The notes under the pieces are model-generated. The model worked only from the letters and a program-made list of their open reading frames with translations, was not told the DNA's origin and searched no databases. A stretch of DNA of 64,000 nucleotides from Morococcus cerebrosus (lineage in GTDB: Bacteria; Pseudomonadota; Gammaproteobacteria; Burkholderiales; Neisseriaceae): contig NZ_CP094242.1 of the NCBI RefSeq assembly GCF_022749515.1, positions 124,001 through 188,000 of the forward strand, in the 5' to 3' direction. Both the position numbers and the translations under genes were made by a program. This document shows, piece after piece, positions 1 through 64,000 of the stretch; positions within the stretch are counted from its first letter, which is position 1; every line of letters starts with the position of its first letter.

Positions 1-954
1 GCGACTTATTACGACTTAGGCTCGTTCGGCAACCAATCCAGCCGCCGCGTCAGCCGCGTATTGCCGATATTCAACGTCGATACCGGCATGACCTTCGAGC
101 GCAACGCCAATGTGTTCGGCAAAGCCTATCTTCAAACCCTCGAACCGCGCCTGTTCTACAACTACATCCCGACCAAGTCCCAAAACGACTTACCCAATTT
201 CGACACCTCGGAAAACAGCTTCTCTTACAACCAGCTTTTCCGTGAAAACCTGTACGTCGGCAACGACCGCATCAACTCCGCCAACAGCCTGACCGCCGCC
301 GCGCAAACCCGATTCCTCAATCCGAACAACGGTGCCGAGCTGTTCCGTGCCGGCATCGGACAGAAGTTTTATTTCAAAAACGACAACGTATTGCTGGACG
401 GCAGCGTCGGCCGTTATGAACGCAGCCAATCCGACTGGGTCGGCTTCGCGCACGGCAAACTGAGCGACAGCATCCATGCCGGCTTCGATATCCACTACAA
501 CCAAAACGAAAGCCGCGCCGAAAGCTACGCCGCGACCGTCCGCTACAATCCCGAGCCGGGCAAAGTATTGAGTGCACGTTACAAATACGGCCGCAACGAA
601 CGCATTTACCTGCAATCGGACGGCAACTATTTCTACGACAAAATCCGCCAAATCGATTTGGCGGCGCAATGGCCCATCCGTAAAAACCTTTACGCCGTCG
701 CACGTTACAACTACGAAATCCAAGCCAAGAAACCGCTTGAAATCTTGGTTGGCGCGGAATACAAAAGCGATTGCGGCTGCTGGAGTGCGAGCCTCGTCGG
801 ACAACGCTACGTGACCGGCGAAAACAGCCGCAAAAACGCCGTATTCTTCAATCTCCAACTCAAAGACCTGAGCAATCTCGGCAACAATCCATTTGAAAAA
901 CTGCGCTTGGCCATTCCTGGCTACAGCAAAACCAACGAGGTAGTTACCCCATGA
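1..954 (+). CDS. lptD: LPS-assembly protein LptD, C-terminal part (5' end outside window)
   Basis: The frame is open from the first base (ATYYDLGSFGNQ...) to TGA at 952-954, so only the last 317 residues are present. LptD is the outer-membrane beta-barrel that, with LptE, inserts lipooligosaccharide into the outer leaflet. The visible part is alternating aromatic/polar beta-strand sequence typical of the barrel (for example TLEPRLFYNYIP and GWEYKSD-like strands, here GAEYKSDCGCW with the conserved Cys pair used for disulfides in LptD). The stop overlaps the next start as ATGA, so it is translationally coupled to surA, the classical lptD-surA order. An ATG at 61 lies inside the frame and is not the true start. 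Confidence 0.93.
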   Translation, partial: ATYYDLGSFGNQSSRRVSRVLPIFNVDTGMTFERNANVFGKAYLQTLEPRLFYNYIPTKSQNDLPNFDTSENSFSYNQLFRENLYVGNDRINSANSLTAAAQTRFLNPNNGAELFRAGIGQKFYFKNDNVLLDGSVGRYERSQSDWVGFAHGKLSDSIHAGFDIHYNQNESRAESYAATVRYNPEPGKVLSARYKYGRNERIYLQSDGNYFYDKIRQIDLAAQWPIRKNLYAVARYNYEIQAKKPLEILVGAEYKSDCGCWSASLVGQRYVTGENSRKNAVFFNLQLKDLSNLGNNPFEKLRLAIPGYSKTNEVVTP

Positions 955-1937
955 ACGTCAAACCCCTGATTCTTGCCGCCGCACTCGGTCTGGCATTGAA
1001 CGCACACGCAGCCCCTAAGGCCAAAACAGTAAAAAAATCCGTCAAACCCGTCGCTGTTCAGACGACCGATACCGAAACCCGTTCTGACGGCGTACATCTG
1101 AGCGACGGCATTGCCGCCATCGCCGACAACGAAGTGATTACCCGCCGCCAACTGGCGCAGGCAGTCGAACGGGCGCGCCGAACCATCCCTAAAGGCACAC
1201 AAATCGGCGATAACGAATTGCGCGAACAAGTTCTGGCGCAACTCATCAACCAATCCCTGATTATCCAAGCGGGCAAACGAAAGAATATTCAAGCAGATAA
1301 CGCAGAAATCGAGGCGGTCATTGCCGCCAATCCTTCACTGAAAAACCCGTCTGCCTCTATCCGCCGTGAAATTGCGGACAGCATCATCGCAGAAAAAGTG
1401 CGCCAACAGGCAGTCATGCAGCACAGCCGCGTCAGCGATGCCGAAGTTGCACGCGCCATCGAACAGGCGAAACAGCAAGGCATCGCCCTGCCCGAAGGCG
1501 AGCCGCTGCGCCAATACAATGCGCAACACATTCTGATTAAGGCAGACAACGAAAACGCTGCGGCCGGCGCGGAAAGCACCATCCGCAAAATCTACGCACA
1601 AGCCCGCAGCGGCGCAGACTTCGCCGGTTTGGCGCGCCAATATTCGCAAGACGGCAGCGCGAGCAGCGGCGGTAATTTAGGCTGGTTCGCCGACGGCATG
1701 ATGGTTCCGCCGTTTGAAGAAGCCGTCCACAAACTCAAACCCGGCCAAGTCAGCCCACCCGTACGCACACAATTCGGCTGGCACATCATTAAGCTGAACG
1801 ATGTCCGTGACGCCGGCACGCCCGAAGAGCGCCAACGCAACGCCGTACGCCAATATCTGTCGCGCAAAAAAGCCGAACAGGCGGAAATCAACCTGCTGCG
1901 CGAACTGCATGAAGGTGCGCACATCGACATACGCTAA
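951..1937 (+). CDS. surA: Periplasmic peptidylprolyl isomerase, SurA-type chaperone
   Basis: The protein has 328 residues. A Sec signal peptide occupies about residues 1-20 (hydrophobic LILAAALGLALNAHA before APKAK). A SurA N-terminal chaperone region (about 45-175, starting GIAAIADNEVITRRQL) is followed by one parvulin domain (about 187-283: QYNAQHILIK ... GGNLGWFADGMM ... TQFGWHIIKLNDVR). E. coli SurA has two parvulin domains, so this is the shorter single-domain form. Its role is folding and delivery of outer-membrane proteins in the periplasm. It overlaps the upstream lptD by 4 bases, so the two are one operon. An uptake-sequence hairpin terminates transcription downstream. Confidence 0.9.
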   Translation: MNVKPLILAAALGLALNAHAAPKAKTVKKSVKPVAVQTTDTETRSDGVHLSDGIAAIADNEVITRRQLAQAVERARRTIPKGTQIGDNELREQVLAQLINQSLIIQAGKRKNIQADNAEIEAVIAANPSLKNPSASIRREIADSIIAEKVRQQAVMQHSRVSDAEVARAIEQAKQQGIALPEGEPLRQYNAQHILIKADNENAAAGAESTIRKIYAQARSGADFAGLARQYSQDGSASSGGNLGWFADGMMVPPFEEAVHKLKPGQVSPPVRTQFGWHIIKLNDVRDAGTPEERQRNAVRQYLSRKKAEQAEINLLRELHEGAHIDIR

Positions 1938-1948
1938 GGCGGATGCAG

Positions 1949-1985
1949 ACGTCGTCTGAAAGTTTTTCAGACGACGTTTTGTTTT
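1949..1985 (+). terminator. Uptake-sequence hairpin terminator after surA
   Basis: Inverted copies of GTCGTCTGAAA and TTTCAGACGAC with a 4-base loop and a T-rich tail directly follow the surA stop. This is the usual neisserial use of paired DNA uptake sequences as a rho-independent terminator. Confidence 0.8.
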
Positions 1986-2370
1986 GCAGTAAGCGGCATC
2001 CATCCGAAATCAAGCCGACCCTAATAATATAGCGAGAGAAAGAAAAAACCGTTTTCGTCGTTACCGTCGCATCCAATCAAATATGAATGATGTTTAAAAA
2101 GGTTGTCTGAAACCTCGAAATTCAGATTTTCAGACGACATCGTCCTGAATCTATTCCGTTTGCCGGAATAGGCGGCTGCTTGAATATGAGCCTTTTCAGA
2201 ATCAATAGATTATCTTCACTCAACCGTTTTTTCTTCGGCAGACAAGGGGCGGGAAACCGTAGTGCAGGTTCCGTCCTCGAAATAGATAAGGCATCATCAT
2301 TTCGTAGGGCGGGTGGCAGGTTTGACAGGTACTAGGTTCGGTTTATCCCACGCAGACTTCAAATTGATAA
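1986..2370. other. Intergenic region without a recognisable gene
   Basis: No plausible coding frame is visible. It holds a second, imperfect pair of uptake sequences around 2101-2140 (the left arm reads GGTTGTCTGAAA, one base off), otherwise unremarkable sequence. Confidence 0.6.
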
Positions 2371-2414
2371 AAAAGGTCGTCTGAAAAGCAAAATGTTTTT
2401 CAGACGACCTTTTG
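2371..2414 (-). terminator. Uptake-sequence hairpin terminator
   Basis: AAAAGGTCGTCTGAAAA and its inverse flank a short loop. It lies just beyond the stop of the small minus-strand gene at 2435 and would terminate it. Confidence 0.7.
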
Positions 2415-2434
2415 CGGGACGGCATACGGACGGA

Positions 2435-2533
2435 CTACCAGTCCGATCCGCCTGCCCACAGTATGCCGATGGCGGCGACGGATGCCAGGCCGACAGCCAC
2501 AATCGCCTCTAAAAACAATACTGACACAGACAT
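2435..2533 (-). CDS. 32-residue single-pass membrane peptide
   Basis: The short frame MSVSVLFLEAIVAVGL... to GILWAGGSDW is preceded by a strong ribosome-binding site (GGAGG, 6 bases before ATG at 2533). A longer in-frame extension upstream has no such signal, so the start at 2533 is preferred. Almost the whole peptide is one hydrophobic helix (about residues 4-26) with a polar C-terminal GGSDW. It has its own terminator. The strong ribosome-binding site, terminator and clean helix suggest a real small membrane protein. I do not recognise the family, and a small subunit or regulator of a membrane complex is only a guess. Confidence 0.55.
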   Translation of the reverse strand: MSVSVLFLEAIVAVGLASVAAIGILWAGGSDW

Positions 2534-2794
2534 AATAACCTCCGAATGTTTAATGAAATTATTATCGGAACCATCCGCCTGCCCTGGAGGGAAACGATAC
2601 GGATGCCGTTTGGTTTGTACGGTCAGAATAACACTCTCTCGCGGTATCCTTATTCGGTTTACCTGATTTTCCAGAGAGGGAAAAGCAATAATTATCAAAA
2701 ATTAATGCCAAAGACTATCAGTTCGTCCTTCTTGATTGCGAACGCGGTTTGTTTGTCGGATATTTGATTCAAACCTGATTTTTTTCACTGATTT

Positions 2795-3421
2795 ATGCCT
2801 GATTTTTTTCTTTTTTTCCGCCGTTTTGTACAAACTGCCATTGTGGTATTTTTGCCTCTTTCTGTTTATATCGGTGCCTATCTGGCAAATGGCGGGAGTT
2901 TTGCATTCGAACGTCCGTTGATGCTTGTCATTCACGAGCAGACGGGACAATGGTTTTTTCCGATTGCGCTGTTGCTTCATTATCTGGGTAAAACCGCCGT
3001 CGCCGTATCGCTGGTCTGTTTGGCGGCGGTATGCCTGTGGAGGTTTGACAAACTGCGGGCAGCGGTATTTGTGCCTTTGGCGGCATTGTTGCCGACTTTG
3101 AATATGCTTTGGATAAAGGCATGGATACAGCGTCCGCGCCCGTTGCTTTGGCCTCGTGCCGTTGAAGAGGCCAATTTTTCGTTTCCGAGCGGGCATAGTA
3201 CGTTTTCCGCCGCAGTCGCAGTGATGCTGATTCTATTGTGTTATCGGACTGCATACCGCCGTACCGCTTTTGCCGTCGGCATCTTATTTGCCTTGTTGAC
3301 GGGGTTTTCACGGGTTTATTTAGGCGTACATTATCCGACGGATGTTTGGGCGGGATGGACGAATGGGACGCTGACGGCTCTATTGGTTTATTATGTTGCT
3401 TTCAAAAAGGATTTCGAATAA
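2795..3421 (+). CDS. PAP2-family membrane phosphatase
   Basis: The protein has 208 residues and about six membrane segments. The three phosphatase signatures are present in order: K-x6-RP as KAWIQRPRP (about 107-115), PSGH (about 130) and SR-x5-H-x3-D as SRVYLGVHYPTD (about 175-186). The two histidines and the arginine form the vanadium-haloperoxidase-type active site. The family dephosphorylates lipid phosphates such as phosphatidic acid, undecaprenyl pyrophosphate or phosphatidylglycerol phosphate, and the substrate cannot be chosen from sequence. Its TAA shares one base with the ATG of the next gene, so the two are probably translationally coupled. Confidence 0.88.
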   Translation: MPDFFLFFRRFVQTAIVVFLPLSVYIGAYLANGGSFAFERPLMLVIHEQTGQWFFPIALLLHYLGKTAVAVSLVCLAAVCLWRFDKLRAAVFVPLAALLPTLNMLWIKAWIQRPRPLLWPRAVEEANFSFPSGHSTFSAAVAVMLILLCYRTAYRRTAFAVGILFALLTGFSRVYLGVHYPTDVWAGWTNGTLTALLVYYVAFKKDFE

Positions 3422-4371
3422 TGGAAACCTTATGCCCGAATACGCCCTTATGGCTGCGCAACGGTCATGCGGATACAATATTTGCCAAATTCATTCAACG
3501 CCCCGCCCCTGCCTACCGCCGCGAGCTGCTGCCGGACAGTACGGGACGCACTTTGGTTGCCTGTGATTTTGTCGATGCCGCCAATCCTGATGCGCCTTTG
3601 GTGGTTTTGTTTCACGGATTGGAGGGCAGCAGCCGCAGCCATTACGCCGTTGAATTGATGCGCGCGGTCATTGAAAAAGGCTGGAACGGCGTGGTGGTGC
3701 ATTTCCGCAGTTGCGGCGGCGTGGAGAATACCGCGCCTGTGTTTTATCATTTGGGCGATACGCGGGAAATCGGCTTTATGCTGGAAATGCTGTCTGAACG
3801 CTACCGCAGGATTTATGCTGCGGGCGTGTCTTTGGGCGGCAATGCGCTGGCAAAATATTTGGGCGAATACGGCAGTCTGGGCATGGCTGCTGTCCCTTAC
3901 GCCGCTGCCGCCGTCTCTGCGCCGGTGGATGCGGCAGCGGCAGGCACGCGCTTTGATAAGGGAATGTCAAAACTGCTCTACACCCGCTATTTTTTAAAAT
4001 CTTTATTGCCCAAAGCCGCCGCAACAGGTTTTCAGGCGACCTCGTTGAAAGAATGCAAAACGCTGGGGGATTTTGACGACAGGTTTACCGCGCCGCTGCA
4101 CGGTTTCGCCGACCGGCATGATTATTACCGCCGCGCTTCGTGCAAGCCTTGGCTGAAAACCGTACGCACGCCGCTTTTGCTGCTCAACGCCGTCAACGAC
4201 CCGTTTCTACCGCCGAAAGCCTTGCCGACGGTAGAAGAGGTTTCGTCCGCCGTTACGCTGCTGCAACCCCAATACGGCGGACACGCCGCGTTCGTCAGCC
4301 ACGACAACGGTCGTCTGAACCTGCAATGGCTGCCGCAAACCCTGCTGGCGTATTTTGAGGCATTCGAGTAA
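3421..4371 (+). CDS. YheT-type alpha/beta hydrolase
   Basis: The protein has 316 residues from ATG at 3421, which overlaps the preceding stop by one base. An in-frame upstream extension into the PAP2 gene is ignored. It shows the oxyanion-loop motif LFHGLEGSSRSHYA (about 63-76), nucleophile elbow GVSLGGNALAKYLGEYG (Ser about 138), an Asp in NAVNDPFLPP and the catalytic His in YGGHAAFVS. The N-terminal LWLRNGHADTIF is characteristic of the YheT/COG0429 family of esterase-like proteins of unknown substrate. It is cytoplasmic, with no signal peptide. Coupling to a lipid phosphatase gene suggests, but does not prove, a lipid-related role. Confidence 0.85.
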   Translation: METLCPNTPLWLRNGHADTIFAKFIQRPAPAYRRELLPDSTGRTLVACDFVDAANPDAPLVVLFHGLEGSSRSHYAVELMRAVIEKGWNGVVVHFRSCGGVENTAPVFYHLGDTREIGFMLEMLSERYRRIYAAGVSLGGNALAKYLGEYGSLGMAAVPYAAAAVSAPVDAAAAGTRFDKGMSKLLYTRYFLKSLLPKAAATGFQATSLKECKTLGDFDDRFTAPLHGFADRHDYYRRASCKPWLKTVRTPLLLLNAVNDPFLPPKALPTVEEVSSAVTLLQPQYGGHAAFVSHDNGRLNLQWLPQTLLAYFEAFE

Positions 4372-4445
4372 ACGGAAGGTTTTTCAGCCGGAAATTTCGT
4401 TATAAAATGCCCCGTACCTGATTCATTGAAAAACAAAGGAAAATT

Positions 4446-5420
4446 ATGCAAGAAACCAACGGATACCCCGATAAACGTCCGGACGGCCCGGAAGGCCGCT
4501 GGGAGCGGGACGTGTTGCGCGACGTACTGCTTGCCGCCTATAAAGAGCAGCGGCGCGCCCGTTTTTGGCGCAACTTCTGGCGGGTTATCGGTGTCCTGCT
4601 GTTTGCCACGTTATGGTTCGGTTCTGACGACGGCACTGCCGGACAAGGGCTGGCCGCAGGCAAAGAGCATACGGCAGTCATCACATTGGAAGGCGAAATC
4701 GGTGGCGGCATGGACGACCAAGTCAAAATGCTGCGCGACAGCATGGAGGCGGCTTACAGCAATCCGAATGCAAAAGGCATCGTCATCCGCGCCAACAGCC
4801 TCGGCGGTTCGCCCGTTATCTCCAATACCGCTTTTAACGAGATACGTCGTTTAAAAAGCGAACATAAAAACATTCCCGTCTATGTTGTTGCTGAGGATAT
4901 GTGCGCCTCCGGCTGCTACTACATCGCTGCTGCCGCGGACAAAATTTATGCCAACCCCTCCAGCATTGTCGGCAGTATCGGCGTGATCGGCGGCGGTTTC
5001 GACGTAACCGGACTGATGGAAAAATTAGGTATCAAACGTCGTCTGAAAACCGCAGGCAGTAATAAAGGCATGGGCGACCCTTTTACCCCCGAAACGCCCG
5101 AACAGGGGAAAATCTGGGAAGGTATACTGTCAGATACCCATCAAGAATTCATCAAGGCCGTCAAGCTCGGGCGTGGTGAAAAATTGAAGGACAAAGAGTA
5201 TCCTGACGTATTCAGTGGTCGTATTTATGTAGGCCTTGAAGCAAAAAAAGTCGGACTGATTGACGACTTCGGCAGCGTTTACAGCATCGCCCGCGATGTC
5301 GTCAAAGCCCCTGAGCTGGTCAGTTATATGCCCGAAGACGATTTCAGAAAAATTCTGAGCCGTCGCTTTGGTGCGCAAGTCAAAGCTGAAGTGGAAAAAA
5401 CATTGTCGAAAATGTGGTAA
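4446..5420 (+). CDS. sppA: Signal peptide peptidase SppA, S49 family
   Basis: The protein has 324 residues, the single-domain 36 kDa type. A charged N-terminal tail is followed by one membrane anchor (about 44-58, FWRVIGVLLFATLWF). Its S49 protease core has IRANSLGGSP (about 115-123), the nucleophile Ser155 in CASGCYY and a general-base Lys near 207 in GSNKGMGDPFTPET. SppA degrades signal peptides left in the inner membrane after preprotein processing. A GGAAAATT stretch precedes the ATG. It ends in an uptake-sequence hairpin, and dnaJ converges on it from the other side. Confidence 0.9.
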   Translation: MQETNGYPDKRPDGPEGRWERDVLRDVLLAAYKEQRRARFWRNFWRVIGVLLFATLWFGSDDGTAGQGLAAGKEHTAVITLEGEIGGGMDDQVKMLRDSMEAAYSNPNAKGIVIRANSLGGSPVISNTAFNEIRRLKSEHKNIPVYVVAEDMCASGCYYIAAAADKIYANPSSIVGSIGVIGGGFDVTGLMEKLGIKRRLKTAGSNKGMGDPFTPETPEQGKIWEGILSDTHQEFIKAVKLGRGEKLKDKEYPDVFSGRIYVGLEAKKVGLIDDFGSVYSIARDVVKAPELVSYMPEDDFRKILSRRFGAQVKAEVEKTLSKMW

Positions 5421-5430
5421 GGCAATACAA

Positions 5431-5470
5431 ACAAAATGTCGTCTGAAAAGCTTTCAGACGACATTTTGTT
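5431..5470 (+). terminator. Uptake-sequence hairpin terminator after sppA
   Basis: A long perfect inverted repeat (ACAAAATGTCGTCTGAAAG and its complement) with almost no loop begins 10 bases after the sppA stop. Confidence 0.75.
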
Positions 5471-5564
5471 TTGGAGGATATTGATTCTGCGGAAAATGAA
5501 GAGAGGAATATCGTAATAGCGGTAAGCGGGTATTTACATCCATTTAGAACCGAATTCCTTCATT

Positions 5565-5587
5565 CGTAGCATGGGCTTTGCCCACGG
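5565..5587. repeat. Short palindromic repeat, GTGGGCTTTGCCCAC family
   Basis: CGTAGCATGGGCTTTGCCCA... is one of about ten copies of a roughly 22-base semi-palindrome in this window. Others are near 10327, 10468, 10638, 13196, 13258, 37206, 37279, 37426 and 37497. It behaves like a REP-type intergenic repeat. Confidence 0.6.
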
Positions 5588-5632
5588 AAGAGCTGCCCGA
5601 ATATCGCGTAGCAGATCAACGTTAAACCGGTA

Positions 5633-6943
5633 TCATGTTGTCTCGTCGTAGTCAAAGAACAATTCCCAAAGGTAACTATGCATCAAGTGTATTGGTTGCA
5701 AATTATCCGTTCTATTTTTGGCTTTCTTTAAAACAGGTTGGAGAAAGGTCGTCTGAAAGCCGACGATATCAGCTTTCAGACGACCTTTTACTGTTTTCAA
5801 ACCCGAATCAGTCAAACAGTTCGCCGACTTTGTCCCAGAACGATTTTTGCGCGGGGTTTGGCTGCGGTCGAGGCCGGTGGAGATTTTTTCGAACTCTTCC
5901 AGCAACTCTTTCTGGCGGTCGGTCAGGTTGACCGGCGTTTCCACCACAACGTGGCAGTACAAATCGCCCGTCGCGCTGGAACGCAGGGATTTGATGCCTT
6001 TGCCTTTGACGCGCATACGGCGGCCGGTTTGCGTTTCTTTCGGGATGTTCAGTTTGACTTTGCCGTCCAAGGTCGGAACTTCGACTTCGCCACCCAAGGC
6101 TGCAACGGCGAAGCTGATGGGCAGCTCGCAATGCAAATCCAAGCCGTTGCGCTCGAAGATTTTGTGTTCTTTGACGCGGACGTTGACGTACAAATCACCT
6201 GCGGGCGCGCCGTGCGTACCCGGTTCGCCTTCGCCGCTCAAGCGGATGCGTTGACCGTCGTCGATGCCGGCGGGAATGTTGACCTCAACGGTTTTGCTGG
6301 TTTTGGTGCGGCCTTCGCCACGGCATTTGACACACGGGTCTTTGATTTCCTTGCCTGTGCCGTGGCAGGTCGGACAGGTCTGCTGCATTTGGAAAATGGC
6401 TTGGCGGACGTGTACCGTACCGGAACCGTGACAGGTCGAACAAGTCGATGCGGACGTGCCGGGTTTTGCGCCGCTGCCGTGGCAGACATCGCATTCTTCG
6501 TAGGTTGGGATGTTGATGCGTTTTTTGATGCCTTTGGCGGCGTCTTCCAACGTGATTTCGACGCCGACCTGCAAATCCGCGCCTTGATAGTTTGGCTGAC
6601 GGCCGCCGCCCCCGCCTCCGCCGAACATTTGGCTGAAGATGTCGGAAAAGTCGAAGCCTTGTGCGCCGCCGAATCCGCCAAAACCGCCGAATCCGCCCGC
6701 GCCGCCGCCCATGCCCTGCTCAAATGCGGCATGGCCGTATTGGTCATACATGGCGCGTTTTTCTTTGTCGGACAAGGTGTCGTAGGCTTTTTGAACTTCT
6801 TTAAATTTTTCTTCCGCCTCTTTGTCGCCGGGATTGCGGTCGGGGTGGTATTTCATCGCCAGCTTGCGGTAGGCTTTTTTGATTTCGTCGTCGCTCGCAC
6901 CGCGCGCCACGCCGAGTGTTGCATAAAAATCTTGGTTGCTCAT
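5633..6943 (-). CDS. dnaJ: Chaperone DnaJ with a frameshifted C-terminus
   Basis: This is the Hsp40 co-chaperone of DnaK. The J domain has HPD at 33-35. A G/F-rich linker (about 75-115) is followed by four zinc repeats CxxCxGxG with Cys 151/154, 168/171, 190/193 and 204/207, and then the substrate-binding C-domains. Near residue 366 the frame reads [11 protein letters not shown], where DnaJ proteins read TPRKKSFWDKV. The missing piece ([12 protein letters not shown] then TGA at 5808-5810) sits in the next frame, so one A is missing from a homopolymer (five T on the + strand at 5844-5848 where six restore the frame). The open frame then runs on for about 70 unrelated residues to 5633. The normal gene would be 5808-6943 (about 378 residues). 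This may be a real mutation or a base-calling error. Confidence 0.9.
5744..5790 (-). terminator. Uptake-sequence hairpin terminator for dnaJ
   Basis: AAAGGTCGTCTGAAAGC and its inverse flank a loop. It lies just past the normal dnaJ stop at 5808. The frameshifted reading frame runs through it, another sign that the frameshift is not the natural state. Confidence 0.7.
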
Positions 6944-7021
6944 GATAGTGATGGTTGTTGATATGTGTAAAAACTAGACCGGATATATGGGTGGGGTGGG
7001 GAAAACTCAAGTGTCTGAATG

Positions 7022-7066
7022 TGAGGTCGTCTGAAAAATACCGTTCTGTTTTCAGACGACCTTTGT
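7022..7066. repeat. Inverted uptake-sequence pair between divergent genes
   Basis: A GGTCGTCTGAAAA / TTTTCAGACGACC pair lies between the starts of dnaJ (leftward) and leuS (rightward). Neither gene ends here, so it is not serving as their terminator. It may insulate the two promoters or simply favour DNA uptake. Confidence 0.6.
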
Positions 7067-7079
7067 CAAACCGACCTAA

Positions 7080-10115
<3,036 letters not shown>

Positions 10116-10146
10116 AGCCGATTCGGCATTGACCGCTGCAATTAAG

Positions 10147-10197
10147 ATAAGGTCGTCTGAAAACTTGGAAACAGGGTTTTCAGACGACCTTTTTGTA
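10147..10197 (+). terminator. Uptake-sequence hairpin terminator after leuS
   Basis: AAGGTCGTCTGAAAAC and its inverse are followed by TTTTTG, 30 bases beyond the leuS stop. Confidence 0.75.
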
Positions 10198-10263
10198 TTT
10201 TCAGTGGAAGATTTTGGGAGACAGGATACTCGCTGAGATGATGGTAAAAGATTACATTCCGTC

Positions 10264-10283
10264 ATTCCCGCGCAGGCGGGAAT
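10264..10283. repeat. dRS3 repeat
   Basis: ATTCCC, eight bases, GGGAAT is the neisserial dRS3 pattern, which is known as the target of filamentous-prophage recombination in pathogenic Neisseria. A second copy with the reverse-complement core lies at 10544. Confidence 0.8.
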
Positions 10284-10326
10284 ACATTGGAAACGCTAGG
10301 CGACGGTGGGTTTTAAAAATAACTCA

Positions 10327-10660
10327 CCGTAATGTGGGCTTTGCCCGCGGATTGCTTTTGAAAAAACTGGGATTACTGACGCACAAGGTCGTCTGAAAAC
10401 CATGCTCTACGGGTGATAGAGAAAATATAAAAACCAATTCCAACGGCTACTTCTTCCGCTGCACATACGTGGGCAAAGCCCACGCTACTCTATAAGCCTA
10501 AAAAACAGGTGTTTTAAAAACGGTTGCTGAAATTCAAAAGTGGATTCCCGCCTGCGCGGGAATGACGGCATGGGGAATTTTTGTTTAATTGATGGGCTGT
10601 TTTCGCGGAAAAGCCCGCATTACAGGTTGAAAGCCACCCGTAGCGTGGGCTTTGCCCACA
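10327..10660. repeat. Cluster of GTGGGCTTTGCCCAC palindromes between two dRS3 repeats
   Basis: Semi-palindromic copies lie near 10327-10350, 10468-10488 (inverse orientation) and 10638-10660. No gene is visible from 10116 to 10696, and this stretch is a nest of repeats upstream of the IS3-family element. Confidence 0.55.
10544..10563. repeat. dRS3 repeat, second copy
   Basis: ATTCCC, GCCTGCGC, GGGAAT. The core is the reverse complement of the copy at 10264, so the two form an inverted pair 280 bases apart. Confidence 0.8.
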
Positions 10661-10752
10661 GATTATTTTTGGGAAAGCAAAGGTCGTCTGAAAACCTGAA
10701 CTGCACCCCAAAAGTTGGACATACCCTCCAACTCACAAGGTGCAGTTTTTTT

Positions 10753-11103
10753 ATGAGCAAATATACATTACACTTCAAATACCAAGCCGTACTCCACTAC
10801 CTGCATATACGCAGCCAACAGCGTACCGCAGACCACTACGGCATTTCCCGAACCCACCTGAGACGATGGATACGCGCCTATCAAGAAGGCGGTATCGGCG
10901 CACTCGAACATCCCCAATCCAAAACCATGCCCCAACATCGAAAAAACCCCTTCATCGCAGATAAACCCGACCAAGAAAAAACACAGGCAGAGCTTATTGA
11001 AGAGTTGTGCTATATGCGCGCAGAGGTCGCCTACCTAAAGGAGTTAAAAGCCCTCAGCCAAAAGCGGACCGAAAAGGACAAAGCCAAACCGTCCAAACAC
11101 TGA
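10753..11103 (+). CDS. IS3-family transposase OrfA
   Basis: The protein has 116 residues from ATG at 10753 (MSKYTLHFKYQAVLHYL). A helix-turn-helix lies at about 18-50 (ADHYGISRTHLRRWIRAY) and a leucine-zipper-like region near the C-terminus (ELIEELCYMRAEVAYLKEL). It binds the element ends. An in-frame upstream extension crosses the inverted repeat and is not real. The A-rich codons near the end probably allow the -1 shift into OrfB. Confidence 0.85.
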   Translation: MSKYTLHFKYQAVLHYLHIRSQQRTADHYGISRTHLRRWIRAYQEGGIGALEHPQSKTMPQHRKNPFIADKPDQEKTQAELIEELCYMRAEVAYLKELKALSQKRTEKDKAKPSKH

Positions 11104-11903
11104 GGGCGCAACACCCGCTCAAATACCTGCTGCACATCGCAAACCTGCCCAAAAGCAGCTTTTACTACCATCACCAAGACCGACCCGACCCCGACGCAGC
11201 CGACAAAGCCCTCCTTGTCGAAACCTACCGGCGGCATAAAGGACGCTACGGACAAAGGCGCATTGCCGCCGCATTAGATTGGAACCGCAAAAAAGCGGCG
11301 CGGTTGATGAAGCAGATGGAACTGAAAGCCCTCATACGGGCGAAAAAAGCCTACCGCCATCCCGCCATGGGCGAGATATCGGAACACCTCCTCAAACGCC
11401 GGTTCAAAGCCCGAAAGCCCAACGAAAAATGGCTGACCGACGTTACCGAACTCAAAGGGAGCGACGGCAAACTGTACCTCTCGCCAATCTTGGACTTGTT
11501 CAACCGGGAAATCGTCGCCTACGCCATGAGCCGCAATGCCAACAGCGAAATGGTGAAGGAAATGCTCGAAAAAGCCGCCCTCCGTCTGACTGCTAAAGGA
11601 ACGATGCTTCATTCGGACCAAGGTGTGCTGTACCGTACGGCGGGGTATAGGGAATTGCTTGCGGGGCATTCCATGGTTCAAAGCATGTCGCGAAAGGCGA
11701 ACTGTTGGGACAATGCGCCGATGGAAAGCTTCTTTGCGGTGTTGAAGACGGAGTGTTTCTATAACGCAGGTGAATTGACGGTAGATGAATTGATGAAGCA
11801 GATAGATGACTATATGGATTACTACAACCGGGAGCGTTGCAGTTTGAAATTGAAAAAGCTGAGTCCTGTCGCATACAGAACCCAGCTTGCACAGAGCGCC
11901 TGA
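11007..11903 (+). CDS. IS3-family transposase OrfB, DDE integrase domain
   Basis: The frame has 298 residues, overlaps orfA and lies in the -1 frame, so the working product is likely the OrfAB fusion. An HTH_21-type region (PKSSFYYHHQD ... KGRYGQRRI) precedes the rve core, with DDE residues in LTDVTEL, HSDQGVLY and APMESFFAVLKTE. No internal stops are seen, so the element may be active. Confidence 0.88.
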   Translation: MLYARRGRLPKGVKSPQPKADRKGQSQTVQTLRAQHPLKYLLHIANLPKSSFYYHHQDRPDPDAADKALLVETYRRHKGRYGQRRIAAALDWNRKKAARLMKQMELKALIRAKKAYRHPAMGEISEHLLKRRFKARKPNEKWLTDVTELKGSDGKLYLSPILDLFNREIVAYAMSRNANSEMVKEMLEKAALRLTAKGTMLHSDQGVLYRTAGYRELLAGHSMVQSMSRKANCWDNAPMESFFAVLKTECFYNAGELTVDELMKQIDDYMDYYNRERCSLKLKKLSPVAYRTQLAQSA

Positions 11904-12062
11904 ATAGGCTTTTATGAGTGTCCAAGATTTGGGGGCCAGTTCAAACCTGCGTACTGGTTTCAGACGACCTTTTATGGGTTTTCACCGTTTTCCGTCTTTC
12001 TGCCATTGTGATAAAGTAGCCCGACCTTTTGTTCAAAATACGCAGATTCCACCACACAGCCT

Positions 12063-12974
12063 ATGGAAACATCCTGTCTTAACAGCCAACAGCTCGTCAA
12101 CATGGTTCAACAGGGCGAAGGGGGCGACTATTTGGACGGCAGCTACCGTTTTGAAACCTTGTGCAGCGGCATTTCCCTGCACGGTGGCAGCCTGACCGCG
12201 CGCAAAACGTTTCAAAGCACGCGCCTGTCGGAGCCATACATCGCGTTTGTCCTGCTGCTCGAAGGCAGTTTGGATTTCGGCATCAATCGCGAACGTTACC
12301 GTATTGAGGCTGAAGGCGGACATGTCCTATTGATTGCGTGCGACGAGGGAATCTTGTTCAGCCGTTATTTGTATGAAGGCGGGCATACGGCGAAACTGAC
12401 GCTCAAGGGAATAGACCGCTGGCTGTCGCGCCCGCAATATGCGGGTTTGCTGCAGGCGGTTTATCGGGAAAAAGTCAGACATTGGCCGCTGGACAGTAGT
12501 TTGCGCCGCCTTGCTTTAAGCAGCTTGAAGGGGGCGGAGCACGGCGGATTGGCGGACGACTTACAGCGTGAAGCGGACGTGTTGCAACTTTTGGCTGGAC
12601 TATGGACGGATTTTCTCAACCGCTATCCCTATACCGAAACCGCCGCCGAACCGCCTCATCCTTCGGAAAGTTTCATCCGTCTGCTCAACCAGGCATTCGA
12701 TGCGGGCGCGCACCAAGTATCTGAGCTTGCCGACGCGCTGCATATCAGCGAGCGAACGCTGCAACGCCGCCTGAAAGAATCGTTTGGTACGACGGCGAGC
12801 GAGTGGCTGCGGCACAAGCATATGCAATATGCACTGTATGCTTTGGGTACGGACAGCGTCAGCATAGGCGAAACAGCCTACCGTTGCGGCTACGCCCATG
12901 TTTCGAGCTTTACCAAGGCATTTCGCGAATATTTCGGCTGCACGCCGGCGGAGTTGAGAAAACGCGGCGAGTGA
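12063..12974 (+). CDS. AraC-family transcriptional regulator
   Basis: The protein has 303 residues. A variable N-terminal sensing region (about 1-195) precedes a C-terminal pair of helix-turn-helix motifs (about 205-300). The first helix-turn-helix is VSELADALHISERTLQRRLK, and the second includes IGETAYRCGYAHVSSFTKAF followed by the family signature FGCTPAELRKRGE. It stands alone between an IS element and a Correia element, so the target genes cannot be inferred from context. It resembles neisserial AraC regulators in layout, but I cannot assign it to MpeR or another named protein. Confidence 0.85.
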   Translation: METSCLNSQQLVNMVQQGEGGDYLDGSYRFETLCSGISLHGGSLTARKTFQSTRLSEPYIAFVLLLEGSLDFGINRERYRIEAEGGHVLLIACDEGILFSRYLYEGGHTAKLTLKGIDRWLSRPQYAGLLQAVYREKVRHWPLDSSLRRLALSSLKGAEHGGLADDLQREADVLQLLAGLWTDFLNRYPYTETAAEPPHPSESFIRLLNQAFDAGAHQVSELADALHISERTLQRRLKESFGTTASEWLRHKHMQYALYALGTDSVSIGETAYRCGYAHVSSFTKAFREYFGCTPAELRKRGE

Positions 12975-12986
12975 TAGGGCAATAGT

Positions 12987-13033
12987 GAAAGGTCGTCTGA
13001 AAACCATGTTTCAGGTTTTCAGACGACCTTTGT
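12987..13033 (+). terminator. Uptake-sequence hairpin terminator after the AraC gene
   Basis: AAAGGTCGTCTGAAAACC and its inverse are followed by TTTG, 14 bases after the stop. Confidence 0.75.
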
Positions 13034-13085
13034 TCATATGAACCTATTAGATGCTTGACGGCGTTCGGAGCGGAAAGATTTGAGG

Positions 13086-13187
13086 TATAGTGGATTAACT
13101 TTAAACCAGTACGGCGTTGCTTTGCCGTACTATCTGTACTGTCTGCGGCTTCGTCGCCTTGTCCTGATTTAAATTTAATCCACCATA
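13086..13187. repeat. Correia element, short form (about 102 bp)
   Basis: It starts TATAGTGGATTAACTTTAAA and ends TTTAAATTTAATCCACCATA, the terminal inverted repeats of Correia (CREE/NEMIS) elements. It lacks the internal block of about 50 bases with the IHF-site region that is present in the two other copies here (25201 and 35682). The last TATA has become CATA. Copies of the GTGGGCTTTGCCCAC palindrome follow at 13196 and 13258. Confidence 0.88.
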
Positions 13188-13330
13188 CTTCAAATCGTAG
13201 CGTGGGCTATGCCCGCGAAATACAAAATCTTGTCGAGACTATTCCGCCTTATGTGTTCCGTAGGCAAAGCCCACTCTACGGCTGCTAAAAATAAGTGAAG
13301 CATTCATAAGCGGGGGACTACATAAAAACA

Positions 13331-13377
13331 GAGGTCGTCTGAAAACCCGAAATACGGTTTTCAGACGACCTTTTTCT
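13331..13377 (-). terminator. Uptake-sequence hairpin terminator after adhE
   Basis: GAGGTCGTCTGAAAACC and its inverse lie just beyond the adhE stop (13402) on the minus strand. Confidence 0.7.
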
Positions 13378-13401
13378 TACGCTTTATGGTTTACACGAAC
13401 C

Positions 13402-16017
13402 TTATTCGCCGTAATAGGCTTTGGTCAGGATTTCTTCCATATCGGCGACCAATGCGAGACGCGGGTTGGCGGGGGTGCATTGGTCTTCGAAGGACAGCAG
13501 TGCCAGTTCTTTGCGGCCGTCGATGAAGGTTTTTTCGTCGATGCCCTGCTCTTTGAACGACATTTTGATGCCGACGTTGACTGCCAGTTCATGACAGGCG
13601 CGGGCGAAGGATTCTACGCCTTCGGCAGGGGTGGCGCACGGCAGGCCTAAGGTACGGGCGATTTCCTGATATTTCAGGTCGGCTTTGTAGTAGTTGTACT
13701 TCGGCCAGGTGGCGGTTTTCTGCGGACGCGTGCCGTTGTAGCGGATGACGTGCGGCAGCAGGATGGCGTTGGCGCGGCCGTGCGGAACGTGGTATTTGCC
13801 GCCGATTTTGTGCGCCATCGAGTGGTTGATGCCGAGGAATGCGTTGGAGAACGCCATGCCTGCGATGGTGGAAGCGTTGTGCATGTGTTCGCGCGCTTCG
13901 GGGTCGGATGCGCCGTGTTTGTAGGAGCGTTCGAGGTATTGGAACACAAGTTTGATGGCTTGCAGGGCGAGGCCGTCGGTAAAGTCGTTGGCGAGCACGG
14001 AAACGTATGCTTCTACGGCGTGGGTCAGTACGTCCAAACCGGTGTCGGCGGTTACGCCGGCGGGAACGGTCATGGTAAATGCGGGATCGACGATGGCGAT
14101 GGTCGGGGTCAGCGAGTAGTCGGCGATGGGGTATTTTTTGTCGCCGTCGCTGATGACGGTAAACGGCGTGACTTCGGAGCCTGTGCCCGATGTGGTGGGG
14201 ATGCCGATGAATTTGGCTTTGCGACCCAATTCGGGGAAGCGGAAGGCGCGTTTGCGGATGTCCATGAATTTTTGGACAAGGTCTTCAAAATCGACTTGGG
14301 GCTGTTCGTAGAAGAGCCACATGGCTTTTGCCGCGTCCATCGGCGAGCCGCCGCCCAGCGCAATGATGGTGTCGGGCTGGAAGCTGCGCATCAAATCCGT
14401 GCCTTTATAGACGGTTTGGACGCTCGGATCGGCCTCGACATCGGTGAAAAGCTGGATGGTTACTTTGTTTTTGCGTTGGTGGAGCTGGTGGGTCACTTTA
14501 TCGACGAAGCCCAAATCGACCATCGAACGGTCGGTCACAATCATGACTTTTTCACAGTCTTTCATATCTTGCAGATATTGGATGGAATCGCGCTCGAAAT
14601 AGATTTTGGCGGGTACTTTGAACCATTGCATGTTGTTTCTCCGACGGCCTACTTTTTTGATGTTTAACAGGTTGACTGCGCTGACGTTGCCGCCAACGGA
14701 GTTTTTGCCGTAAGAGCCGCAGCCCAAGGTCAGGGACGGCAGGAAGGCGTTATAAACGTCGCCGATGCCGCCGAAGGTGGAAGGCGAGTTCCAAATCACG
14801 CGCAGGGCTTTGACGCGGGTGCCGAAGGTTTTTGCCAATTCATGGTCGGCGGTATGGATGGCGGCGGAGTGTCCCAAGCCGTCGAAGGCGACCATTTGTT
14901 CGGCAAACTGCAAACCTTGTTCGGTGGAATCTGCTTTGAGCATCGCCAGTACGGGCGAGAGTTTTTCGCGGGTCAGCGGCTCGTTGGGGCCGACTTCGCG
15001 GCATTCGGCGATGATGATGTTGGTTTTTTCAGGCACTTTAAACCCAGCCTGTTCGGCAATCCACGCCGCCGGTTTGCCCACAACGGCGGAATTGAGTTTC
15101 GCGCCGCCGCAGTTGGCGCAGTTTGCCGTAACGCCGAAAATGAAGTCTTCGAGCATGGCTTTTTCTTTTTTGTTGGCGAAGTACACGCCGTAGGATTTGA
15201 ACTCTTCGACCAGCTCTTTATAAATCTCTTTGTCGGCAATGACGGCTTGTTCGCTGGCGCAAATCATGCCGTTGTCGAACGCTTTGGACATCACGATGTC
15301 GTGTGCCGCCTGTTGGATGTTTGCCGTTTTTTCGACATAGGCAGGCACGTTGCCCGCCCCGACGCCGAGCGCGGGTTTGCCGCAGGAATAAGCGGCTTCC
15401 ACCATCGCATTGCCGCCGGTCGCCAAAATCGTCGCCACGCCCGGATGTTTCATCAGCGCGGAAGTGCCTTCCATAGACGGTTTTTCAATCCACTGGATGC
15501 AGTTTTCCGGCGCGCCGGCGGCAATCGCGGCATCGCGCACGATTTGGGCGGCGTGGGCGGAACACTGCTGGGCGGAAGGGTGGAACGAGAAAATAATCGG
15601 ATTGCGGGTTTTCAGCGCAATCAGGGATTTGAAAATGGTGGTGGAAGTCGGATTGGTGGTCGGCACGATACCGCAGACGACCCCGACCGGATCGGCGATT
15701 TCGGTAATGCCGGTTACATCGTCTTCGCTGATGACGCCCACGGTTTTCAAATCGCGCAGGCGGCGCACGACGTTTTCGCAGGCAAACAGGTTTTTGGTCG
15801 CCTTATCTTCAAATACACCGCGTCCCGTTTCTTCGACCGCGTGCATGGCGAGTACACCATGTTTGTCCAGCGCGGCAATGGAGGCTTTGGCAACGATATA
15901 ATCAATCTGCTCCTGATTCAGCTTGCGAAACTCGTCCAACGAGCGCAAACCCTTTTCAACCAAACTGTTGACCTCGGCTACGGCGGGGCTGACGACATTG
16001 TCGGCTGATGCGTTCAT
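13402..16017 (-). CDS. adhE: Bifunctional acetaldehyde-CoA/alcohol dehydrogenase AdhE
   Basis: The enzyme converts acetyl-CoA to acetaldehyde to ethanol using NADH, a fermentative electron sink. It has 871 residues from ATG at 16017, which has a strong AAGGAGATACACC site; an upstream in-frame ATG at 16065 lacks one. The N-terminal aldehyde dehydrogenase half (about 1-440) has catalytic Cys near 253 in NGMICASEQAV. The C-terminal iron-dependent alcohol dehydrogenase half has GGGSPMDAAKAMW (NAD) and metal-binding histidines in HSMAHKIGGKYHVPHG. Full-length AdhE forms filaments called spirosomes. An FNR-like site with a well-spaced -10 lies upstream, consistent with oxygen-limited expression. 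Confidence 0.95.
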   Translation of the reverse strand: MNASADNVVSPAVAEVNSLVEKGLRSLDEFRKLNQEQIDYIVAKASIAALDKHGVLAMHAVEETGRGVFEDKATKNLFACENVVRRLRDLKTVGVISEDDVTGITEIADPVGVVCGIVPTTNPTSTTIFKSLIALKTRNPIIFSFHPSAQQCSAHAAQIVRDAAIAAGAPENCIQWIEKPSMEGTSALMKHPGVATILATGGNAMVEAAYSCGKPALGVGAGNVPAYVEKTANIQQAAHDIVMSKAFDNGMICASEQAVIADKEIYKELVEEFKSYGVYFANKKEKAMLEDFIFGVTANCANCGGAKLNSAVVGKPAAWIAEQAGFKVPEKTNIIIAECREVGPNEPLTREKLSPVLAMLKADSTEQGLQFAEQMVAFDGLGHSAAIHTADHELAKTFGTRVKALRVIWNSPSTFGGIGDVYNAFLPSLTLGCGSYGKNSVGGNVSAVNLLNIKKVGRRRNNMQWFKVPAKIYFERDSIQYLQDMKDCEKVMIVTDRSMVDLGFVDKVTHQLHQRKNKVTIQLFTDVEADPSVQTVYKGTDLMRSFQPDTIIALGGGSPMDAAKAMWLFYEQPQVDFEDLVQKFMDIRKRAFRFPELGRKAKFIGIPTTSGTGSEVTPFTVISDGDKKYPIADYSLTPTIAIVDPAFTMTVPAGVTADTGLDVLTHAVEAYVSVLANDFTDGLALQAIKLVFQYLERSYKHGASDPEAREHMHNASTIAGMAFSNAFLGINHSMAHKIGGKYHVPHGRANAILLPHVIRYNGTRPQKTATWPKYNYYKADLKYQEIARTLGLPCATPAEGVESFARACHELAVNVGIKMSFKEQGIDEKTFIDGRKELALLSFEDQCTPANPRLALVADMEEILTKAYYGE

Positions 16018-16072
16018 GGTGTATCTCCTTGATATAAGGTGGCAATAAAGTCGATAAATTTTCACTACGATT

Positions 16073-16114
16073 ACTATAAGTAATTTTGTTACATTTCTCT
16101 TTGACTTACATCAC
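16073..16114 (-). promoter_or_regulatory. Putative class II FNR-type promoter of adhE
   Basis: On the minus strand GTGATGTAAGTCAA (16101-16114) matches 8 of 10 defined bases of the FNR consensus TTGAT-N4-ATCAA. TATAGT (16073-16078) follows. The centres are 32 bases apart, which puts the site at -41.5, the classical class II activating position, with a start near 16066. CRP shares similar half-sites, so the activator is not proven. Confidence 0.5.
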
Positions 16115-16335
16115 AAACCATGCATGCTATTTTCAGACGACCCCTTTCAGGATTTTTCTGTTTTTAATACATTGAAATAAAATCATTTTAACGAGTTTGA
16201 TAAAAGAGGCTGCCGAGTCTTCCCCCTTTGCCATATCGCTATTGTTTTATCCGCCGTAATTCAAATGAAAACGAAATTTATCGAAATTTGTATCAAAATT
16301 ACAAATAAATTAAACAAAGCCAAATACAGAAAAAA

Positions 16336-16379
16336 GGAAAAAGGTCGTCTGGAACCTTGAAGTCAAGATTTCAGACGAC
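16336..16379. repeat. Left arm of a terminator hairpin split by IS1655
   Basis: An uptake-sequence pair (AAAGGTCGTCTGGAACC ... GATTTCAGACGAC) should continue with CTTTT. The remaining GACCTTTT is found at 17460, after the insertion sequence. This was probably the terminator for the lipoprotein gene at 17491. Confidence 0.65.
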
Positions 16380-17459
16380 GGCGGATTCGCATTTGAAGTG
16401 CAACTTTCCATAACAGAAAAAGGCCAGTATGCGGTAGCATACGGCCTTTCCTGCAAGAAAGATTGCCATGAGCTACACACAACTGACCCAAGACGAACGA
16501 TACCATATCCAATACCTGTCCCGCTACTGCACCGTCGCCGAAATCGCCAAACAGCTCAACCGCCACAAAAGCACCATCAGCCGAGAAATCAAGCGGCACT
16601 GCATCCAAGGACAGCAATACAGCGCCGAAAAAGCACAGAAGCAAAGCCGGCTGACCAAACAGCACCGGCGAAAACCCTATAAGCTCGATTCGCAGCTGGT
16701 TCAACACATCGACACCCTTATCCGCCGCAAACTCAGTCCCGAACAAGTATGTGCCTACCTGCATAAACACCACGGGATCACACTCCATCACAGCACTATT
16801 TACCGCTACCTCCGCCAAGACAAAAGCAACGGCGGCACTTTGTGGCAACACCTCAGAATATGCAGCAAACCCTACCGCAAACGCTACGGCAGCACATGGA
16901 CCAGAGGCAAAGTGCCCGACCGCGTCGGCATAGAGAACCGACCTGCTATCGTCGACCGGAAAACTCGCATCAGCGATTGGGAGGCCGACACCATCGTCGG
17001 CAAAAATCAGAAAAGCGCGTTATTGACCTTGGTCGAACGCACTACCCGCTACACCATCATCTGCAAATTAAAGAACTTAAAAGCCGAAGACACTGCCCGG
17101 GCGGCCATTAGGGTATTAAAGGCATATAAAGCCAGAGTCCACACCATTACCATGGATAACGGCAAAGAGTTCTACCAACACACCAAAATAGCCAAAGCAT
17201 TGAAGGCGAAAACCTATTTTTGCCGCCCTTACCATTCTTGGGAGAAAGGGCTGAATGAGAACACCAACGGACTCATCCGACAATATTTCCCCAAACAAAC
17301 CGATTTCCGAAACATCAGCGATCGGGAGATACGCAGGGTTCAAGATGAGTTGAACCACCGGCCAAGAAAAACACTTGGCTACGAAACGCCAAGTGTTTTA
17401 TTCTTAAATCTGTTCCAACCACTGGTACCCTGGTGTTGCACTTGAAATCCGAATCCAAG
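16380..17459 (+). mobile_element. IS1655 (IS30 family), copy 1, 1080 bp
   Basis: The ends are GGCGGATTCGCATTTGAAG on the left and, read inward, CTTGGATTCGGATTTCAAG on the right. A 3-base target duplication GAC is present at 16377-16379 and 17460-17462. The boundaries were fixed by comparison with the second copy at 52029-53108, which has identical ends and exactly the same length. It interrupts an uptake-sequence terminator. Confidence 0.92.
16468..17445 (+). CDS. IS30-family transposase of IS1655, copy 1
   Basis: The protein has 325 residues. An N-terminal HTH_38-type region (MSYTQLTQDERYHIQYL, HKSTISREIKRH) precedes the DDE catalytic core beginning at DWEADTIVGK, with TMDNGKEF and the E in SWEKGLNENTNG. 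Compared with copy 2 it has RISDWEADT instead of RIGDWEADT and reads through the position where copy 2 stops (TGG instead of TAG), adding WCCT from the terminal repeat. Intact reading frame. Confidence 0.92.
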   Translation: MSYTQLTQDERYHIQYLSRYCTVAEIAKQLNRHKSTISREIKRHCIQGQQYSAEKAQKQSRLTKQHRRKPYKLDSQLVQHIDTLIRRKLSPEQVCAYLHKHHGITLHHSTIYRYLRQDKSNGGTLWQHLRICSKPYRKRYGSTWTRGKVPDRVGIENRPAIVDRKTRISDWEADTIVGKNQKSALLTLVERTTRYTIICKLKNLKAEDTARAAIRVLKAYKARVHTITMDNGKEFYQHTKIAKALKAKTYFCRPYHSWEKGLNENTNGLIRQYFPKQTDFRNISDREIRRVQDELNHRPRKTLGYETPSVLFLNLFQPLVPWCCT

Positions 17460-17490
17460 GACCTTTTGATGATCGAGAAGGAAGATCCGT

Positions 17491-18498
17491 CTAGTCAATC
17501 GAATAGCCGCGCAGGTATTGCGTACGTTCGCGTGTCATGCGGGTATCGCATTGGAGCTTGAGATATTCGGCTTGAGCAGGGTTGTCAGCCTGGGCGGCAG
17601 CCTGTTGGCAGTTTTGAATCTTGTTCTGAATCCAAGCACGCTGCTCGGCGAGCAGTTCTTTTTGGACAGTATGCTCCATCCCGTCCCATACCCCTTGGAT
17701 TTCAGAATCTGCATTACGGTTTTGACGGCGTGCATTGTCCAGATCGTTTTGCGAGAAGGACGGCTCTTCGCGTTTCGCTTCTATATCAGGATGCAGGATT
17801 TCGGTTTCCAATCCTGCTGCCTGCGGCACGCCCGATGCTTGGCTGGCGGCATTGTTTTCCAGAATATCTTCCGGAGAAACGACAGGCGGCTCATCGTGTT
17901 TGCCTTTTAACAACTTCATAGCATCTTCTTTGCTGACTGCCTTGCCGTCAATCATCACAATACTTTTGACACCGTAGGGCAGCAGCAGCGAGGACAGCGT
18001 GCGCGCCGTCATGGAGACAGTGTTGTCTTCCAAAACAGCGTTGCCGTCTTTATCAGGCGTATAACGTACGGAAGTTGAAAGTGTATTGTCGGCAAATTTC
18101 AAATTGCTGCCTGTCAGCTTTTGTTCCAGTATTTCGGCTAAAGTCGTTTCGCTGTAAATCAAAGGGCTATTGGTTTCCGCCGCATTAAGGACATCGGCAG
18201 GAACTCGGATGCTTAAATCCGCACCGCATATGGTTTTGTTGTCTTCATCAATTTGTTGGGCATTGTTTAAGCCGATTTCCAGTTCGGAACCGGCAGCAAT
18301 GACTTTGTCCGCATCGACGAATTGGCGGCTGTCGTTGCGGGCGAATGCGCGCGCTTCCTGGCGGATAATGTTTTGGATTTGTGTTTTGATGCTTTGGATG
18401 GCGGCGGGATGATTGCATTCCAAAGCCTGCTTGGGCTCATCCTTGCCGCACGCGGCCAATATCAGGACGAGCGGCAAAGCCAGCAGTTTTTTGTTCAT
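17491..18498 (-). CDS. Lipoprotein with a C-terminal LprI/DUF1311-like region
   Basis: The protein has 335 residues. The signal sequence ends in the lipobox LILAAC (Cys about 17), so it is a predicted lipoprotein. The middle is a repeated alpha/beta region (QQIDEDNKTICGADLSIRVPADV ... SLLLPYGVKSIVMIDGKAVSKEDAM) of unknown role. The last 70 residues (QKELLAEQRAWIQNKIQNC ... LKLQCDTRMTRERTQYL) resemble the DUF1311/LprI family, some of which inhibit lysozyme. It has a good ribosome-binding site (AAGGAGATATTT). Its terminator was split by IS1655. The LprI assignment is by pattern only. Confidence 0.7.
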   Translation of the reverse strand: MNKKLLALPLVLILAACGKDEPKQALECNHPAAIQSIKTQIQNIIRQEARAFARNDSRQFVDADKVIAAGSELEIGLNNAQQIDEDNKTICGADLSIRVPADVLNAAETNSPLIYSETTLAEILEQKLTGSNLKFADNTLSTSVRYTPDKDGNAVLEDNTVSMTARTLSSLLLPYGVKSIVMIDGKAVSKEDAMKLLKGKHDEPPVVSPEDILENNAASQASGVPQAAGLETEILHPDIEAKREEPSFSQNDLDNARRQNRNADSEIQGVWDGMEHTVQKELLAEQRAWIQNKIQNCQQAAAQADNPAQAEYLKLQCDTRMTRERTQYLRGYSID

Positions 18499-18559
18499 AA
18501 ATATCTCCTTGATGCGGTTGCAGACCAGACCGGACTGCTTTTCAGACGACCATCATAAC

Positions 18560-18598
18560 AAAAGCACTTGCAGCAAGTAAATGTTGCAAGTGCTTTTT
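18560..18598 (-). terminator. Rho-independent terminator after gltS
   Basis: AAAAGCACTTGCA and its inverse TGCAAGTGCTTTT form a strong hairpin between gltS (stop at 18623) and the lipoprotein gene. It is one of the few terminators here not built from uptake sequences. Confidence 0.75.
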
Positions 18599-18622
18599 CA
18601 ACGAACCGTTATAAATGCTTAC

Positions 18623-19843
18623 TTATTTGGTGATGACATTTACAAAACCGGAAAGGATTGCCGCGTTAATCAAGTCCACGAAGAACGCGCCGACCATAGG
18701 CACAATCAAGAAGGCTTTGTGCGAAGGACCGAAGGTCTGCGTGATGGATTGCATATTGGCAACGGCGGTCGGCGTTGCGCCCAAGCCGAAGCCGCAGTGT
18801 CCTGCCGCCAAAACCGCCGCATCGTAGTCGCGTCCCATAAAAACGTAGGTGGCGAATGTCGCGTACAGAATCATCACGACGGTTTGTACGGCGAGGATGA
18901 TGGTTACAGGACCCGCCAAACCGGTCAATTCCCACAATTTCAGGTTCAAAAGCGCCATTGCGAGGAAAAGCGACAGGGAGGCATTGCCGAATACGTCGAT
19001 GGCGCGGTCGAACATATTGACTTTAAACGCAGAAGTCAGAATGTTGCGGATGACGACACCGGCAAACAGACACCATACGAATTTCGGCAAATCATACAGA
19101 TATTCTTTGTCGAAACCGTCCACAATTTCGGCAAATGCCAAACACGCTGCAAACATGGCAAGCGTTTCGACGGCGGATTCGGCGGTGATCAGGCGGGTGC
19201 GCTTCGCTTGTTCGAACACGTCGTCGGCATGTTCGTCTGCATTTGCCTTTTGTCCGCTTTGCTCGATGGGTTTGCGTCCCATTTTGTTGATCAGACGGCG
19301 CGCAACCGGGCCGCCGATCAGGCCGCCGAATACCAAACCGAACGTGGCGGAAGCCATACCCAATCCGGTAGCGCCGACCAAGCCGAATTTGTTTTCAAAG
19401 TCAGGTCCCCATGCGCCTGCGGTACCGTGTCCGCCGGTCAGGGTAATCGAGCCGGTAATCAGGCCGATAAGCGGATTCAAATCCAAAATCTTCGCCAAGC
19501 CGACGCCGACAAAGTTCTGCACGATGATAAACGCCCCTACGACAGCGGTGAAAATCACCAACGGCAGACCGCCTGCTTTCAAGCGGGAGAAATCCGCGCT
19601 CAAACCGATAGAAGTGAAGAAAATCAGCATGAATGCGTCTTGCAGCGGTTTTTCAAATTTGAAGCTCACGTCGTAAGCTTGATGCAGTGCAAACAGGATA
19701 ATCGCAGCAATCAAGCCGCCTGCCACAGGCTCGGGAATGTTGAAATCGCGCAGGAATTTGACTTTGTTTACCAAAACCTTACCAATCAACAAAACCAATG
19801 TGGCGGCAATCAACGTGTAGTAACTGTTAAATTCCCATTCCAT
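18623..19843 (-). CDS. gltS: Sodium/glutamate symporter GltS
   Basis: The protein has 406 residues and about ten or more membrane segments in two inverted halves. GltS features include the paired re-entrant-loop motifs TGGHGTAGAWG and AGHCGFGLGATPTAVANM, and DLNPLIGLITGSITL. It imports glutamate with Na+ across the inner membrane. The start MEWEFNSYYTLI at 19843 has GAGAGGT upstream. An in-frame extension to 19903 lacks a ribosome-binding site. Confidence 0.93.
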   Translation of the reverse strand: MEWEFNSYYTLIAATLVLLIGKVLVNKVKFLRDFNIPEPVAGGLIAAIILFALHQAYDVSFKFEKPLQDAFMLIFFTSIGLSADFSRLKAGGLPLVIFTAVVGAFIIVQNFVGVGLAKILDLNPLIGLITGSITLTGGHGTAGAWGPDFENKFGLVGATGLGMASATFGLVFGGLIGGPVARRLINKMGRKPIEQSGQKANADEHADDVFEQAKRTRLITAESAVETLAMFAACLAFAEIVDGFDKEYLYDLPKFVWCLFAGVVIRNILTSAFKVNMFDRAIDVFGNASLSLFLAMALLNLKLWELTGLAGPVTIILAVQTVVMILYATFATYVFMGRDYDAAVLAAGHCGFGLGATPTAVANMQSITQTFGPSHKAFLIVPMVGAFFVDLINAAILSGFVNVITK

Positions 19844-20251
19844 AATTGTTTTACCTCTCAAAATCTCAAAAATGTTTTTCTTAAATCCGCTTTGCGGAAT
19901 CAAACTGTTGGATATTAGGGGATGGGTTAAAGATTGTCAAAGAATAGTTAGGATTTCAGACATTTTTATACGGAATACCAAGCAAATAAATGAAATATTT
20001 TTTTAATCATGGCATTACTTTTGACTACTTATTGATTGTTTGTGAATGGTTTATAGGTGTCAATTAAACATTGTTGACAATATATAAATCGGTTTCTAGA
20101 AAAACGTCGTTATCAAAAACAGTACTTTCTTAGTGTTCAGACGACCTTTGGCACACGTCTGTCCATCATTGCCAGGATGATACAGAAAAGTTAATATCCG
20201 TTAAATTATGGCAATCGCTGTCATACATAACAACCTACAAAGGAGCAAACT
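19844..20251. other. AT-rich intergenic region between divergent transporters
   Basis: No gene is visible. It contains a single uptake sequence (about 20137-20150) and a TTGACA at 20074, without a convincing -10 at normal distance. It must hold the promoters for gltS (leftward) and the symporter gene (rightward). Confidence 0.5.
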
Positions 20252-21202
20252 ATGAACTTTCTGACTGCCGTCAGCCGGCAAATGACCCGATTCACCGCCC
20301 TGATTATCGTCCTTGCCTCTATCGTCGCCTTTATCGAACCCGCTACCTTTTCATGGGTGAAAGGCGACACGCAAGTCGTCGTACTCGGCATCATTATGCT
20401 CGGCATGGGCATGACTCTAGGCAAAGAAGACTATCAAATTTTGGCTAAACGCCCGCTCGATATTTTCATCGGCGCAGTTGCCCAATACACCATTATGCCG
20501 CTGCTCGCCATCGGTATCGCCAAAGCCTTCAACCTTTCGCCCGGATTGACGCTGGGTCTGGTTTTGGTCGGTACTTGCCCGGGCGGGGTTTCGTCCAACA
20601 TCATGAGTTTCCTTGCCAAAGGCGATGTTGCCTTCTCAGTCGGCATGACCACCGTCTCTACCGTCCTCGCCCCCGTTATGACGCCGCTGTGGATGACTTA
20701 CCTCGTGGGACAAACCGTCGAAATGGACGGCTGGGGCATGTTCAAGTTTATGTTGCTCGTTACCCTGTTGCCTGTCGTTATCGGCTCTGCCGCCAATATG
20801 TTGCTGCACAAAAAACACTGGTTTGAAGATGTTCGCGCCATCATGCCCGCCGTTGCCGTTGCCGCCTTTGCCTGCATTGTCGGCGGTGTTGCCGCCGTCC
20901 ACGGCCACCGTTTTGCCGAATCTGCCTTAGTTATGGTGCTCGCCATTGCCGCACACAATATCGGCGGCTACATCCTCGGCTATTACAGCGGCGCGCTAAC
21001 CGGTATGAACACCGCCAAAAAACGTACCATCGCTATCGAAGTCGGCGTACAAAACGCCGGTCTCGCCACGGGTCTGAGCGCCAAATTCTTCCCGGGTAAC
21101 GCCGAATCCGCCGTCGCCACCGCCGTCGCCTGCGTCTGGCACTCCGTATCGGGAACCGTCTTGGGCAACTTATTCGCTTGGTGGGATAGGCGTAAACAAT
21201 AA
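20252..21202 (+). CDS. Bile acid:sodium symporter family protein (ASBT_NM homologue)
   Basis: The protein has 316 residues and about ten helices, in the BASS family to which the crystallised N. meningitidis ASBT_NM belongs. Sodium-site motifs are visible: GTCPGGVSSNIMSFLAKG (about 108-124), TTVSTVLAPVMTP (about 133-145) and EVGVQNAGLATG (about 263-274), with the Glu and Gln that ligate Na+ in ASBT_NM. The bacterial substrate is unclear; organic anions such as pantoate have been considered for this family. AAAGGAGCAAACT precedes ATG. It stands alone as a transcription unit. Confidence 0.9.
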   Translation: MNFLTAVSRQMTRFTALIIVLASIVAFIEPATFSWVKGDTQVVVLGIIMLGMGMTLGKEDYQILAKRPLDIFIGAVAQYTIMPLLAIGIAKAFNLSPGLTLGLVLVGTCPGGVSSNIMSFLAKGDVAFSVGMTTVSTVLAPVMTPLWMTYLVGQTVEMDGWGMFKFMLLVTLLPVVIGSAANMLLHKKHWFEDVRAIMPAVAVAAFACIVGGVAAVHGHRFAESALVMVLAIAAHNIGGYILGYYSGALTGMNTAKKRTIAIEVGVQNAGLATGLSAKFFPGNAESAVATAVACVWHSVSGTVLGNLFAWWDRRKQ

Positions 21203-21237
21203 GCTGCGGTGGTCGATTCAGTTTTCAATAAATAATC

Positions 21238-21296
21238 AAAAGGTCGTCTGAAAAACAGAGTAGGGTTTCCAACTTTGCTTTTCAGACGACCTTTTG
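21238..21296 (+). terminator. Uptake-sequence hairpin terminator
   Basis: AAAAGGTCGTCTGAAAA and its inverse flank a 20-base loop, 36 bases after the symporter stop. Confidence 0.7.
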
Positions 21297-22031
21297 ATTT
21301 TCATATTGCCGTGGATTCAGTCCTTTCAATCTCTATTGGTACGGCCCGATGGTTTGGACACCAGGTTCAAAATTTTCAGCTTAATTAGGGTATTTCCACT
21401 GAACCGGCAATTTTGCTTTTCAGACGACCTTTTTTACTCTTCTCTTTTTAAAAGTGCGAAGCCTTCCACTTTGTTCCTTGGGCGTGCGCCCTGCCAGATT
21501 TTCGTCCAGCCCGGCGGCGCGTCGGTATTTTTAGGCTGCTGCACCAGACGGTAGCGGCAGGCAGCATCGTCGATATGGAGTGTCAAGTCGCTGTATTGCG
21601 CCCAAGCGATACGGGCGCGGTGGTCTTCGTTGGCGATGCTGATACATTCTAGGTCGTCTGAAAGCCGTTGTTTCAGTTCGGGAGAGAGGGCGGCTTCCGT
21701 TTGGAGGACGACGGGCGCGTGGCTTTTGGCGGCGTCGAGCCACGGCAGGAACAGGGTCATCAGCAATGCCCACGCCAGCGTAACGCCTGCCGCCCAGTTG
21801 GTCACTGCCTGTCTGCCGCGGATGTTTTTGCGGGTAATCGCCCACAGCCACAGCGGGGTAAACAGCAGGGCGACCGCCATCGGTATCGGGTCGATGTCAG
21901 GCGTGTAATACGGACTGAAATAGGCGGCGCGTTCGGCGAGTTTGGCAGGCCAGCCGTAGTTCATGGCGAAGAAGCCCGTCCACAGGAAAATGGCGAAAAG
22001 TCCGAACGCCATGACGCCGAACCAGTTGATA

Positions 22032-22932
22032 TAGTCAATTAAAATCAAAATAGGACAGTAACGCATCGTCAAATCGGGCGTAATCAGACAATACGGTTCG
22101 CAGATACCGCTTAATATTCGCCCACACCTTCTCAATCGGGTTGAGCTCAGGTGAATAAGGTGCAAGAGGCAATACCTTATGTCCCAATTTTTCCGCCATT
22201 TCCCGTAAAACACCCATACGGTGAAATCGTGCATTATCTAAAATAATCACCGATTTTTGAGTCAATGCGGGCAGTAGGCATTGCTGAAACCACGCTTCAA
22301 AAAAGACCCCGGTCATCGTATTTTGATAAACCATCGGAGCAATCAGCCGGTTGCCGACTTGTGCGGACACCAGAGATAAGCGTCGGTATCTTTTTCCTCT
22401 TATCTGCGCTTTCACTATTTGCCCTTTCGGGCTGCGGGCATAGGGACGGAACAGGTAGCGGTCAAATCCTGTTTCATCCAAATAAACACGTTGGTAGTCG
22501 GAAAATTCGGCCAGCTGTGTCAAATAATGCGTTACTTTGGCCGGGTCTTGTTCTTTGTAAGTGGTGGTCTTTTTTTGCGCGTCATCCCCATCTGTTTGAG
22601 TGCATAGCAAACGGCGGCTGGCGTACAATCAAAATGTTTGGCGATTTCATGCAGATAGGCATCCGGGTGTTGCCCAACATATTGAGCCAGTTTTTGCCTA
22701 TCCAATTTGACGGCATTTAGACCGGTAACTTGATGTTTTAGGCTGCCTGTTTGTTTTTTAAGGCGAATCCACAGGTAAAGCGTGTTTCTTGACAAGTTAA
22801 ACGTTGCTGCGGTTTGGCTGATATTTTTGCATTGTTCGTAATAGTTTAAAGCTTTGTTTCTTAAGTCCGCAGAGTATGCCATGGTTAGACCTTCAAAGTT
22901 GAGTATTGTACTATTTTATTTTTAATTGACTA
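22032..22932 (-). mobile_element. IS630-family insertion sequence, 901 bp
   Basis: Ends are TAGTCAATTAAAATCAAAA on the left and, read inward, TAGTCAATTAAAAATAAAA on the right, with TA duplicated at 22030-22031 and 22933-22934. TA is the target used by the IS630/Tc1-mariner group. The transposase is in two frames joined by a slippery A7G. The interrupted host frame is restored exactly by removing element plus one TA, so the insertion is clean and probably recent. Confidence 0.92.
22035..22882 (-). CDS. IS630-family transposase, two frames joined by -1 frameshift
   Basis: The first frame (22532-22882, MAYSADLRNKALNYYEQCKN) holds the helix-turn-helix region. The second (from about 22570 to the stop at 22035) holds the DDE domain, with VYLDETGFDRY, ILDNARFHRM and PYSPELNPIEKVW. 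They overlap at seven A followed by G (T7 at 22570-22576 on the + strand). A -1 slip there joins QMGMTRKK to TTTYKEQDPAK, as in related IS630 elements. The C-terminus is encoded by the terminal repeat. Confidence 0.85.
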
Positions 22933-24040
22933 TAAACGCCGCCGCGCCGCGCCGCAGTCCGTCCAGTTGCGCCGCGCCGAGCAGGGCGAGCGGGGGCAGC
23001 AGCCAAACGAGGTTGTCTTGGAGGCGTTGCGGGCTGACGGCAAGAATGCTGAGGACGATGAGGAACCACGAAATGCACAATACGCTCCAGTTTTTTTCGC
23101 GGATGCGGGGGCGGCTTAACGTCCATGCGGCGAGCGGCCACGCGGGCAGGGTAAACCAGAGCAGGTTTTTCAGGTAGTAGAACAGACTGAAGGTCGTCTG
23201 AAAACCACCCAAGCCGCCGAATGCGCCGAGCGAGTGGTGTTGCAGCCAGATGGAAAACAGTTCGGGCTGCGTTCTGGAGAAAATGAGCGGGTAAACCGTC
23301 AGCAGCGGCAGTCCGATGGCGAACGCGCCGACCAGCGTCAGGTAATAGCGTTTGATGCGCCATTTCTCATCGAGCAGCAGGGCGGGTGCTAAAAACATCA
23401 GCGCGGCGGTCATCAGATAGCCCGATGAGAGCGACAGCAACGCCCAGCCGCCGCCCAGCAACAGGGAGGCGGTAATGACGCGGCGTTGCGCCAACGAAAA
23501 GCCGCACAATATCATGCTCGACGCGGCAAAGGCGACGGAAGCGGGGTTGAGGAAGTGCGCGACCGAGAGTAGCCCGATGCTGCCGATCAGAATGAGGACG
23601 ACGCTGCGCCCGTGGTGCCTGCCCAAAAAGTTGAATCCGGCAAAACCGCAGGCGGTCAGCCCGATAATCGTAAAGAAAACGCCCGCAAAACGCGCGGCAT
23701 CATAAGCGTCCGCCGCCCAAGGCGACAACAGGTGTTTGAACGCCGCCGCCACCCATAAATAGACGGGCGGAATCTGAAAATCCGGCTGTCCCAACACATG
23801 GGCAACCAACGGCGTCGCGCCTGCGTCTAAGGCTTCAACGGCGGTAAAGACGGTGGGTTCGGCGGGATTCCACAAGTCGTGCGAAAACACGCCCGGCCAC
23901 AGCCAGGCAAATGCCATCAGCAGCAAGAGCCAGGGTTTTTCATGGGTTTTGGCAGGTTGTCGCGAATCGGGCGAGGTGTAAGTGAGCATAGCTTTGAGGA
24001 TGTTGAACGTATTTTCGTGTAGTTTAGCAAAGATTCGGCG

Positions 24041-24099
24041 GGAGGTCGTCTGAAAGGAGGGATTGGGTTTTTAATCTGGCGAAAATGCATTTTCAGACG
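24041..24099. repeat. Inverted uptake-sequence pair
   Basis: GGAGGTCGTCTGAAAGG and a distant inverse copy ATTTTCAGACGACG flank about 30 bases, between the glycosyltransferase start (23989) and the rpmE terminator. Confidence 0.55.
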
Positions 24100-24111
24100 A
24101 CGTATAAAGCA

Positions 24112-24141
24112 AAAAAGACTGCATAAAATGCAGTCTTTTTA
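24112..24141 (-). terminator. Terminator after rpmE
   Basis: AAAAAGACTGCAT, three bases, ATGCAGTCTTTTT is a strong rho-independent hairpin just beyond the rpmE stop. Confidence 0.85.
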
Positions 24142-24158
24142 TTTCAGTAGAGCGGCGA

Positions 24159-24374
24159 TTAGCGTTTGAACAGGTTGCCGAATTTGTTGTTGAATTTGTC
24201 CACGCGACCGGTGGTGTCGACGATTTTTTGAGTGCCGGTGTAGAACGGGTGGCACAAAGAGCAAACCTCGATGTTGAAGTTGTCTTTTTCCAGCGCGGAT
24301 TTGGTGACGAATTTGTTACCGCAAGAGCAGGTAACGTTGATTTCGTGGTAATTAGGGTGGATACCTTGTTTCAT
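24159..24374 (-). CDS. rpmE: Ribosomal protein bL31
   Basis: The protein has 71 residues ([22 protein letters not shown]), the zinc-binding (C+) type of L31, with Cys at 16, 18, 38 and 41 (CSC and CSLC). It bridges the two ribosomal subunits at the central protuberance. A GAAAGGAAAC ribosome-binding site precedes ATG. It is a single-gene unit with its own terminator. Confidence 0.95.
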
Positions 24375-24638
24375 TTTGTTTCCTTTCGGTTAAGCGGGCA
24401 TAGGGGATGTACCTATGCTTCAGACAAGAGTCGGATTCTCGCTGTTTTTTTCTGTTCCGTCAAGAGGATATTGCCCGAGAGAGGTTGGTCGGCGTTGCTT
24501 TTGTGTTCTTGAAATGATGATTGGGATAATAAGATGCTAAATTATTTATCATATTGTTTATTTTGGTAATTTTTTGAGAATTTTTGCTTTATTCTTGAAC
24601 TTTGTGCAAAATAGGGGTCTGATGACAATATATTTGAA

Positions 24639-25172
24639 ATGAGGAACCGTATAGGGATGAAGGCAAGAGTAAATGGTTTGATTCTGCGAGTAATCGGCGG
24701 TTTACTGCCGCCGTCTTATTGCAGCGTTTTGGGTACGCCTGCTAAAAAAGTCCGTGGTTTTTTGGCAAAGAGAGTGTCGCCTCATATCGGTACAAACGTT
24801 AATATTGAAAAAGGTGCGTATGTCATGCCGGATACGGTGATCGGCGATAACTCGGGGGTCGGTGTCAATTGCGAAATATGCTACGGTCTGACGATAGGAA
24901 ATAATGTTATGATGGGGCCGGAATGTTTGTTTTATTCCAATAATCACAAGTTTAATCGTGAGACTTTGAAATATGAGGGCTATACGGAAATCAATCCGAT
25001 TGTGATTGAGGATGATGTTTGGATCGGACGGCGCGCGATTATTATGGGCGGCGTCCGGGTAGGTAAAGGAGCAGTCATCGGCGCAGGGGCTGTGGTAACC
25101 AAAGATGTGCCGCCATATTGCGTCGCCGCTGGGAATCCTGCGGTCATCAAGAAGAACCTGTTAGAAGATTAA
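24639..25172 (+). CDS. Hexapeptide-repeat acyltransferase (LbH/WbbJ-like)
   Basis: The protein is up to 177 residues. From about residue 55 it shows left-handed beta-helix hexapeptide repeats (IGDNSGVGVNCEI, IGNNVMMGPECLF, IEDDVWIGRRAIIMGGVRVG, GKGAVIGAGAVVTKDVPPYC), ending with the AGNPAVIKK motif of CysE/LacA/WbbJ-type O-acetyltransferases that use acetyl-CoA. The catalytic His is probably in YSNNHKF. A start at 24657 (MKARVNGL) is also possible. An orphan gene with AT-rich upstream DNA and a Correia element downstream. Likely target is a surface or cell-wall sugar, but the substrate is unknown. Confidence 0.8.
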   Translation: MRNRIGMKARVNGLILRVIGGLLPPSYCSVLGTPAKKVRGFLAKRVSPHIGTNVNIEKGAYVMPDTVIGDNSGVGVNCEICYGLTIGNNVMMGPECLFYSNNHKFNRETLKYEGYTEINPIVIEDDVWIGRRAIIMGGVRVGKGAVIGAGAVVTKDVPPYCVAAGNPAVIKKNLLED

Positions 25173-25200
25173 AGTACACACATCACGGTTTCCAATCAAA

Positions 25201-25357
25201 TATAGTGGATTAAATTTAAACCAGTACGGCGTTGCCTCGCCTTAGCTCAAAGAGAACGATTCTCTAAGGTGCTTAAGCACCAAGTAAATCGGTTCCGTAC
25301 TATCTGTACTGTCTGCGGCTTCGTCGCCTTGTCCTGATTTAAATTTAATCCACTATA
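25201..25357. repeat. Correia element, full form (157 bp)
   Basis: Terminal repeats TATAGTGGATTAAATTTAAA and the inverse ending TTTAATCCACTATA. It contains the internal block CTCAAAGAGAACGATTCTC that the short copy at 13086 lacks. Such elements can carry promoters and IHF sites. It lies between the acyltransferase gene and the cysS terminator. Confidence 0.93.
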
Positions 25358-25360
25358 TAT

Positions 25361-25398
25361 AGAGGTCGTCTGAAAATGTTTTCAGACGACCTTTTTTC
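25361..25398 (-). terminator. Uptake-sequence hairpin terminator after cysS
   Basis: AGAGGTCGTCTGAAAA and its inverse are almost without loop, directly beyond the cysS stop. Confidence 0.75.
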
Positions 25399-25411
25399 GT
25401 ATCAAAGCAAA

Positions 25412-26833
25412 TTAACCGCGCCGCCAAGTCGTGCCGCTGGCGTTGTCTTCCAGAATGATTTTGTGTTCGTTCAGAAGGTCGCGGATGCGGTCGGACTCCG
25501 CCCAGTTTTTATCCGCGCGCGCCTGTTTGCGCTGGGCGATTAAGTCTTCGATTTCTTCGTTGGAGAGGCCGTCTGAAACCGCACCGCCTTGCAGGAACTC
25601 GGTCGGATCGCGTTGCAGCAGGCCGATGATGCCACCCAAGGCTTTCAGGCAGCCGGCGAGGTGTACATCATTGGTTTTGTTCACTTCGCCTGCCAGTTCA
25701 AACAACACGGCAACGGCTTCGACCGTACCGAAATCGTCGTTCATGGCGGCGTAGAAGCGGCGGGTGTAGTCATTGGCGTTTTCGGACAATTCGAACGCGG
25801 CGGCAGGGGTGTTTTTCAAGGTGGTGTACAGGCGTGTCAGTGCGCCTTTTGCGTCGTCTAAATGCGCGTCGGAGTAGTTCAGCGGGCTGCGGTAGTGGGC
25901 GCGCAGGATAAAGAAGCGCACGACTTCCGGGTCGTATTGTTTCAACACTTCGCGGATGGTGAAGAAGTTGCCCAGCGATTTGGACATTTTTTCGCCGTCC
26001 ACACGGATAAAGCCGTTGTGTAGCCAGTATTTGACGTGGCTGGCAATGCTTTGCCCGTGGTGAGTTTGCGCGTGGTCATGGCCGCAGGTATGCCCTGTCG
26101 CGCCGACACTTTGGGCAATTTCGTTTTCGTGGTGCGGGAACTGCAAATCCGCGCCGCCGCCGTGAATATCGAAAGTATCGCCGAACAGGTCTTCGCTCAT
26201 GGCGGAGCATTCGATGTGCCAACCCGGACGACCGTTGCCCCACGGGCTTTCCCATGCCGGCTCGCCTGCTTTCGCCGCTTTCCATAAGACAAAATCAAGA
26301 GGATCACGTTTAAAACCGTCCACTTCCACGCGCTCGCCTGCGCGCAGGTCGTCCAACGATTTACCTGATAATTGTCCGTAAGCGGCAAACTCGCGCACGG
26401 CGTAGTAAACGTCGCCGTTTGCGGCAGGGTATGCCTTGCCGTTTTGAATCAGGGTTTCAATCATCGCAATCATTTGCGGAATGTTTTCCGTCGCCTTCGG
26501 CTCGATGTCGGGACGCAATACGCCCAAAGCATCGGCATCTTCGTGCATAGCCTGAATGAAGCGCGCGGTCAGTTCGCCGATGGTTTCGCCGTTTTCAGCC
26601 GCACGAGCGATGATTTTGTCGTCGATGTCGGTGATGTTGCGCACATAAGTGAGCGGATAGCCGCACTCGCGCAGCCAGCGGGCAATCATGTCGAACACGA
26701 CCATCACGCGGGCGTGACCCAAGTGGCAATAGTCGTAAACGGTCATGCCGCAAACGTACATACGCACGTTTTTAGAGTCGATGGGGGTGAAGGGTTCTTT
26801 TTGTCGGGTAAGGGTGTTGTAGATGGTTAGCAT
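25412..26833 (-). CDS. cysS: Cysteinyl-tRNA synthetase
   Basis: The protein has 473 residues. Class I motifs are CHLGHAR (HIGH) and [11 protein letters not shown] (KMSKS). Zinc ligands include Cys in [10 protein letters not shown] and the Cys/His of WHIECSAM and HHENE. The enzyme charges tRNA-Cys. Its ATG lies only 13 bases beyond the stop of the restriction endonuclease gene on the same strand, so its native promoter is displaced or lies inside that gene. Confidence 0.97.
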
Positions 26834-26846
26834 GGTTTCAATAAAT

Positions 26847-27749
26847 TTATCTGCAATGAAGAATTTCTCTAATTTTTTTGTCTAGAACTTCGCCACTGGG
26901 GAGATTTGATCCAGTGATAAATCTAGTGGCGAAATCATCTAATTTAAATTTCAGCGTGCGTTTTTGTATTAATTCCCTTTGCTGACCAGATGGAACTGAA
27001 ATTCCGAGGTCGTAAGTATGTACAGTTATGACATCATTTGCATCTTGGTCAGTTTTGGGAATATCTGAGCCTATAATTTCTTCAAATTTTTGATAAACAG
27101 CCTCAGGAACTATGAAATATAGTCCATGAGTTACTAACTTAGAGCGTGAATATACTAGACTCTTCCGAATAATTTGAGGTATCAATCGTTTATGAACATT
27201 TGCCCAGTTCAAACCATGGGCTGAGGCTGGAATAAAAGCTTCTTTATTACGTGCTGCATACCATGCATCTCTATAGTTACCTGTAATATCAATACTTTGA
27301 ACTTCAATCCCCACATAACCTCGAAGTTCACCATCTTCAATATGTGCAAGAACCCAGTCCATACTCATTTTGCTAAGTTTAACTTCTTTTCCTGAGTTTA
27401 GACCTAATGCGACGATACAATTTAAAGTTTCCATTCTTGATTGTGTCGAATAAGTAATATATTCATCGAATAGGAAGAAGGGGATATTTCCAAATACTTC
27501 GTTACCTACGCGTTGGATGCTTGAATATTTATTTGCATATAGTCTGTTTGGACAAATAATTACATCATGTCCCGTATTTGATACAGAACAAGTTCCATAA
27601 CAAATAGTATTGTCATGATTGTATTTGATACATGCTTTACCAATAAAAGGGCAGGCTGATAAATCCCAAAACTTACGTGCTAAAGGTGATGTATCTGTTG
27701 GACTATATCCAAATATTTCTATTAGTGATCGTGTTGATTTTTTAGCCAT
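26847..27749 (-). CDS. NotI-family type II restriction endonuclease
   Basis: The protein has 300 residues. Near the N-terminus the cysteines of [24 protein letters not shown] and IICPNRLY match the conserved CPF and metal-binding Cys cluster of the NotI family, in which an iron-binding fold precedes the nuclease core. A possible core lies in VEVQSID-like [16 protein letters not shown] (about 150-165, E-x-Q around an acidic strand). It follows the methyltransferase with a 2-base gap and has no separate ribosome-binding site, so it is probably translated by coupling. The gene is much more AT-rich than its neighbours. Recognition sequence unknown; family membership does not prove GCGGCCGC. Confidence 0.75.
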
Positions 27750-27751
27750 AT

Positions 27752-28909
27752 TTATGATATTAGTTTTTTGATAGTTTCCCCTATAGCTTTTGCCATTAGA
27801 GGAGGAACAGCATTCCCAACCTGTTCAAATTGTTCTGTTAAATTTCCTGTAAAAATGTAGTTATCAGGAAAGCTTTGGATGCGAGCAGCCTCTCTCACTG
27901 ATAATGCACGATCTTGTGTTGGATGAAAGAAGCTTCCCCAATGGGGGTCGCATTTGGTAAGGATAGTTGAGCACATTTCTTGAGGGTGGAGGCGCCCATA
28001 ACGTTTTGTATGGTCACTTCGACGAGCTTTCTTTAATCCTTCAGGTAATAATTCAAAAGGAATATCTCTCCAGCTCCCTCCTTGAGGTATATGCTTTAAT
28101 CTTTCTAAATTCAGTTTTCCTAATTTTCCGCAGCTATGATTATAAATTTTGCTAGATCTTTCTCTTAGAATTTGTTGATATTCAGAAAGAGGGGCTGTGG
28201 GATATGCAATATTATCTAGACTTTCTCCTAAAGCCAATATCGGTAAGTCGGAAATAGCATCCCAAACAGTCGTTGCTTTTTTTAACTCTTGTGCAAAGAG
28301 TGGGGGTATTTTGATACAGAGTTCATTTGCTCCTGCAAAGTTAGTCACAGCTGTAGCAAAATGGCTTGGCTCAGGGAATTCAACTTTATGGTTATCTCTT
28401 AGGGCGATAAATATGGTACGGAATCTTGTTTGGGGAATTCCATAATGGCCTGCAAAAAGAATACGATGATCTACAGAATATCCCATTTGTTTTAGTTCAG
28501 AATAAATAGCTTCTATAACTGTGCCTTTCCCTAAAGAAACAATACCTGGTACGTTTTCAATTAGAATAGCTCTAGGTTGTAGAATTTTAGCTATTCGGAG
28601 ATATTCTTTAAATAGATGATTTCTGTGATCATCTAGTGACCGAATTGGTGCATTAATAGAGAATCCTTGACAGGGAGGCCCACCTGCTAATAAGTCTAAT
28701 TCACCAGTTTTTAAGTTAGTTAAATTTAAAATATCGTATTCTGATAACTTTCTGATATCACTAGTAATTATTTTAGAATCAGGATGATTCTTTGCAAAAG
28801 TTTGTGCATAGATTGGATGTATGTCAGAGCCTAGTACGGAATGAAACCCGGCCATATTTAATCCGCATGACAAACCTCCCGCACCAGAAAAAAAGTCAAC
28901 TAATTTCAT
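27752..28909 (-). CDS. DNA cytosine-5 methyltransferase
   Basis: The protein has 385 residues. C5-methyltransferase motifs appear in order: I (DFFSGAGGLSCGLNMAGF), IV with catalytic Cys (GGPPCQGFS, about 79-87), VI (ENVPG), VIII (QTRFRTIFIAL), a variable target-recognition region, and X (EQVGNAVPPLMAKA). It protects host DNA from the partner nuclease encoded 2 bases downstream. Low GC and codon use unlike the flanking obg and cysS point to horizontal acquisition. The SAM motif I at the extreme N-terminus fixes the start. Confidence 0.93.
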   Translation of the reverse strand: MKLVDFFSGAGGLSCGLNMAGFHSVLGSDIHPIYAQTFAKNHPDSKIITSDIRKLSEYDILNLTNLKTGELDLLAGGPPCQGFSINAPIRSLDDHRNHLFKEYLRIAKILQPRAILIENVPGIVSLGKGTVIEAIYSELKQMGYSVDHRILFAGHYGIPQTRFRTIFIALRDNHKVEFPEPSHFATAVTNFAGANELCIKIPPLFAQELKKATTVWDAISDLPILALGESLDNIAYPTAPLSEYQQILRERSSKIYNHSCGKLGKLNLERLKHIPQGGSWRDIPFELLPEGLKKARRSDHTKRYGRLHPQEMCSTILTKCDPHWGSFFHPTQDRALSVREAARIQSFPDNYIFTGNLTEQFEQVGNAVPPLMAKAIGETIKKLIS

Positions 28910-28998
28910 TTATATATCTATTAATTATGGGGTCTTCTACTTGATTCATCAGTAGTATTAGGGTTTTTAGAGGGCTTAAAAAGACCATCTGAAATTTC

Positions 28999-30228
<1,230 letters not shown>

Positions 30229-30298
30229 TTATAAGGGATATGGGGGATGTGCGCCCGTTTCTCTGTCCCGCTTGTTTTTTTGCCTGATGTTTTGTGAA

Positions 30299-30346
30299 AA
30301 CAGCCGTCCTGAAATCGCGGTTTCGGACGGCTGTTTGCTTTTTTGG
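30299..30346 (-). terminator. Terminator after the dsbA-type gene
   Basis: ACAGCCGTCC and GGACGGCTGT form a hairpin immediately beyond the stop at 30349. It is not built from uptake sequences. Confidence 0.7.
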
Positions 30347-30348
30347 GA

Positions 30349-31047
30349 TTATTTGGCAGTTTTTTGTTCTTCGCGTACTCTGTCTGCAAGCAGGTCTATG
30401 GTTTTCATACCTGATTCCCAGTCGGCAAATTCGACTTTGTATTTGCCGCCGACAATGACGGTAGGCGTGCCGTCAATTTTGTAGGTGTTGGTCAGCTCTG
30501 CCATTTTGTCTGCGCGGGTTTGGCTTTCGGGGGATTCGTAGGCGGCGAGGACTTTTTTACCGTCAAAAGCGGTTTGCTCGGCCAACCATTTTTTGAGGGT
30601 TTCAGGGTCTTGCAGTTTGACTTTCTGATTAACCATAGCATCAAAGATATGGCTGTTTGCAATGTCTTTGGTGTCTGCGACCGCCATATCGACGGCGGCA
30701 GCAAGGCGCGCCAACGGTTTCATCTCATCGCCCCAAACAACGTGTTCAGTACGAAGGTAGGTGTCGTCTTTGAAGGTTTTGACGTGTTTGCTCAAAACGG
30801 GTTCGAGGTGGGCGCAGTGTGGACAGAAGTAGCCGAAAAATTCGAGGACTTCGACTTTACCTGCCTGCTGTTGGGGAATAGGCGTGCTGAGTGTGGTGTA
30901 GTTAAGCCCCTCAACTAAAGCGACAGGCGCAGCGGAGGCTGCTGAAGCCGCAGGCGCACTGTCGGCGGGGACGCTGGTTTGGACTTTGTTGTCGCAGGCG
31001 GTCAGGGCCAGCAGAGCGGCGGTAAGCATCAAGGCTTTGAGTTTCAT
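30349..31047 (-). CDS. dsbA: Lipoprotein thiol:disulfide oxidoreductase, DsbA type
   Basis: The protein has 232 residues. Lipobox LLALTAC (Cys18) anchors it to a membrane. A Ser/Ala/Pro-rich linker (about 22-42) leads to a thioredoxin fold with active site C75-P-H-C78 in FFGYFCPHC and cis-proline loop GTPTVIVGG. Neisseria carry lipid-anchored DsbA proteins that introduce disulfides into pili and other exported proteins. A single gene, divergent from murJ. Confidence 0.92.
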   Translation of the reverse strand: MKLKALMLTAALLALTACDNKVQTSVPADSAPAASAASAAPVALVEGLNYTTLSTPIPQQQAGKVEVLEFFGYFCPHCAHLEPVLSKHVKTFKDDTYLRTEHVVWGDEMKPLARLAAAVDMAVADTKDIANSHIFDAMVNQKVKLQDPETLKKWLAEQTAFDGKKVLAAYESPESQTRADKMAELTNTYKIDGTPTVIVGGKYKVEFADWESGMKTIDLLADRVREEQKTAK

Positions 31048-31156
31048 GTTTACTCCGTGATAGTTTGGTTAAATGGGAGATTTTATTGCATTTTGGCGGT
31101 TTGATATATGGTTTGATGCGAAAAAGACAGTTTCATGTAGGGAAATGATGGTGTTG

Positions 31157-31222
31157 AAAGAGGTCGTCTGAAAAAGTGTTCTGTTCGATTCTGTCGTACA
31201 ATACGCGCTTTCAGACGACATC
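31157..31222. repeat. Uptake-sequence pair in the dsbA-murJ divergent promoter region
   Basis: GAGGTCGTCTGAAAAAG and its distant inverse CTTTCAGACGAC flank about 35 bases containing a TACAAT that could be a -10 for murJ. Neither gene ends here. Confidence 0.45.
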
Positions 31223-31246
31223 TGGACTTTTGAAGGAATAAAACGG

Positions 31247-32788
31247 ATGAATTTGTTAGGGGCTTTGGCCAAGGTAGGCAGCTTAACGATGGTGTCGCGC
31301 ATACTTGGATTTGTGCGCGATACGGTAATTGCCCGAGCGTTTGGTGCAGGTATGGCGACCGACGCCTTTTTTGTGGCGTTCAAACTGCCGAACCTGCTGC
31401 GCCGCGTATTTGCGGAAGGGGCGTTTGCACAGGCTTTTGTGCCGATTTTGGCGGAATATAAGGAAACGCGTTCAAAAGAAGCGACGGAGGCGTTTATCCG
31501 CCATGTGGCGGGGATGCTGTCGTTTGTCCTGCTTATCGTTACCGCGCTGGGTATTCTTGCCGCGCCTTGGGTGATTTGGGCTTCCGCGCCCGGCTTTGCC
31601 AAGGATGCGGACAAATTCCAGCTTTCTATCGATTTGCTGCGGATTACGTTTCCTTATATCTTATTGATTTCGTTGTCTTCTTTTGTTGGTTCGATACTGA
31701 ATTCTTATCATAAGTTCAGCATTCCCGCGTTTACGCCGACGTTTTTGAATATTTCTTTTATCGTCTTTTCGCTGTATTTCATACCGTATTTTGATCCGCC
31801 CGTTACCGCGTTGGCTTGGGCAGTTTTTGTCGGCGGGATTTTGCAGCTCGGTTTCCAACTGCCTTGGCTGGCGAAACTGGGTTTTTTGAAACTGCCTAAG
31901 CTGAATTTTCAAGATAGGGCGGTCAACCGCGTGATGAAACAGATGGCGCCTGCGATTTTGGGCGTGAGCGTGGCGCAGATTTCTTTGGTGATCAACACGA
32001 TTTTCGCTTCTTATCTGCAATCGGGCAGCGTTTCGTGGATGTATTATGCCGACCGCCTGATGGAGCTGCCCAGCGGCGTTTTGGGTGCGGCGCTCGGTAC
32101 GATTTTGCTGCCGACTTTGTCCAAGCATGCAGCCAATCAGAATACAGAGCAGTTTTCCGGACTGCTCGACTGGGGTTTGCGCCTGTGTATGCTGCTGACC
32201 CTGCCGGCAGCGGTCGGGTTGGCGGTATTGTCGTTCCCGCTGGTGGCGACGCTGTTTATGTACCGCGAATTTACGCTGTTTGACGCGCAGATGACGCAAC
32301 ATGCGCTGATTGCCTATTCTTTCGGTTTAATCGGCTTAATCATGATTAAAGTGTTGGCACCCGGTTTCTATGCACGGCAAAACATTAAAACGCCCGTCAA
32401 AATCGCCATCTTTACGCTCGTCTGCACACAGTTGATGAACCTCGCCTTTATCAGTTCTCTGAAACACGTCGGGCTTTCGCTTGCCATCGGCCTAGGCGCG
32501 TGTATCAATGCGGGATTGCTGTTTTATCTGTTACGCAAACACGGTATTTACCGACCGGGTAAAGGGTGGGGGAGTTTCCTGGGTAAAATGCTGCTGTCGC
32601 TTGTCGTGATGGGCAGCGGGCTGTGGGCTGCGCAGGCTTACCTGCCGTTTGAGTGGGTGCATGTCGGCGGTTTGCGCAAAGCAGGGCAGTTGTGCATCCT
32701 GATTGCGATAGGCGGCGGTTTATATTTTGTTTCGCTGGCCGCGTTGGGTTTCAGACCGAGAGATTTCAAACGGGTGGAAACGCATTAA
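31247..32788 (+). CDS. murJ: Lipid II flippase MurJ
   Basis: The protein has 513 residues and about 14 membrane helices, MOP superfamily. The N-terminal [18 protein letters not shown] and [26 protein letters not shown] are the strongly conserved MurJ motif with the arginines that bind the lipid II diphosphate. It flips the peptidoglycan precursor lipid II across the inner membrane. Sequence GAAGGAATAAAACGG precedes ATG. It converges with pyrD through a shared hairpin. Confidence 0.95.
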
Positions 32789-32802
32789 ATCGGAAGTATG
32801 GG

Positions 32803-32852
32803 GAAGGTCGTCTGAAAACTTTAAATATGGGTTTTCAGACGACCTTTTGTGT
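32803..32852. terminator. Bidirectional uptake-sequence terminator, murJ/pyrD
   Basis: AAGGTCGTCTGAAAAC and its inverse flank about 13 bases between two convergent genes. Confidence 0.75.
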
Positions 32853-32864
32853 TGGAAATCGCGC

Positions 32865-33869
32865 TTATTTCAACGCTGCCAGACAATCCTTCACTAATGC
32901 CGGACCTTTATAAATCATGCCGCTGTACACTTGGACGGCGGTTGCGCCGAGGCGGATTTTTTCGGCGGCATCCTTGCCGTTCATGATGCCGCCTACGCCG
33001 ATAATCGGCAGCTTACCGTCGATGTGTTCCGCCAACATTTTTAGCACTTGGTTGCTTTTTTCGCGCACGGGCAGGCCGCTTAGGCCGCCCTGCTCGCCTG
33101 CGAGCGGATGGCTGCCGAGGCTTGATTTGTCGATGGTGGTATTAGTGGCGATGATGCCGTCCATTTCGACGGATTTGACAACGTGGGCGATGTCTTCGAT
33201 TTGTGCTTCATCCAAATCGGGGGCGATTTTGACGGCGAGCGGGACGTATTTTCCGTGCGCGGCGGCAAGCTGCGCCTGTTTGTTTTTCAGGGCTTCGAGT
33301 AGCGCGCTCAGTTCGTCGCCGCCTTGCAGTGCGCGGAGGTTTTTGGTGTTGGGTGAGGAAATATTGACGGTAATGTAACTTGCGTGTGCGTAGGCTTTTT
33401 CGAGGCAGATTAAATAGTCGTCGGCGGCGTTTTCGATGGGGGTTACGGCGTTTTTGCCGATGTTGATGCCCAACACGCCTTGATAACGGCTTTTTTCGAT
33501 GTTTTGAATCATGGCGTCAATACCGTGGTTGTTGAAGCCCATGCGGTTGATGATGCCTTGGTGTTCGGGAACGCGGAAGAGGCGCGGCTGCGGGTTGCCG
33601 GGCTGCGGTTTGGGCGTTACCGTGCCGATTTCGAGGAAGCCGAAGCCGAGTGCGCCCAATGCGTCTATGTATTCGCCGTTTTTATCGAGTCCGGCAGCCA
33701 GTCCGACCGGATTCGGCAGGGTAATGTCCATGAGTTTGACGGGCTTGGTTCGGTTGTCGAAAATCGGAAGCAAACCGAGTTTGTATACTTTGTTGAGCGC
33801 GTCGAGGGTGAAATGGTGGGCTTTTTCGGCATCGAGTTTGAACAGCAGGCTGCGGGCTAGGGAATACAT
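32865..33869 (-). CDS. pyrD: Dihydroorotate dehydrogenase (quinone), class 2
   Basis: The protein has 334 residues from ATG at 33869 (MYSLARSLLFKLDAEKAHHF); a longer frame to 33950 lacks a convincing ribosome-binding site. The N-terminal amphipathic helices typical of membrane-associated class 2 enzymes are present. FMN-binding and catalytic regions include GLAAGLDKNGEYIDALGALGF, NRMGFNNHG, NISSPNTKNL (with catalytic Ser just after) and GVGGIMNGKDAAEK. It oxidises dihydroorotate to orotate in pyrimidine synthesis and passes electrons to quinone. Confidence 0.95.
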   Translation of the reverse strand: MYSLARSLLFKLDAEKAHHFTLDALNKVYKLGLLPIFDNRTKPVKLMDITLPNPVGLAAGLDKNGEYIDALGALGFGFLEIGTVTPKPQPGNPQPRLFRVPEHQGIINRMGFNNHGIDAMIQNIEKSRYQGVLGINIGKNAVTPIENAADDYLICLEKAYAHASYITVNISSPNTKNLRALQGGDELSALLEALKNKQAQLAAAHGKYVPLAVKIAPDLDEAQIEDIAHVVKSVEMDGIIATNTTIDKSSLGSHPLAGEQGGLSGLPVREKSNQVLKMLAEHIDGKLPIIGVGGIMNGKDAAEKIRLGATAVQVYSGMIYKGPALVKDCLAALK

Positions 33870-34024
33870 GGGTTTCTTTCGGATGATTGGCAAACCGCCG
33901 TATTTTACCCGAAACTGCCGTATTTTCCTGCTGGCCAAACAAATCTTCAAAGGAAATGCCGTTTTGAACCGTCTTAAAATCCGCTATACAATCATATTGA
34001 TAACGTCGTCTGAAAGGATTTCTG

Positions 34025-34675
34025 ATGAAGCCTGAACTGATTATTTTCGACTGGGACGGAACGCTTGCCGATACGACTCGCCCGATTATCCGTACGTTCC
34101 AACAAAGTTTTGCCGACTGCGGTTTAAAAGCCCCCGATGCGGATGTCATCCGCGCCTTAATCGGTTACAGCCTGCCCGAAATCATCTTCCGCCTTGCGCC
34201 TAATGCGGGCGAACACCTGCGCGAAGAATTGGCAGAAACCTATGCCGCGCATTATCTGAATCCGAACAATCACAATATGACCTTGTTCCCCGAAGCCATA
34301 CCTTGTTTGAACACGTTAAAACAACAAGGCTTTTGGCTTGCCGTAGCGACAGGCAAAGGGCGTACGGGTTTGGACCGTTCTATTATGCAGACGGGGACGG
34401 CAGATTTTTGGATGGCAACCGCCTGCGCAAGCGAATATGCGTCCAAACCCGCGCCCGATATGGTTTTTGCCTTATGTTCCGAATTGGGGCTGGAGCCTTC
34501 GCAAACTTTGATTGTCGGCGATACGACCCACGATTTGGATATGGCGGCAAATGCGAAAGCCCCTGCCGTTGCCGTACCGACCGGCGCGCATACCGCCGCG
34601 CAACTGGCAACGCGACCGCATTTGGCAATCTTGAACGATTTGTCCGAGCTGCCCGGCTTTATCGCGCGTTTATAA
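34025..34675 (+). CDS. HAD-superfamily phosphatase (phosphoglycolate phosphatase-like)
   Basis: The protein has 216 residues. HAD motifs are I DWDGTLADT (nucleophile Asp9 and Asp11), II VATGKGR, III the Lys in SKPAPDM, and IV GDTTHDLDMA. A helical cap lies between I and II (C1 type), as in Gph, PgmB and pyrophosphatase PpaX. Substrate is likely a small phosphorylated metabolite, and the subfamily cannot be fixed. It is divergent from pyrD, with an uptake sequence (GTCGTCTGAAAGG) in its leader next to the start. Confidence 0.85.
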   Translation: MKPELIIFDWDGTLADTTRPIIRTFQQSFADCGLKAPDADVIRALIGYSLPEIIFRLAPNAGEHLREELAETYAAHYLNPNNHNMTLFPEAIPCLNTLKQQGFWLAVATGKGRTGLDRSIMQTGTADFWMATACASEYASKPAPDMVFALCSELGLEPSQTLIVGDTTHDLDMAANAKAPAVAVPTGAHTAAQLATRPHLAILNDLSELPGFIARL

Positions 34676-34707
34676 TGCGAGGTCTTCATTTCGTTTTCTG
34701 ATTTTGA

Positions 34708-34759
34708 ACAAAGGTCGTCTGAAAACCCGCTACCTTTGTTTTCAGACGACCTTTTTTGC
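34708..34759. terminator. Bidirectional uptake-sequence terminator
   Basis: AAAGGTCGTCTGAAAAC and its inverse followed by TTTTTT lie between the convergent HAD and ATP-grasp genes. Confidence 0.75.
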
Positions 34760-34774
34760 ATTGATTCTTTATCA

Positions 34775-35605
34775 TCAACCCGCGATAACGCGCTTTACCG
34801 CCTGCACCATATCGGCAACCGCGTTTTCCGCGGTATGCAGGTAAAGGGCGGGTTCGACGAGTTCCAATTCGTTGAGCAGCAACCTGTCGCCGATCAGCGT
34901 CCCGTCTATGCGGGCGTATGCCGGTATTTCAGGCAGCATGTCCAATATCTGCCGTGCGGTTTCGATTGCTTTTTCCGGTGGCGCGGCGGGGCTGACGGCG
35001 ACTCCGTAGGCGGAATTGGCGCGCCATTCGCCTTGGGGTGGCATACGCAGTACGGCATGGCTGAAACGCCCGTCAAAAAACACCAGTGAGGTTTCGCCCG
35101 CCGTTTCGATTTCGCGGATATAAGGCTGGACGATGACGCCTTGCGGATAATCCTCCGCCTTCAACGACACTTCTCCCGCCCTGATTTTCGCCACGCCGCG
35201 CCCGCTCTGCCCGATAACGGGTTTGACGACCGCTTCCCGCCAGCCCCGATTTTTTAAAATGTCTTCCAATTTTTCTTTTTCAGACGACGTCTGCACGCTC
35301 GGAATCACGTCCGCTCCCCATTCTGCCAAATCGCACAAATAACGTTTGTCCATGTTCCAACGCATCAGCCCGACGGGGTTGATAAACCTTTGCCCGTACG
35401 CTTCTGCTTCGGTCAGCCACTGCCCAAACGCTTCAGGCTCCGCCACATAATCCCATGCGCACAAAGGCAGGATAAAGGCGGATTTTGGGTGGTTTTGCCA
35501 GGGCACGAAGGCGGTGGGGATGTTGTCGCGCGTCAGTGCGTCCGCCAACGGCAGCAGGTTGGACGGCGGCTCGGGGTAGGCGAGGCAGGTGGTAATGGTC
35601 AGCAT
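34775..35605 (-). CDS. ATP-grasp domain protein of unknown substrate
   Basis: The protein has 276 residues from ATG at 35605 (MLTITTCLAYPEPPSN); an in-frame upstream start at 35644 is less likely. An N-terminal pre-ATP-grasp part (about 1-90) precedes an ATP-grasp fold. The fold has the phosphate-binding loop AVVKPVIGQSGRGVAKI (about 139-155), hinge QPYIREIETAGETSLVFF and metal-binding NELELVEPALYL near the end. Enzymes of this fold ligate a carboxylate to an amine or thiol through an acyl phosphate. It resembles RimK/GshB-type proteins and is probably cytoplasmic. The reaction is not recognised. Confidence 0.75.
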   Translation of the reverse strand: MLTITTCLAYPEPPSNLLPLADALTRDNIPTAFVPWQNHPKSAFILPLCAWDYVAEPEAFGQWLTEAEAYGQRFINPVGLMRWNMDKRYLCDLAEWGADVIPSVQTSSEKEKLEDILKNRGWREAVVKPVIGQSGRGVAKIRAGEVSLKAEDYPQGVIVQPYIREIETAGETSLVFFDGRFSHAVLRMPPQGEWRANSAYGVAVSPAAPPEKAIETARQILDMLPEIPAYARIDGTLIGDRLLLNELELVEPALYLHTAENAVADMVQAVKRVIAG

Positions 35606-35681
35606 GGCGGACTTTCGAAAAATGAAATGACAGAATATTGACAAGGGGTGATGTCTTTGCTTGATGTTTCAGACGACCTTT

Positions 35682-35836
35682 TATAGTGGATTAACTTTAA
35701 ACCGGTACGGCGTTGCCTCGCCTTAGCTCAAAGAGAACGATTCTCTAAGGTGCTGAAGCACCAAGTGAATCGGTTCCGTACTATCTGTACTGTTTGCGGC
35801 TTCGTCGCCTTGTTCTGATTTAGTTAATCCACTATA
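35682..35836. repeat. Correia element, full form (155 bp)
   Basis: TATAGTGGATTAACTTTAAA at the left end and TTAGTTAATCCACTATA at the right, with the internal block CTCAAAGAGAACGATTCTC. It lies about 115 bases upstream of the Fur-box-like site and could add an outward promoter to the iron-transport genes. Confidence 0.93.
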
Positions 35837-35950
35837 TCGGGCAAACGGCAGGCGTCGTCTGAACAATAAACACCATCACGTTTGTAATAAAAACTTCCCT
35901 GAATAACGGAACTTTTCCGTTTATTTTAAATCCATTAGGCTCGCATTAAA

Positions 35951-35969
35951 AATAAGAAAGATTCTTATT
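35951..35969 (+). promoter_or_regulatory. Fur-box-like palindrome before the ABC transporter genes
   Basis: AATAAGAAAGATTCTTATT is a perfect 8-3-8 palindrome and matches about 12 of 19 bases of the Fur consensus. It lies 49 bases before the first gene of an iron/siderophore-type ABC transporter. Repression by Fur in iron-rich conditions is the natural inference. Confidence 0.6.
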
Positions 35970-36017
35970 CATATATAAATCATATATAACATTATTTATT
36001 AAAAGGATTTTACTCTA

Positions 36018-37133
36018 ATGAAACTGTCGCGCTTCTCCTCCCTTGCCCTCGCCGCCGCATTGGCATTCGGCACTGCCGCCGTCCATGCCAAACCGGTTCA
36101 GCTTACCGATGTCAACGGCCGCAAAGTAACCGTCGACCTGCCCGCCAAACGCGTGGTTTTGGGTTTTTATTATCAAGACTACATGGCCATCGGCGGTAAA
36201 GACGCGCTGAATAATGTGGTCGGCTTCTCCAAAGCGGTTTGGGCCGACTGGGCGCCGCCGAGCTGGGCGGCATTCAGCAAAGCCGTGCCCAAGTTGAACC
36301 AGCTTGCCGACGTGGGCGAGGTGGAAGTCGGCACGTTCTCCGTTGAAAAAGTATTGGCATTGAAACCCGATTTGCTGATTTTGGCGGACTGGCAGTATAA
36401 GGCTTTGGGTTCAGACCTTGCCCGCATCAACAAAGCGGGCATTCCGATTGTGGTGTTGGACTACAACGCGCAAACGGTCGCCAAACACATCCAATCAACC
36501 AAACTCATCGGCACGCTGACCGGCCAGCAACAAAAGGCCGACAAGCTGGCGGCAGACTACAAACGCATCGCCGACACCATCCAAGCGCGCGTGAAAAAAG
36601 CCAATCTGCCCAAGCCTAAAGTGTATGTCGAGTTCGGCAACAAAGGCCCGGCGGAACACAGCGTAACCTTCGGCAAGAGTATGTGGGGGTCGATGGCGAC
36701 GCTGGTCGGCGGCAACAATATCGCCGCTTCTTCGGTCGAGTTCTACGGCCCGATCAATCCTGAAAAAGTCCTCGCCGCCAAACCCGACGTCATCGTGATT
36801 ACCGGCCGCGAAACCGAATTGAAGAAAAGCCCGACCGCCATGGTGATGGGCTGGGGCATTCCGAAAGCCGAAGCGGAAAAACGCTTGGCCGGTTTTGCCA
36901 AACGCGCCGGCTGGGCGAACCTGCCTGCGATTAAAAACAACCGCCTCTACGCCGCCTACCACGCCAACTCGCGCACGCTTTCCGACGGCGCATCGATTCA
37001 ATTTATGGCCAAAGCGATTTATCCGCAGTTGTTCAAAGACTTCAATCCTGAGAAAACGTATACCGACTTCTACCGCCAAAACCTGCCGGTCGTGCCGAAC
37101 GGTACGTTCTACCTGTATCCGAAAGGGCAGTAA
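36018..37133 (+). CDS. Periplasmic binding protein of an iron/siderophore-type ABC transporter (copy 1)
   Basis: The protein has 371 residues. A Sec signal peptide ends AAVHA (about residue 24), with no lipobox. The class III binding fold (PF01497) shows DVNGRKVTVDLPAKRVV, then LKPDLLILADWQ, and YVEFGNKGPAEHSVTFGKSMWGSM. GFYYQDYMAIGG and the C-terminal PNGTFYLYP are shared with the paralogue at 38925. It would deliver a ferric complex, heme or related chelate to the permease at 37808. AAAGGATTTTACTCT precedes ATG. Its 3' end is repeated in decayed form just downstream. Confidence 0.88.
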   Translation: MKLSRFSSLALAAALAFGTAAVHAKPVQLTDVNGRKVTVDLPAKRVVLGFYYQDYMAIGGKDALNNVVGFSKAVWADWAPPSWAAFSKAVPKLNQLADVGEVEVGTFSVEKVLALKPDLLILADWQYKALGSDLARINKAGIPIVVLDYNAQTVAKHIQSTKLIGTLTGQQQKADKLAADYKRIADTIQARVKKANLPKPKVYVEFGNKGPAEHSVTFGKSMWGSMATLVGGNNIAASSVEFYGPINPEKVLAAKPDVIVITGRETELKKSPTAMVMGWGIPKAEAEKRLAGFAKRAGWANLPAIKNNRLYAAYHANSRTLSDGASIQFMAKAIYPQLFKDFNPEKTYTDFYRQNLPVVPNGTFYLYPKGQ

Positions 37134-37545
37134 GGCGGGCTTCTGGGTTTCAGACGACCTTTTTATGCGGAAGCTCGTCTGAAAGCAGCATGGGTTTATA
37201 CAGAACCGTAGCATGGGCTTTGCCCACGGGTAATGTTTTCAGAAATGATGGCGAATGGTATGGGGTTTCCCTGTTTTCGTGGGCGAAGCCCACGCTACGA
37301 ATTCCTGTCGTGCCGAGTGGTAAGTTTTACCTGTATCCAAAAAGGCAATAAGGCTGGTTTGCAGGTTTCAGACGACCTTTTTATGCGAAAGGTCGTCTGA
37401 AAGCAGCGTGGGTTTTGTACAGAACCGTAGCGTGGGCTTTGCCCACGGGTAGCGTGCAGAAATGATGGTGAACGGTATGAGGGTTTCCATGTTTTCGCGG
37501 GCAAAGCCTACGCTACGACTTTCCGTCGTGCCGAGTGGGGAATGT
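37083..37545. repeat. Degenerate tandem duplication of the binding-protein gene 3' end plus spacer
   Basis: The last codons and spacer after the gene (GTCGTGCCGAACGGTACG, then tail codons, an uptake sequence and the GTGGGCTTTGCCCAC palindrome) recur. The second copy starts near 37317 and still spells a decayed VVPSGKFYLYP and stop. A third partial copy starts near 37525. Period about 208-228 bases. Palindromes lie near 37206, 37279, 37426 and 37497. Confidence 0.75.
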
Positions 37546-37567
37546 CAGGTGGGTTTGACTGTTGCGG

Positions 37568-37682
37568 CCCTCTCCCTAGCCCTCTCCCACGGGGAGAGGG
37601 GATCAGATAACTGAAGTCCGACCATTGTTTTGATTCCCTGCCATTTGTTCCCTCTCCCCGTGGGAGAGGGCTAGGGAGAGGG
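37568..37682. repeat. Inverted pair of CCCTCTCCC repeats
   Basis: A 33-base unit (CCCTCTCCCTAGCCCTCTCC... at 37568-37600) recurs inverted at 37650-37682, giving a large stem with about 50 bases between. Related single units lie near 40989, 50531 and 50611. This type of G/C-rich repeat occurs between genes in many proteobacteria. No gene lies between 37134 and 37807. Confidence 0.65.
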
Positions 37683-37807
37683 CAAAGCCGTTTTGGAACG
37701 CCGTTATCCCGATTTTCAAAAAAACCACCCTTCAAAACGGATACAGACAAAAGAGATTGTCGGGCATGGATGTCCGACCTTGTTCCTTAATTTCAAAGGC
37801 TTAAAAA

Positions 37808-38854
37808 ATGAATGATTCGGTTGTCGCCGAGATTGTGAAAAACCAGCGCAAGTTGGAAGGCAAGCGTTGGTTGATTGTTTTGATGTTTTTAATCATCGCA
37901 TCGGTCAGCTTCTTATTCGACATCGCCACCGGTCCGGCGATGACGGACACGCTGCCTGTCGGCGAAGTGGTCAATGTTTTGCTGGGCAAACCCGAAGTCG
38001 ATGAAATGAACCGCCTGATTGTGATGGATCTGCGCCTGCCGATTGCGGTGATGGCGCTGGTGGTCGGTGCGGCTTTGGGTGTCGGCGGAGCGGAGATTCA
38101 GACGTTGTTGAATAATCCGATGGCCAGCCCTTATACGCTGGGTTTGGCGGCGGCGGCGGGTTTGGGCGCGTCGGTGGTGATTGCGTTCGGCGGTTTCGGG
38201 CTGCCTGAAACGGTCGCCGTTCCCATCGGCGCGTTTGTGATGACCATGTTGGCTTCGGGCATCTTGTTTCTGTTTGCCTCGGCACGCCGCTTCAATTCGG
38301 CGATGCTGGTGTTGGTCGGGATTGCGCTGTTGTTTCTGTTTCAGTCGATTTTGTCGCTGATTCAATTTATCGCCGCGCCTGAGATTTCACAGCAGATTTT
38401 GTTTTGGCTGTTTGGCAGCCTGACCAAGGCGACTTGGGAGACTGTCGCGGTTACGGCGGCGGTTACGGCGGTGTGCGTGCTGCTGCTTTCACGCGATGTG
38501 TGGAAGCTGACCGCGCTGCGCTTGGGCGAAGAACGCGCCGTCGGGCTGGGCATCAATCTGCAACTTTTGCGCCTGAAAACGCTGGTGCTGGTGGCGGTGA
38601 TGACGGCGACGGCAATCAGTTTCGTCGGCGTAATCGGCTTTATCGGACTGGTCGCGCCGCATGTGGCGCGGATTCTGCTCGGTGAGGACCAACGCTTTTT
38701 CCTGCCCGGCGCGATGCTGACAGGGGCGGCGTTTTTATCGGTCGCCAGCGTGTTGTCCAAGGTGATTATCCCGGGTGCGCTGTTTCCGGTGGGGATTGTT
38801 ACCGCGTTTGTCGGCGTACCGTTTTTCTTTTGGATTGTATTGTCCAAGCGGTAA
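37808..38854 (+). CDS. FecCD-family ABC transporter permease
   Basis: The protein has 348 residues and about ten membrane helices (PF01032). Family motifs are RLPIAVMALVVGAALGVGGAEIQTLLNNPMASPYTLG, split here as LRLPIAVMALVVGAALGVGG then NNPMASPYTLGL, GSLTKATWETV, and the cytoplasmic coupling loop GFIGLVAPHVARILLGEDQR near 270-290. It transports iron chelates delivered by the binding proteins on either side. It is separated from the first binding-protein gene by a 674-base repeat region, so it may have its own promoter. Confidence 0.9.
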   Translation: MNDSVVAEIVKNQRKLEGKRWLIVLMFLIIASVSFLFDIATGPAMTDTLPVGEVVNVLLGKPEVDEMNRLIVMDLRLPIAVMALVVGAALGVGGAEIQTLLNNPMASPYTLGLAAAAGLGASVVIAFGGFGLPETVAVPIGAFVMTMLASGILFLFASARRFNSAMLVLVGIALLFLFQSILSLIQFIAAPEISQQILFWLFGSLTKATWETVAVTAAVTAVCVLLLSRDVWKLTALRLGEERAVGLGINLQLLRLKTLVLVAVMTATAISFVGVIGFIGLVAPHVARILLGEDQRFFLPGAMLTGAAFLSVASVLSKVIIPGALFPVGIVTAFVGVPFFFWIVLSKR

Positions 38855-38924
38855 GTTTTTTCGGACGGTCTTTTGTTGCGACGGGGTCGTCTGAAACTGT
38901 TTTTTTATTTTACAGAGAGAACCA

Positions 38925-40148
38925 ATGAAACCTATTTGCCGTATTTTAACCGCTGCCTTGTTCAGTCTTGCCGTGCAGGGTGTTTGTGCCGAAGTGAAAA
39001 CGCTTACCGACGTACGCGGGCGCGAAGTGCGGGTCGATGTGCCTGCCAAACGTGTGGTGCTGGGCTTTTATTATCCTGATTATATTGCCGTATCCGGTGT
39101 CGATAAATTTGACAATGTGGTCGGTATTTCGCGCGAATTTTGGGAGAAATTCAACTCCGGCAGTTGGTCGCTCTACCGCGCCAAAATCCCTTCGCTGCAA
39201 AACATCGGCGACATCGGCAATGTGAACGCCGGTACATTTTCGTTTGAGAAAACCTTGGCAATGAAACCCGATGTGGTGGTGTTGGCGGATTGGCAGTATG
39301 ACGTGTTGAAAGAAGAAATGCCGCGTTTCGAAAAAGCCGGCATTCCGGTGGTTGTGGTCGATTTCAATGCGCAAACGGTCGAACGCCATACCGCCAGTGC
39401 CAAACTTTTCGGCGAAATCGCCGGTACGCCGGAGCGTGCAGGGCAGATTGCCGGCGAATACGCCCAAGGCATAGCCGACATTCAAAAACGCGTGGCCGAA
39501 GCGGGCAAGCCCAAGCCGAAAATCTATATCGAGTTCGGAGACAAGGGTCCTGCCGAACATAGCTTTACTTTCGGCAAAAATATGTGGGGTGCGATTGCCG
39601 ATACAGTGGGCGGCGACAATATTGCCGCAGCCTTCATCAAAGACTGGGGGGCGATTAATCCCGAGCAGTTTCTTGCCGCCAAGCCCGACGTTGTGATTAT
39701 TTCCGGCACCGAAGCCGGACTGAAGCAGCCGGCGGCAATGGCGATGGGCATCGGCATCGAAGCCGCCGAAGCGCAAAAACGCTTACAGGGTTTTATCCGG
39801 CGTGCCGGTTGGGCGGAAATTCCCGCTGTCCGAAACGGCCGTGTGTTCGGCATTTACCATACTGCTTCGCGTTCGCTTTCCGATTTGGCATCCGCCCAAT
39901 TTATCGCCAAAGCGTTGTATCCCGAAGCCTTTGCCGATGTGAATCCGGAAGAGACCTACCGTGAATTCCACCGTAAATACCTGCCGGTCGAGCCGAAGGG
40001 TACTTTCTTTATCCGTTTGGGTTGCGACGGTTTGGAAGACTGCAACAAACAAGCGGCTGCCGACACTGTTGCGGCATCAGCCGAAACCGTCGCCGAACCG
40101 TCACTATGGCAACGTATTAAAAACTGGTTTGCCGCCCTCTTTGCTTAA
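38925..40148 (+). CDS. Periplasmic binding protein of an iron/siderophore-type ABC transporter (copy 2)
   Basis: The protein has 407 residues. It has a Sec signal peptide (about 1-22, ending GVCA), not a clear lipobox. It is an obvious paralogue of the protein at 36018: DVRGREVRVDVPAKRVVLGF, LADWQYDVL, YIEFGDKGPAEHSFTFGKNM. It differs by a C-terminal extension of about 40 residues, with two cysteines (GCDGLEDC), an Ala-rich stretch and a hydrophobic WQRIKNWFAALFA end that could touch a membrane or partner. Closely spaced after the permease and 12 bases before the ATPase gene. Confidence 0.87.
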   Translation: MKPICRILTAALFSLAVQGVCAEVKTLTDVRGREVRVDVPAKRVVLGFYYPDYIAVSGVDKFDNVVGISREFWEKFNSGSWSLYRAKIPSLQNIGDIGNVNAGTFSFEKTLAMKPDVVVLADWQYDVLKEEMPRFEKAGIPVVVVDFNAQTVERHTASAKLFGEIAGTPERAGQIAGEYAQGIADIQKRVAEAGKPKPKIYIEFGDKGPAEHSFTFGKNMWGAIADTVGGDNIAAAFIKDWGAINPEQFLAAKPDVVIISGTEAGLKQPAAMAMGIGIEAAEAQKRLQGFIRRAGWAEIPAVRNGRVFGIYHTASRSLSDLASAQFIAKALYPEAFADVNPEETYREFHRKYLPVEPKGTFFIRLGCDGLEDCNKQAAADTVAASAETVAEPSLWQRIKNWFAALFA

Positions 40149-40160
40149 AGGTCGTCCAAA

Positions 40161-40928
40161 ATGCTCCGACTGGAAAACGTACATATCCGACGCGGCGATT
40201 ATGTGGTCGCCGACAGTATCGATTTGACGCTGGAACAAGGCAAAGTCTATTCCGTGCTCGGCCCGAACGGTACGGGCAAATCCTCGCTGATGAAAACGAT
40301 TTTCGGCGAAGTGGCGCACAAAGGCACCATCCGCTACGGCGACGAAGCGTTGAGCAAAATCCACCTGCAAAGCTGGCGCAAACGCATAGGCTATATGCCG
40401 CAGGACACCGCCGCCGAAGCCTCGCTGACCGCACTGGAAGTCGTGTTGCTCGGCCGCATGGACGCGCTGCACATGCACGTCGGCGACGAACTGCTGCACG
40501 AAGCCGCAAGTATCATGGCGGAGCTAGGCATCGGCCATCTGGCGCACCGCGACGTCATGCGGCTTTCCGGCGGACAGCGGCAGCTCGTGATGTTTGCCCA
40601 AGTCATGCTGCGCCGTCCCGAAATCCTGATGCTGGACGAACCGGTCAGCGCGCTGGATATGCACCATCAGTTGAACCTCTTGGAGCGCGTGGTGCAATAC
40701 ACGCACGAACACAATCTGGTTACGCTGATGGTCTTGCACGATTTGAGCCTCGCCGCGCAATTTTCAGACGGCGTGATTCTGCTCGGCGAAGGCAAAGTAC
40801 AGGCGCAGGGCGCGCCGCAGGATGTGTTGCAGGCGGACATGATAGGCAGGCTGTACAAAGTGGACATCGAACTTTTATACGACAGCAAAGGCCTGCCCGT
40901 TATCCGCCCGATGCGGCAGAGTGCGTAA
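40161..40928 (+). CDS. ABC transporter ATPase, FecE/FhuC type
   Basis: The protein has 255 residues. Walker A GPNGTGKSS (about 34-42), Q-loop MPQDT, signature LSGGQRQ, Walker B ILMLDEP, D-loop SALD and H-loop VLHDLS are all intact. It energises the FecCD-type permease at 37808. It begins 12 bases after the second binding protein, so the two are one operon. Confidence 0.92.
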   Translation: MLRLENVHIRRGDYVVADSIDLTLEQGKVYSVLGPNGTGKSSLMKTIFGEVAHKGTIRYGDEALSKIHLQSWRKRIGYMPQDTAAEASLTALEVVLLGRMDALHMHVGDELLHEAASIMAELGIGHLAHRDVMRLSGGQRQLVMFAQVMLRRPEILMLDEPVSALDMHHQLNLLERVVQYTHEHNLVTLMVLHDLSLAAQFSDGVILLGEGKVQAQGAPQDVLQADMIGRLYKVDIELLYDSKGLPVIRPMRQSA

Positions 40929-40988
40929 CTTAACCGCTCCTGAAATGTCGGATTTGAGCATCCGGCCTGCGGACTCCCTGCAACTTAT

Positions 40989-41022
40989 CCCCTCGCCCGC
41001 GGGAGAGGGTTAGGGAGAGGGC
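40989..41022. repeat. CCCTCTCCC-type repeat
   Basis: CCCTCGCCCGCGGGAGAGGG followed by TTAGGGAGAGGGCGG is a copy of the repeat at 37568 and 37650. It lies between the ATPase and pseudoazurin genes. Confidence 0.6.
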
Positions 41023-41095
41023 GGTAAGCCCAAGGCTTGCCTCTCCGACTCATCAGCCCGACCCATATTTTTTATCCTTAGAAAGGACTCCCTCC

Positions 41096-41527
41096 ATGAA
41101 AAAATCCCTCTTCCTCCTCATGCTGACCGCTTCCCTCGGCGCATACGCCGCCAACCACGAAGTCAAAATGCTCGACAACGGCAAAGACGGTAGCATGGTG
41201 TTCGAACCCGGCTACGTCAACGCCAAAGTCGGCGACACCGTAACCTTCAAAGCCGCCAACAAAGGCCACTGGGTGCAAAGCAAAGCCCTGCCCGACGGTG
41301 TTGCCGACTTTCTGTCCGAAGACGGCAAAGACTTCACCCTCAAGCTCGACAAAGAAGGCGTGTACGTCTACACCTGCCCGCCACACCGCATGATGAACAT
41401 GAGCGGCGTGATTCAGGTCGGCAAACCGGTGAACAAAGCCAAAGCGCAAGCCGTCGTGGACGAACTGGAAAACCGCGCCATGCAGAGCAAGGGTCGTCTG
41501 AAAAAATACATGCAGCAGGTCAAATAA
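41096..41527 (+). CDS. Pseudoazurin (blue copper protein)
   Basis: The protein has 143 residues with a 19-residue Sec signal peptide (LTASLGAYA). Type 1 copper ligands are present: His58 in NKGHWV, then Cys94, His97 and Met102 in TCPPHRMMNM, with spacing exactly as in pseudoazurins. It carries single electrons in the periplasm, in other bacteria to copper nitrite reductase or nitrous oxide reductase. No denitrification gene is adjacent here, so the partner is unknown. A C-terminal helix carries an in-frame uptake sequence read as GRLKK. AGAAAGGACTCCCTCC precedes ATG. Confidence 0.9.
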   Translation: MKKSLFLLMLTASLGAYAANHEVKMLDNGKDGSMVFEPGYVNAKVGDTVTFKAANKGHWVQSKALPDGVADFLSEDGKDFTLKLDKEGVYVYTCPPHRMMNMSGVIQVGKPVNKAKAQAVVDELENRAMQSKGRLKKYMQQVK

Positions 41528-41544
41528 ACCGCCGCACAAACCAA

Positions 41545-41586
41545 AAGGTCGTCTGAAACCGTTTCCCGTTTTCAGACGACCTTTTG
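41545..41586. terminator. Bidirectional uptake-sequence terminator
   Basis: AAAAGGTCGTCTGAAACC and its inverse lie between the convergent pseudoazurin and LysR genes. Confidence 0.75.
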
Positions 41587-41606
41587 CCAACCTTCATCCC
41601 CAATCC

Positions 41607-42503
41607 TCATTCCCCTTCCGCCGAAATCTTCTCGTTCAGGAAATCGATAAAACTGCGCACCTTCGCGCTCAAAAACGCCCTGTCCACATAAACCGCGTTT
41701 AATTGCTCGGTCCGCACCCGATATTCCGGCAGCAGGCTGACCAACCTGCCTTCCTTCAAATCCTGTCTGGCAGACCACAGCGGCTGATAGGCGATGCCCG
41801 CGCCCGCCCTGACCAATTCGCGTATCATCAGCGTATTGTCGCTTTGAATCACCGGATTGAGCGTCAGAATACTTTTTTCGCCCGTTTCCCGATGGGTGAT
41901 TTCCAAATTGCGCTGGTCGGTGTAGGTCGGCAGGATGGCGGGATGGCGCATGACTTCTTCGGGCGTTTGCGGTTTGCCGTGTTTCGCCAGATATTCGGGC
42001 GAGGCAAGCAGGACGAATTGGATTTGCGCCAGCGGCTTGATGATAAGCGACGGCGACAGGGTTTTTGCCACGCGCAAGGCGAGGTCGAAGCCTTCGGCAA
42101 TCAAATCGACGTGGCGGTTGTCGAGCACTAAATCGAGCGTGACTTCGGGATAGCGTTCGCGGTATTCCGCCAGCCAAGTGCCGATTAAATTGCCCGCGAA
42201 CCAAAGCGGCATGGTCACGCGCAACATGCCCTGCGGCGTGTCCGCCCCGCCTGCCGCCTTTTGCGCAGCGGTGTCGAGCGTATCGAGCGCGTAGCTGCAT
42301 TGGCGGTAGTATTCTTCGCCTGCTTCGGTCAGGTGGAGGTTGCGGCTGTTGCGGTGCAGCAGTTTGGCCTTAATCGTATTTTCCAGATGGCTGACGTGTT
42401 TGCTCGCCATCGCGGTGGAAATATCAAGCTGCTCGGCGGCGCGGGTGAAGCTGCCGCTTTGGACGACTTGGCGGAAAACTTTGAGGCTGAACAGGGTATC
42501 CAT
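41607..42503 (-). CDS. LysR-family transcriptional regulator
   Basis: The protein has 298 residues. N-terminal winged helix-turn-helix (about 1-60: FRQVVQSGSFTRAAEQLDIS, ASKHVSHLE) is followed by a substrate-binding domain of the CrgA/PA2877-like subgroup (GMLRVTMPLWFAGNLI, LVRAGAGIAYQPLW). Divergent from the DoxX gene with 122 bases between the starts, the usual arrangement for a LysR protein controlling its neighbour. Likely target is the DoxX-nitroreductase pair, possibly in response to an electrophile or quinone. Confidence 0.88.
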   Translation of the reverse strand: MDTLFSLKVFRQVVQSGSFTRAAEQLDISTAMASKHVSHLENTIKAKLLHRNSRNLHLTEAGEEYYRQCSYALDTLDTAAQKAAGGADTPQGMLRVTMPLWFAGNLIGTWLAEYRERYPEVTLDLVLDNRHVDLIAEGFDLALRVAKTLSPSLIIKPLAQIQFVLLASPEYLAKHGKPQTPEEVMRHPAILPTYTDQRNLEITHRETGEKSILTLNPVIQSDNTLMIRELVRAGAGIAYQPLWSARQDLKEGRLVSLLPEYRVRTEQLNAVYVDRAFLSAKVRSFIDFLNEKISAEGE

Positions 42504-42625
42504 GTTTTCTTTTAGGGAAACGTTGTATCAATAAAAGAAGTATATATCTACTGGAAGTAATTATCTATACTGCACAGATAAGATTAGTTTTCATTTAAAC
42601 CCCGCATTTTGATAAGGAGAACCCC

Positions 42626-43027
42626 ATGTCTGCAACCTGCGCCCGTATCCAACCTATTTTATTGTCCGTTTTGCGTATCGTAACCGCCTACCTCTTCCTC
42701 TTACACGGTACGTCGAAATTCTTCGGCTTCCCGACTGCCATGGGCAGCGGTTCGCCCGAAGGCTTGATGCTGGTGGCGGGCATTCTGGAAATCGTCGGCG
42801 GCATCCTGTTGATTCTCGGACTGTTTACCCGTCCCGCTGCCTTCATCCTGTCCGGCCAGATGGCGGCTGCCTATTTCATGGCACACGCCTCCCAAGGTTC
42901 GGCGCTGTTCCCGCTTGCCAACGGCGGCGAATCGGCAGTATTGTTCTGCTTCGTGTTCCTCTATCTGGCAGCAGCCGGCGGCGGCTCATTGGCATTGGAC
43001 AACCTGTTCGGCAAAAACAAATCCTGA
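42626..43027 (+). CDS. DoxX-family membrane protein
   Basis: The protein has 133 residues and four membrane helices. DoxX features are LRIVTAYLFLLHGTSKFFGFP (first helix with HGxxKxFG) and GILEIVGGILLILGLFTRPAA. Members are linked to redox and oxidative-stress functions; no catalytic role is settled. GATAAGGAGAACCCC precedes ATG. Divergent LysR upstream and nitroreductase-like gene 96 bases downstream suggest a small stress-response unit. Confidence 0.88.
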   Translation: MSATCARIQPILLSVLRIVTAYLFLLHGTSKFFGFPTAMGSGSPEGLMLVAGILEIVGGILLILGLFTRPAAFILSGQMAAAYFMAHASQGSALFPLANGGESAVLFCFVFLYLAAAGGGSLALDNLFGKNKS

Positions 43028-43123
43028 TAGACCCAAAGGTCGTCTGAAAACAAACAAAGCGGGTTTTACGAATAGATTTCTAAACCCGCCAACCGATTAA
43101 ACTTAAATCAAAGGAAAAACAAA

Positions 43124-43729
43124 ATGACTTATCAAACCTTGCAACAAGCGGCAGAAACTCGCCGTTCCATTTACACACTGAATAAAAACCTGCCTGTCAG
43201 CAACGAAGAAATCAGCGAAATCGTCAAACACGCCGTTTTGCACACACCTTCTTCCTTCAACTCGCAATCCACCCGCGTCGTCGTCCTCTTCGGCGAAGAA
43301 CACGGCAAAGTGTGGCAATTTGTTGAAGACGCTTTGCGCGCCATCGTGCCTGCCGAACAATTCGAGCCGACCGCGCAAAAATTAAACCTGTTCAAAGCAG
43401 GCGCGGCGACCATTTTGTTTTTTGAAGACCAAAACGTCGTCAAAGGCCTGCAAGAGCAGTTCCCTTCTTATGCCGCCAACTTCCCCGTTTGGGCGGACCA
43501 TGCGAACGCAATGACGCAATACGCCGTCTGGACAACGCTTGCCGCCGCCGGCGTGGGCGCGAACCTGCAACACTACAACCCGCTGCCCGACGCCGCCATC
43601 GCCAAAGAATGGAACCTGCCCGAAAGCTGGCTTCTGCGCGCGCAAATGGTTATCGGCGGCATCGAAGCGCCTGCCGGCGAAAAAGCCTTTGAACCGGTGG
43701 AAAACCGTTTGAAAGTGTTCGGCGCATAA
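43124..43729 (+). CDS. Nitroreductase-family flavoprotein (FRM2-like)
   Basis: The protein has 201 residues. FMN-binding nitroreductase fold with RRSIYTL near the N-terminus (RRS phosphate contact), SSFNSQSTRVVVLFG, and the C-terminal GANLQHYNPL. The subfamily resembles yeast Frm2/Hbn1 and bacterial relatives that reduce nitro-compounds or quinones with NAD(P)H. Probably cytoplasmic. It is likely co-regulated with the DoxX gene by the LysR protein. Confidence 0.88.
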   Translation: MTYQTLQQAAETRRSIYTLNKNLPVSNEEISEIVKHAVLHTPSSFNSQSTRVVVLFGEEHGKVWQFVEDALRAIVPAEQFEPTAQKLNLFKAGAATILFFEDQNVVKGLQEQFPSYAANFPVWADHANAMTQYAVWTTLAAAGVGANLQHYNPLPDAAIAKEWNLPESWLLRAQMVIGGIEAPAGEKAFEPVENRLKVFGA

Positions 43730-43746
43730 TTGCCCGTCAAACAGAA

Positions 43747-43794
43747 AAAGGTCGTCTGAAAACCAACTTCGGTTTCAGACGACCTTTGTCATTC
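43747..43794. terminator. Bidirectional uptake-sequence terminator
   Basis: AAAAGGTCGTCTGAAAACC and its inverse lie between the convergent nitroreductase and yggX genes. Confidence 0.75.
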
Positions 43795-43808
43795 AAAACA
43801 GCTTGCGC

Positions 43809-44081
43809 TTATTCTTGCGGAGGGACATAACCCTGAACAGCATCCGCGCCGTCTCCGAAGAAATACTGCTCCATCTGTTGCGCCAAATATTCGCGCGCGC
43901 GCGGGTCGGCAAGGCTCAGGCGGTTTTCGTTAATCAGCATGGTTTGATGACGCGTCCACGCATTCCAAGCCTCTTGGGACACATTTTCAAAAATACGCTT
44001 GCCCAGCTCGTTGGGCAGTGGCGGGAATTTCATACCTTCGGCCTCTTTGCCGAGTTTGACGCAGTGAACCATACGGGTCAT
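43809..44081 (-). CDS. yggX: Fe(II)-trafficking / oxidative damage protection protein YggX
   Basis: The protein has 90 residues from ATG at 44081 ([17 protein letters not shown]); AAGGAAG lies 7 bases upstream. An ATG at 44096 is used less plausibly. The conserved Cys7 in VHCVKLG and the compact [22 protein letters not shown] and [11 protein letters not shown] are family hallmarks. It is thought to protect or supply iron for Fe-S clusters under oxidative stress. Confidence 0.93.
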
Positions 44082-44246
44082 GGCGGCTTCCTTCATGATG
44101 GTGTTTCAGACAGCGCGTATTTTATCGTATTGCCTATTTATAGGAAAGGCTGCGAAAAACGGGCAAAACCTGCCAAATACGCTGCTTTTTAATCCAATAT
44201 AAAACATATGTTTATAAAAATAATATATGGCGCATCGAAATAAACC

Positions 44247-44275
44247 TTGCGTTAAAACGCCGTTTTTGGTTTAAT
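44247..44275 (+). promoter_or_regulatory. Sigma-70-type promoter of tRNA-Phe
   Basis: TTGCGT, 17 bases, TTTAAT end 25 bases before the tRNA, so the 5' leader would be about 18 bases. AT-rich DNA lies upstream. Confidence 0.6.
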
Positions 44276-44300
44276 GCACATCTCGCAACGAAACAGCGAA

Positions 44301-44376
44301 GGCCAGATAGCTCAGTTGGTAGAGCAACGGATTGAAAATCCGTGTGTCGGCGGTTCGATTCCGCCTCTGGCCACCA
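44301..44376 (+). tRNA. tRNA-Phe (GAA)
   Basis: A 76-base cloverleaf. Acceptor GGCCAGA pairs with TCTGGCC and the CCA is encoded. The anticodon loop TTGAAAA gives GAA. D-loop AGCTCAGTTGGTAGAGC and T-arm GGTTCGATTCC are standard. Confidence 0.97.
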
Positions 44377-44381
44377 AAACA

Positions 44382-44408
44382 AACCGCCTTTGGCGGTTAT
44401 TTTTTTGC
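44382..44408 (+). terminator. Terminator after tRNA-Phe
   Basis: AACCGCC TTT GGCGGTT is followed by a run of T, starting 5 bases after the tRNA. Confidence 0.85.
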
Positions 44409-44437
44409 CTATTTCCTAGATATTATTTCTCAATTTT

Positions 44438-44495
44438 CAAGGTCGTCTGAAACAAATTCTACGGGTTCTGCCGAAAGAAATGTTCAGACGACCTT
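44438..44495. repeat. Inverted uptake-sequence pair
   Basis: AAGGTCGTCTGAAAC and a distant inverse GTTCAGACGACCTTT flank about 30 bases. From here to 44806 no gene is seen. A run of CTTATC-type words near 44617-44640 vaguely resembles a Fur site for the following gene. Confidence 0.5.
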
Positions 44496-44806
44496 TCCCC
44501 TTCTTTATGAATCATTTCAATTAATCCATCACCAAAACATCTCAATAAGGACAGATTAAATTGCGGCGTGCGGCAACACCAGCCGTGTTTACTATACTTC
44601 TTAACTAAAAACAAACATTCTTATCCTATTCTTATCTCATTCCAACGTTCTCCAAAACATCCGCTAATTCTCCTCTAACACTCCCAGCCTAGAATGGTGT
44701 TCAGAAAAAAGAAAAACAAGTCTCCTCACATAACGATAGTCTGCTCACACTGACACGGACGGAACATCATTTTCCCCACCATCGTTTTTCCCCTAAGGAG
44801 CGTATC

Positions 44807-45547
44807 ATGAAACTGAATCTGCAAAAAACCACCGCTGCTGTTTTGGCTGTTTTGTTCAGCGCAGGCGTATTTGCCGCCAACAATGCCTACAATCCATTTG
44901 ATTACAGTTACCAAAACCACAAATACGGCAAAAAATGGGGCAAACCCGCATCTGAAGCCGAAGGCGAAAAAGTGATGAAACACGCTGCCTACCGTTCGGG
45001 CGTGCACTACACCAACGTCAACCGCATGCCCGGCAATGTAGACCGCAACGGCGTGAAAACCGTACAGGTTAACGACGCATACACCCGTCAAAACCTCGGC
45101 CGCTATGCATTCAACACCATCAAGAGCGGCGGCTCTGAAGTGTACTACGGCGAGTGGGTCGGTAAAGAATACGCCAAAGGCACCAACCGCGGTGTTTTCT
45201 ACTCTGGCGACAAACGCGCTACCTCTATGCCGGTATCCGGTGTAGCCAACTACGCCGTCAAAGGTATCAACAACTACACCGGCAACAACCCGATGGTCGG
45301 TACTTTGCGCGCAGACTTCGGTCAACGCGTCTTGGCAGGTTCTATGAAAAACAACGCTGTACAGATGGACATCCATTCCCGCATCAAACCGTCCAGCGCA
45401 TCGTTTGAAGGCTACGCCCGCGCCAACGGCCACTTCGGTAAAACCGAAGGCCACTTCTTCGGTCACAACGCAAGCGCGCTGGCCGGTGTTGCCAAATTTA
45501 AAACCGACCGCAACTTGGATACGGCATTCGGCGGTGTGAAACGCTAA
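44807..45547 (+). CDS. Slam-dependent exported protein, hemophilin/TbpB-barrel type
   Basis: The protein has 246 residues. A Sec signal peptide (about 1-23, cut after SAGVFA) is present with no lipobox Cys. An N-terminal ligand-handling part (about 24-130) is rich in Tyr, Asn and Lys. The C-terminal half is built like the 8-stranded barrel of TbpB/HpuA/hemophilin cargo proteins: VSGVANYAVKGINNYTG, GTLRADFGQRVLAG, then KTEGHFFGHNASALAGVAKF and a terminal AFGGVKR. Such barrels are what Slam proteins recognise. The Slam gene follows directly. By analogy with hemophilins it may be a secreted heme scavenger, but the ligand is inferred. AAGGAGCGTATC precedes ATG. Confidence 0.8.
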   Translation: MKLNLQKTTAAVLAVLFSAGVFAANNAYNPFDYSYQNHKYGKKWGKPASEAEGEKVMKHAAYRSGVHYTNVNRMPGNVDRNGVKTVQVNDAYTRQNLGRYAFNTIKSGGSEVYYGEWVGKEYAKGTNRGVFYSGDKRATSMPVSGVANYAVKGINNYTGNNPMVGTLRADFGQRVLAGSMKNNAVQMDIHSRIKPSSASFEGYARANGHFGKTEGHFFGHNASALAGVAKFKTDRNLDTAFGGVKR

Positions 45548-45568
45548 AATCCGTAGTTAAGTAACATA

Positions 45569-45596
45569 AAGCCTGCTTCACGCAGGCTTTTTTAAA
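45569..45596 (+). terminator. Terminator or attenuator between cargo and Slam genes
   Basis: AAGCCTGC TTCAC GCAGGCTT followed by TTTTT. Read-through past it would give less Slam than cargo, a sensible ratio for a translocon and its substrate. Confidence 0.8.
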
Positions 45597-45655
45597 CAGC
45601 AGCCCGCCAACCTTCTCAAGGTCGTCTGAAACCCGCCGACCGGAAAGCCGACACC

Positions 45656-47095
45656 ATGTACAAACCGTCTGCCTGCCTTCTCCTGTTTCTCGCCGCCCCC
45701 GTCCTTGCCGCGCCCCGTTCTGACTTTTCAGACGACCGTACCGCGCAACGCCTGTGGCAAAACACCCGCCAAACCATGCAGGAACAGGAACAAAAAGTGC
45801 GCGAATACCGCCTCGACATTCCAGCCGAAAACATCGGGCAGACAGCCGAAACCGACCCCGAAGCCGACCAAGGCGAAGCCCTGTTTAACGCCGTCAACCG
45901 CAGCGACTGGCAAACCGTGCGCCCGCTGCTCGAGCGTTATACCCAGCAAACCGAATACGACCCCGACATCGCCCTCTTTGCTCGCGCCTCGCTCGCCCGC
46001 GGCGAAGGCAGGTGGAAAGCCGCCAAACAAGACTACGAAACCCTGCTGCAACGCCACCCCGACTTCACGCGCGGACGCCTCGATTACGCCCGCCTGCTCT
46101 TTGAAGGTCGTCTGAACCGCGAAGCCACTTCCGAATTTATGCGCCTGCAAAACGAAGACCTGCCCGAAGCCGTCAAAGAAAACATCGGACATTTCCGCGA
46201 CTCTCTAAACCAACGCCAAAGCTGGCAGGGCAGCCTTTCCGTCGGCGCCGTCCACAACAGCAACATCAACGAAGCCAGCGGCAAAGTGTGGTGTAAAACC
46301 GAAATCGACGGCGAATGCTGGGAAGAATTTTCCGGCGACCAGCCCATTTCCGCCAACGGCATCAAATACGAAGCCGCCGCCGTCCGCCGCTGGCAGATTA
46401 AAGGACACCACGGCATCGCCGCCCGCGCGCTCGGCTACGGCCGCTTCTACCGCGACCATAAAGACTTCAACGAACACACGCTCAACCTCAGCGCAGGCTA
46501 CCAGTTTGAAAACCACCGCCACACCTTCGCCCTCGCCCCGCTTGTCGAATGGAACGGCAGCGTCGGCAAAACCCTCAACCGTGCCTACGGCGTGCGCAGC
46601 GAGTGGAACCTCGACAAAGGCAGCTGGACGTGGAACACCGAAGCCGAGTGGAAACACCTCTCCTATTCCGACAAAACCCGCCTGCTCGACGGCAGCCTCT
46701 TCTTCGTTTACAACACCCTGTCCTACTTCCCGCGCAACGACCTCATGCTCTACGGCGGCATAGACTGGCAGCAGCGCAAAGCCCAAGAGCCGGTGGACAG
46801 CTACCGCCTCATCTCCGCACGGCTGGGCGCGGCAAAAATGTTTGAAGCCGGTTTCGACGCCTCCGCCTCCGCCACCTTCGGCATCCGCAGCCACCGCGCA
46901 GAAAACGCCGTCCTCGAACAACGCCGCCGCGACAAAGAACAGACCTACCGCCTCAGCATAGGCGCGGACCGCTGGAAATTTGCCGGCATGAAGCCCGTCC
47001 TCAGCTACAAACACCGCCGCGTCAAAGGCAACACCGACTGGCTGTACAGCTACAAGCAAAACGAAGTTGGTCTGTCGCTGGTGAAATCGTTCTAA
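45656..47095 (+). CDS. Slam outer-membrane translocon (surface lipoprotein assembly modulator, DUF560)
   Basis: The protein has 479 residues. A signal peptide (about 1-18, FLAAPVLA) is followed by a periplasmic TPR-like region (about 60-185, ALFARASLARGEGRWKAAKQDYETL) and a C-terminal barrel (about 190-479: WQGSLSVGAVHNSNINEASG, GYQFENHRHTFALAPLVEW, ending NEVGLSLVKSF). This is the Slam layout; Slams move specific barrel-containing cargo across the outer membrane (type XI secretion). The start at 45656 lies right after an uptake sequence. The cargo gene is immediately upstream on the same strand. Terminal Phe is typical of outer-membrane barrels. Confidence 0.9.
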   Translation: MYKPSACLLLFLAAPVLAAPRSDFSDDRTAQRLWQNTRQTMQEQEQKVREYRLDIPAENIGQTAETDPEADQGEALFNAVNRSDWQTVRPLLERYTQQTEYDPDIALFARASLARGEGRWKAAKQDYETLLQRHPDFTRGRLDYARLLFEGRLNREATSEFMRLQNEDLPEAVKENIGHFRDSLNQRQSWQGSLSVGAVHNSNINEASGKVWCKTEIDGECWEEFSGDQPISANGIKYEAAAVRRWQIKGHHGIAARALGYGRFYRDHKDFNEHTLNLSAGYQFENHRHTFALAPLVEWNGSVGKTLNRAYGVRSEWNLDKGSWTWNTEAEWKHLSYSDKTRLLDGSLFFVYNTLSYFPRNDLMLYGGIDWQQRKAQEPVDSYRLISARLGAAKMFEAGFDASASATFGIRSHRAENAVLEQRRRDKEQTYRLSIGADRWKFAGMKPVLSYKHRRVKGNTDWLYSYKQNEVGLSLVKSF

Positions 47096-47111
47096 CGCGG
47101 GACGTAGAAAC

Positions 47112-47156
47112 ACAAAGGTCGTCTGAAATTCAGTTTTCAGACGACCTTTTTTCTTT
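47112..47156. terminator. Bidirectional uptake-sequence terminator
   Basis: AAAGGTCGTCTGAAATTC and its inverse followed by TTTTTTC lie between convergent Slam and DUF421 genes. Confidence 0.75.
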
Positions 47157-47231
47157 TGACTCTATTCGAGCATTGGATTAACGGTAGGTTTATTGCGAAA
47201 ACCTATCCAAACACAGCCTTCATTTTCACCA

Positions 47232-47861
47232 TCAAGGATAAGGGTGTGCCACCAATTTCCCGTCGATATATTCGCCGATATAGACTTTCGAAGCATCAAG
47301 ATGGAGACGGTCAAGTTCCTGCTTCAGCCACTCGTCGTCGCGTTTGATGATTTCTAAGATGTCATGGTCGATTTGCCCGTCGGTAATCAGGGGGTAACGC
47401 AGGCTTTCGTCGCCGTACTGAATGACGGCGAGCTGGCCGTTTTGCTCCATGACGGCGCGTTTGACGGCAGAGATTTCGTAGATGCCGGCGGCACGGAGCT
47501 TAAACATCAGGTCATGTGCGCTGATGCCGTTTTTCATACATTCTTCGGTTTGGATTTCGCCGTTGACGATGACCCAGACGGATTTGCCGTCAATCACGGA
47601 TTTGACCCAGTGGTTGTGGTTTTTGATGAATTTCAGACTCAAGACCAACAGCGTCCACAAAATCAGCACGAGGAAAAACTGTAAAAGCCCGACGCTGTCG
47701 CTGTAAATCACGCCGCCGATGATGCCGCCGAGAACATAGTTTTGCACTTGATCCATGGCGGAGGTGGGGGCGAGGTTGCCTTTACCTAAAAGGTTGATTT
47801 GCAAAACCAAACCTAAAATTCCCATAAGGAGTTTGAGGGCAAGGAGGGAGTATGCTTCCAT
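47232..47861 (-). CDS. DUF421 (YetF-type) membrane protein
   Basis: The protein has 209 residues. Three N-terminal membrane helices (about 5-80) precede a cytoplasmic part with KSVIDGKSVWVIVNGEIQTE and GISAHDLMFKLRAAGI, the conserved DUF421 domain. Function unknown; YetF-like proteins act at the spore or cell membrane in other bacteria. It follows the DUF3290 gene by 12 bases, a pairing seen in many genomes, so the two likely form one complex. Confidence 0.85.
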   Translation of the reverse strand: MEAYSLLALKLLMGILGLVLQINLLGKGNLAPTSAMDQVQNYVLGGIIGGVIYSDSVGLLQFFLVLILWTLLVLSLKFIKNHNHWVKSVIDGKSVWVIVNGEIQTEECMKNGISAHDLMFKLRAAGIYEISAVKRAVMEQNGQLAVIQYGDESLRYPLITDGQIDHDILEIIKRDDEWLKQELDRLHLDASKVYIGEYIDGKLVAHPYP

Positions 47862-47873
47862 GAGTGTGTCCTG

Positions 47874-48323
47874 TTATTCTTTGTCGATAAGTTCGATGTT
47901 GTTGTTGACCAGATTGATGGGGGTCAGGGTGTAGGCGGAGAAGTCTTGATTGAAATGGACTTCGTAGTATTGGTTTTTGATGCCGACGATCATGCCGTTG
48001 TATAGGTGCGTGCTGTTGACGCTGATGTCGCGCTTTTCCACTTTTTGGTTTTCAATCAGGGTATTGAGAAAACCGACCATGCGCGAGTTGTCCGCGGCGA
48101 AGTTTTGGCGTTCGCTGTATGAGAGGTATTGGATGCCGCTGATGAGGATGAGCAGCAGCAGGGCAATAATGCTCAGGTCGCGGTATTTGGTGTCCATGCG
48201 GTGGCGCAGGTATTGCGATACGGCGAGCAGCAGGACGACGAGCGCGGCGAAAATGAGGACGTATTTCAAGTAGTCGTTGAAATACATATGGTTTTCAAGA
48301 TAAAAGTGTGTGAAGAATTTCAT
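47874..48323 (-). CDS. DUF3290 membrane protein
   Basis: The protein has 149 residues. Two membrane helices (about 18-40 and 50-68) are followed by an extracytoplasmic beta-rich part (NSTHLYNGMIVGIKNQYYEVHFNQ... near 105-130). Shares an operon with the downstream DUF421 gene. An alternative start MYFNDYLKY lies 12 codons in. Function unknown. Confidence 0.8.
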   Translation of the reverse strand: MKFFTHFYLENHMYFNDYLKYVLIFAALVVLLLAVSQYLRHRMDTKYRDLSIIALLLLILISGIQYLSYSERQNFAADNSRMVGFLNTLIENQKVEKRDISVNSTHLYNGMIVGIKNQYYEVHFNQDFSAYTLTPINLVNNNIELIDKE

Positions 48324-48349
48324 GATTTCAAATGATTTGAGGAAATAGT

Positions 48350-48384
48350 GGGGTCGTCTGAAAACGGTTTTTCAGACGACCTAT
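48350..48384 (-). terminator. Uptake-sequence hairpin terminator
   Basis: GGTCGTCTGAAAAC and its inverse with a tiny loop, beyond the stop of the small membrane-protein gene at 48419. Confidence 0.7.
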
Positions 48385-48418
48385 TATGGTTTGGATGCAG
48401 GTTTTATCCGGAGCCGCA

Positions 48419-48634
48419 TCAGTTGATAAACCCGTCGTCTTTCATTTTCTTTTCGGAAAAATACTGACTGCACACCAGCAAGGCAGCGAGGATGATGACA
48501 AACAACCCCGCCATGGTCAGGGTAATTTTGAAGAATAATTCTGCCTCGATAAAAGAAAACCAAAGTTGCAGAATCAGCAGCAACACCCAGCCGACAAACA
48601 GCCCGAGACAGGCATAAACGCCGAGTTTAAACAC
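48419..48634 (-). CDS. Small two-helix membrane protein
   Basis: From GTG at 48634 the protein has 71 residues; GAGCGGG lies upstream and the start overlaps the previous stop by 8 bases, as in coupled genes. An ATG at 48667 gives 82 residues and a 41-base overlap. Two hydrophobic helices (VYACLGLFVGWVLLLILQL and LTMAGLFVIILAALLVC) precede a short charged tail. Family not recognised. It forms a two-gene unit with the DUF4177-like gene. Confidence 0.6.
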   Translation of the reverse strand: MFKLGVYACLGLFVGWVLLLILQLWFSFIEAELFFKITLTMAGLFVIILAALLVCSQYFSEKKMKDDGFIN

Positions 48635-48842
48635 GTTCCCGCTCCAAAATGACGACGTAGGCTTCACGTCTGAAAAATAAGAGCATACGGCGTTGATCTT
48701 TTTCCATGGTTACGACACGCCAACCTTCGGGAGTTTGGCTGTTGAGGAACGCGCTGAATTTGACGGGATTGACTTTGGCTGCGCCGAAAAACAGGCTGGA
48801 CAGCAGGTTTTCTTGATAAATGACGACTTTGTATTCTTTCAT
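48627..48842 (-). CDS. DUF4177-like small protein
   Basis: The protein has 71 residues from ATG at 48842 with AAAAGGAATCCC upstream; the in-frame extension to 48902 is discarded. MKEYKVVIYQENLLSS..., LNSQTPEGWRVVTMEKD and AYVVILER fit the DUF4177 pattern, in which YKVV, a GWRVV core and a last VVILER strand are typical. No signal peptide. Function unknown. It is upstream of and overlaps the small membrane protein. Confidence 0.65.
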   Translation of the reverse strand: MKEYKVVIYQENLLSSLFFGAAKVNPVKFSAFLNSQTPEGWRVVTMEKDQRRMLLFFRREAYVVILERERV

Positions 48843-48913
48843 GGGATTCCTTTTACAAGGGATCATCTTTTCAGACGACCCCTTAAGTTGCCAATGATGC
48901 AAAACTGCAAACC

Positions 48914-50272
<1,359 letters not shown>

Positions 50273-50454
50273 TTAAAAGGGGTTATTAAAAATACCTTAA
50301 CGGTTGAAACCCCGCCCTTCGGGGCGGTAGAATCAGAGACTGTTTGGGAGAAATGCAACCTCTTCCAAATCAGGGCGATACATAGGGCTGCGCTTTGTGT
50401 GTAGTCCTGTGTGTTGAAACATTATCTTATAAATAGAACACATTGTCAGCCGTA

Positions 50455-50565
50455 AAGGTCGTCTGAAAATGAGCCTTGCCCGTTTCGCTGAAAATCTTTT
50501 CAGACGACCTTTACGCCATCCGCAACCCGACTCCCTCCCCTGTGGGGGAGGGCTGGGGAGAGGGT
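50455..50565. repeat. Uptake-sequence pair and CCCTCTCCC-type repeat upstream of argG
   Basis: AAAGGTCGTCTGAAAA and the inverse TTTTCAGACGACCTTT flank about 30 bases (50455-50513). They are followed by CTCCCTCCCCTGTGGGGGAG and the rest of a repeat unit. No gene lies between 50258 and 50689. Confidence 0.6.
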
Positions 50566-50610
50566 ATAGGCAGCAGCCCTTAAGCAAACGCTGCTTGAAA
50601 AGCGCAAGCT

Positions 50611-50634
50611 CAGCCCTCTCCCACGGGAGAGGGA
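50611..50634. repeat. CCCTCTCCC-type repeat, short copy
   Basis: AGCCCTCTCCCACGGGAGAG belongs to the same family as 37568, 37650, 40989 and 50531. Confidence 0.55.
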
Positions 50635-50689
50635 ATAAATTACAGCACCATCAACATTTTCAGACGGCATCGGTAAAGAAAACCTATCC

Positions 50690-51490
50690 ATGAACGCTTT
50701 CAACCTCATCATCATCGGCGACGAAATCCTGCACGGCAGCCGCCAAGACAAGCATTTCGCCTTTTTCAAATCCCTGCTGGAATCGCGCGGGCTGAAGCTC
50801 AATCAGGTGCAATACCTGCCCGACGAACCTGATTTGCTGGTTAGACAACTGCGCCGCAGCTTTTCAGACGGCCTGCCGACCTTCGTTACCGGCGGCATCG
50901 GCTCCACGCCCGACGACCACACCCGCCAAGCTGCCGCCGCTGCTTTGGATTTGCCCGTCGTCCGCCATCCCGAAGCCGCCAAGTTCATCGAAGCCGTTAC
51001 CCTTAAACGCGGCGAACCGCTTGACGCCCCCGAACACGCCCAGCGCCTGAAAATGGCGGATTTTCCCGCAGACGCAGAGCTTGTGCCCAACCCGTTCAAC
51101 AATATCGCCGGATTTTCCATCCGCGAACATTATTTCTTCCCCGGCTTCCCCGTGATGGCGCACCCGATGGCGGAATGGGTTTTGGATACTTATTACGCCG
51201 ACCGCTTCAACCAAACCGAACGCGGCAGCCGCAGCGTGTATGTGTTTGGACAACCCGAATCACGCATCGCTCCGATTATGGAATACGTCGAACGCACCTA
51301 CCCGGGCGTGCGCTCTTACAGCCTGCCCAGCGTCGGCTGGCAAAATGCGGACGGAACGGCGGTCAAACCGCATATCGAATTCGGCATCAAGGCGGAAGGC
51401 GAAGCGTGCCGCGATTTGGATAAAGTATGGGACGAAGTATTGCAGCGTTTGAAGGATTTGGGCGCAGAGTTGAAAGATACGCCTGATTGA
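50690..51490 (+). CDS. Molybdopterin-binding-domain (MoaB/CinA N-terminal type) protein
   Basis: The protein has 266 residues. The MoCF_biosynth fold (about 1-165) has NLIIIGDEILHGSRQDK and FVTGGIGSTPDDHTRQAAA, the GGxGxTxDD motif of MogA/MoeA/CinA. A C-terminal half (about 175-266) resembles other CinA-like proteins without the nicotinamide-nucleotide amidase domain. In CinA the domain hydrolyses ADP-ribose. Substrate here is uncertain. Uptake-sequence variant TTTTCAGACGGC lies in its leader and again in the coding sequence. Confidence 0.8.
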   Translation: MNAFNLIIIGDEILHGSRQDKHFAFFKSLLESRGLKLNQVQYLPDEPDLLVRQLRRSFSDGLPTFVTGGIGSTPDDHTRQAAAAALDLPVVRHPEAAKFIEAVTLKRGEPLDAPEHAQRLKMADFPADAELVPNPFNNIAGFSIREHYFFPGFPVMAHPMAEWVLDTYYADRFNQTERGSRSVYVFGQPESRIAPIMEYVERTYPGVRSYSLPSVGWQNADGTAVKPHIEFGIKAEGEACRDLDKVWDEVLQRLKDLGAELKDTPD

Positions 51491-51508
51491 AGCGCAGGAT
51501 GAAATAAA

Positions 51509-51556
51509 AAGGTCGTCTGAAAACCTGTATTGGTTTTCAGACGACCTTTTTGAGTC
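51509..51556. terminator. Bidirectional uptake-sequence terminator
   Basis: AAAAGGTCGTCTGAAAACC and its inverse lie between convergent genes. Confidence 0.75.
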
Positions 51557-52028
51557 TGTCAATCTTTCGCCATGATCTTGGAAGCCGCCAGAAGCTTTAA
51601 CAACAAACGGCTGCGGAATACGTGGCACAAAAGGCGTACGTCGCGGCGGCGGTTGAATTTGCTGGGATAGCCCGCCATTCGGAAATCGTAGCCGTTTTCT
51701 TCCAGCCTGCGGAACAGTTCGTCCGTAGAAACACCGCTTTTAAGCATCGAAACCAAATGGATGAATTGGAAGGAATCCCGTATTTCCAATAACCTGCGGG
51801 CAACTTTAGGCGGCTGCCCAGGCGTAGCGAGCAGGCGCGTATATTCCCTTACTGCCAAACCGATGTCGTCGAGGTATTTCTTCGTCTGCTCGGGCGTACG
51901 CTTGCTGCGCATAGCGGATTCGGGGTTGTCGACATAATCATAAACAACGGTATTGCTGGCAATGACGGTTTTGCATTGCAAAAAATACTCGGTCAAAAAT
52001 ACGCCGTCTTCCAAATATTTCATGCCTT

Positions 52029-53108
52029 CTTGGATTCGGATTTCAAGTGCAACACTAGGGTACCAGTGGTTGGAACAGATTTAAGAATAAAACACTTGGC
52101 GTTTCGTAGCCAAGTGTTTTTCTCGGCCGGTGGTTCAACTCATCTTGAACCCTGCGTATCTCCCGATCGCTGATGTTTCGGAAATCGGTTTGTTTGGGGA
52201 AATATTGCCGGATGAGTCCATTGGTGTTCTCATTCAGCCCTTTCTCCCAAGAATGGTAAGGGCGGCAAAAATAGGTTTTCGCCTTCAAGGCTTTGGCTAT
52301 TTTGGTGTGTTGGTAGAACTCTTTGCCGTTATCCATGGTGATGGTGTGGACTCTGGCTTTATATGCCTTTAATACCCTAATGGCCGCCCGGGCAGTGTCT
52401 TCGGCTTTTAAGTTCTTTAATTTGCAGATGATGGTGTAGCGGGTAGTGCGTTCGACCAAGGTCAATAACGCGCTTTTCTGATTTTTGCCGACGATGGTGT
52501 CGGCCTCCCAATCGCCGATGCGGGTTTTCTGGTCGACGATAGCAGGTCGGTTCTCTATGCCGACGCGGTCGGGCACTTTGCCTCTGGTCCATGTGCTGCC
52601 GTAGCGTTTGCGGTAGGGTTTGCTGCATATTCTGAGGTGTTGCCACAAAGTGCCGCCGTTGCTTTTGTCTTGGCGAAGGTAGCGGTAAATGGTGCTGTGA
52701 TGGAGTGTGATCCCGTGGTGTTTATGCAGGTAGGCACATACTTGTTCGGGACTGAGTTTGCGGCGGATAAGGGTGTCGATGTGTTGAACCAGCTGCGAAT
52801 CGAGCTTATAGGGTTTTCGCCGGTGCTGTTTGGTCAGCCGGCTTTGCTTCTGTGCTTTTTCGGCGCTGTATTGCTGTCCTTGGATGCAGTGCCGCTTGAT
52901 TTCTCGGCTGATGGTGCTTTTGTGGCGGTTGAGCTGTTTGGCGATTTCGGCGATGGTGCAGTGGCGGGACAGGTATTGGATATGGTATCGTTCGTCTTGG
53001 GTCAGTTGTGTGTAGCTCATGGCAATCTTTCTTGCAGGAAAGGCCGTATGCTACCGCATACTGGCCTTTTTCTGTTATGGAAAGTTGCACTTCAAATGCG
53101 AATCCGCC
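52029..53108 (-). mobile_element. IS1655 (IS30 family), copy 2, 1080 bp
   Basis: Same ends and length as copy 1 at 16380. On the + strand it starts CTTGGATTCGGATTTCAAG and ends CAAATGCGAATCCGCC. Target duplication CTT at 52026-52028 and 53109-53111. Inserted in a glycosyltransferase gene, with transposase in the same direction as the host gene. Confidence 0.93.
52055..53020 (-). CDS. IS30-family transposase of IS1655, copy 2
   Basis: The protein has 321 residues, nearly identical to copy 1. It keeps RIGDWEADT (copy 1 has RISDWEADT), SRHCTIAEIA (copy 1 SRYCTVAEIA) and stops at TAG four codons before the copy 1 end. The DDE residues are intact (DWEADTIVGK, TMDNGKEF, SWEKGLNENTNG). This is probably the standard form. 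Confidence 0.95.
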   Translation of the reverse strand: MSYTQLTQDERYHIQYLSRHCTIAEIAKQLNRHKSTISREIKRHCIQGQQYSAEKAQKQSRLTKQHRRKPYKLDSQLVQHIDTLIRRKLSPEQVCAYLHKHHGITLHHSTIYRYLRQDKSNGGTLWQHLRICSKPYRKRYGSTWTRGKVPDRVGIENRPAIVDQKTRIGDWEADTIVGKNQKSALLTLVERTTRYTIICKLKNLKAEDTARAAIRVLKAYKARVHTITMDNGKEFYQHTKIAKALKAKTYFCRPYHSWEKGLNENTNGLIRQYFPKQTDFRNISDREIRRVQDELNHRPRKTLGYETPSVLFLNLFQPLVP

Positions 53109-53885
53109 CTTCGATAAATTTCAGACCTGCTTTTTCCAACAGGTTGCGTTTGTAGATATACGCCCAAACGCACGACCAAAACGGATAGCGGTCCATATAA
53201 TCCGCTAAACCGATAACCTCATCTTCATTGGCAGGATAGCGCGCATCAACATTGAATTGGAGTATATCCGCATCGGAACGTTTCATTTTTTCAACCAAAT
53301 CTGTCATAAGCGGCGGATCAACATTGTCGTCGTGATCCATAAACATCACATATTCCCCGCGCACTTTGGACAAACCGATATTGCGCGCCCTGCTGACTCC
53401 GCCGTTGGGCGTATCAATCAACTGCGCCTGCAATTCGGGATGTTCATTGAAAAACTGCCTGAACTGAGCCGATGTATCATCGGTAGAACCGTCGTTTACA
53501 ACAATAAATTCTATCCCTTCGATAGCCTTATGCAGACCTGCAAAATGACGGCACAAACCTGCCGCAAATTTTCCGCCATTATAGACTGGGACGATGAGTG
53601 AAACAGTTATCGACATAAATCTGCATCCTGCTGAGTAGGTTAACCGATTAAAGATAGACATTCACGGCGCATTTAAGTTTCAAGTTTAATATTAAAGACA
53701 CTAATAATTTTACCCGGGTATTTAAAAAGGGATCGGTTTTGTTTGAAAGTATGATAAAGCAGCAGATGGTTTAGGATGGAGAGTTTGAAAATGTAGGTAT
53801 TTGTGAATGAATATATCCTCAGGATAAAGGAGGCTCAATTCTATTGTATGTTTATCCATTTGACTATATAACAAATATGCAAGAT

Positions 53886-53919
53886 AAAAAAGACCTTGTT
53901 TTAAACAAGGTCTTTTTTA
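53886..53919 (-). terminator. Terminator after the tRNA pair
   Basis: AAAAAAGACCTTGTTT and its inverse ending TCTTTTTT lie just beyond the 3' end of tRNA-Ala on the minus strand. Apart from this, 53617-53885 shows no gene. Confidence 0.8.
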
Positions 53920-53921
53920 TC

Positions 53922-53997
<76 letters not shown>

Positions 53998-54003
53998 GAA
54001 ATT

Positions 54004-54080
54004 TGGTGGCGAATCAGGGACTCGAACCCCGGACACAAGGATTATGATTCCTCTGCTCTAACCGACTGAGCTAATTCGCC
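54004..54080 (-). tRNA. tRNA-Met (CAT), probably elongator
   Basis: A 77-base cloverleaf on the minus strand. Acceptor GGCGAAT pairs with ATTCGCC and CCA is encoded. The anticodon loop ATCATAA gives CAT. The anticodon stem GAGGA/TCCTT resembles beta-proteobacterial elongator tRNA-Met. A CAT anticodon modified to lysidine (tRNA-Ile2) cannot be fully excluded by eye. Confidence 0.88.
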
Positions 54081-54096
54081 GTTTCGTGAAGTCGCT

Positions 54097-54124
54097 ATTA
54101 TATGTTGTTTTGAGTTTTTGGCAA
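54097..54124 (-). promoter_or_regulatory. Promoter of the tRNA-Met/tRNA-Ala operon
   Basis: On the minus strand TTGCCA (54119-54124), 16 bases, TATAAT (54097-54102), ending 17 bases before the tRNA. Confidence 0.7.
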
Positions 54125-54180
54125 GTTTTATTTTGTACTTTATGTTTTGTTTTTGTTTTTTAATGGAATAAAACATGGAT

Positions 54181-54213
54181 GAGGTCGTCTGAAACTGTGT
54201 TTCAGACGACCTG
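54181..54213 (-). terminator. Uptake-sequence hairpin terminator
   Basis: GAGGTCGTCTGAAAC and its inverse with a very short loop, beyond the stop at 54246. Confidence 0.7.
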
Positions 54214-54245
54214 TGTGTTTGGAGGATGGTTTGAGGTAGGGGATT

Positions 54246-55403
54246 TCAAAGTTTGTGGCAGATGTCGCCGAAGCGGAAACCTGTCCAGTCGATATCGATG
54301 TTTTTGCCAAAGGCGATGACTTTGAAGAGTTCGCCCATTTCGTGCTGGTCGGTCAGTTTTTGTACGGCGGTGCTGACACGGAGGTAGTCTGCCGTGCCTG
54401 GAGGGGCGGTTTGTGCCAATAGGTCGGTAATGCCTAGGTTGAATAGGAAATGGGACTGGGGCAGGTAGCCGATGAGGTCTAGCCCGCCGTCGGTGCCTGC
54501 TTGGGCAATATCGGTAAAGTTGACGTGTGCGGTCAGATCGGTCAGACCGATATGGAAAAACGGGTCGTGAACGGTGTGGTGGCGGTAGTGGGCGATGAGT
54601 GTGCCTTCGTCGCGTTGCGGGTGGTAATACTGGGCGGCGTCAAAACCGTAGTCGATAAATATCATGCCGCCGCGTGTGATTTTCTGCGCGAGGGTGAGAA
54701 TAAAGGCGTATTGGGCGGGGTGTAGCTCGCTGGTGTAGGGGTGTTCGGTTTCGGGAAAGTAGGTGGCGGCTAAACGGAGGAGGTCGGGTTGGTTTAAGAG
54801 TTGCGGGCTATGTTCAAGCTGTCCATCGGAGTTAATGGAGACACCGATGTGTTGGAAGGTGTATTGAGTGCGGCGGATGATTTCGACAGGCATGGCATCG
54901 AGGACTTCGTTGCCGATGATGATGCCGTCGAAGGATTCGGGCAGTTCGGTCAGGTGTATGACTTTTTGTGCCAGTTGTGGAGTGGTGTGTTCGGCGATGA
55001 ATTGGTGTTGGCGTTCGGCAAGTTCGGGGGAGAGTTCGATGATGTAGTAATGCTTGAGGTCGTCTGAAAGGCTTTTCAATAAGGTGGCGGCGAGATGTCC
55101 TGTGCCTGCGCCGAATTCGTAGATGTTGCCGGCGGTTTGGGGGAGTAGTTCGGCAAGTTGTCGAGCGAGGGTTTGTCCGAATAATGGGGTGAGGGTGGGG
55201 GCGGTGATAAAATCGCCGTCTGTGCCGATTTTGTGGCTGCCTCCGGTGTAGTAGCCGTATTCGGGTGTGTAGAGTGCAAGCTCCATAAATCGTGAGAAAG
55301 GAATCCAGTTATTTTGGGCTTTTATTTCCTGTTTGATTATTTCGAATAGTTTGGAACTTGAGGCTTGCGCGGCAGGGGAGGGGAGGGGGAGGTGTGCCTT
55401 CAT
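54246..55403 (-). CDS. MidA/NDUFAF7-type SAM-dependent methyltransferase (DUF185)
   Basis: The protein has 385 residues. SAM-binding motif I is YEFGAGTGHLAATLL (about 94-108). Other family regions are MELALYTPEYGYY, GDFITAPTLTPLFGQTLARQL, IIGNEVLDAMPVE and FIDYGFDAAQYYHPQRDEGTL. The eukaryotic member methylates an arginine in a complex I subunit during assembly; the bacterial substrate is not certain. A monocistronic gene divergent from the mra cluster. Confidence 0.88.
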   Translation of the reverse strand: MKAHLPLPSPAAQASSSKLFEIIKQEIKAQNNWIPFSRFMELALYTPEYGYYTGGSHKIGTDGDFITAPTLTPLFGQTLARQLAELLPQTAGNIYEFGAGTGHLAATLLKSLSDDLKHYYIIELSPELAERQHQFIAEHTTPQLAQKVIHLTELPESFDGIIIGNEVLDAMPVEIIRRTQYTFQHIGVSINSDGQLEHSPQLLNQPDLLRLAATYFPETEHPYTSELHPAQYAFILTLAQKITRGGMIFIDYGFDAAQYYHPQRDEGTLIAHYRHHTVHDPFFHIGLTDLTAHVNFTDIAQAGTDGGLDLIGYLPQSHFLFNLGITDLLAQTAPPGTADYLRVSTAVQKLTDQHEMGELFKVIAFGKNIDIDWTGFRFGDICHKL

Positions 55404-55648
55404 AATTGTTAGATAATGTAAAATTTATGAATTTATTTGTCTATTATAACGTGAACGGAAAAGGGGCGTTTTTTCATTTTTTTATACTATATGTTGTGTC
55501 TAAATAATATTTGCAATACTACATATTGTGTTTTTAAAAACCAAATCGGGTAAAATAGGTGGTTCGGCTTGTTTGCTTGTTTGGTTAAAATACTGTTTTT
55601 TAATGATTTTGTTGTTGCATATGTACTGGGATTTTAGAGTAAGGCGAT

Positions 55649-55700
55649 TTGACCGAGGCGTTAAAATTTTTTATAGTGTGGGCTAGTGGGGCGATGTGGG
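55649..55700 (+). promoter_or_regulatory. mra promoter with MraZ-box-like GTGGG repeats
   Basis: TTGACC (55649-55654), 17 bases, TATAGT (55672-55677) is a good sigma-70 promoter. Around the predicted start come GTGGG at 55678, 55686 and 55696. MraZ binds repeated TGGG/GTGGG words spaced about 10 bases in its own promoter; the last two have that spacing, the first is 8 bases away. Autoregulation of the cluster is the natural reading. Confidence 0.65.
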
Positions 55701-55754
55701 TAAAAGTGTCTGCATTGCCCAAAAAATTCCGATTTAAACCGATAGGACGAAATT

Positions 55755-56210
55755 GTGTTTGGTGGCGCTCACGAATTGAGTATTGACAGCAAAGGGCGGT
55801 TGGCGATTCCTGCCAAGTTCCGCGATATTTTGCTGCGCCATTATACGCCGTCGATTGTGGTTACTTTGGATTCCCGTCAAAAATTGCTGATGTATCCGGA
55901 GGCTGAATGGGCAAAGGTTGCCGAGCAGCTTTTGCACCTGAAAACGGCAGGAAATCCGATGTTGCAGCGTTATCAAAATCTGCTGCTGCATAATGCGGAT
56001 ACGCTGGAATGGGACAGCGCCGGCCGCGTACTGATTCCTGCCAATCTGCGCAAACGGGTGGATTTTGAAAAAGACGTTACCTTGGTCGGTCGCGCCAACC
56101 GTTTGGAATTGTGGGGCCGTGATCAATGGGAAGCTGAAATGACTCAGGCTTTGGATGATGATCCTGAAGAGTTGGCATTCCAATTAAGTCAGACGGATTT
56201 GCAATTGTGA
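55755..56210 (+). CDS. mraZ: Transcriptional regulator MraZ
   Basis: The protein has 151 residues, GTG start ([19 protein letters not shown]). Two AbrB-like SpoVT folds, each with the [13 protein letters not shown] and [15 protein letters not shown] motif (about 11-23 and 90-104). It forms rings that bind its own promoter. First gene of the division and cell-wall cluster; the stop overlaps the start of rsmH. Confidence 0.95.
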
Positions 56211-57160
56211 GTAATGCTGAATATCAACATATCACCGTTTTGTTAAATGAGGCGGTTGATGCTCTGGCGGTTCGTGAAGACGGTATTTATGTAGATGGGA
56301 CGTTCGGCAGGGGAGGGCACTCCCGATTGATTTTGTCCCGTCTGGGCAGTCAAGGTCGTCTGATTGTGTTTGATAAAGACCCGCAAGCGATTGAAGCTGC
56401 GCAAAAGCTGGCCGAGCAGGATGGGCGAGTTACGGTAGTCCATGACGGATTTTCAAGTTTTCAGACGACCTTGGATAAGCTGGGTATTGAAGAGATAGAT
56501 GGTGCGTTGTTTGATTTGGGGATTTCGTCCCCGCAGATAGATGACGGCGCACGAGGTTTCAGTTTCCGTTTTGATGCACCTTTGGATATGCGCATGGATC
56601 CGACGCGGGGAATGTCCGCTGCAGAATGGATTGCAACAGCATCGGAACAGGATTTGCACGAGGTTATCAAGAATTATGGTGAAGAGCGGTTTAGTCGCCA
56701 GATTGCGCGCGCCATTGTTGCGCAACGGACAGAAAGTCCGATCGATACAACCCGCAAGCTGGCGCAGCTCGTGGCACAAAACGTCCGTACTCGTGAGCGG
56801 GGGCAAGACCCTGCGACGCGCACCTTCCAGGCAGTTCGCATCTTTATTAACCGCGAGCTCGAAGAGGTAGAGGCGGTTCTGCCGCAAGTGATGGGTCGTC
56901 TGAAGCAAGGCGGACGTTTGGCGGTTATTGCGTTCCATTCGCTTGAAGACCGCATCGTGAAACAGTTTGTCAAGAAGTATTCGCAACATCCTCCCTTGCC
57001 GCGTTGGGCGGCAGTAAAAGAAGCGGATTTGCCTCTGCCGCCGTTAAAGTCGGTGGGAAAGGCGATAAAGCCGGGTGTTGAGGAAACCGCCTTCAACCCG
57101 CGGGCGCGCAGCGCAGTTTTACGAGTCGCGGAGCGGACGGGCGGTGAGATTACAGAATAA
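56207..57160 (+). CDS. rsmH: 16S rRNA m4C1402 methyltransferase RsmH
   Basis: The protein has 317 residues, GTG start overlapping the mraZ stop by 4 bases (GTGA). [13 protein letters not shown] at the start, SAM motif [12 protein letters not shown] (about 28-40), [12 protein letters not shown] and [15 protein letters not shown] are family hallmarks. It methylates N4 of cytidine 1402 in 16S rRNA and affects decoding. Second gene of the cluster. Confidence 0.96.
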
Positions 57161-57215
57161 GCATTATGTGGGGCAGGTGTCCTCGGAACAAACAGATTGA
57201 GGTCGTCTGAAAATA

Positions 57216-57479
57216 ATGAATAAATTAAATATCCTTTTGTTGGTCTTGGTGTCGGTATCTGCTTTTGCGGTGGTCACCGTGCAAGACCAATCGCGTTTGC
57301 ACTTCATCGCTTTGGATAAAGCGCAAAAGCAGGAAATTAAGCTTGATCAGGACTATGCACGCTTGAAATTGGATCAGGCGCGGCTGGCGAACCACAAGCT
57401 GATTAAGGTGGCTGCTGAGAAGCAGCGCCTCAAACCGCCTAGTGCGGGCAATACTGTGATGGTGGAAAGAAAAAAATAA
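57216..57479 (+). CDS. ftsL: Cell division protein FtsL
   Basis: The protein has 87 residues. A short N-terminus, one membrane helix (about 4-22, LNILLLVLVSVSAFAVVTV), then a coiled coil (about 40-75, KQEIKLDQDYARLKLDQARL). It joins FtsB and FtsQ in the divisome that activates FtsW and FtsI. Position between rsmH and penA is canonical. A single uptake sequence precedes the start. The last codons lie in a 26-base tandem duplication. Confidence 0.93.
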   Translation: MNKLNILLLVLVSVSAFAVVTVQDQSRLHFIALDKAQKQEIKLDQDYARLKLDQARLANHKLIKVAAEKQRLKPPSAGNTVMVERKK

Positions 57480-57511
57480 TATTAATGGTGGAAAGAAAAA
57501 AATAATATTAA
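57460..57511. repeat. 26-base tandem duplication over the ftsL stop codon
   Basis: ATGGTGGAAAGAAAAAAATA and the following ATATTA are repeated exactly at 57460-57485 and 57486-57511. The first copy encodes the FtsL C-terminus MVERKK and stop. The second is untranslated in this frame but contains another ATG. Confidence 0.92.
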
Positions 57512-57595
57512 TAATGATAAAGCCGGCAAATAGAGAAGATATTCGTCGGTATGCGGAACACGGGTTCGGCAAACATAATATATGAGAACTTTAAA

Positions 57596-59344
57596 ATGTT
57601 GATTAAGAACGAATATAAGCCTCGGATGCTGCCTAAGGTCGAAAAAATCAAAAAACCCGTTACCAGCGACGGGCGTATCCGTATTGTTTTGGGGTGTATG
57701 GCACTTGCTTTTACTGCATTGCTCGGGCGCGGTATTTATCTGCAAACCACGCAGCATGAGTTTTTGAAAAATCAGGGTGATCAGCGTTTTGTCCGTACCC
57801 TGACTCTACCTGCGTCGCGCGGCATGATTACGGACCGTAACGGCGCGACTTTGGCGTTGAGTGCACCGACTGAATCCTTGTATGCCATGCCTTCCGGTAT
57901 GGAAGAAATGCCGACTGCCGAACAGATGGCTAAGTTGGCGGCTATTGTTGATCTGCCTGTTGAGGCGTTGCAGGAAAAATTGGCGAAAAAAGATAAAGAT
58001 TTTATTTATCTGAAGCGCCAACTCAGCCAAGAAAAAGCGGAAGAAATTAAAGCTTTGGGCATTAAAGGCTTGGCATTCCAAAAAGAACTGAAACGCCATT
58101 ATCCGATGGGTAACCTGTTCGCACACGTTATCGGTTTTACCAATATCGACGGCAAAGGTCAGGAAGGCTTGGAATTGTCGCGAGAAGACAGTCTGCATGG
58201 TGCGGACGGCGCGAAAGTGGTTTTGCGCGACAATAAAGGCAATATCGTCGATAGTTTGGATTCTCCGCGGAACAGCGATCCGAAAAACGGGCAGGACATG
58301 GTTTTGTCTTTGGATCAACGTATTCAAACGCTTGCCTATGATGAGCTGAATAAAGCAGTGGCTTATCACAAAGCCAAAGCAGGTACGGTTGTGGTATTGG
58401 ATGCACAAACCGGCGAAATCTTGGCTTTGGTCAACAGCCCTGCCTATGATCCCAACCAACCGGGCAGCGCTGATAGCGAACAACGCCGCAATCGCGCCGT
58501 TACCGATATGATTGAGCCGGGTTCCGCGATGAAGCCGTTTACAATTGCTAAAGCACTGGATTCCGGCAAAGTCGGTGTGGCTGATCGTTTTAACACCATG
58601 CCTTATAAAATTGGTCCCGCTACCGTACGCGATACCCATGTGTATCCTACTTTGGATGTGCGCGGCATTATGCAAAAATCTTCCAACGTCGGCACCAGTA
58701 AACTGTCTGCAAAATTCACGCCTAAAGAAATGTATGATTTTTATCATGATTTGGGTGTGGGCGTGCGGATGCACTCCGGTTTCCCAGGTGAGACGGCCGG
58801 TCTTTTGAGAAGCTGGCGCAGATGGCAGCCGATTGAACAGGCAACCATGTCTTTCGGTTACGGCTTGCAATTGAGCCTGCTTCAATTGGCGCGTGCTTAT
58901 ACCATGTTGACACATGACGGCGAATTGTTGCCGGTCAGCTTTGAGAAACAGGCGGTTGCGCCCAAAGGCAAACGCGTGATTAAAGCTTCGACCGCGCGTG
59001 AAGTTCGTGATTTGATGGTTTCTGTAACCGAGCCCGGCGGTACGGGTACGGCGGGTGCGGTAGATGGTTTCGACGTCGGCGCGAAAACCGGTACAGCGCG
59101 TAAGTTGGTCAACGGACGTTACGTTGATAACAAACACGTCGCAACTTTCATCGGTTTTGCTCCTGCCAAAAATCCCCGTGTGATTGTGGCGGTAACCATC
59201 GACGAACCGACTGCAAACGGTTACTACGGCGGCGTAGTGGCGGGTCCGGTCTTCAAACAAGTCATGGGCGGCAGCCTGAATATCTTGGGCGTTTCCCCCA
59301 CCAAGCCTCTGACCAATGTTGCAGCCGTTAAAACACCGTCTTAA
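57596..59344 (+). CDS. penA: Penicillin-binding protein 2 (FtsI), septal transpeptidase
   Basis: The protein has 582 residues from ATG at 57596 ([12 protein letters not shown], the Neisseria PBP2 start); an upstream in-frame start at 57551 is discarded. One membrane anchor (about 30-50), a dimerisation domain, and a transpeptidase domain with S310-x-x-K (GSAMKPF), SSN at 362-364 (KSSN) and KTG at 497-499. Cross-links septal peptidoglycan and is the main beta-lactam target. At several positions it carries residues found in mosaic, cephalosporin-tolerant gonococcal PenA (Met312, Thr316, Leu504, Val510, Asn541), but Asn512 and Gly545 are as in sensitive alleles. Confidence 0.96.
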
Positions 59345-59368
59345 TCCGAGTATCAACGAGATTATTTT

Positions 59369-60847
59369 ATGTTCAGCAAGTTAACCCCTTTAGCTGAAAC
59401 CAACATTCCGCCTCTGCTGTGTGCAAACGCAGCAGGGCGTTTGTTGCATTCAGACAGCCGTCAAATTAAACAAGGTGATATTTTTGTTGCCTGTCAGGGC
59501 GAATATACGGACGGCCGCAGTTATATCCCCGCCGCCATTGCCAACGGCGCGGCTTTTGTTTTTTGGGACGACGACGGCAAATTTGCGTGGAATCCCGAAT
59601 GGAAAGTCCCCAATCAAGGCATCAAAGATTTGAAACACCGTGCCGGCATGTTGGCAGCGCAAGTTTACGGCAACGTTTCAGACGACCTCAAAGTCTGGGG
59701 TGTAACCGGTACCAACGGCAAAACTTCCATCACACAATGGCTGGCGCAAGCCGCCGATTTGTTGGGCGAAAAAACCGCCATTATCGGCACGGTCGGCAAC
59801 GGCTTTTGGGGCGCATTGGAAGAAACCACGCACACCACCCCCGCCCCCGTCGATGTCCAAACCCTGCTCTACCGTTTCCGTCAACAAGGCGCGACAGCCG
59901 CCGCGATGGAAGTCTCCAGCCACGGCCTTGACCAATCGCGCGTCAACGGCGTGCCGTTCCGCAGCGCAATCTTCACCAACCTCACCCGAGACCACCTCGA
60001 CTATCACGGCACGATGGAAGCCTATGGTGCCATCAAGTCGCGCCTGTTTTACTGGCACGGCTTGAAACACGCCGTCATCAATGTAGATGATGAATACGGC
60101 GCAGAACTCGTAGGTCGTCTGAAAAAAGACTGCCCTGATTTGGCCGTTTACAGCTACGGCTTCAGCGAACACGCCGACATCCGCATTGTTCATTTCACCG
60201 CTTCTTCAGACGGCATGGAAGCCGTATCCCAAACCCCGTGGGGCGAAGGCCGCTGCCGCACTCGCCTGCTCGGACGCTTCAACGCGCAAAACCTTGCCGC
60301 CTGCATCGCCTTGCTTTGTGCAAACGGCTATCCGCTTGATAAAGTATTGGATGTGCTGGCAAAAATCCGTCCCGCCTCAGGCCGCATGGACTGCATTATG
60401 AACAGCGGCAAGCCCTTGGTCGTCGTCGATTACGCCCATACACCTGACGCATTGGAAAAAGCACTCTCCACCTTGCAGGAAATCAAACCACAGGGTGCGG
60501 CTTTGTGGTGCGTATTCGGCTGCGGCGGCAACCGCGACCGCGGCAAACGCCCACTGATGGGCGCAGCAGCCGTACAGGGTGCAGACAAAGTCGTCGTAAC
60601 CAGCGACAACCCGCGTTTGGAAAATCCGCGAGACATCATCAACGACATCCTGCCTGCCGTGCCCGCGCCCGAATGTGTCGAAGCCGACCGTGCCGCCGCC
60701 ATCCGTTACGCAGTCGAACGCGCCGCGGCAAACGACATCGTTCTGATTGCCGGCAAAGGACACGAAAATTATCAGGACATGCAGGGTGTGAAGCATCATT
60801 TTTCTGATTTCGAAGTTGCAGAGAAAGCGTTGGCAGAACGAATATAA
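59369..60847 (+). CDS. murE: UDP-MurNAc-L-Ala-D-Glu:meso-diaminopimelate ligase
   Basis: The protein has 492 residues. The Mur ligase N-terminal domain (HSDSRQIKQGDIFVACQG) is followed by the ATP-binding P-loop GVTGTNGKTSITQWLA (about 110-125), the central domain with EVSSHGLDQSRV (catalytic Glu/His region), and the C-terminal domain with DNPR (in TSDNPRLENPRD), the signature for meso-diaminopimelate selection. Adds the third peptide residue in peptidoglycan synthesis. 24 bases after penA. In the usual order murF follows, but here an uptake-sequence hairpin and an M23 gene follow instead. Confidence 0.96.
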   Translation: MFSKLTPLAETNIPPLLCANAAGRLLHSDSRQIKQGDIFVACQGEYTDGRSYIPAAIANGAAFVFWDDDGKFAWNPEWKVPNQGIKDLKHRAGMLAAQVYGNVSDDLKVWGVTGTNGKTSITQWLAQAADLLGEKTAIIGTVGNGFWGALEETTHTTPAPVDVQTLLYRFRQQGATAAAMEVSSHGLDQSRVNGVPFRSAIFTNLTRDHLDYHGTMEAYGAIKSRLFYWHGLKHAVINVDDEYGAELVGRLKKDCPDLAVYSYGFSEHADIRIVHFTASSDGMEAVSQTPWGEGRCRTRLLGRFNAQNLAACIALLCANGYPLDKVLDVLAKIRPASGRMDCIMNSGKPLVVVDYAHTPDALEKALSTLQEIKPQGAALWCVFGCGGNRDRGKRPLMGAAAVQGADKVVVTSDNPRLENPRDIINDILPAVPAPECVEADRAAAIRYAVERAAANDIVLIAGKGHENYQDMQGVKHHFSDFEVAEKALAERI

Positions 60848-60860
60848 AATAGACAATACA

Positions 60861-60905
60861 AAGTTTTCAGACGACCCGAAGACCATCAAGGTCGTCTGAA
60901 AACGT
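60861..60905 (+). terminator. Inverted uptake-sequence pair after murE
   Basis: GTTTTCAGACGACC and GGTCGTCTGAAAAC flank about 13 bases, in the order opposite to most hairpins here. It lies 14 bases after the murE stop. It may end the cluster transcript, although no T-run follows. Confidence 0.55.
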
Positions 60906-60974
60906 TTATCCCCCACAATAAAAGCAACACAACCCACGCATTACGGCACGTCAGCCATTAAACCCATCACTGTT

Positions 60975-61020
60975 GTTTCAGACGACCCCGATTTGGAATT
61001 TTAAAGGGTCGTCTGAAAAA
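60975..61020. repeat. Inverted uptake-sequence pair before the M23 gene
   Basis: GTTTCAGACGACCCC and GGGTCGTCTGAAAA flank about 17 bases, ending just upstream of the ribosome-binding site of the next gene. Confidence 0.55.
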
Positions 61021-61036
61021 CGAGGAGACCGATTTG

Positions 61037-61558
61037 ATGCTGAAAATGCCGACAAAAACCCTTTTCATCAGTGCAGTCATGATTTTATTTGCAGGCTGTA
61101 CCACCAAACAACTGCCGCGCCCGAACGCCGAAATTGCCGAGCTGAGGGCGAAAGAACCGCCGTCGGCGCAAAGCCTGCCCAATCCTGTTAAAGGCAAGCG
61201 TTTTGACGACACTTGGGGCGCGGCGCGCAGCCAGGGGCGCAGACATGAAGGTGTGGATATTTTCGCCAAGAAAAACACGCCGATACGCAGCACAACGCCC
61301 GGTATCGTAACCAAAATCGGGCGCAACCGATTGGGTGGCAAAGTCATCGGCATCCAAGGGCCGGGCGCATGGCACTACTATGCCCACCTCAACAAATTCG
61401 CCCGCGTCCGCCTGTATGAACGCGTGAAAGAAGGACAGGTCATCGGCTATGTCGGCAAAACAGGCAACGCCAAAACCACGCCAGCCCATTTGCATTACGG
61501 CGTGTATCTGCCAAGCGGTGCGATTAATCCGTATCCGCTGATTAATCAGGAACGATAG
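61037..61558 (+). CDS. M23-family peptidase-like lipoprotein
   Basis: The protein has 173 residues from ATG at 61037 (AGGAG 9 bases upstream; a TTG one codon earlier is possible). Lipobox ILFAGC (Cys about 20) predicts a lipoprotein. The LytM fold (about 55-165) shows RRHEGVDIF (H-x3-D), HYYAHL and the metal-binding HLHYG. Zinc ligands appear complete, so it could cut peptidoglycan cross-links as an endopeptidase. Close to the murE end of the cell-wall cluster. The stop codon overlaps an uptake sequence. Confidence 0.88.
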   Translation: MLKMPTKTLFISAVMILFAGCTTKQLPRPNAEIAELRAKEPPSAQSLPNPVKGKRFDDTWGAARSQGRRHEGVDIFAKKNTPIRSTTPGIVTKIGRNRLGGKVIGIQGPGAWHYYAHLNKFARVRLYERVKEGQVIGYVGKTGNAKTTPAHLHYGVYLPSGAINPYPLINQER

Positions 61559-61649
61559 GTCGTCTGAATTGAATATGTTTTTTTAGATTGTCTCGTACAC
61601 TTTCTATTATCATTTTGTTTTTTATTTATTTTTTAAATGAGGTTTGGCT

Positions 61650-62260
61650 ATGAAGTTTCTTAAATTAACAGCTTTTTTTGCTTTAAATGGTTTTTTGTCA
61701 TGCATTAGCTACTGAAATTTCTACGCCAGAGCAACAAAACATACCAAAAGAATTATCGGTATTTGTTGGACATGATGATTTATGGGCTTATGTGTATCAT
61801 GATTTGGATGGAGATGGGGATACAGATGCTTTGTTAATAACTAAGCCTGAAAAAATAAAATCACTAACTGCAAAGAATAATCTTGTTCTTTCTATTTTGG
61901 AAAAGAATAAGAATGGACGGCTTATAAAAGTAGCAGAAAATAATAAGATATTTTTATATTCCAAATCTCCCAAACACCTTTTTTCCAGCGAAGATTTTTT
62001 CAAATTCCAAAAAAATCAGTTCAGCATTTATCAAGAAATACATGTAGGGACTTCTCAATAATAGTACCTATACTTTCCGTAAATTCAAGAATGGTCAGTG
62101 GTATTTGACAGAGATGGAAAATACACAGACCGTCAATAACCCAAATACAGGAATGGTTGATGTGGTTACAGATTTAAAAAAGTATCCTAAAAATCTTAAG
62201 AAAATTCATTTTGATCAGTTTAATCCTGATTCATTAGTAAGAGAATTACATAGTAAATGA
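61650..62260 (+). pseudogene. Exported protein with a Ca-binding-like DxDGDGxxD motif, two frameshifts
   Basis: ATG at 61650 (with GAGG upstream) starts MKFLKLTAFFALNGF but runs into a stop at 61713-61715. Removing one T from the T6 run near 61692 gives ALNGFCHALA, a perfect end to a signal peptide, and continues TEISTPEQQN through VYHDLDGDGDTDALLIT (FG-GAP/EF-like). At about 62056 one extra base ends the frame; the next frame continues NNSTYTFRKF to ...ELHSK and TGA at 62258-62260. So a single gene of about 200 codons is broken twice. Related in outline to the next gene (FSDINGDGVNDLII). AT-rich. Errors or true decay cannot be told apart here. Confidence 0.7.
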
Positions 62261-62282
62261 AAATCTAAACAGGAGTTGTAGT

Positions 62283-62885
62283 ATGATCTTAAAGAAATTT
62301 TTATTGTTAGCTGTAAGTGGAACTGCAATGTTGCCAGCTTATTCAAAAGGCTATATTTCTTATGATGAATCATTTAAATCCAACGGGATGGATATTAGAT
62401 TTTCTTCTAATCAATGTAACGCATTCTTGGAAAAGTTATATGAATGTAAAAACACATCTATCAAAATCCTGCCAATCAAGCAAACTTTAAAATTGCATAC
62501 TGCTTGGATAAATTTGGATTATGCTGTTTATAATGGGAAATTAGATGATAAATATGCAGATGATAAATATTCTATTGTTTTCTCAGATATTAACGGAGAT
62601 GGTGTCAATGATTTAATTATTCAAACAGGAAAAAAAGGTGCTTACGGTGGTCCGTCATATAACATCTATTTATATCGGAAAGGAAAATTCATTTATAACC
62701 GACCGCTTTCTCAATTAACCATTGGTACAAATTCTTTATTCAGGGTAAATGGCAATATTTTAACGGTAGGTAAAACAAGTGGATGCTGTGAATATAATAA
62801 ATTTACATATAAATTACATAATGATGCAGTTAAGCTAGTGAGAAAAGAGACTGAGGTATGTGAGTCATCATCAGAGAAATGTTAA
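62283..62885 (+). CDS. Small exported protein with an FG-GAP-like DINGDGVND motif
   Basis: The protein has 200 residues. A Sec signal peptide (about 1-21, LLLAVSGTAMLPAYS) is followed by a domain with FSDINGDGVNDLIIQTGKKG (about 100-119), a metal-binding loop of the FG-GAP/VCBS kind seen in the XAC2610-related family, and YNIYLYRKGKF. Six cysteines in the mature part suggest disulfides. AACAGGAGTTGTAGT precedes ATG. AT-rich and 22 bases after the broken gene, so probably one operon. Function not recognised; possible partner or immunity protein for the lytic-domain protein at 63523. Confidence 0.65.
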   Translation: MILKKFLLLAVSGTAMLPAYSKGYISYDESFKSNGMDIRFSSNQCNAFLEKLYECKNTSIKILPIKQTLKLHTAWINLDYAVYNGKLDDKYADDKYSIVFSDINGDGVNDLIIQTGKKGAYGGPSYNIYLYRKGKFIYNRPLSQLTIGTNSLFRVNGNILTVGKTSGCCEYNKFTYKLHNDAVKLVRKETEVCESSSEKC

Positions 62886-62980
62886 GTTGAAAAGAGAAAG
62901 TTATATATAGTTTTGGATTGTATGTGGGTAATACATTTATTGAATTGATTCAATTTGAAAATTATATGAGAGGTAATATT

Positions 62981-63496
62981 ATGAAGAAAATAATGGTTTT
63001 GAGCTTGATTGCTGTATGTGCGATAACTGATGTTTATGCTAAAGGAAAGATGGCTGTTATTGCTGATACGCTGCCGCAAATTAAAAAAGATATTGCAGGG
63101 AAGCTGGAGAAATGCCTGCTATCTCCCGAGCAAGGCAGTGGGAACGATTATGTCAATGTATGCTATGGCGAGGCAGCAGATGGTTTTCTTCATGTAGGAA
63201 ACCGTTATGTCAACTTGAGTTTAGCTCGGGCAGATAACCAGCTGTTGAAAGAGGAAATCAGGAAAGATCAATTATTTCTCAAACAGCAGATTCAACAGTG
63301 TGATGAGTTTCAAGGAGCAAGTGTTCCTCCAGCACAAAAATTGAATTGGATTACTATATGTAAATTGCAACGTTCGCAGGCATATGCAGAATATTTTTAT
63401 CGACCTTCTGATGTTGAAATTAAGAAGGATAAAAAATATTCGCAATCTTGGAATGTTTTTGTAAAAGAAACAGTAAAGAGCTTGATTGGAAATTAA
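62981..63496 (+). CDS. Small exported protein, unknown family
   Basis: The protein has 171 residues from ATG at 62981 (GAGAGGTAATATT upstream; the frame to 62918 is discarded). A Sec signal peptide (about 1-20, VLSLIAVCAITDVYA) precedes a helical mature part with four spaced cysteines (EKCLLSP, NVCYGEA, QQCDEF, TICKLQ) like LprI-type small secreted proteins, though the match is not firm. AT-rich. It ends 26 bases before the lytic-transglycosylase-domain gene, so it is a strong candidate for that protein's partner. Confidence 0.6.
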   Translation: MKKIMVLSLIAVCAITDVYAKGKMAVIADTLPQIKKDIAGKLEKCLLSPEQGSGNDYVNVCYGEAADGFLHVGNRYVNLSLARADNQLLKEEIRKDQLFLKQQIQQCDEFQGASVPPAQKLNWITICKLQRSQAYAEYFYRPSDVEIKKDKKYSQSWNVFVKETVKSLIGN

Positions 63497-63522
63497 TCTA
63501 TTAATTATTATGGAGTTTTGAG

Positions 63523-64000
63523 ATGGTTAATTTAAATGCAAATCAAAAGAAATTGTATAACTTATCCTTAAAATATAATGAGGATCCTGCTAAATGGCTG
63601 GCTATATATGAAATTGAAAGTACAAGTGGTACAAAAATGAAAGCAAGTTCAGGAGCTACTGGGCATTTTCAAATTATGCCTCAATTTTATAAAGATTATG
63701 GTGTAACAAGAGATGAAACTATGGATTTGGAAAAATCATTTCTTGCGGTTAGGCAACATCATGCAAGGAATTCTGCACAATTGCGAGCAAAATTAGGACG
63801 TGAATTAACTGCTGGTGAATATTATTTAGGACATCAGCAGGGATGGACTGGCGCAACTGCGCTATTATCTCATCCAAAAGACAATGTGGTGGATGCACTG
63901 GCTACTGTTATGTCGCGAAAAAAAGCAGAAAATTCAGTTAAGCAAAATGGTGGGAAAACGAGTATGACTGCTGAACAATTTGCCAATATGTGGATAAAAA
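63523..64000 (+). CDS. Protein with N-terminal lytic transglycosylase (SLT) domain, 3' end outside window
   Basis: At least 159 residues from ATG at 63523 (GGAG upstream). No signal peptide. An SLT-like domain occupies about 24-130: WLAIYEIEST with the likely catalytic Glu32 followed by Ser33, and SSGATGHFQIMP (GAxGxxQxMP). The end of the window cuts the frame. SLT domains cleave the MurNAc-GlcNAc bond of peptidoglycan. Absence of an export signal, location in an AT-rich block and small exported proteins upstream fit a specialised-secretion or contact-dependent effector, but a phage-type lysin is also possible. Confidence 0.75.
   Translation, partial: MVNLNANQKKLYNLSLKYNEDPAKWLAIYEIESTSGTKMKASSGATGHFQIMPQFYKDYGVTRDETMDLEKSFLAVRQHHARNSAQLRAKLGRELTAGEYYLGHQQGWTGATALLSHPKDNVVDALATVMSRKKAENSVKQNGGKTSMTAEQFANMWIK

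Follow-up and report, generated by a model that had tools for sequence, protein, structure and literature searches.

The window analysed here is a 64,000-nt stretch of the Morococcus cerebrosus genome (contig NZ_CP094242.1, positions 124,001 to 188,000), and it carries a cargo gene followed by a Slam gene. By fold and anatomy the cargo is a hemophilin-fold protein. Related loci in Neisseria genomes fall into two groups, A and B, and the window locus is a member of group A. Control by a stress regulon is proposed because group A is without the cluster c2 TonB receptor and the heme histidine, and has a PmrA-box-like promoter. The reading we somewhat favour is a receptor-less hemophilin-fold cargo that is part of a PmrA/QseB-type stress regulon, is exported by Slam, and probably has a non-canonical ligand.

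The cargo protein and its Slam neighbour

The cargo open reading frame (44807–45547, + strand) encodes a 246 aa protein. Residues 1–23 (44807–44875, + strand) form a Sec/SPase I type signal peptide, with the site VFA|AN assigned by a simple rule. The N-terminus reads MKLNLQKTTAAVLAVLFSAGVFA|ANNAYN, an internal segment reads GHFFGHNASALAGVAKF, and the C-terminal end is AFGGVKR. There is no cysteine among the 246 residues, the lipobox cysteine included, and lipidation is therefore impossible. This agrees with the initial annotation, which described an ordinary signal peptide and no lipobox; its description of the N-terminal half as rich in Tyr and Asn is also a fair one (15 Tyr in the 223 residues of the mature protein).

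The cargo matches the Pfam profiles HphA_C (75.6 bits, cut-off 31, residues 139–245) and TbpB_B_D (35.1 bits, cut-off 26). The predicted model has an eight-stranded barrel at residues 146–245 preceded by strands at 84–134, and low confidence across residues 1–50. Thus the C-terminal TbpB-type barrel of the initial annotation is present, and a comparison with HphA and hemophilin, proposed there as a check, gave hemophilins as the best solved-structure matches. Two fold searches with the cargo placed no structure above hemophilins among the matches listed, where the absence of other families carries no weight. The HphA_N match is borderline, with 22.3 bits against a cut-off of 22 (residues 76–120, profile positions 56–101 of 110). 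Two receptor-linked relatives, L044 and L045, score 68.3 and 26.6 bits with this profile. The NCBIfam profile slam_lipo also matches the cargo (113.6 bits, cut-off 80) despite the lack of cysteine, and its name, Slam-dependent surface lipoprotein, is borne by cargo homologues in public records.

The Slam gene (SlipAM/DUF560, a T11SS outer-membrane protein) directly follows at 45656–47095 (+ strand), as had been annotated. The 479 aa sequence has an N-terminal TPR domain and a C-terminal barrel, with Pfam scores of 196.9 bits for SlipAM (positions 1–288 of 288) and 67.8 bits for TPR_Slam. The cargo thus has the features of a soluble Slam/T11SS cargo, i.e. a signal peptide without lipobox, a TbpB-type C-terminal barrel and an adjoining Slam. 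There are four Slam genes in the 2.57-Mb genome. Cargo and Slam adjoin in all 12 group A loci, among several different flanks, and because of this adjacency the pairing is not a chance one.

The 108-nt intergenic spacer contains an intrinsic terminator-like hairpin (45568–45593, + strand; script and scan), which consists of a 9-bp stem, AAAGCCTGC-TTCAC-GCAGGCTTT, followed by T's. This is the terminator that had been suggested between the two genes. None of 200 shuffles was equally good by the hairpin-plus-T script; folding of the entire 108 nt is unremarkable (z = −1.31, 18 of 200 shuffles equally good). The terminator scan lists the hairpin on the minus strand alone because it counts the T's into the stem. 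By script, a hairpin plus T's is found in 11 of the 12 group A intergenic spacers, the pick in L038 being not clearly a terminator, and the L040 hairpin escaped the script, as its T's are paired within the stem. Most relatives carry a hairpin in the cargo–Slam spacer with a partly different sequence.

The spacer also carries AGGTCGTCTGAA (45619–45630, + strand), which we take to be a DNA uptake sequence; there are 60 copies in the window on both strands. An inverted repeat of two uptake sequences, terminator-like by the scan, is found 3′ of the Slam gene (47114–47149, + strand). An Rfam search gave an upstream tRNA as the sole match. Two FecB-type binding proteins, a FecCD permease and an ATPase, a set of the iron/heme/cobalamin-type ABC importer kind, are encoded at window positions 36018–40925, 4–9 kb upstream of the cargo.

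Receptor linkage and the heme site in two groups of loci

When 46 Neisseria genomes were searched at the protein level, the cargo appeared in 15 of them at E ≤ 1e-20, in 24 places that give 22 loci, with weaker HphA_C places left aside. About 18 kb was inspected per locus (17 kb for L039 and L009, and a 5.4-kb contig for L008). Group A consists of 12 loci, one per genome (the window, L008, L009 and L033–L041), with cargos of 55–100% identity to the window cargo. Group B consists of 10 loci (L042–L051) with 36–48% identity, and both groups are present in seven of the twelve group A genomes. Loci with a cargo of 97% identity belong to Neisseria sicca and Neisseria sp. HMSC077D05, which together with the 60 uptake-sequence copies places the window in a Neisseria of the sicca/mucosa kind. 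The cargo is basic in both groups, and charge was rejected as a separator. A Lys/Ala-rich N-terminal stretch similar to KAAKKAAKQAAK is found ahead of the handle domain in the group A cargos P0011–P0013, P0015, P0016 and L041.

The cluster c2 TonB receptor (943–1152 aa) adjoins the cargo in all ten group B loci, upstream on the same strand in eight and divergent in two; three c2 members are confirmed as TonB receptors by Pfam. A c2-type receptor is missing from all 12 group A loci within the stretches inspected. Non-Slam frames of at least 500 aa near group A cargos were either scanned or share a cluster with a scanned one, and among them TonB receptors are found in L035 and L040 only. These are of another kind and lie within about 3 kb, behind the Slam gene in L035 and on the other strand in L040.

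In the M. cerebrosus genome there are 20 TonB-receptor barrel matches, none of them in the window. The only strong c2-type match is situated ahead of dnaG-rpoD, 0.4 Mb off, with the receptor split into two frames (L099:6985–11160, G000:C1:562984–567159); cargo and Slam are missing there. The order receptor-cargo-Slam is kept before dnaG-rpoD in L045, L047 and L051, where DnaG and RpoD are 99–100% identical. The site is read as a decayed group B locus.

Eight of the ten group B loci contain a Slam, which is short in one case. L048 and L049 carry a receptor and a hemophilin-type cargo with no Slam relative within the 18-kb stretch. In L045 (7730–9634) and, on the opposite strand, L046, two tandem soluble cargos precede a single Slam; the second cargo displays Tyr at the heme-ligand place (NDYSNLG vs NHSHLG/DHSHLG). 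A Slam tree was made from 19 locus Slams and the three other Slams of the M. cerebrosus genome, with L048, L049 and L050 left out. L050 (146-aa cargo frame, 306-aa Slam frame) was also left out of the residue counts. Group A Slams and the two group B Slams from loci with a divergent receptor make up a group with 97/98 support, beside the other receptor-linked Slams. By themselves the group A Slams do not fall on a single side of any branch (2 changes), though they may still share one origin; the tree also carried long-branch flags. The simplest history would be that a hemophilin operon lost its receptor, in one or two events.

Heme is held by H43 and H106 in HphA and by one His in Hpl, according to the available text of PMC8560813. 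Alignments, with the numbering offset counted manually, place HphA H106 and the Hpl His at the third position ahead of the LG motif's L. R94 of the window cargo occupies the column of H106. In group A (12 loci and five database proteins) this column has Arg in 6 and Gly in 11, and His in none of the 17. In group B, His is present in 6 of 11; of the other five, three have His no more than two residues away and two have Tyr. His at position 91, 93 or 96, i.e. within three residues of the canonical place, is found in 9 of the 17 group A proteins. The heme-ligand site is thus loose across the whole family. The window cargo and its five closest relatives show no His near the canonical position. Because the canonical His is replaced and none is nearby in these six, canonical heme binding by the window protein is unlikely; these alignments leave room for heme binding as such. 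Y68 is kept in all 17 group A proteins and is Leu or Phe in group B. H38 belongs to the N-terminal tail, a poorly modelled region, in the window cargo's six-member close group. The predicted structure of the group B cargo L044 has a pLDDT of 70.7, with the N-terminal part mostly below 50, too low for a structural contrast of the heme site. The interpretation in the initial annotation, a hemophilin-like cargo, is supported in part. The hemophilin fold is present; the axial His and a linked TonB receptor, which mark HphA/Hpl hemophores, are not.

An ordinary hemophore would bind heme through a Tyr or an N-terminal-tail His, scavenging it from host heme proteins and passing it to an unlinked TonB receptor. 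This is doubtful, but it has points that also count against the stress-regulon reading: this fold belongs to heme binders, another residue (Y68, H38) could hold heme, and any of the 20 TonB-receptor matches could serve the cargo. Against it are the canonical His missing in 17 of 17 proteins, the c2-type receptor missing in 12 of 12 loci, and the broken state of the sole strong c2-type match, which is distant and without cargo or Slam. In addition, no excess of Fur boxes is seen and the promoter is of PmrA type in 12 of 12, as described below.

The Fe2+ sensor BqsS is presumably a member of the PmrA/QseB-type class. Sequestering of heme or metal without an uptake partner would make the cargo a weapon or shield, which starves heme-dependent neighbours or detoxifies excess heme or metal. 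In the portions of PMC10964412 and PMC12666569 available, there is a precedent in the Haemophilus haemolyticus hemophilin, which acts against non-typeable H. influenzae, and the Fe2+ sensor BqsS is described. The proposed PmrA/QseB-type control, from a class that includes iron sensors, would fit this role. Soluble release, as predicted, and the missing linked receptor also fit. But a heme ligand residue was not found in the cargo, and sequestering as its role is rather improbable.

The promoter element and its proposed regulator

The stress-regulon reading draws on an element upstream of the cargo, CTAATTCTCCTCTAACACTCCCAGCCTAGAAT (44664–44695, + strand), which is separated from the cargo ATG by 111 nt. 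It is a PmrA-box-like direct repeat, CTAA-N7-CTAA with an 11-bp period, lying over the −35 and followed by N11 and a −10-like TAGAAT. A sigma-70 consensus scan does not list the element because its −35 is unlike the consensus. All 12 group A cargo promoters show CTAA-N7-[C/A]TAA-N11-TANAAT with identical spacing, and the fuller pattern CTAATTYT-NNN-[CA]TAA[CGT]-N10-TANAAT is also found at fixed spacing in 12 of 12, the pattern having been derived from these promoters, which are themselves related by descent. The 19 upstream stretches of group B cargos and receptors contain nothing closer than 5 mismatches to it.

With up to one mismatch, the pattern gives 35 matches in the 46 genomes vs 2 for the reversed control. 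Twelve are the cargo promoters and 23 are other sites, of which 18 were inspected. These precede a beta-carbonic anhydrase (5), a PepSY-type periplasmic protein (8), an OmpR-family response regulator (1) and nothing fitting (4), where Pfam confirms one of the five carbonic anhydrases and four of the eight PepSY-type proteins and the remainder are named by likeness. Two of the five uninspected sites turned out to lie upstream of the response regulator. In 902 kb of flanking sequence, counted strand-wise, there are only two non-cargo matches.

In the M. cerebrosus genome the general form CTAA-N7-CTAA-N11-TANNNT has four exact matches vs one for the control. The four sites precede the cargo, a beta-carbonic anhydrase followed by a SulP transporter (L100:3566–6036, G000:C1:605565–608035), the response regulator (site 1932164) and a siderophore-type receptor (site 1769670). 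The last was considered as a co-regulated cognate receptor and rejected: the motif is absent before all five related receptors checked (second copies in two genomes, a sixth and a seventh, lie outside this check). The element before a carbonic-anhydrase-like gene is found in five genomes.

The response regulator and its partner form a BasR/PmrA-QseB-like pair (L134:3220–5457, G000:C1:1932219–1934456). The regulator is closest to BasR (best in PDB), and its profile scores are under the equivalog cut-offs (PmrA 236 bits against 330, QseB 211 against 345). The partner is a QseC/PmrB-like kinase with a run of aspartates, which probably lies outside the membrane in the periplasmic sensor part. All 11 other group A genomes carry a repeat of the same spacing (second half-site [CA]TAA) upstream of this regulator. 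It is directly before the gene (54–74 nt) in five; in six it is 708–1403 nt off with one or more intervening genes, which presumably share an operon with the regulator. The spacer sequences of these repeats are diverged across the 12 genomes. The shared motif is the one line of evidence that would link the regulator to the cargo promoter.

The promoters were scanned with a single Fur consensus. Its best matches in the 12 group A promoters are 9–10 of 14, which is at shuffle level, and Fur control of the group A cargo was rejected on this consensus. In group B, the L049 receptor (12/14, 2 of 200 shuffles) and the L043 cargo (12/14, 4 of 200 shuffles) stand out, and most others are at shuffle level.

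It is improbable, a little more so than sequestering, that the upstream repeat is a conserved core promoter only and that cargo expression is either constitutive or under Fur. The motif does contain a −10-like hexamer, and 12 of 12 promoters of common descent, from which the pattern was derived, are not independent. But the pattern also precedes carbonic anhydrase, PepSY-type and response regulator genes among the 18 non-cargo sites, the reversed control gives 2 matches vs 35, and the repeat recurs, its spacers diverged, upstream of the response regulator in all 12 genomes.

Proposed mechanism and relation to known systems

In the reading favoured here, of a Slam-exported cargo under PmrA/QseB-type control, the chromosomal BasR/PmrA-QseB-type two-component system would control predicted cargo expression, together with that of its own genes and the carbonic anhydrase gene. 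The cargo would pass the inner membrane via Sec and be cut by signal peptidase I, after which Slam would pass it through by its C-terminal eight-stranded barrel. Without a lipid anchor it would be released into the medium. Export is expected by analogy with characterised homologues. That the cargo is no Slam substrate, being periplasmic or leaving by another exit while the neighbouring Slam serves another cargo, is very improbable: the terminator between the genes and the three other Slams in the genome speak for it, and the adjacency in 12 of 12 loci among several different flanks and the barrel, which is the part common with known Slam cargo, speak against it. Outside the cell, the proposed role of the PmrA/QseB-controlled cargo would be binding or sequestration during metal, acid or envelope stress, rather than that of a canonical iron-starvation hemophore. 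The ligand may be heme held otherwise, or something else. A wider proposal, which we hold tentatively as somewhat short of probable, is that a commensal Neisseria branch of hemophilins left receptor-linked heme uptake, losing receptor and heme histidine, and became a soluble Slam cargo of new function. Its promoter would be wired to a PmrA/QseB-type sensor of metal or envelope stress, and it would be made along with PepSY genes and, for pH/CO2 homeostasis, carbonic anhydrase.

HphA/HsmA of Acinetobacter baumannii and hemophilin Hpl of Haemophilus haemolyticus share the fold of the window cargo, including the C-terminal eight-stranded barrel. The window cargo differs in having no linked hemophilin-type TonB receptor, Arg94 in place of the axial His, a borderline N-terminal domain and a PmrA-box-like promoter. 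The neisserial surface lipoproteins HpuA, TbpB and fHbp are lipidated, whereas the window cargo is cysteine-free. The secretion idea itself is ordinary, as soluble Slam/T11SS cargo is already known. The prevalence of Slam-dependent hemophilins is reportedly the subject of a 2024 study in J Bacteriol. Soluble Slam/T11SS cargo and hemophilins, including those in Neisseria, have been published, as the available parts of three papers describe (PMC8406197, PMC8560813, PMC12282271). The literature searched, in the parts available, gave no published description of a receptor-less, histidine-less hemophilin branch or of the PmrA/QseB-type promoter link. This branch and promoter link would be the new part, and the label hemophore is withheld from the window cargo. 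Soluble Slam cargos are commonly taken for hemophores, and iron piracy is the usual view of what Slam does in Neisseria; if the proposal is true, secreted proteins unconnected with iron starvation travel by the Slam route too. The locus is a compact test case, with a single promoter element, a regulator pair, a cargo and a Slam, and the receptor-linked relatives in seven of the twelve genomes are controls.

HrpBC of Xenorhabdus (T11SS subcluster 1B) consists, like the window pair, of a Slam-type protein and a single-barrel soluble cargo, and its secretion was shown by E. coli reconstitution; TonB and a receptor are further products of the hrp locus, and the window locus has neither (available text of PMC8406197). 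Gonococcal NGO0554/NGO0555, likened here by description, pairs a Slam of Neisseria with an adjacent predicted cargo, termed an hrpC homologue. In the parts of PMC12918729 and PMC8406197 available, NGO0554 has two Fur boxes and is derepressed in a fur mutant, whereas the window cargo has no recognisable Fur box.

The PmrA/BasR box, as given in the available text of PMC3973317, has head-to-tail half-sites with an 11-bp period, as at the cargo, and there is also a site at the regulator's own promoter. The half-sites are CTAAT/CTAA at the cargo vs CTTAAT/CCTAAG in the PmrA/BasR box. A further difference from the PmrA/BasR regulon is that the M. cerebrosus regulator scores under both equivalog cut-offs, and its members, i.e. 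carbonic anhydrase, PepSY and the Slam cargo, are predicted ones.
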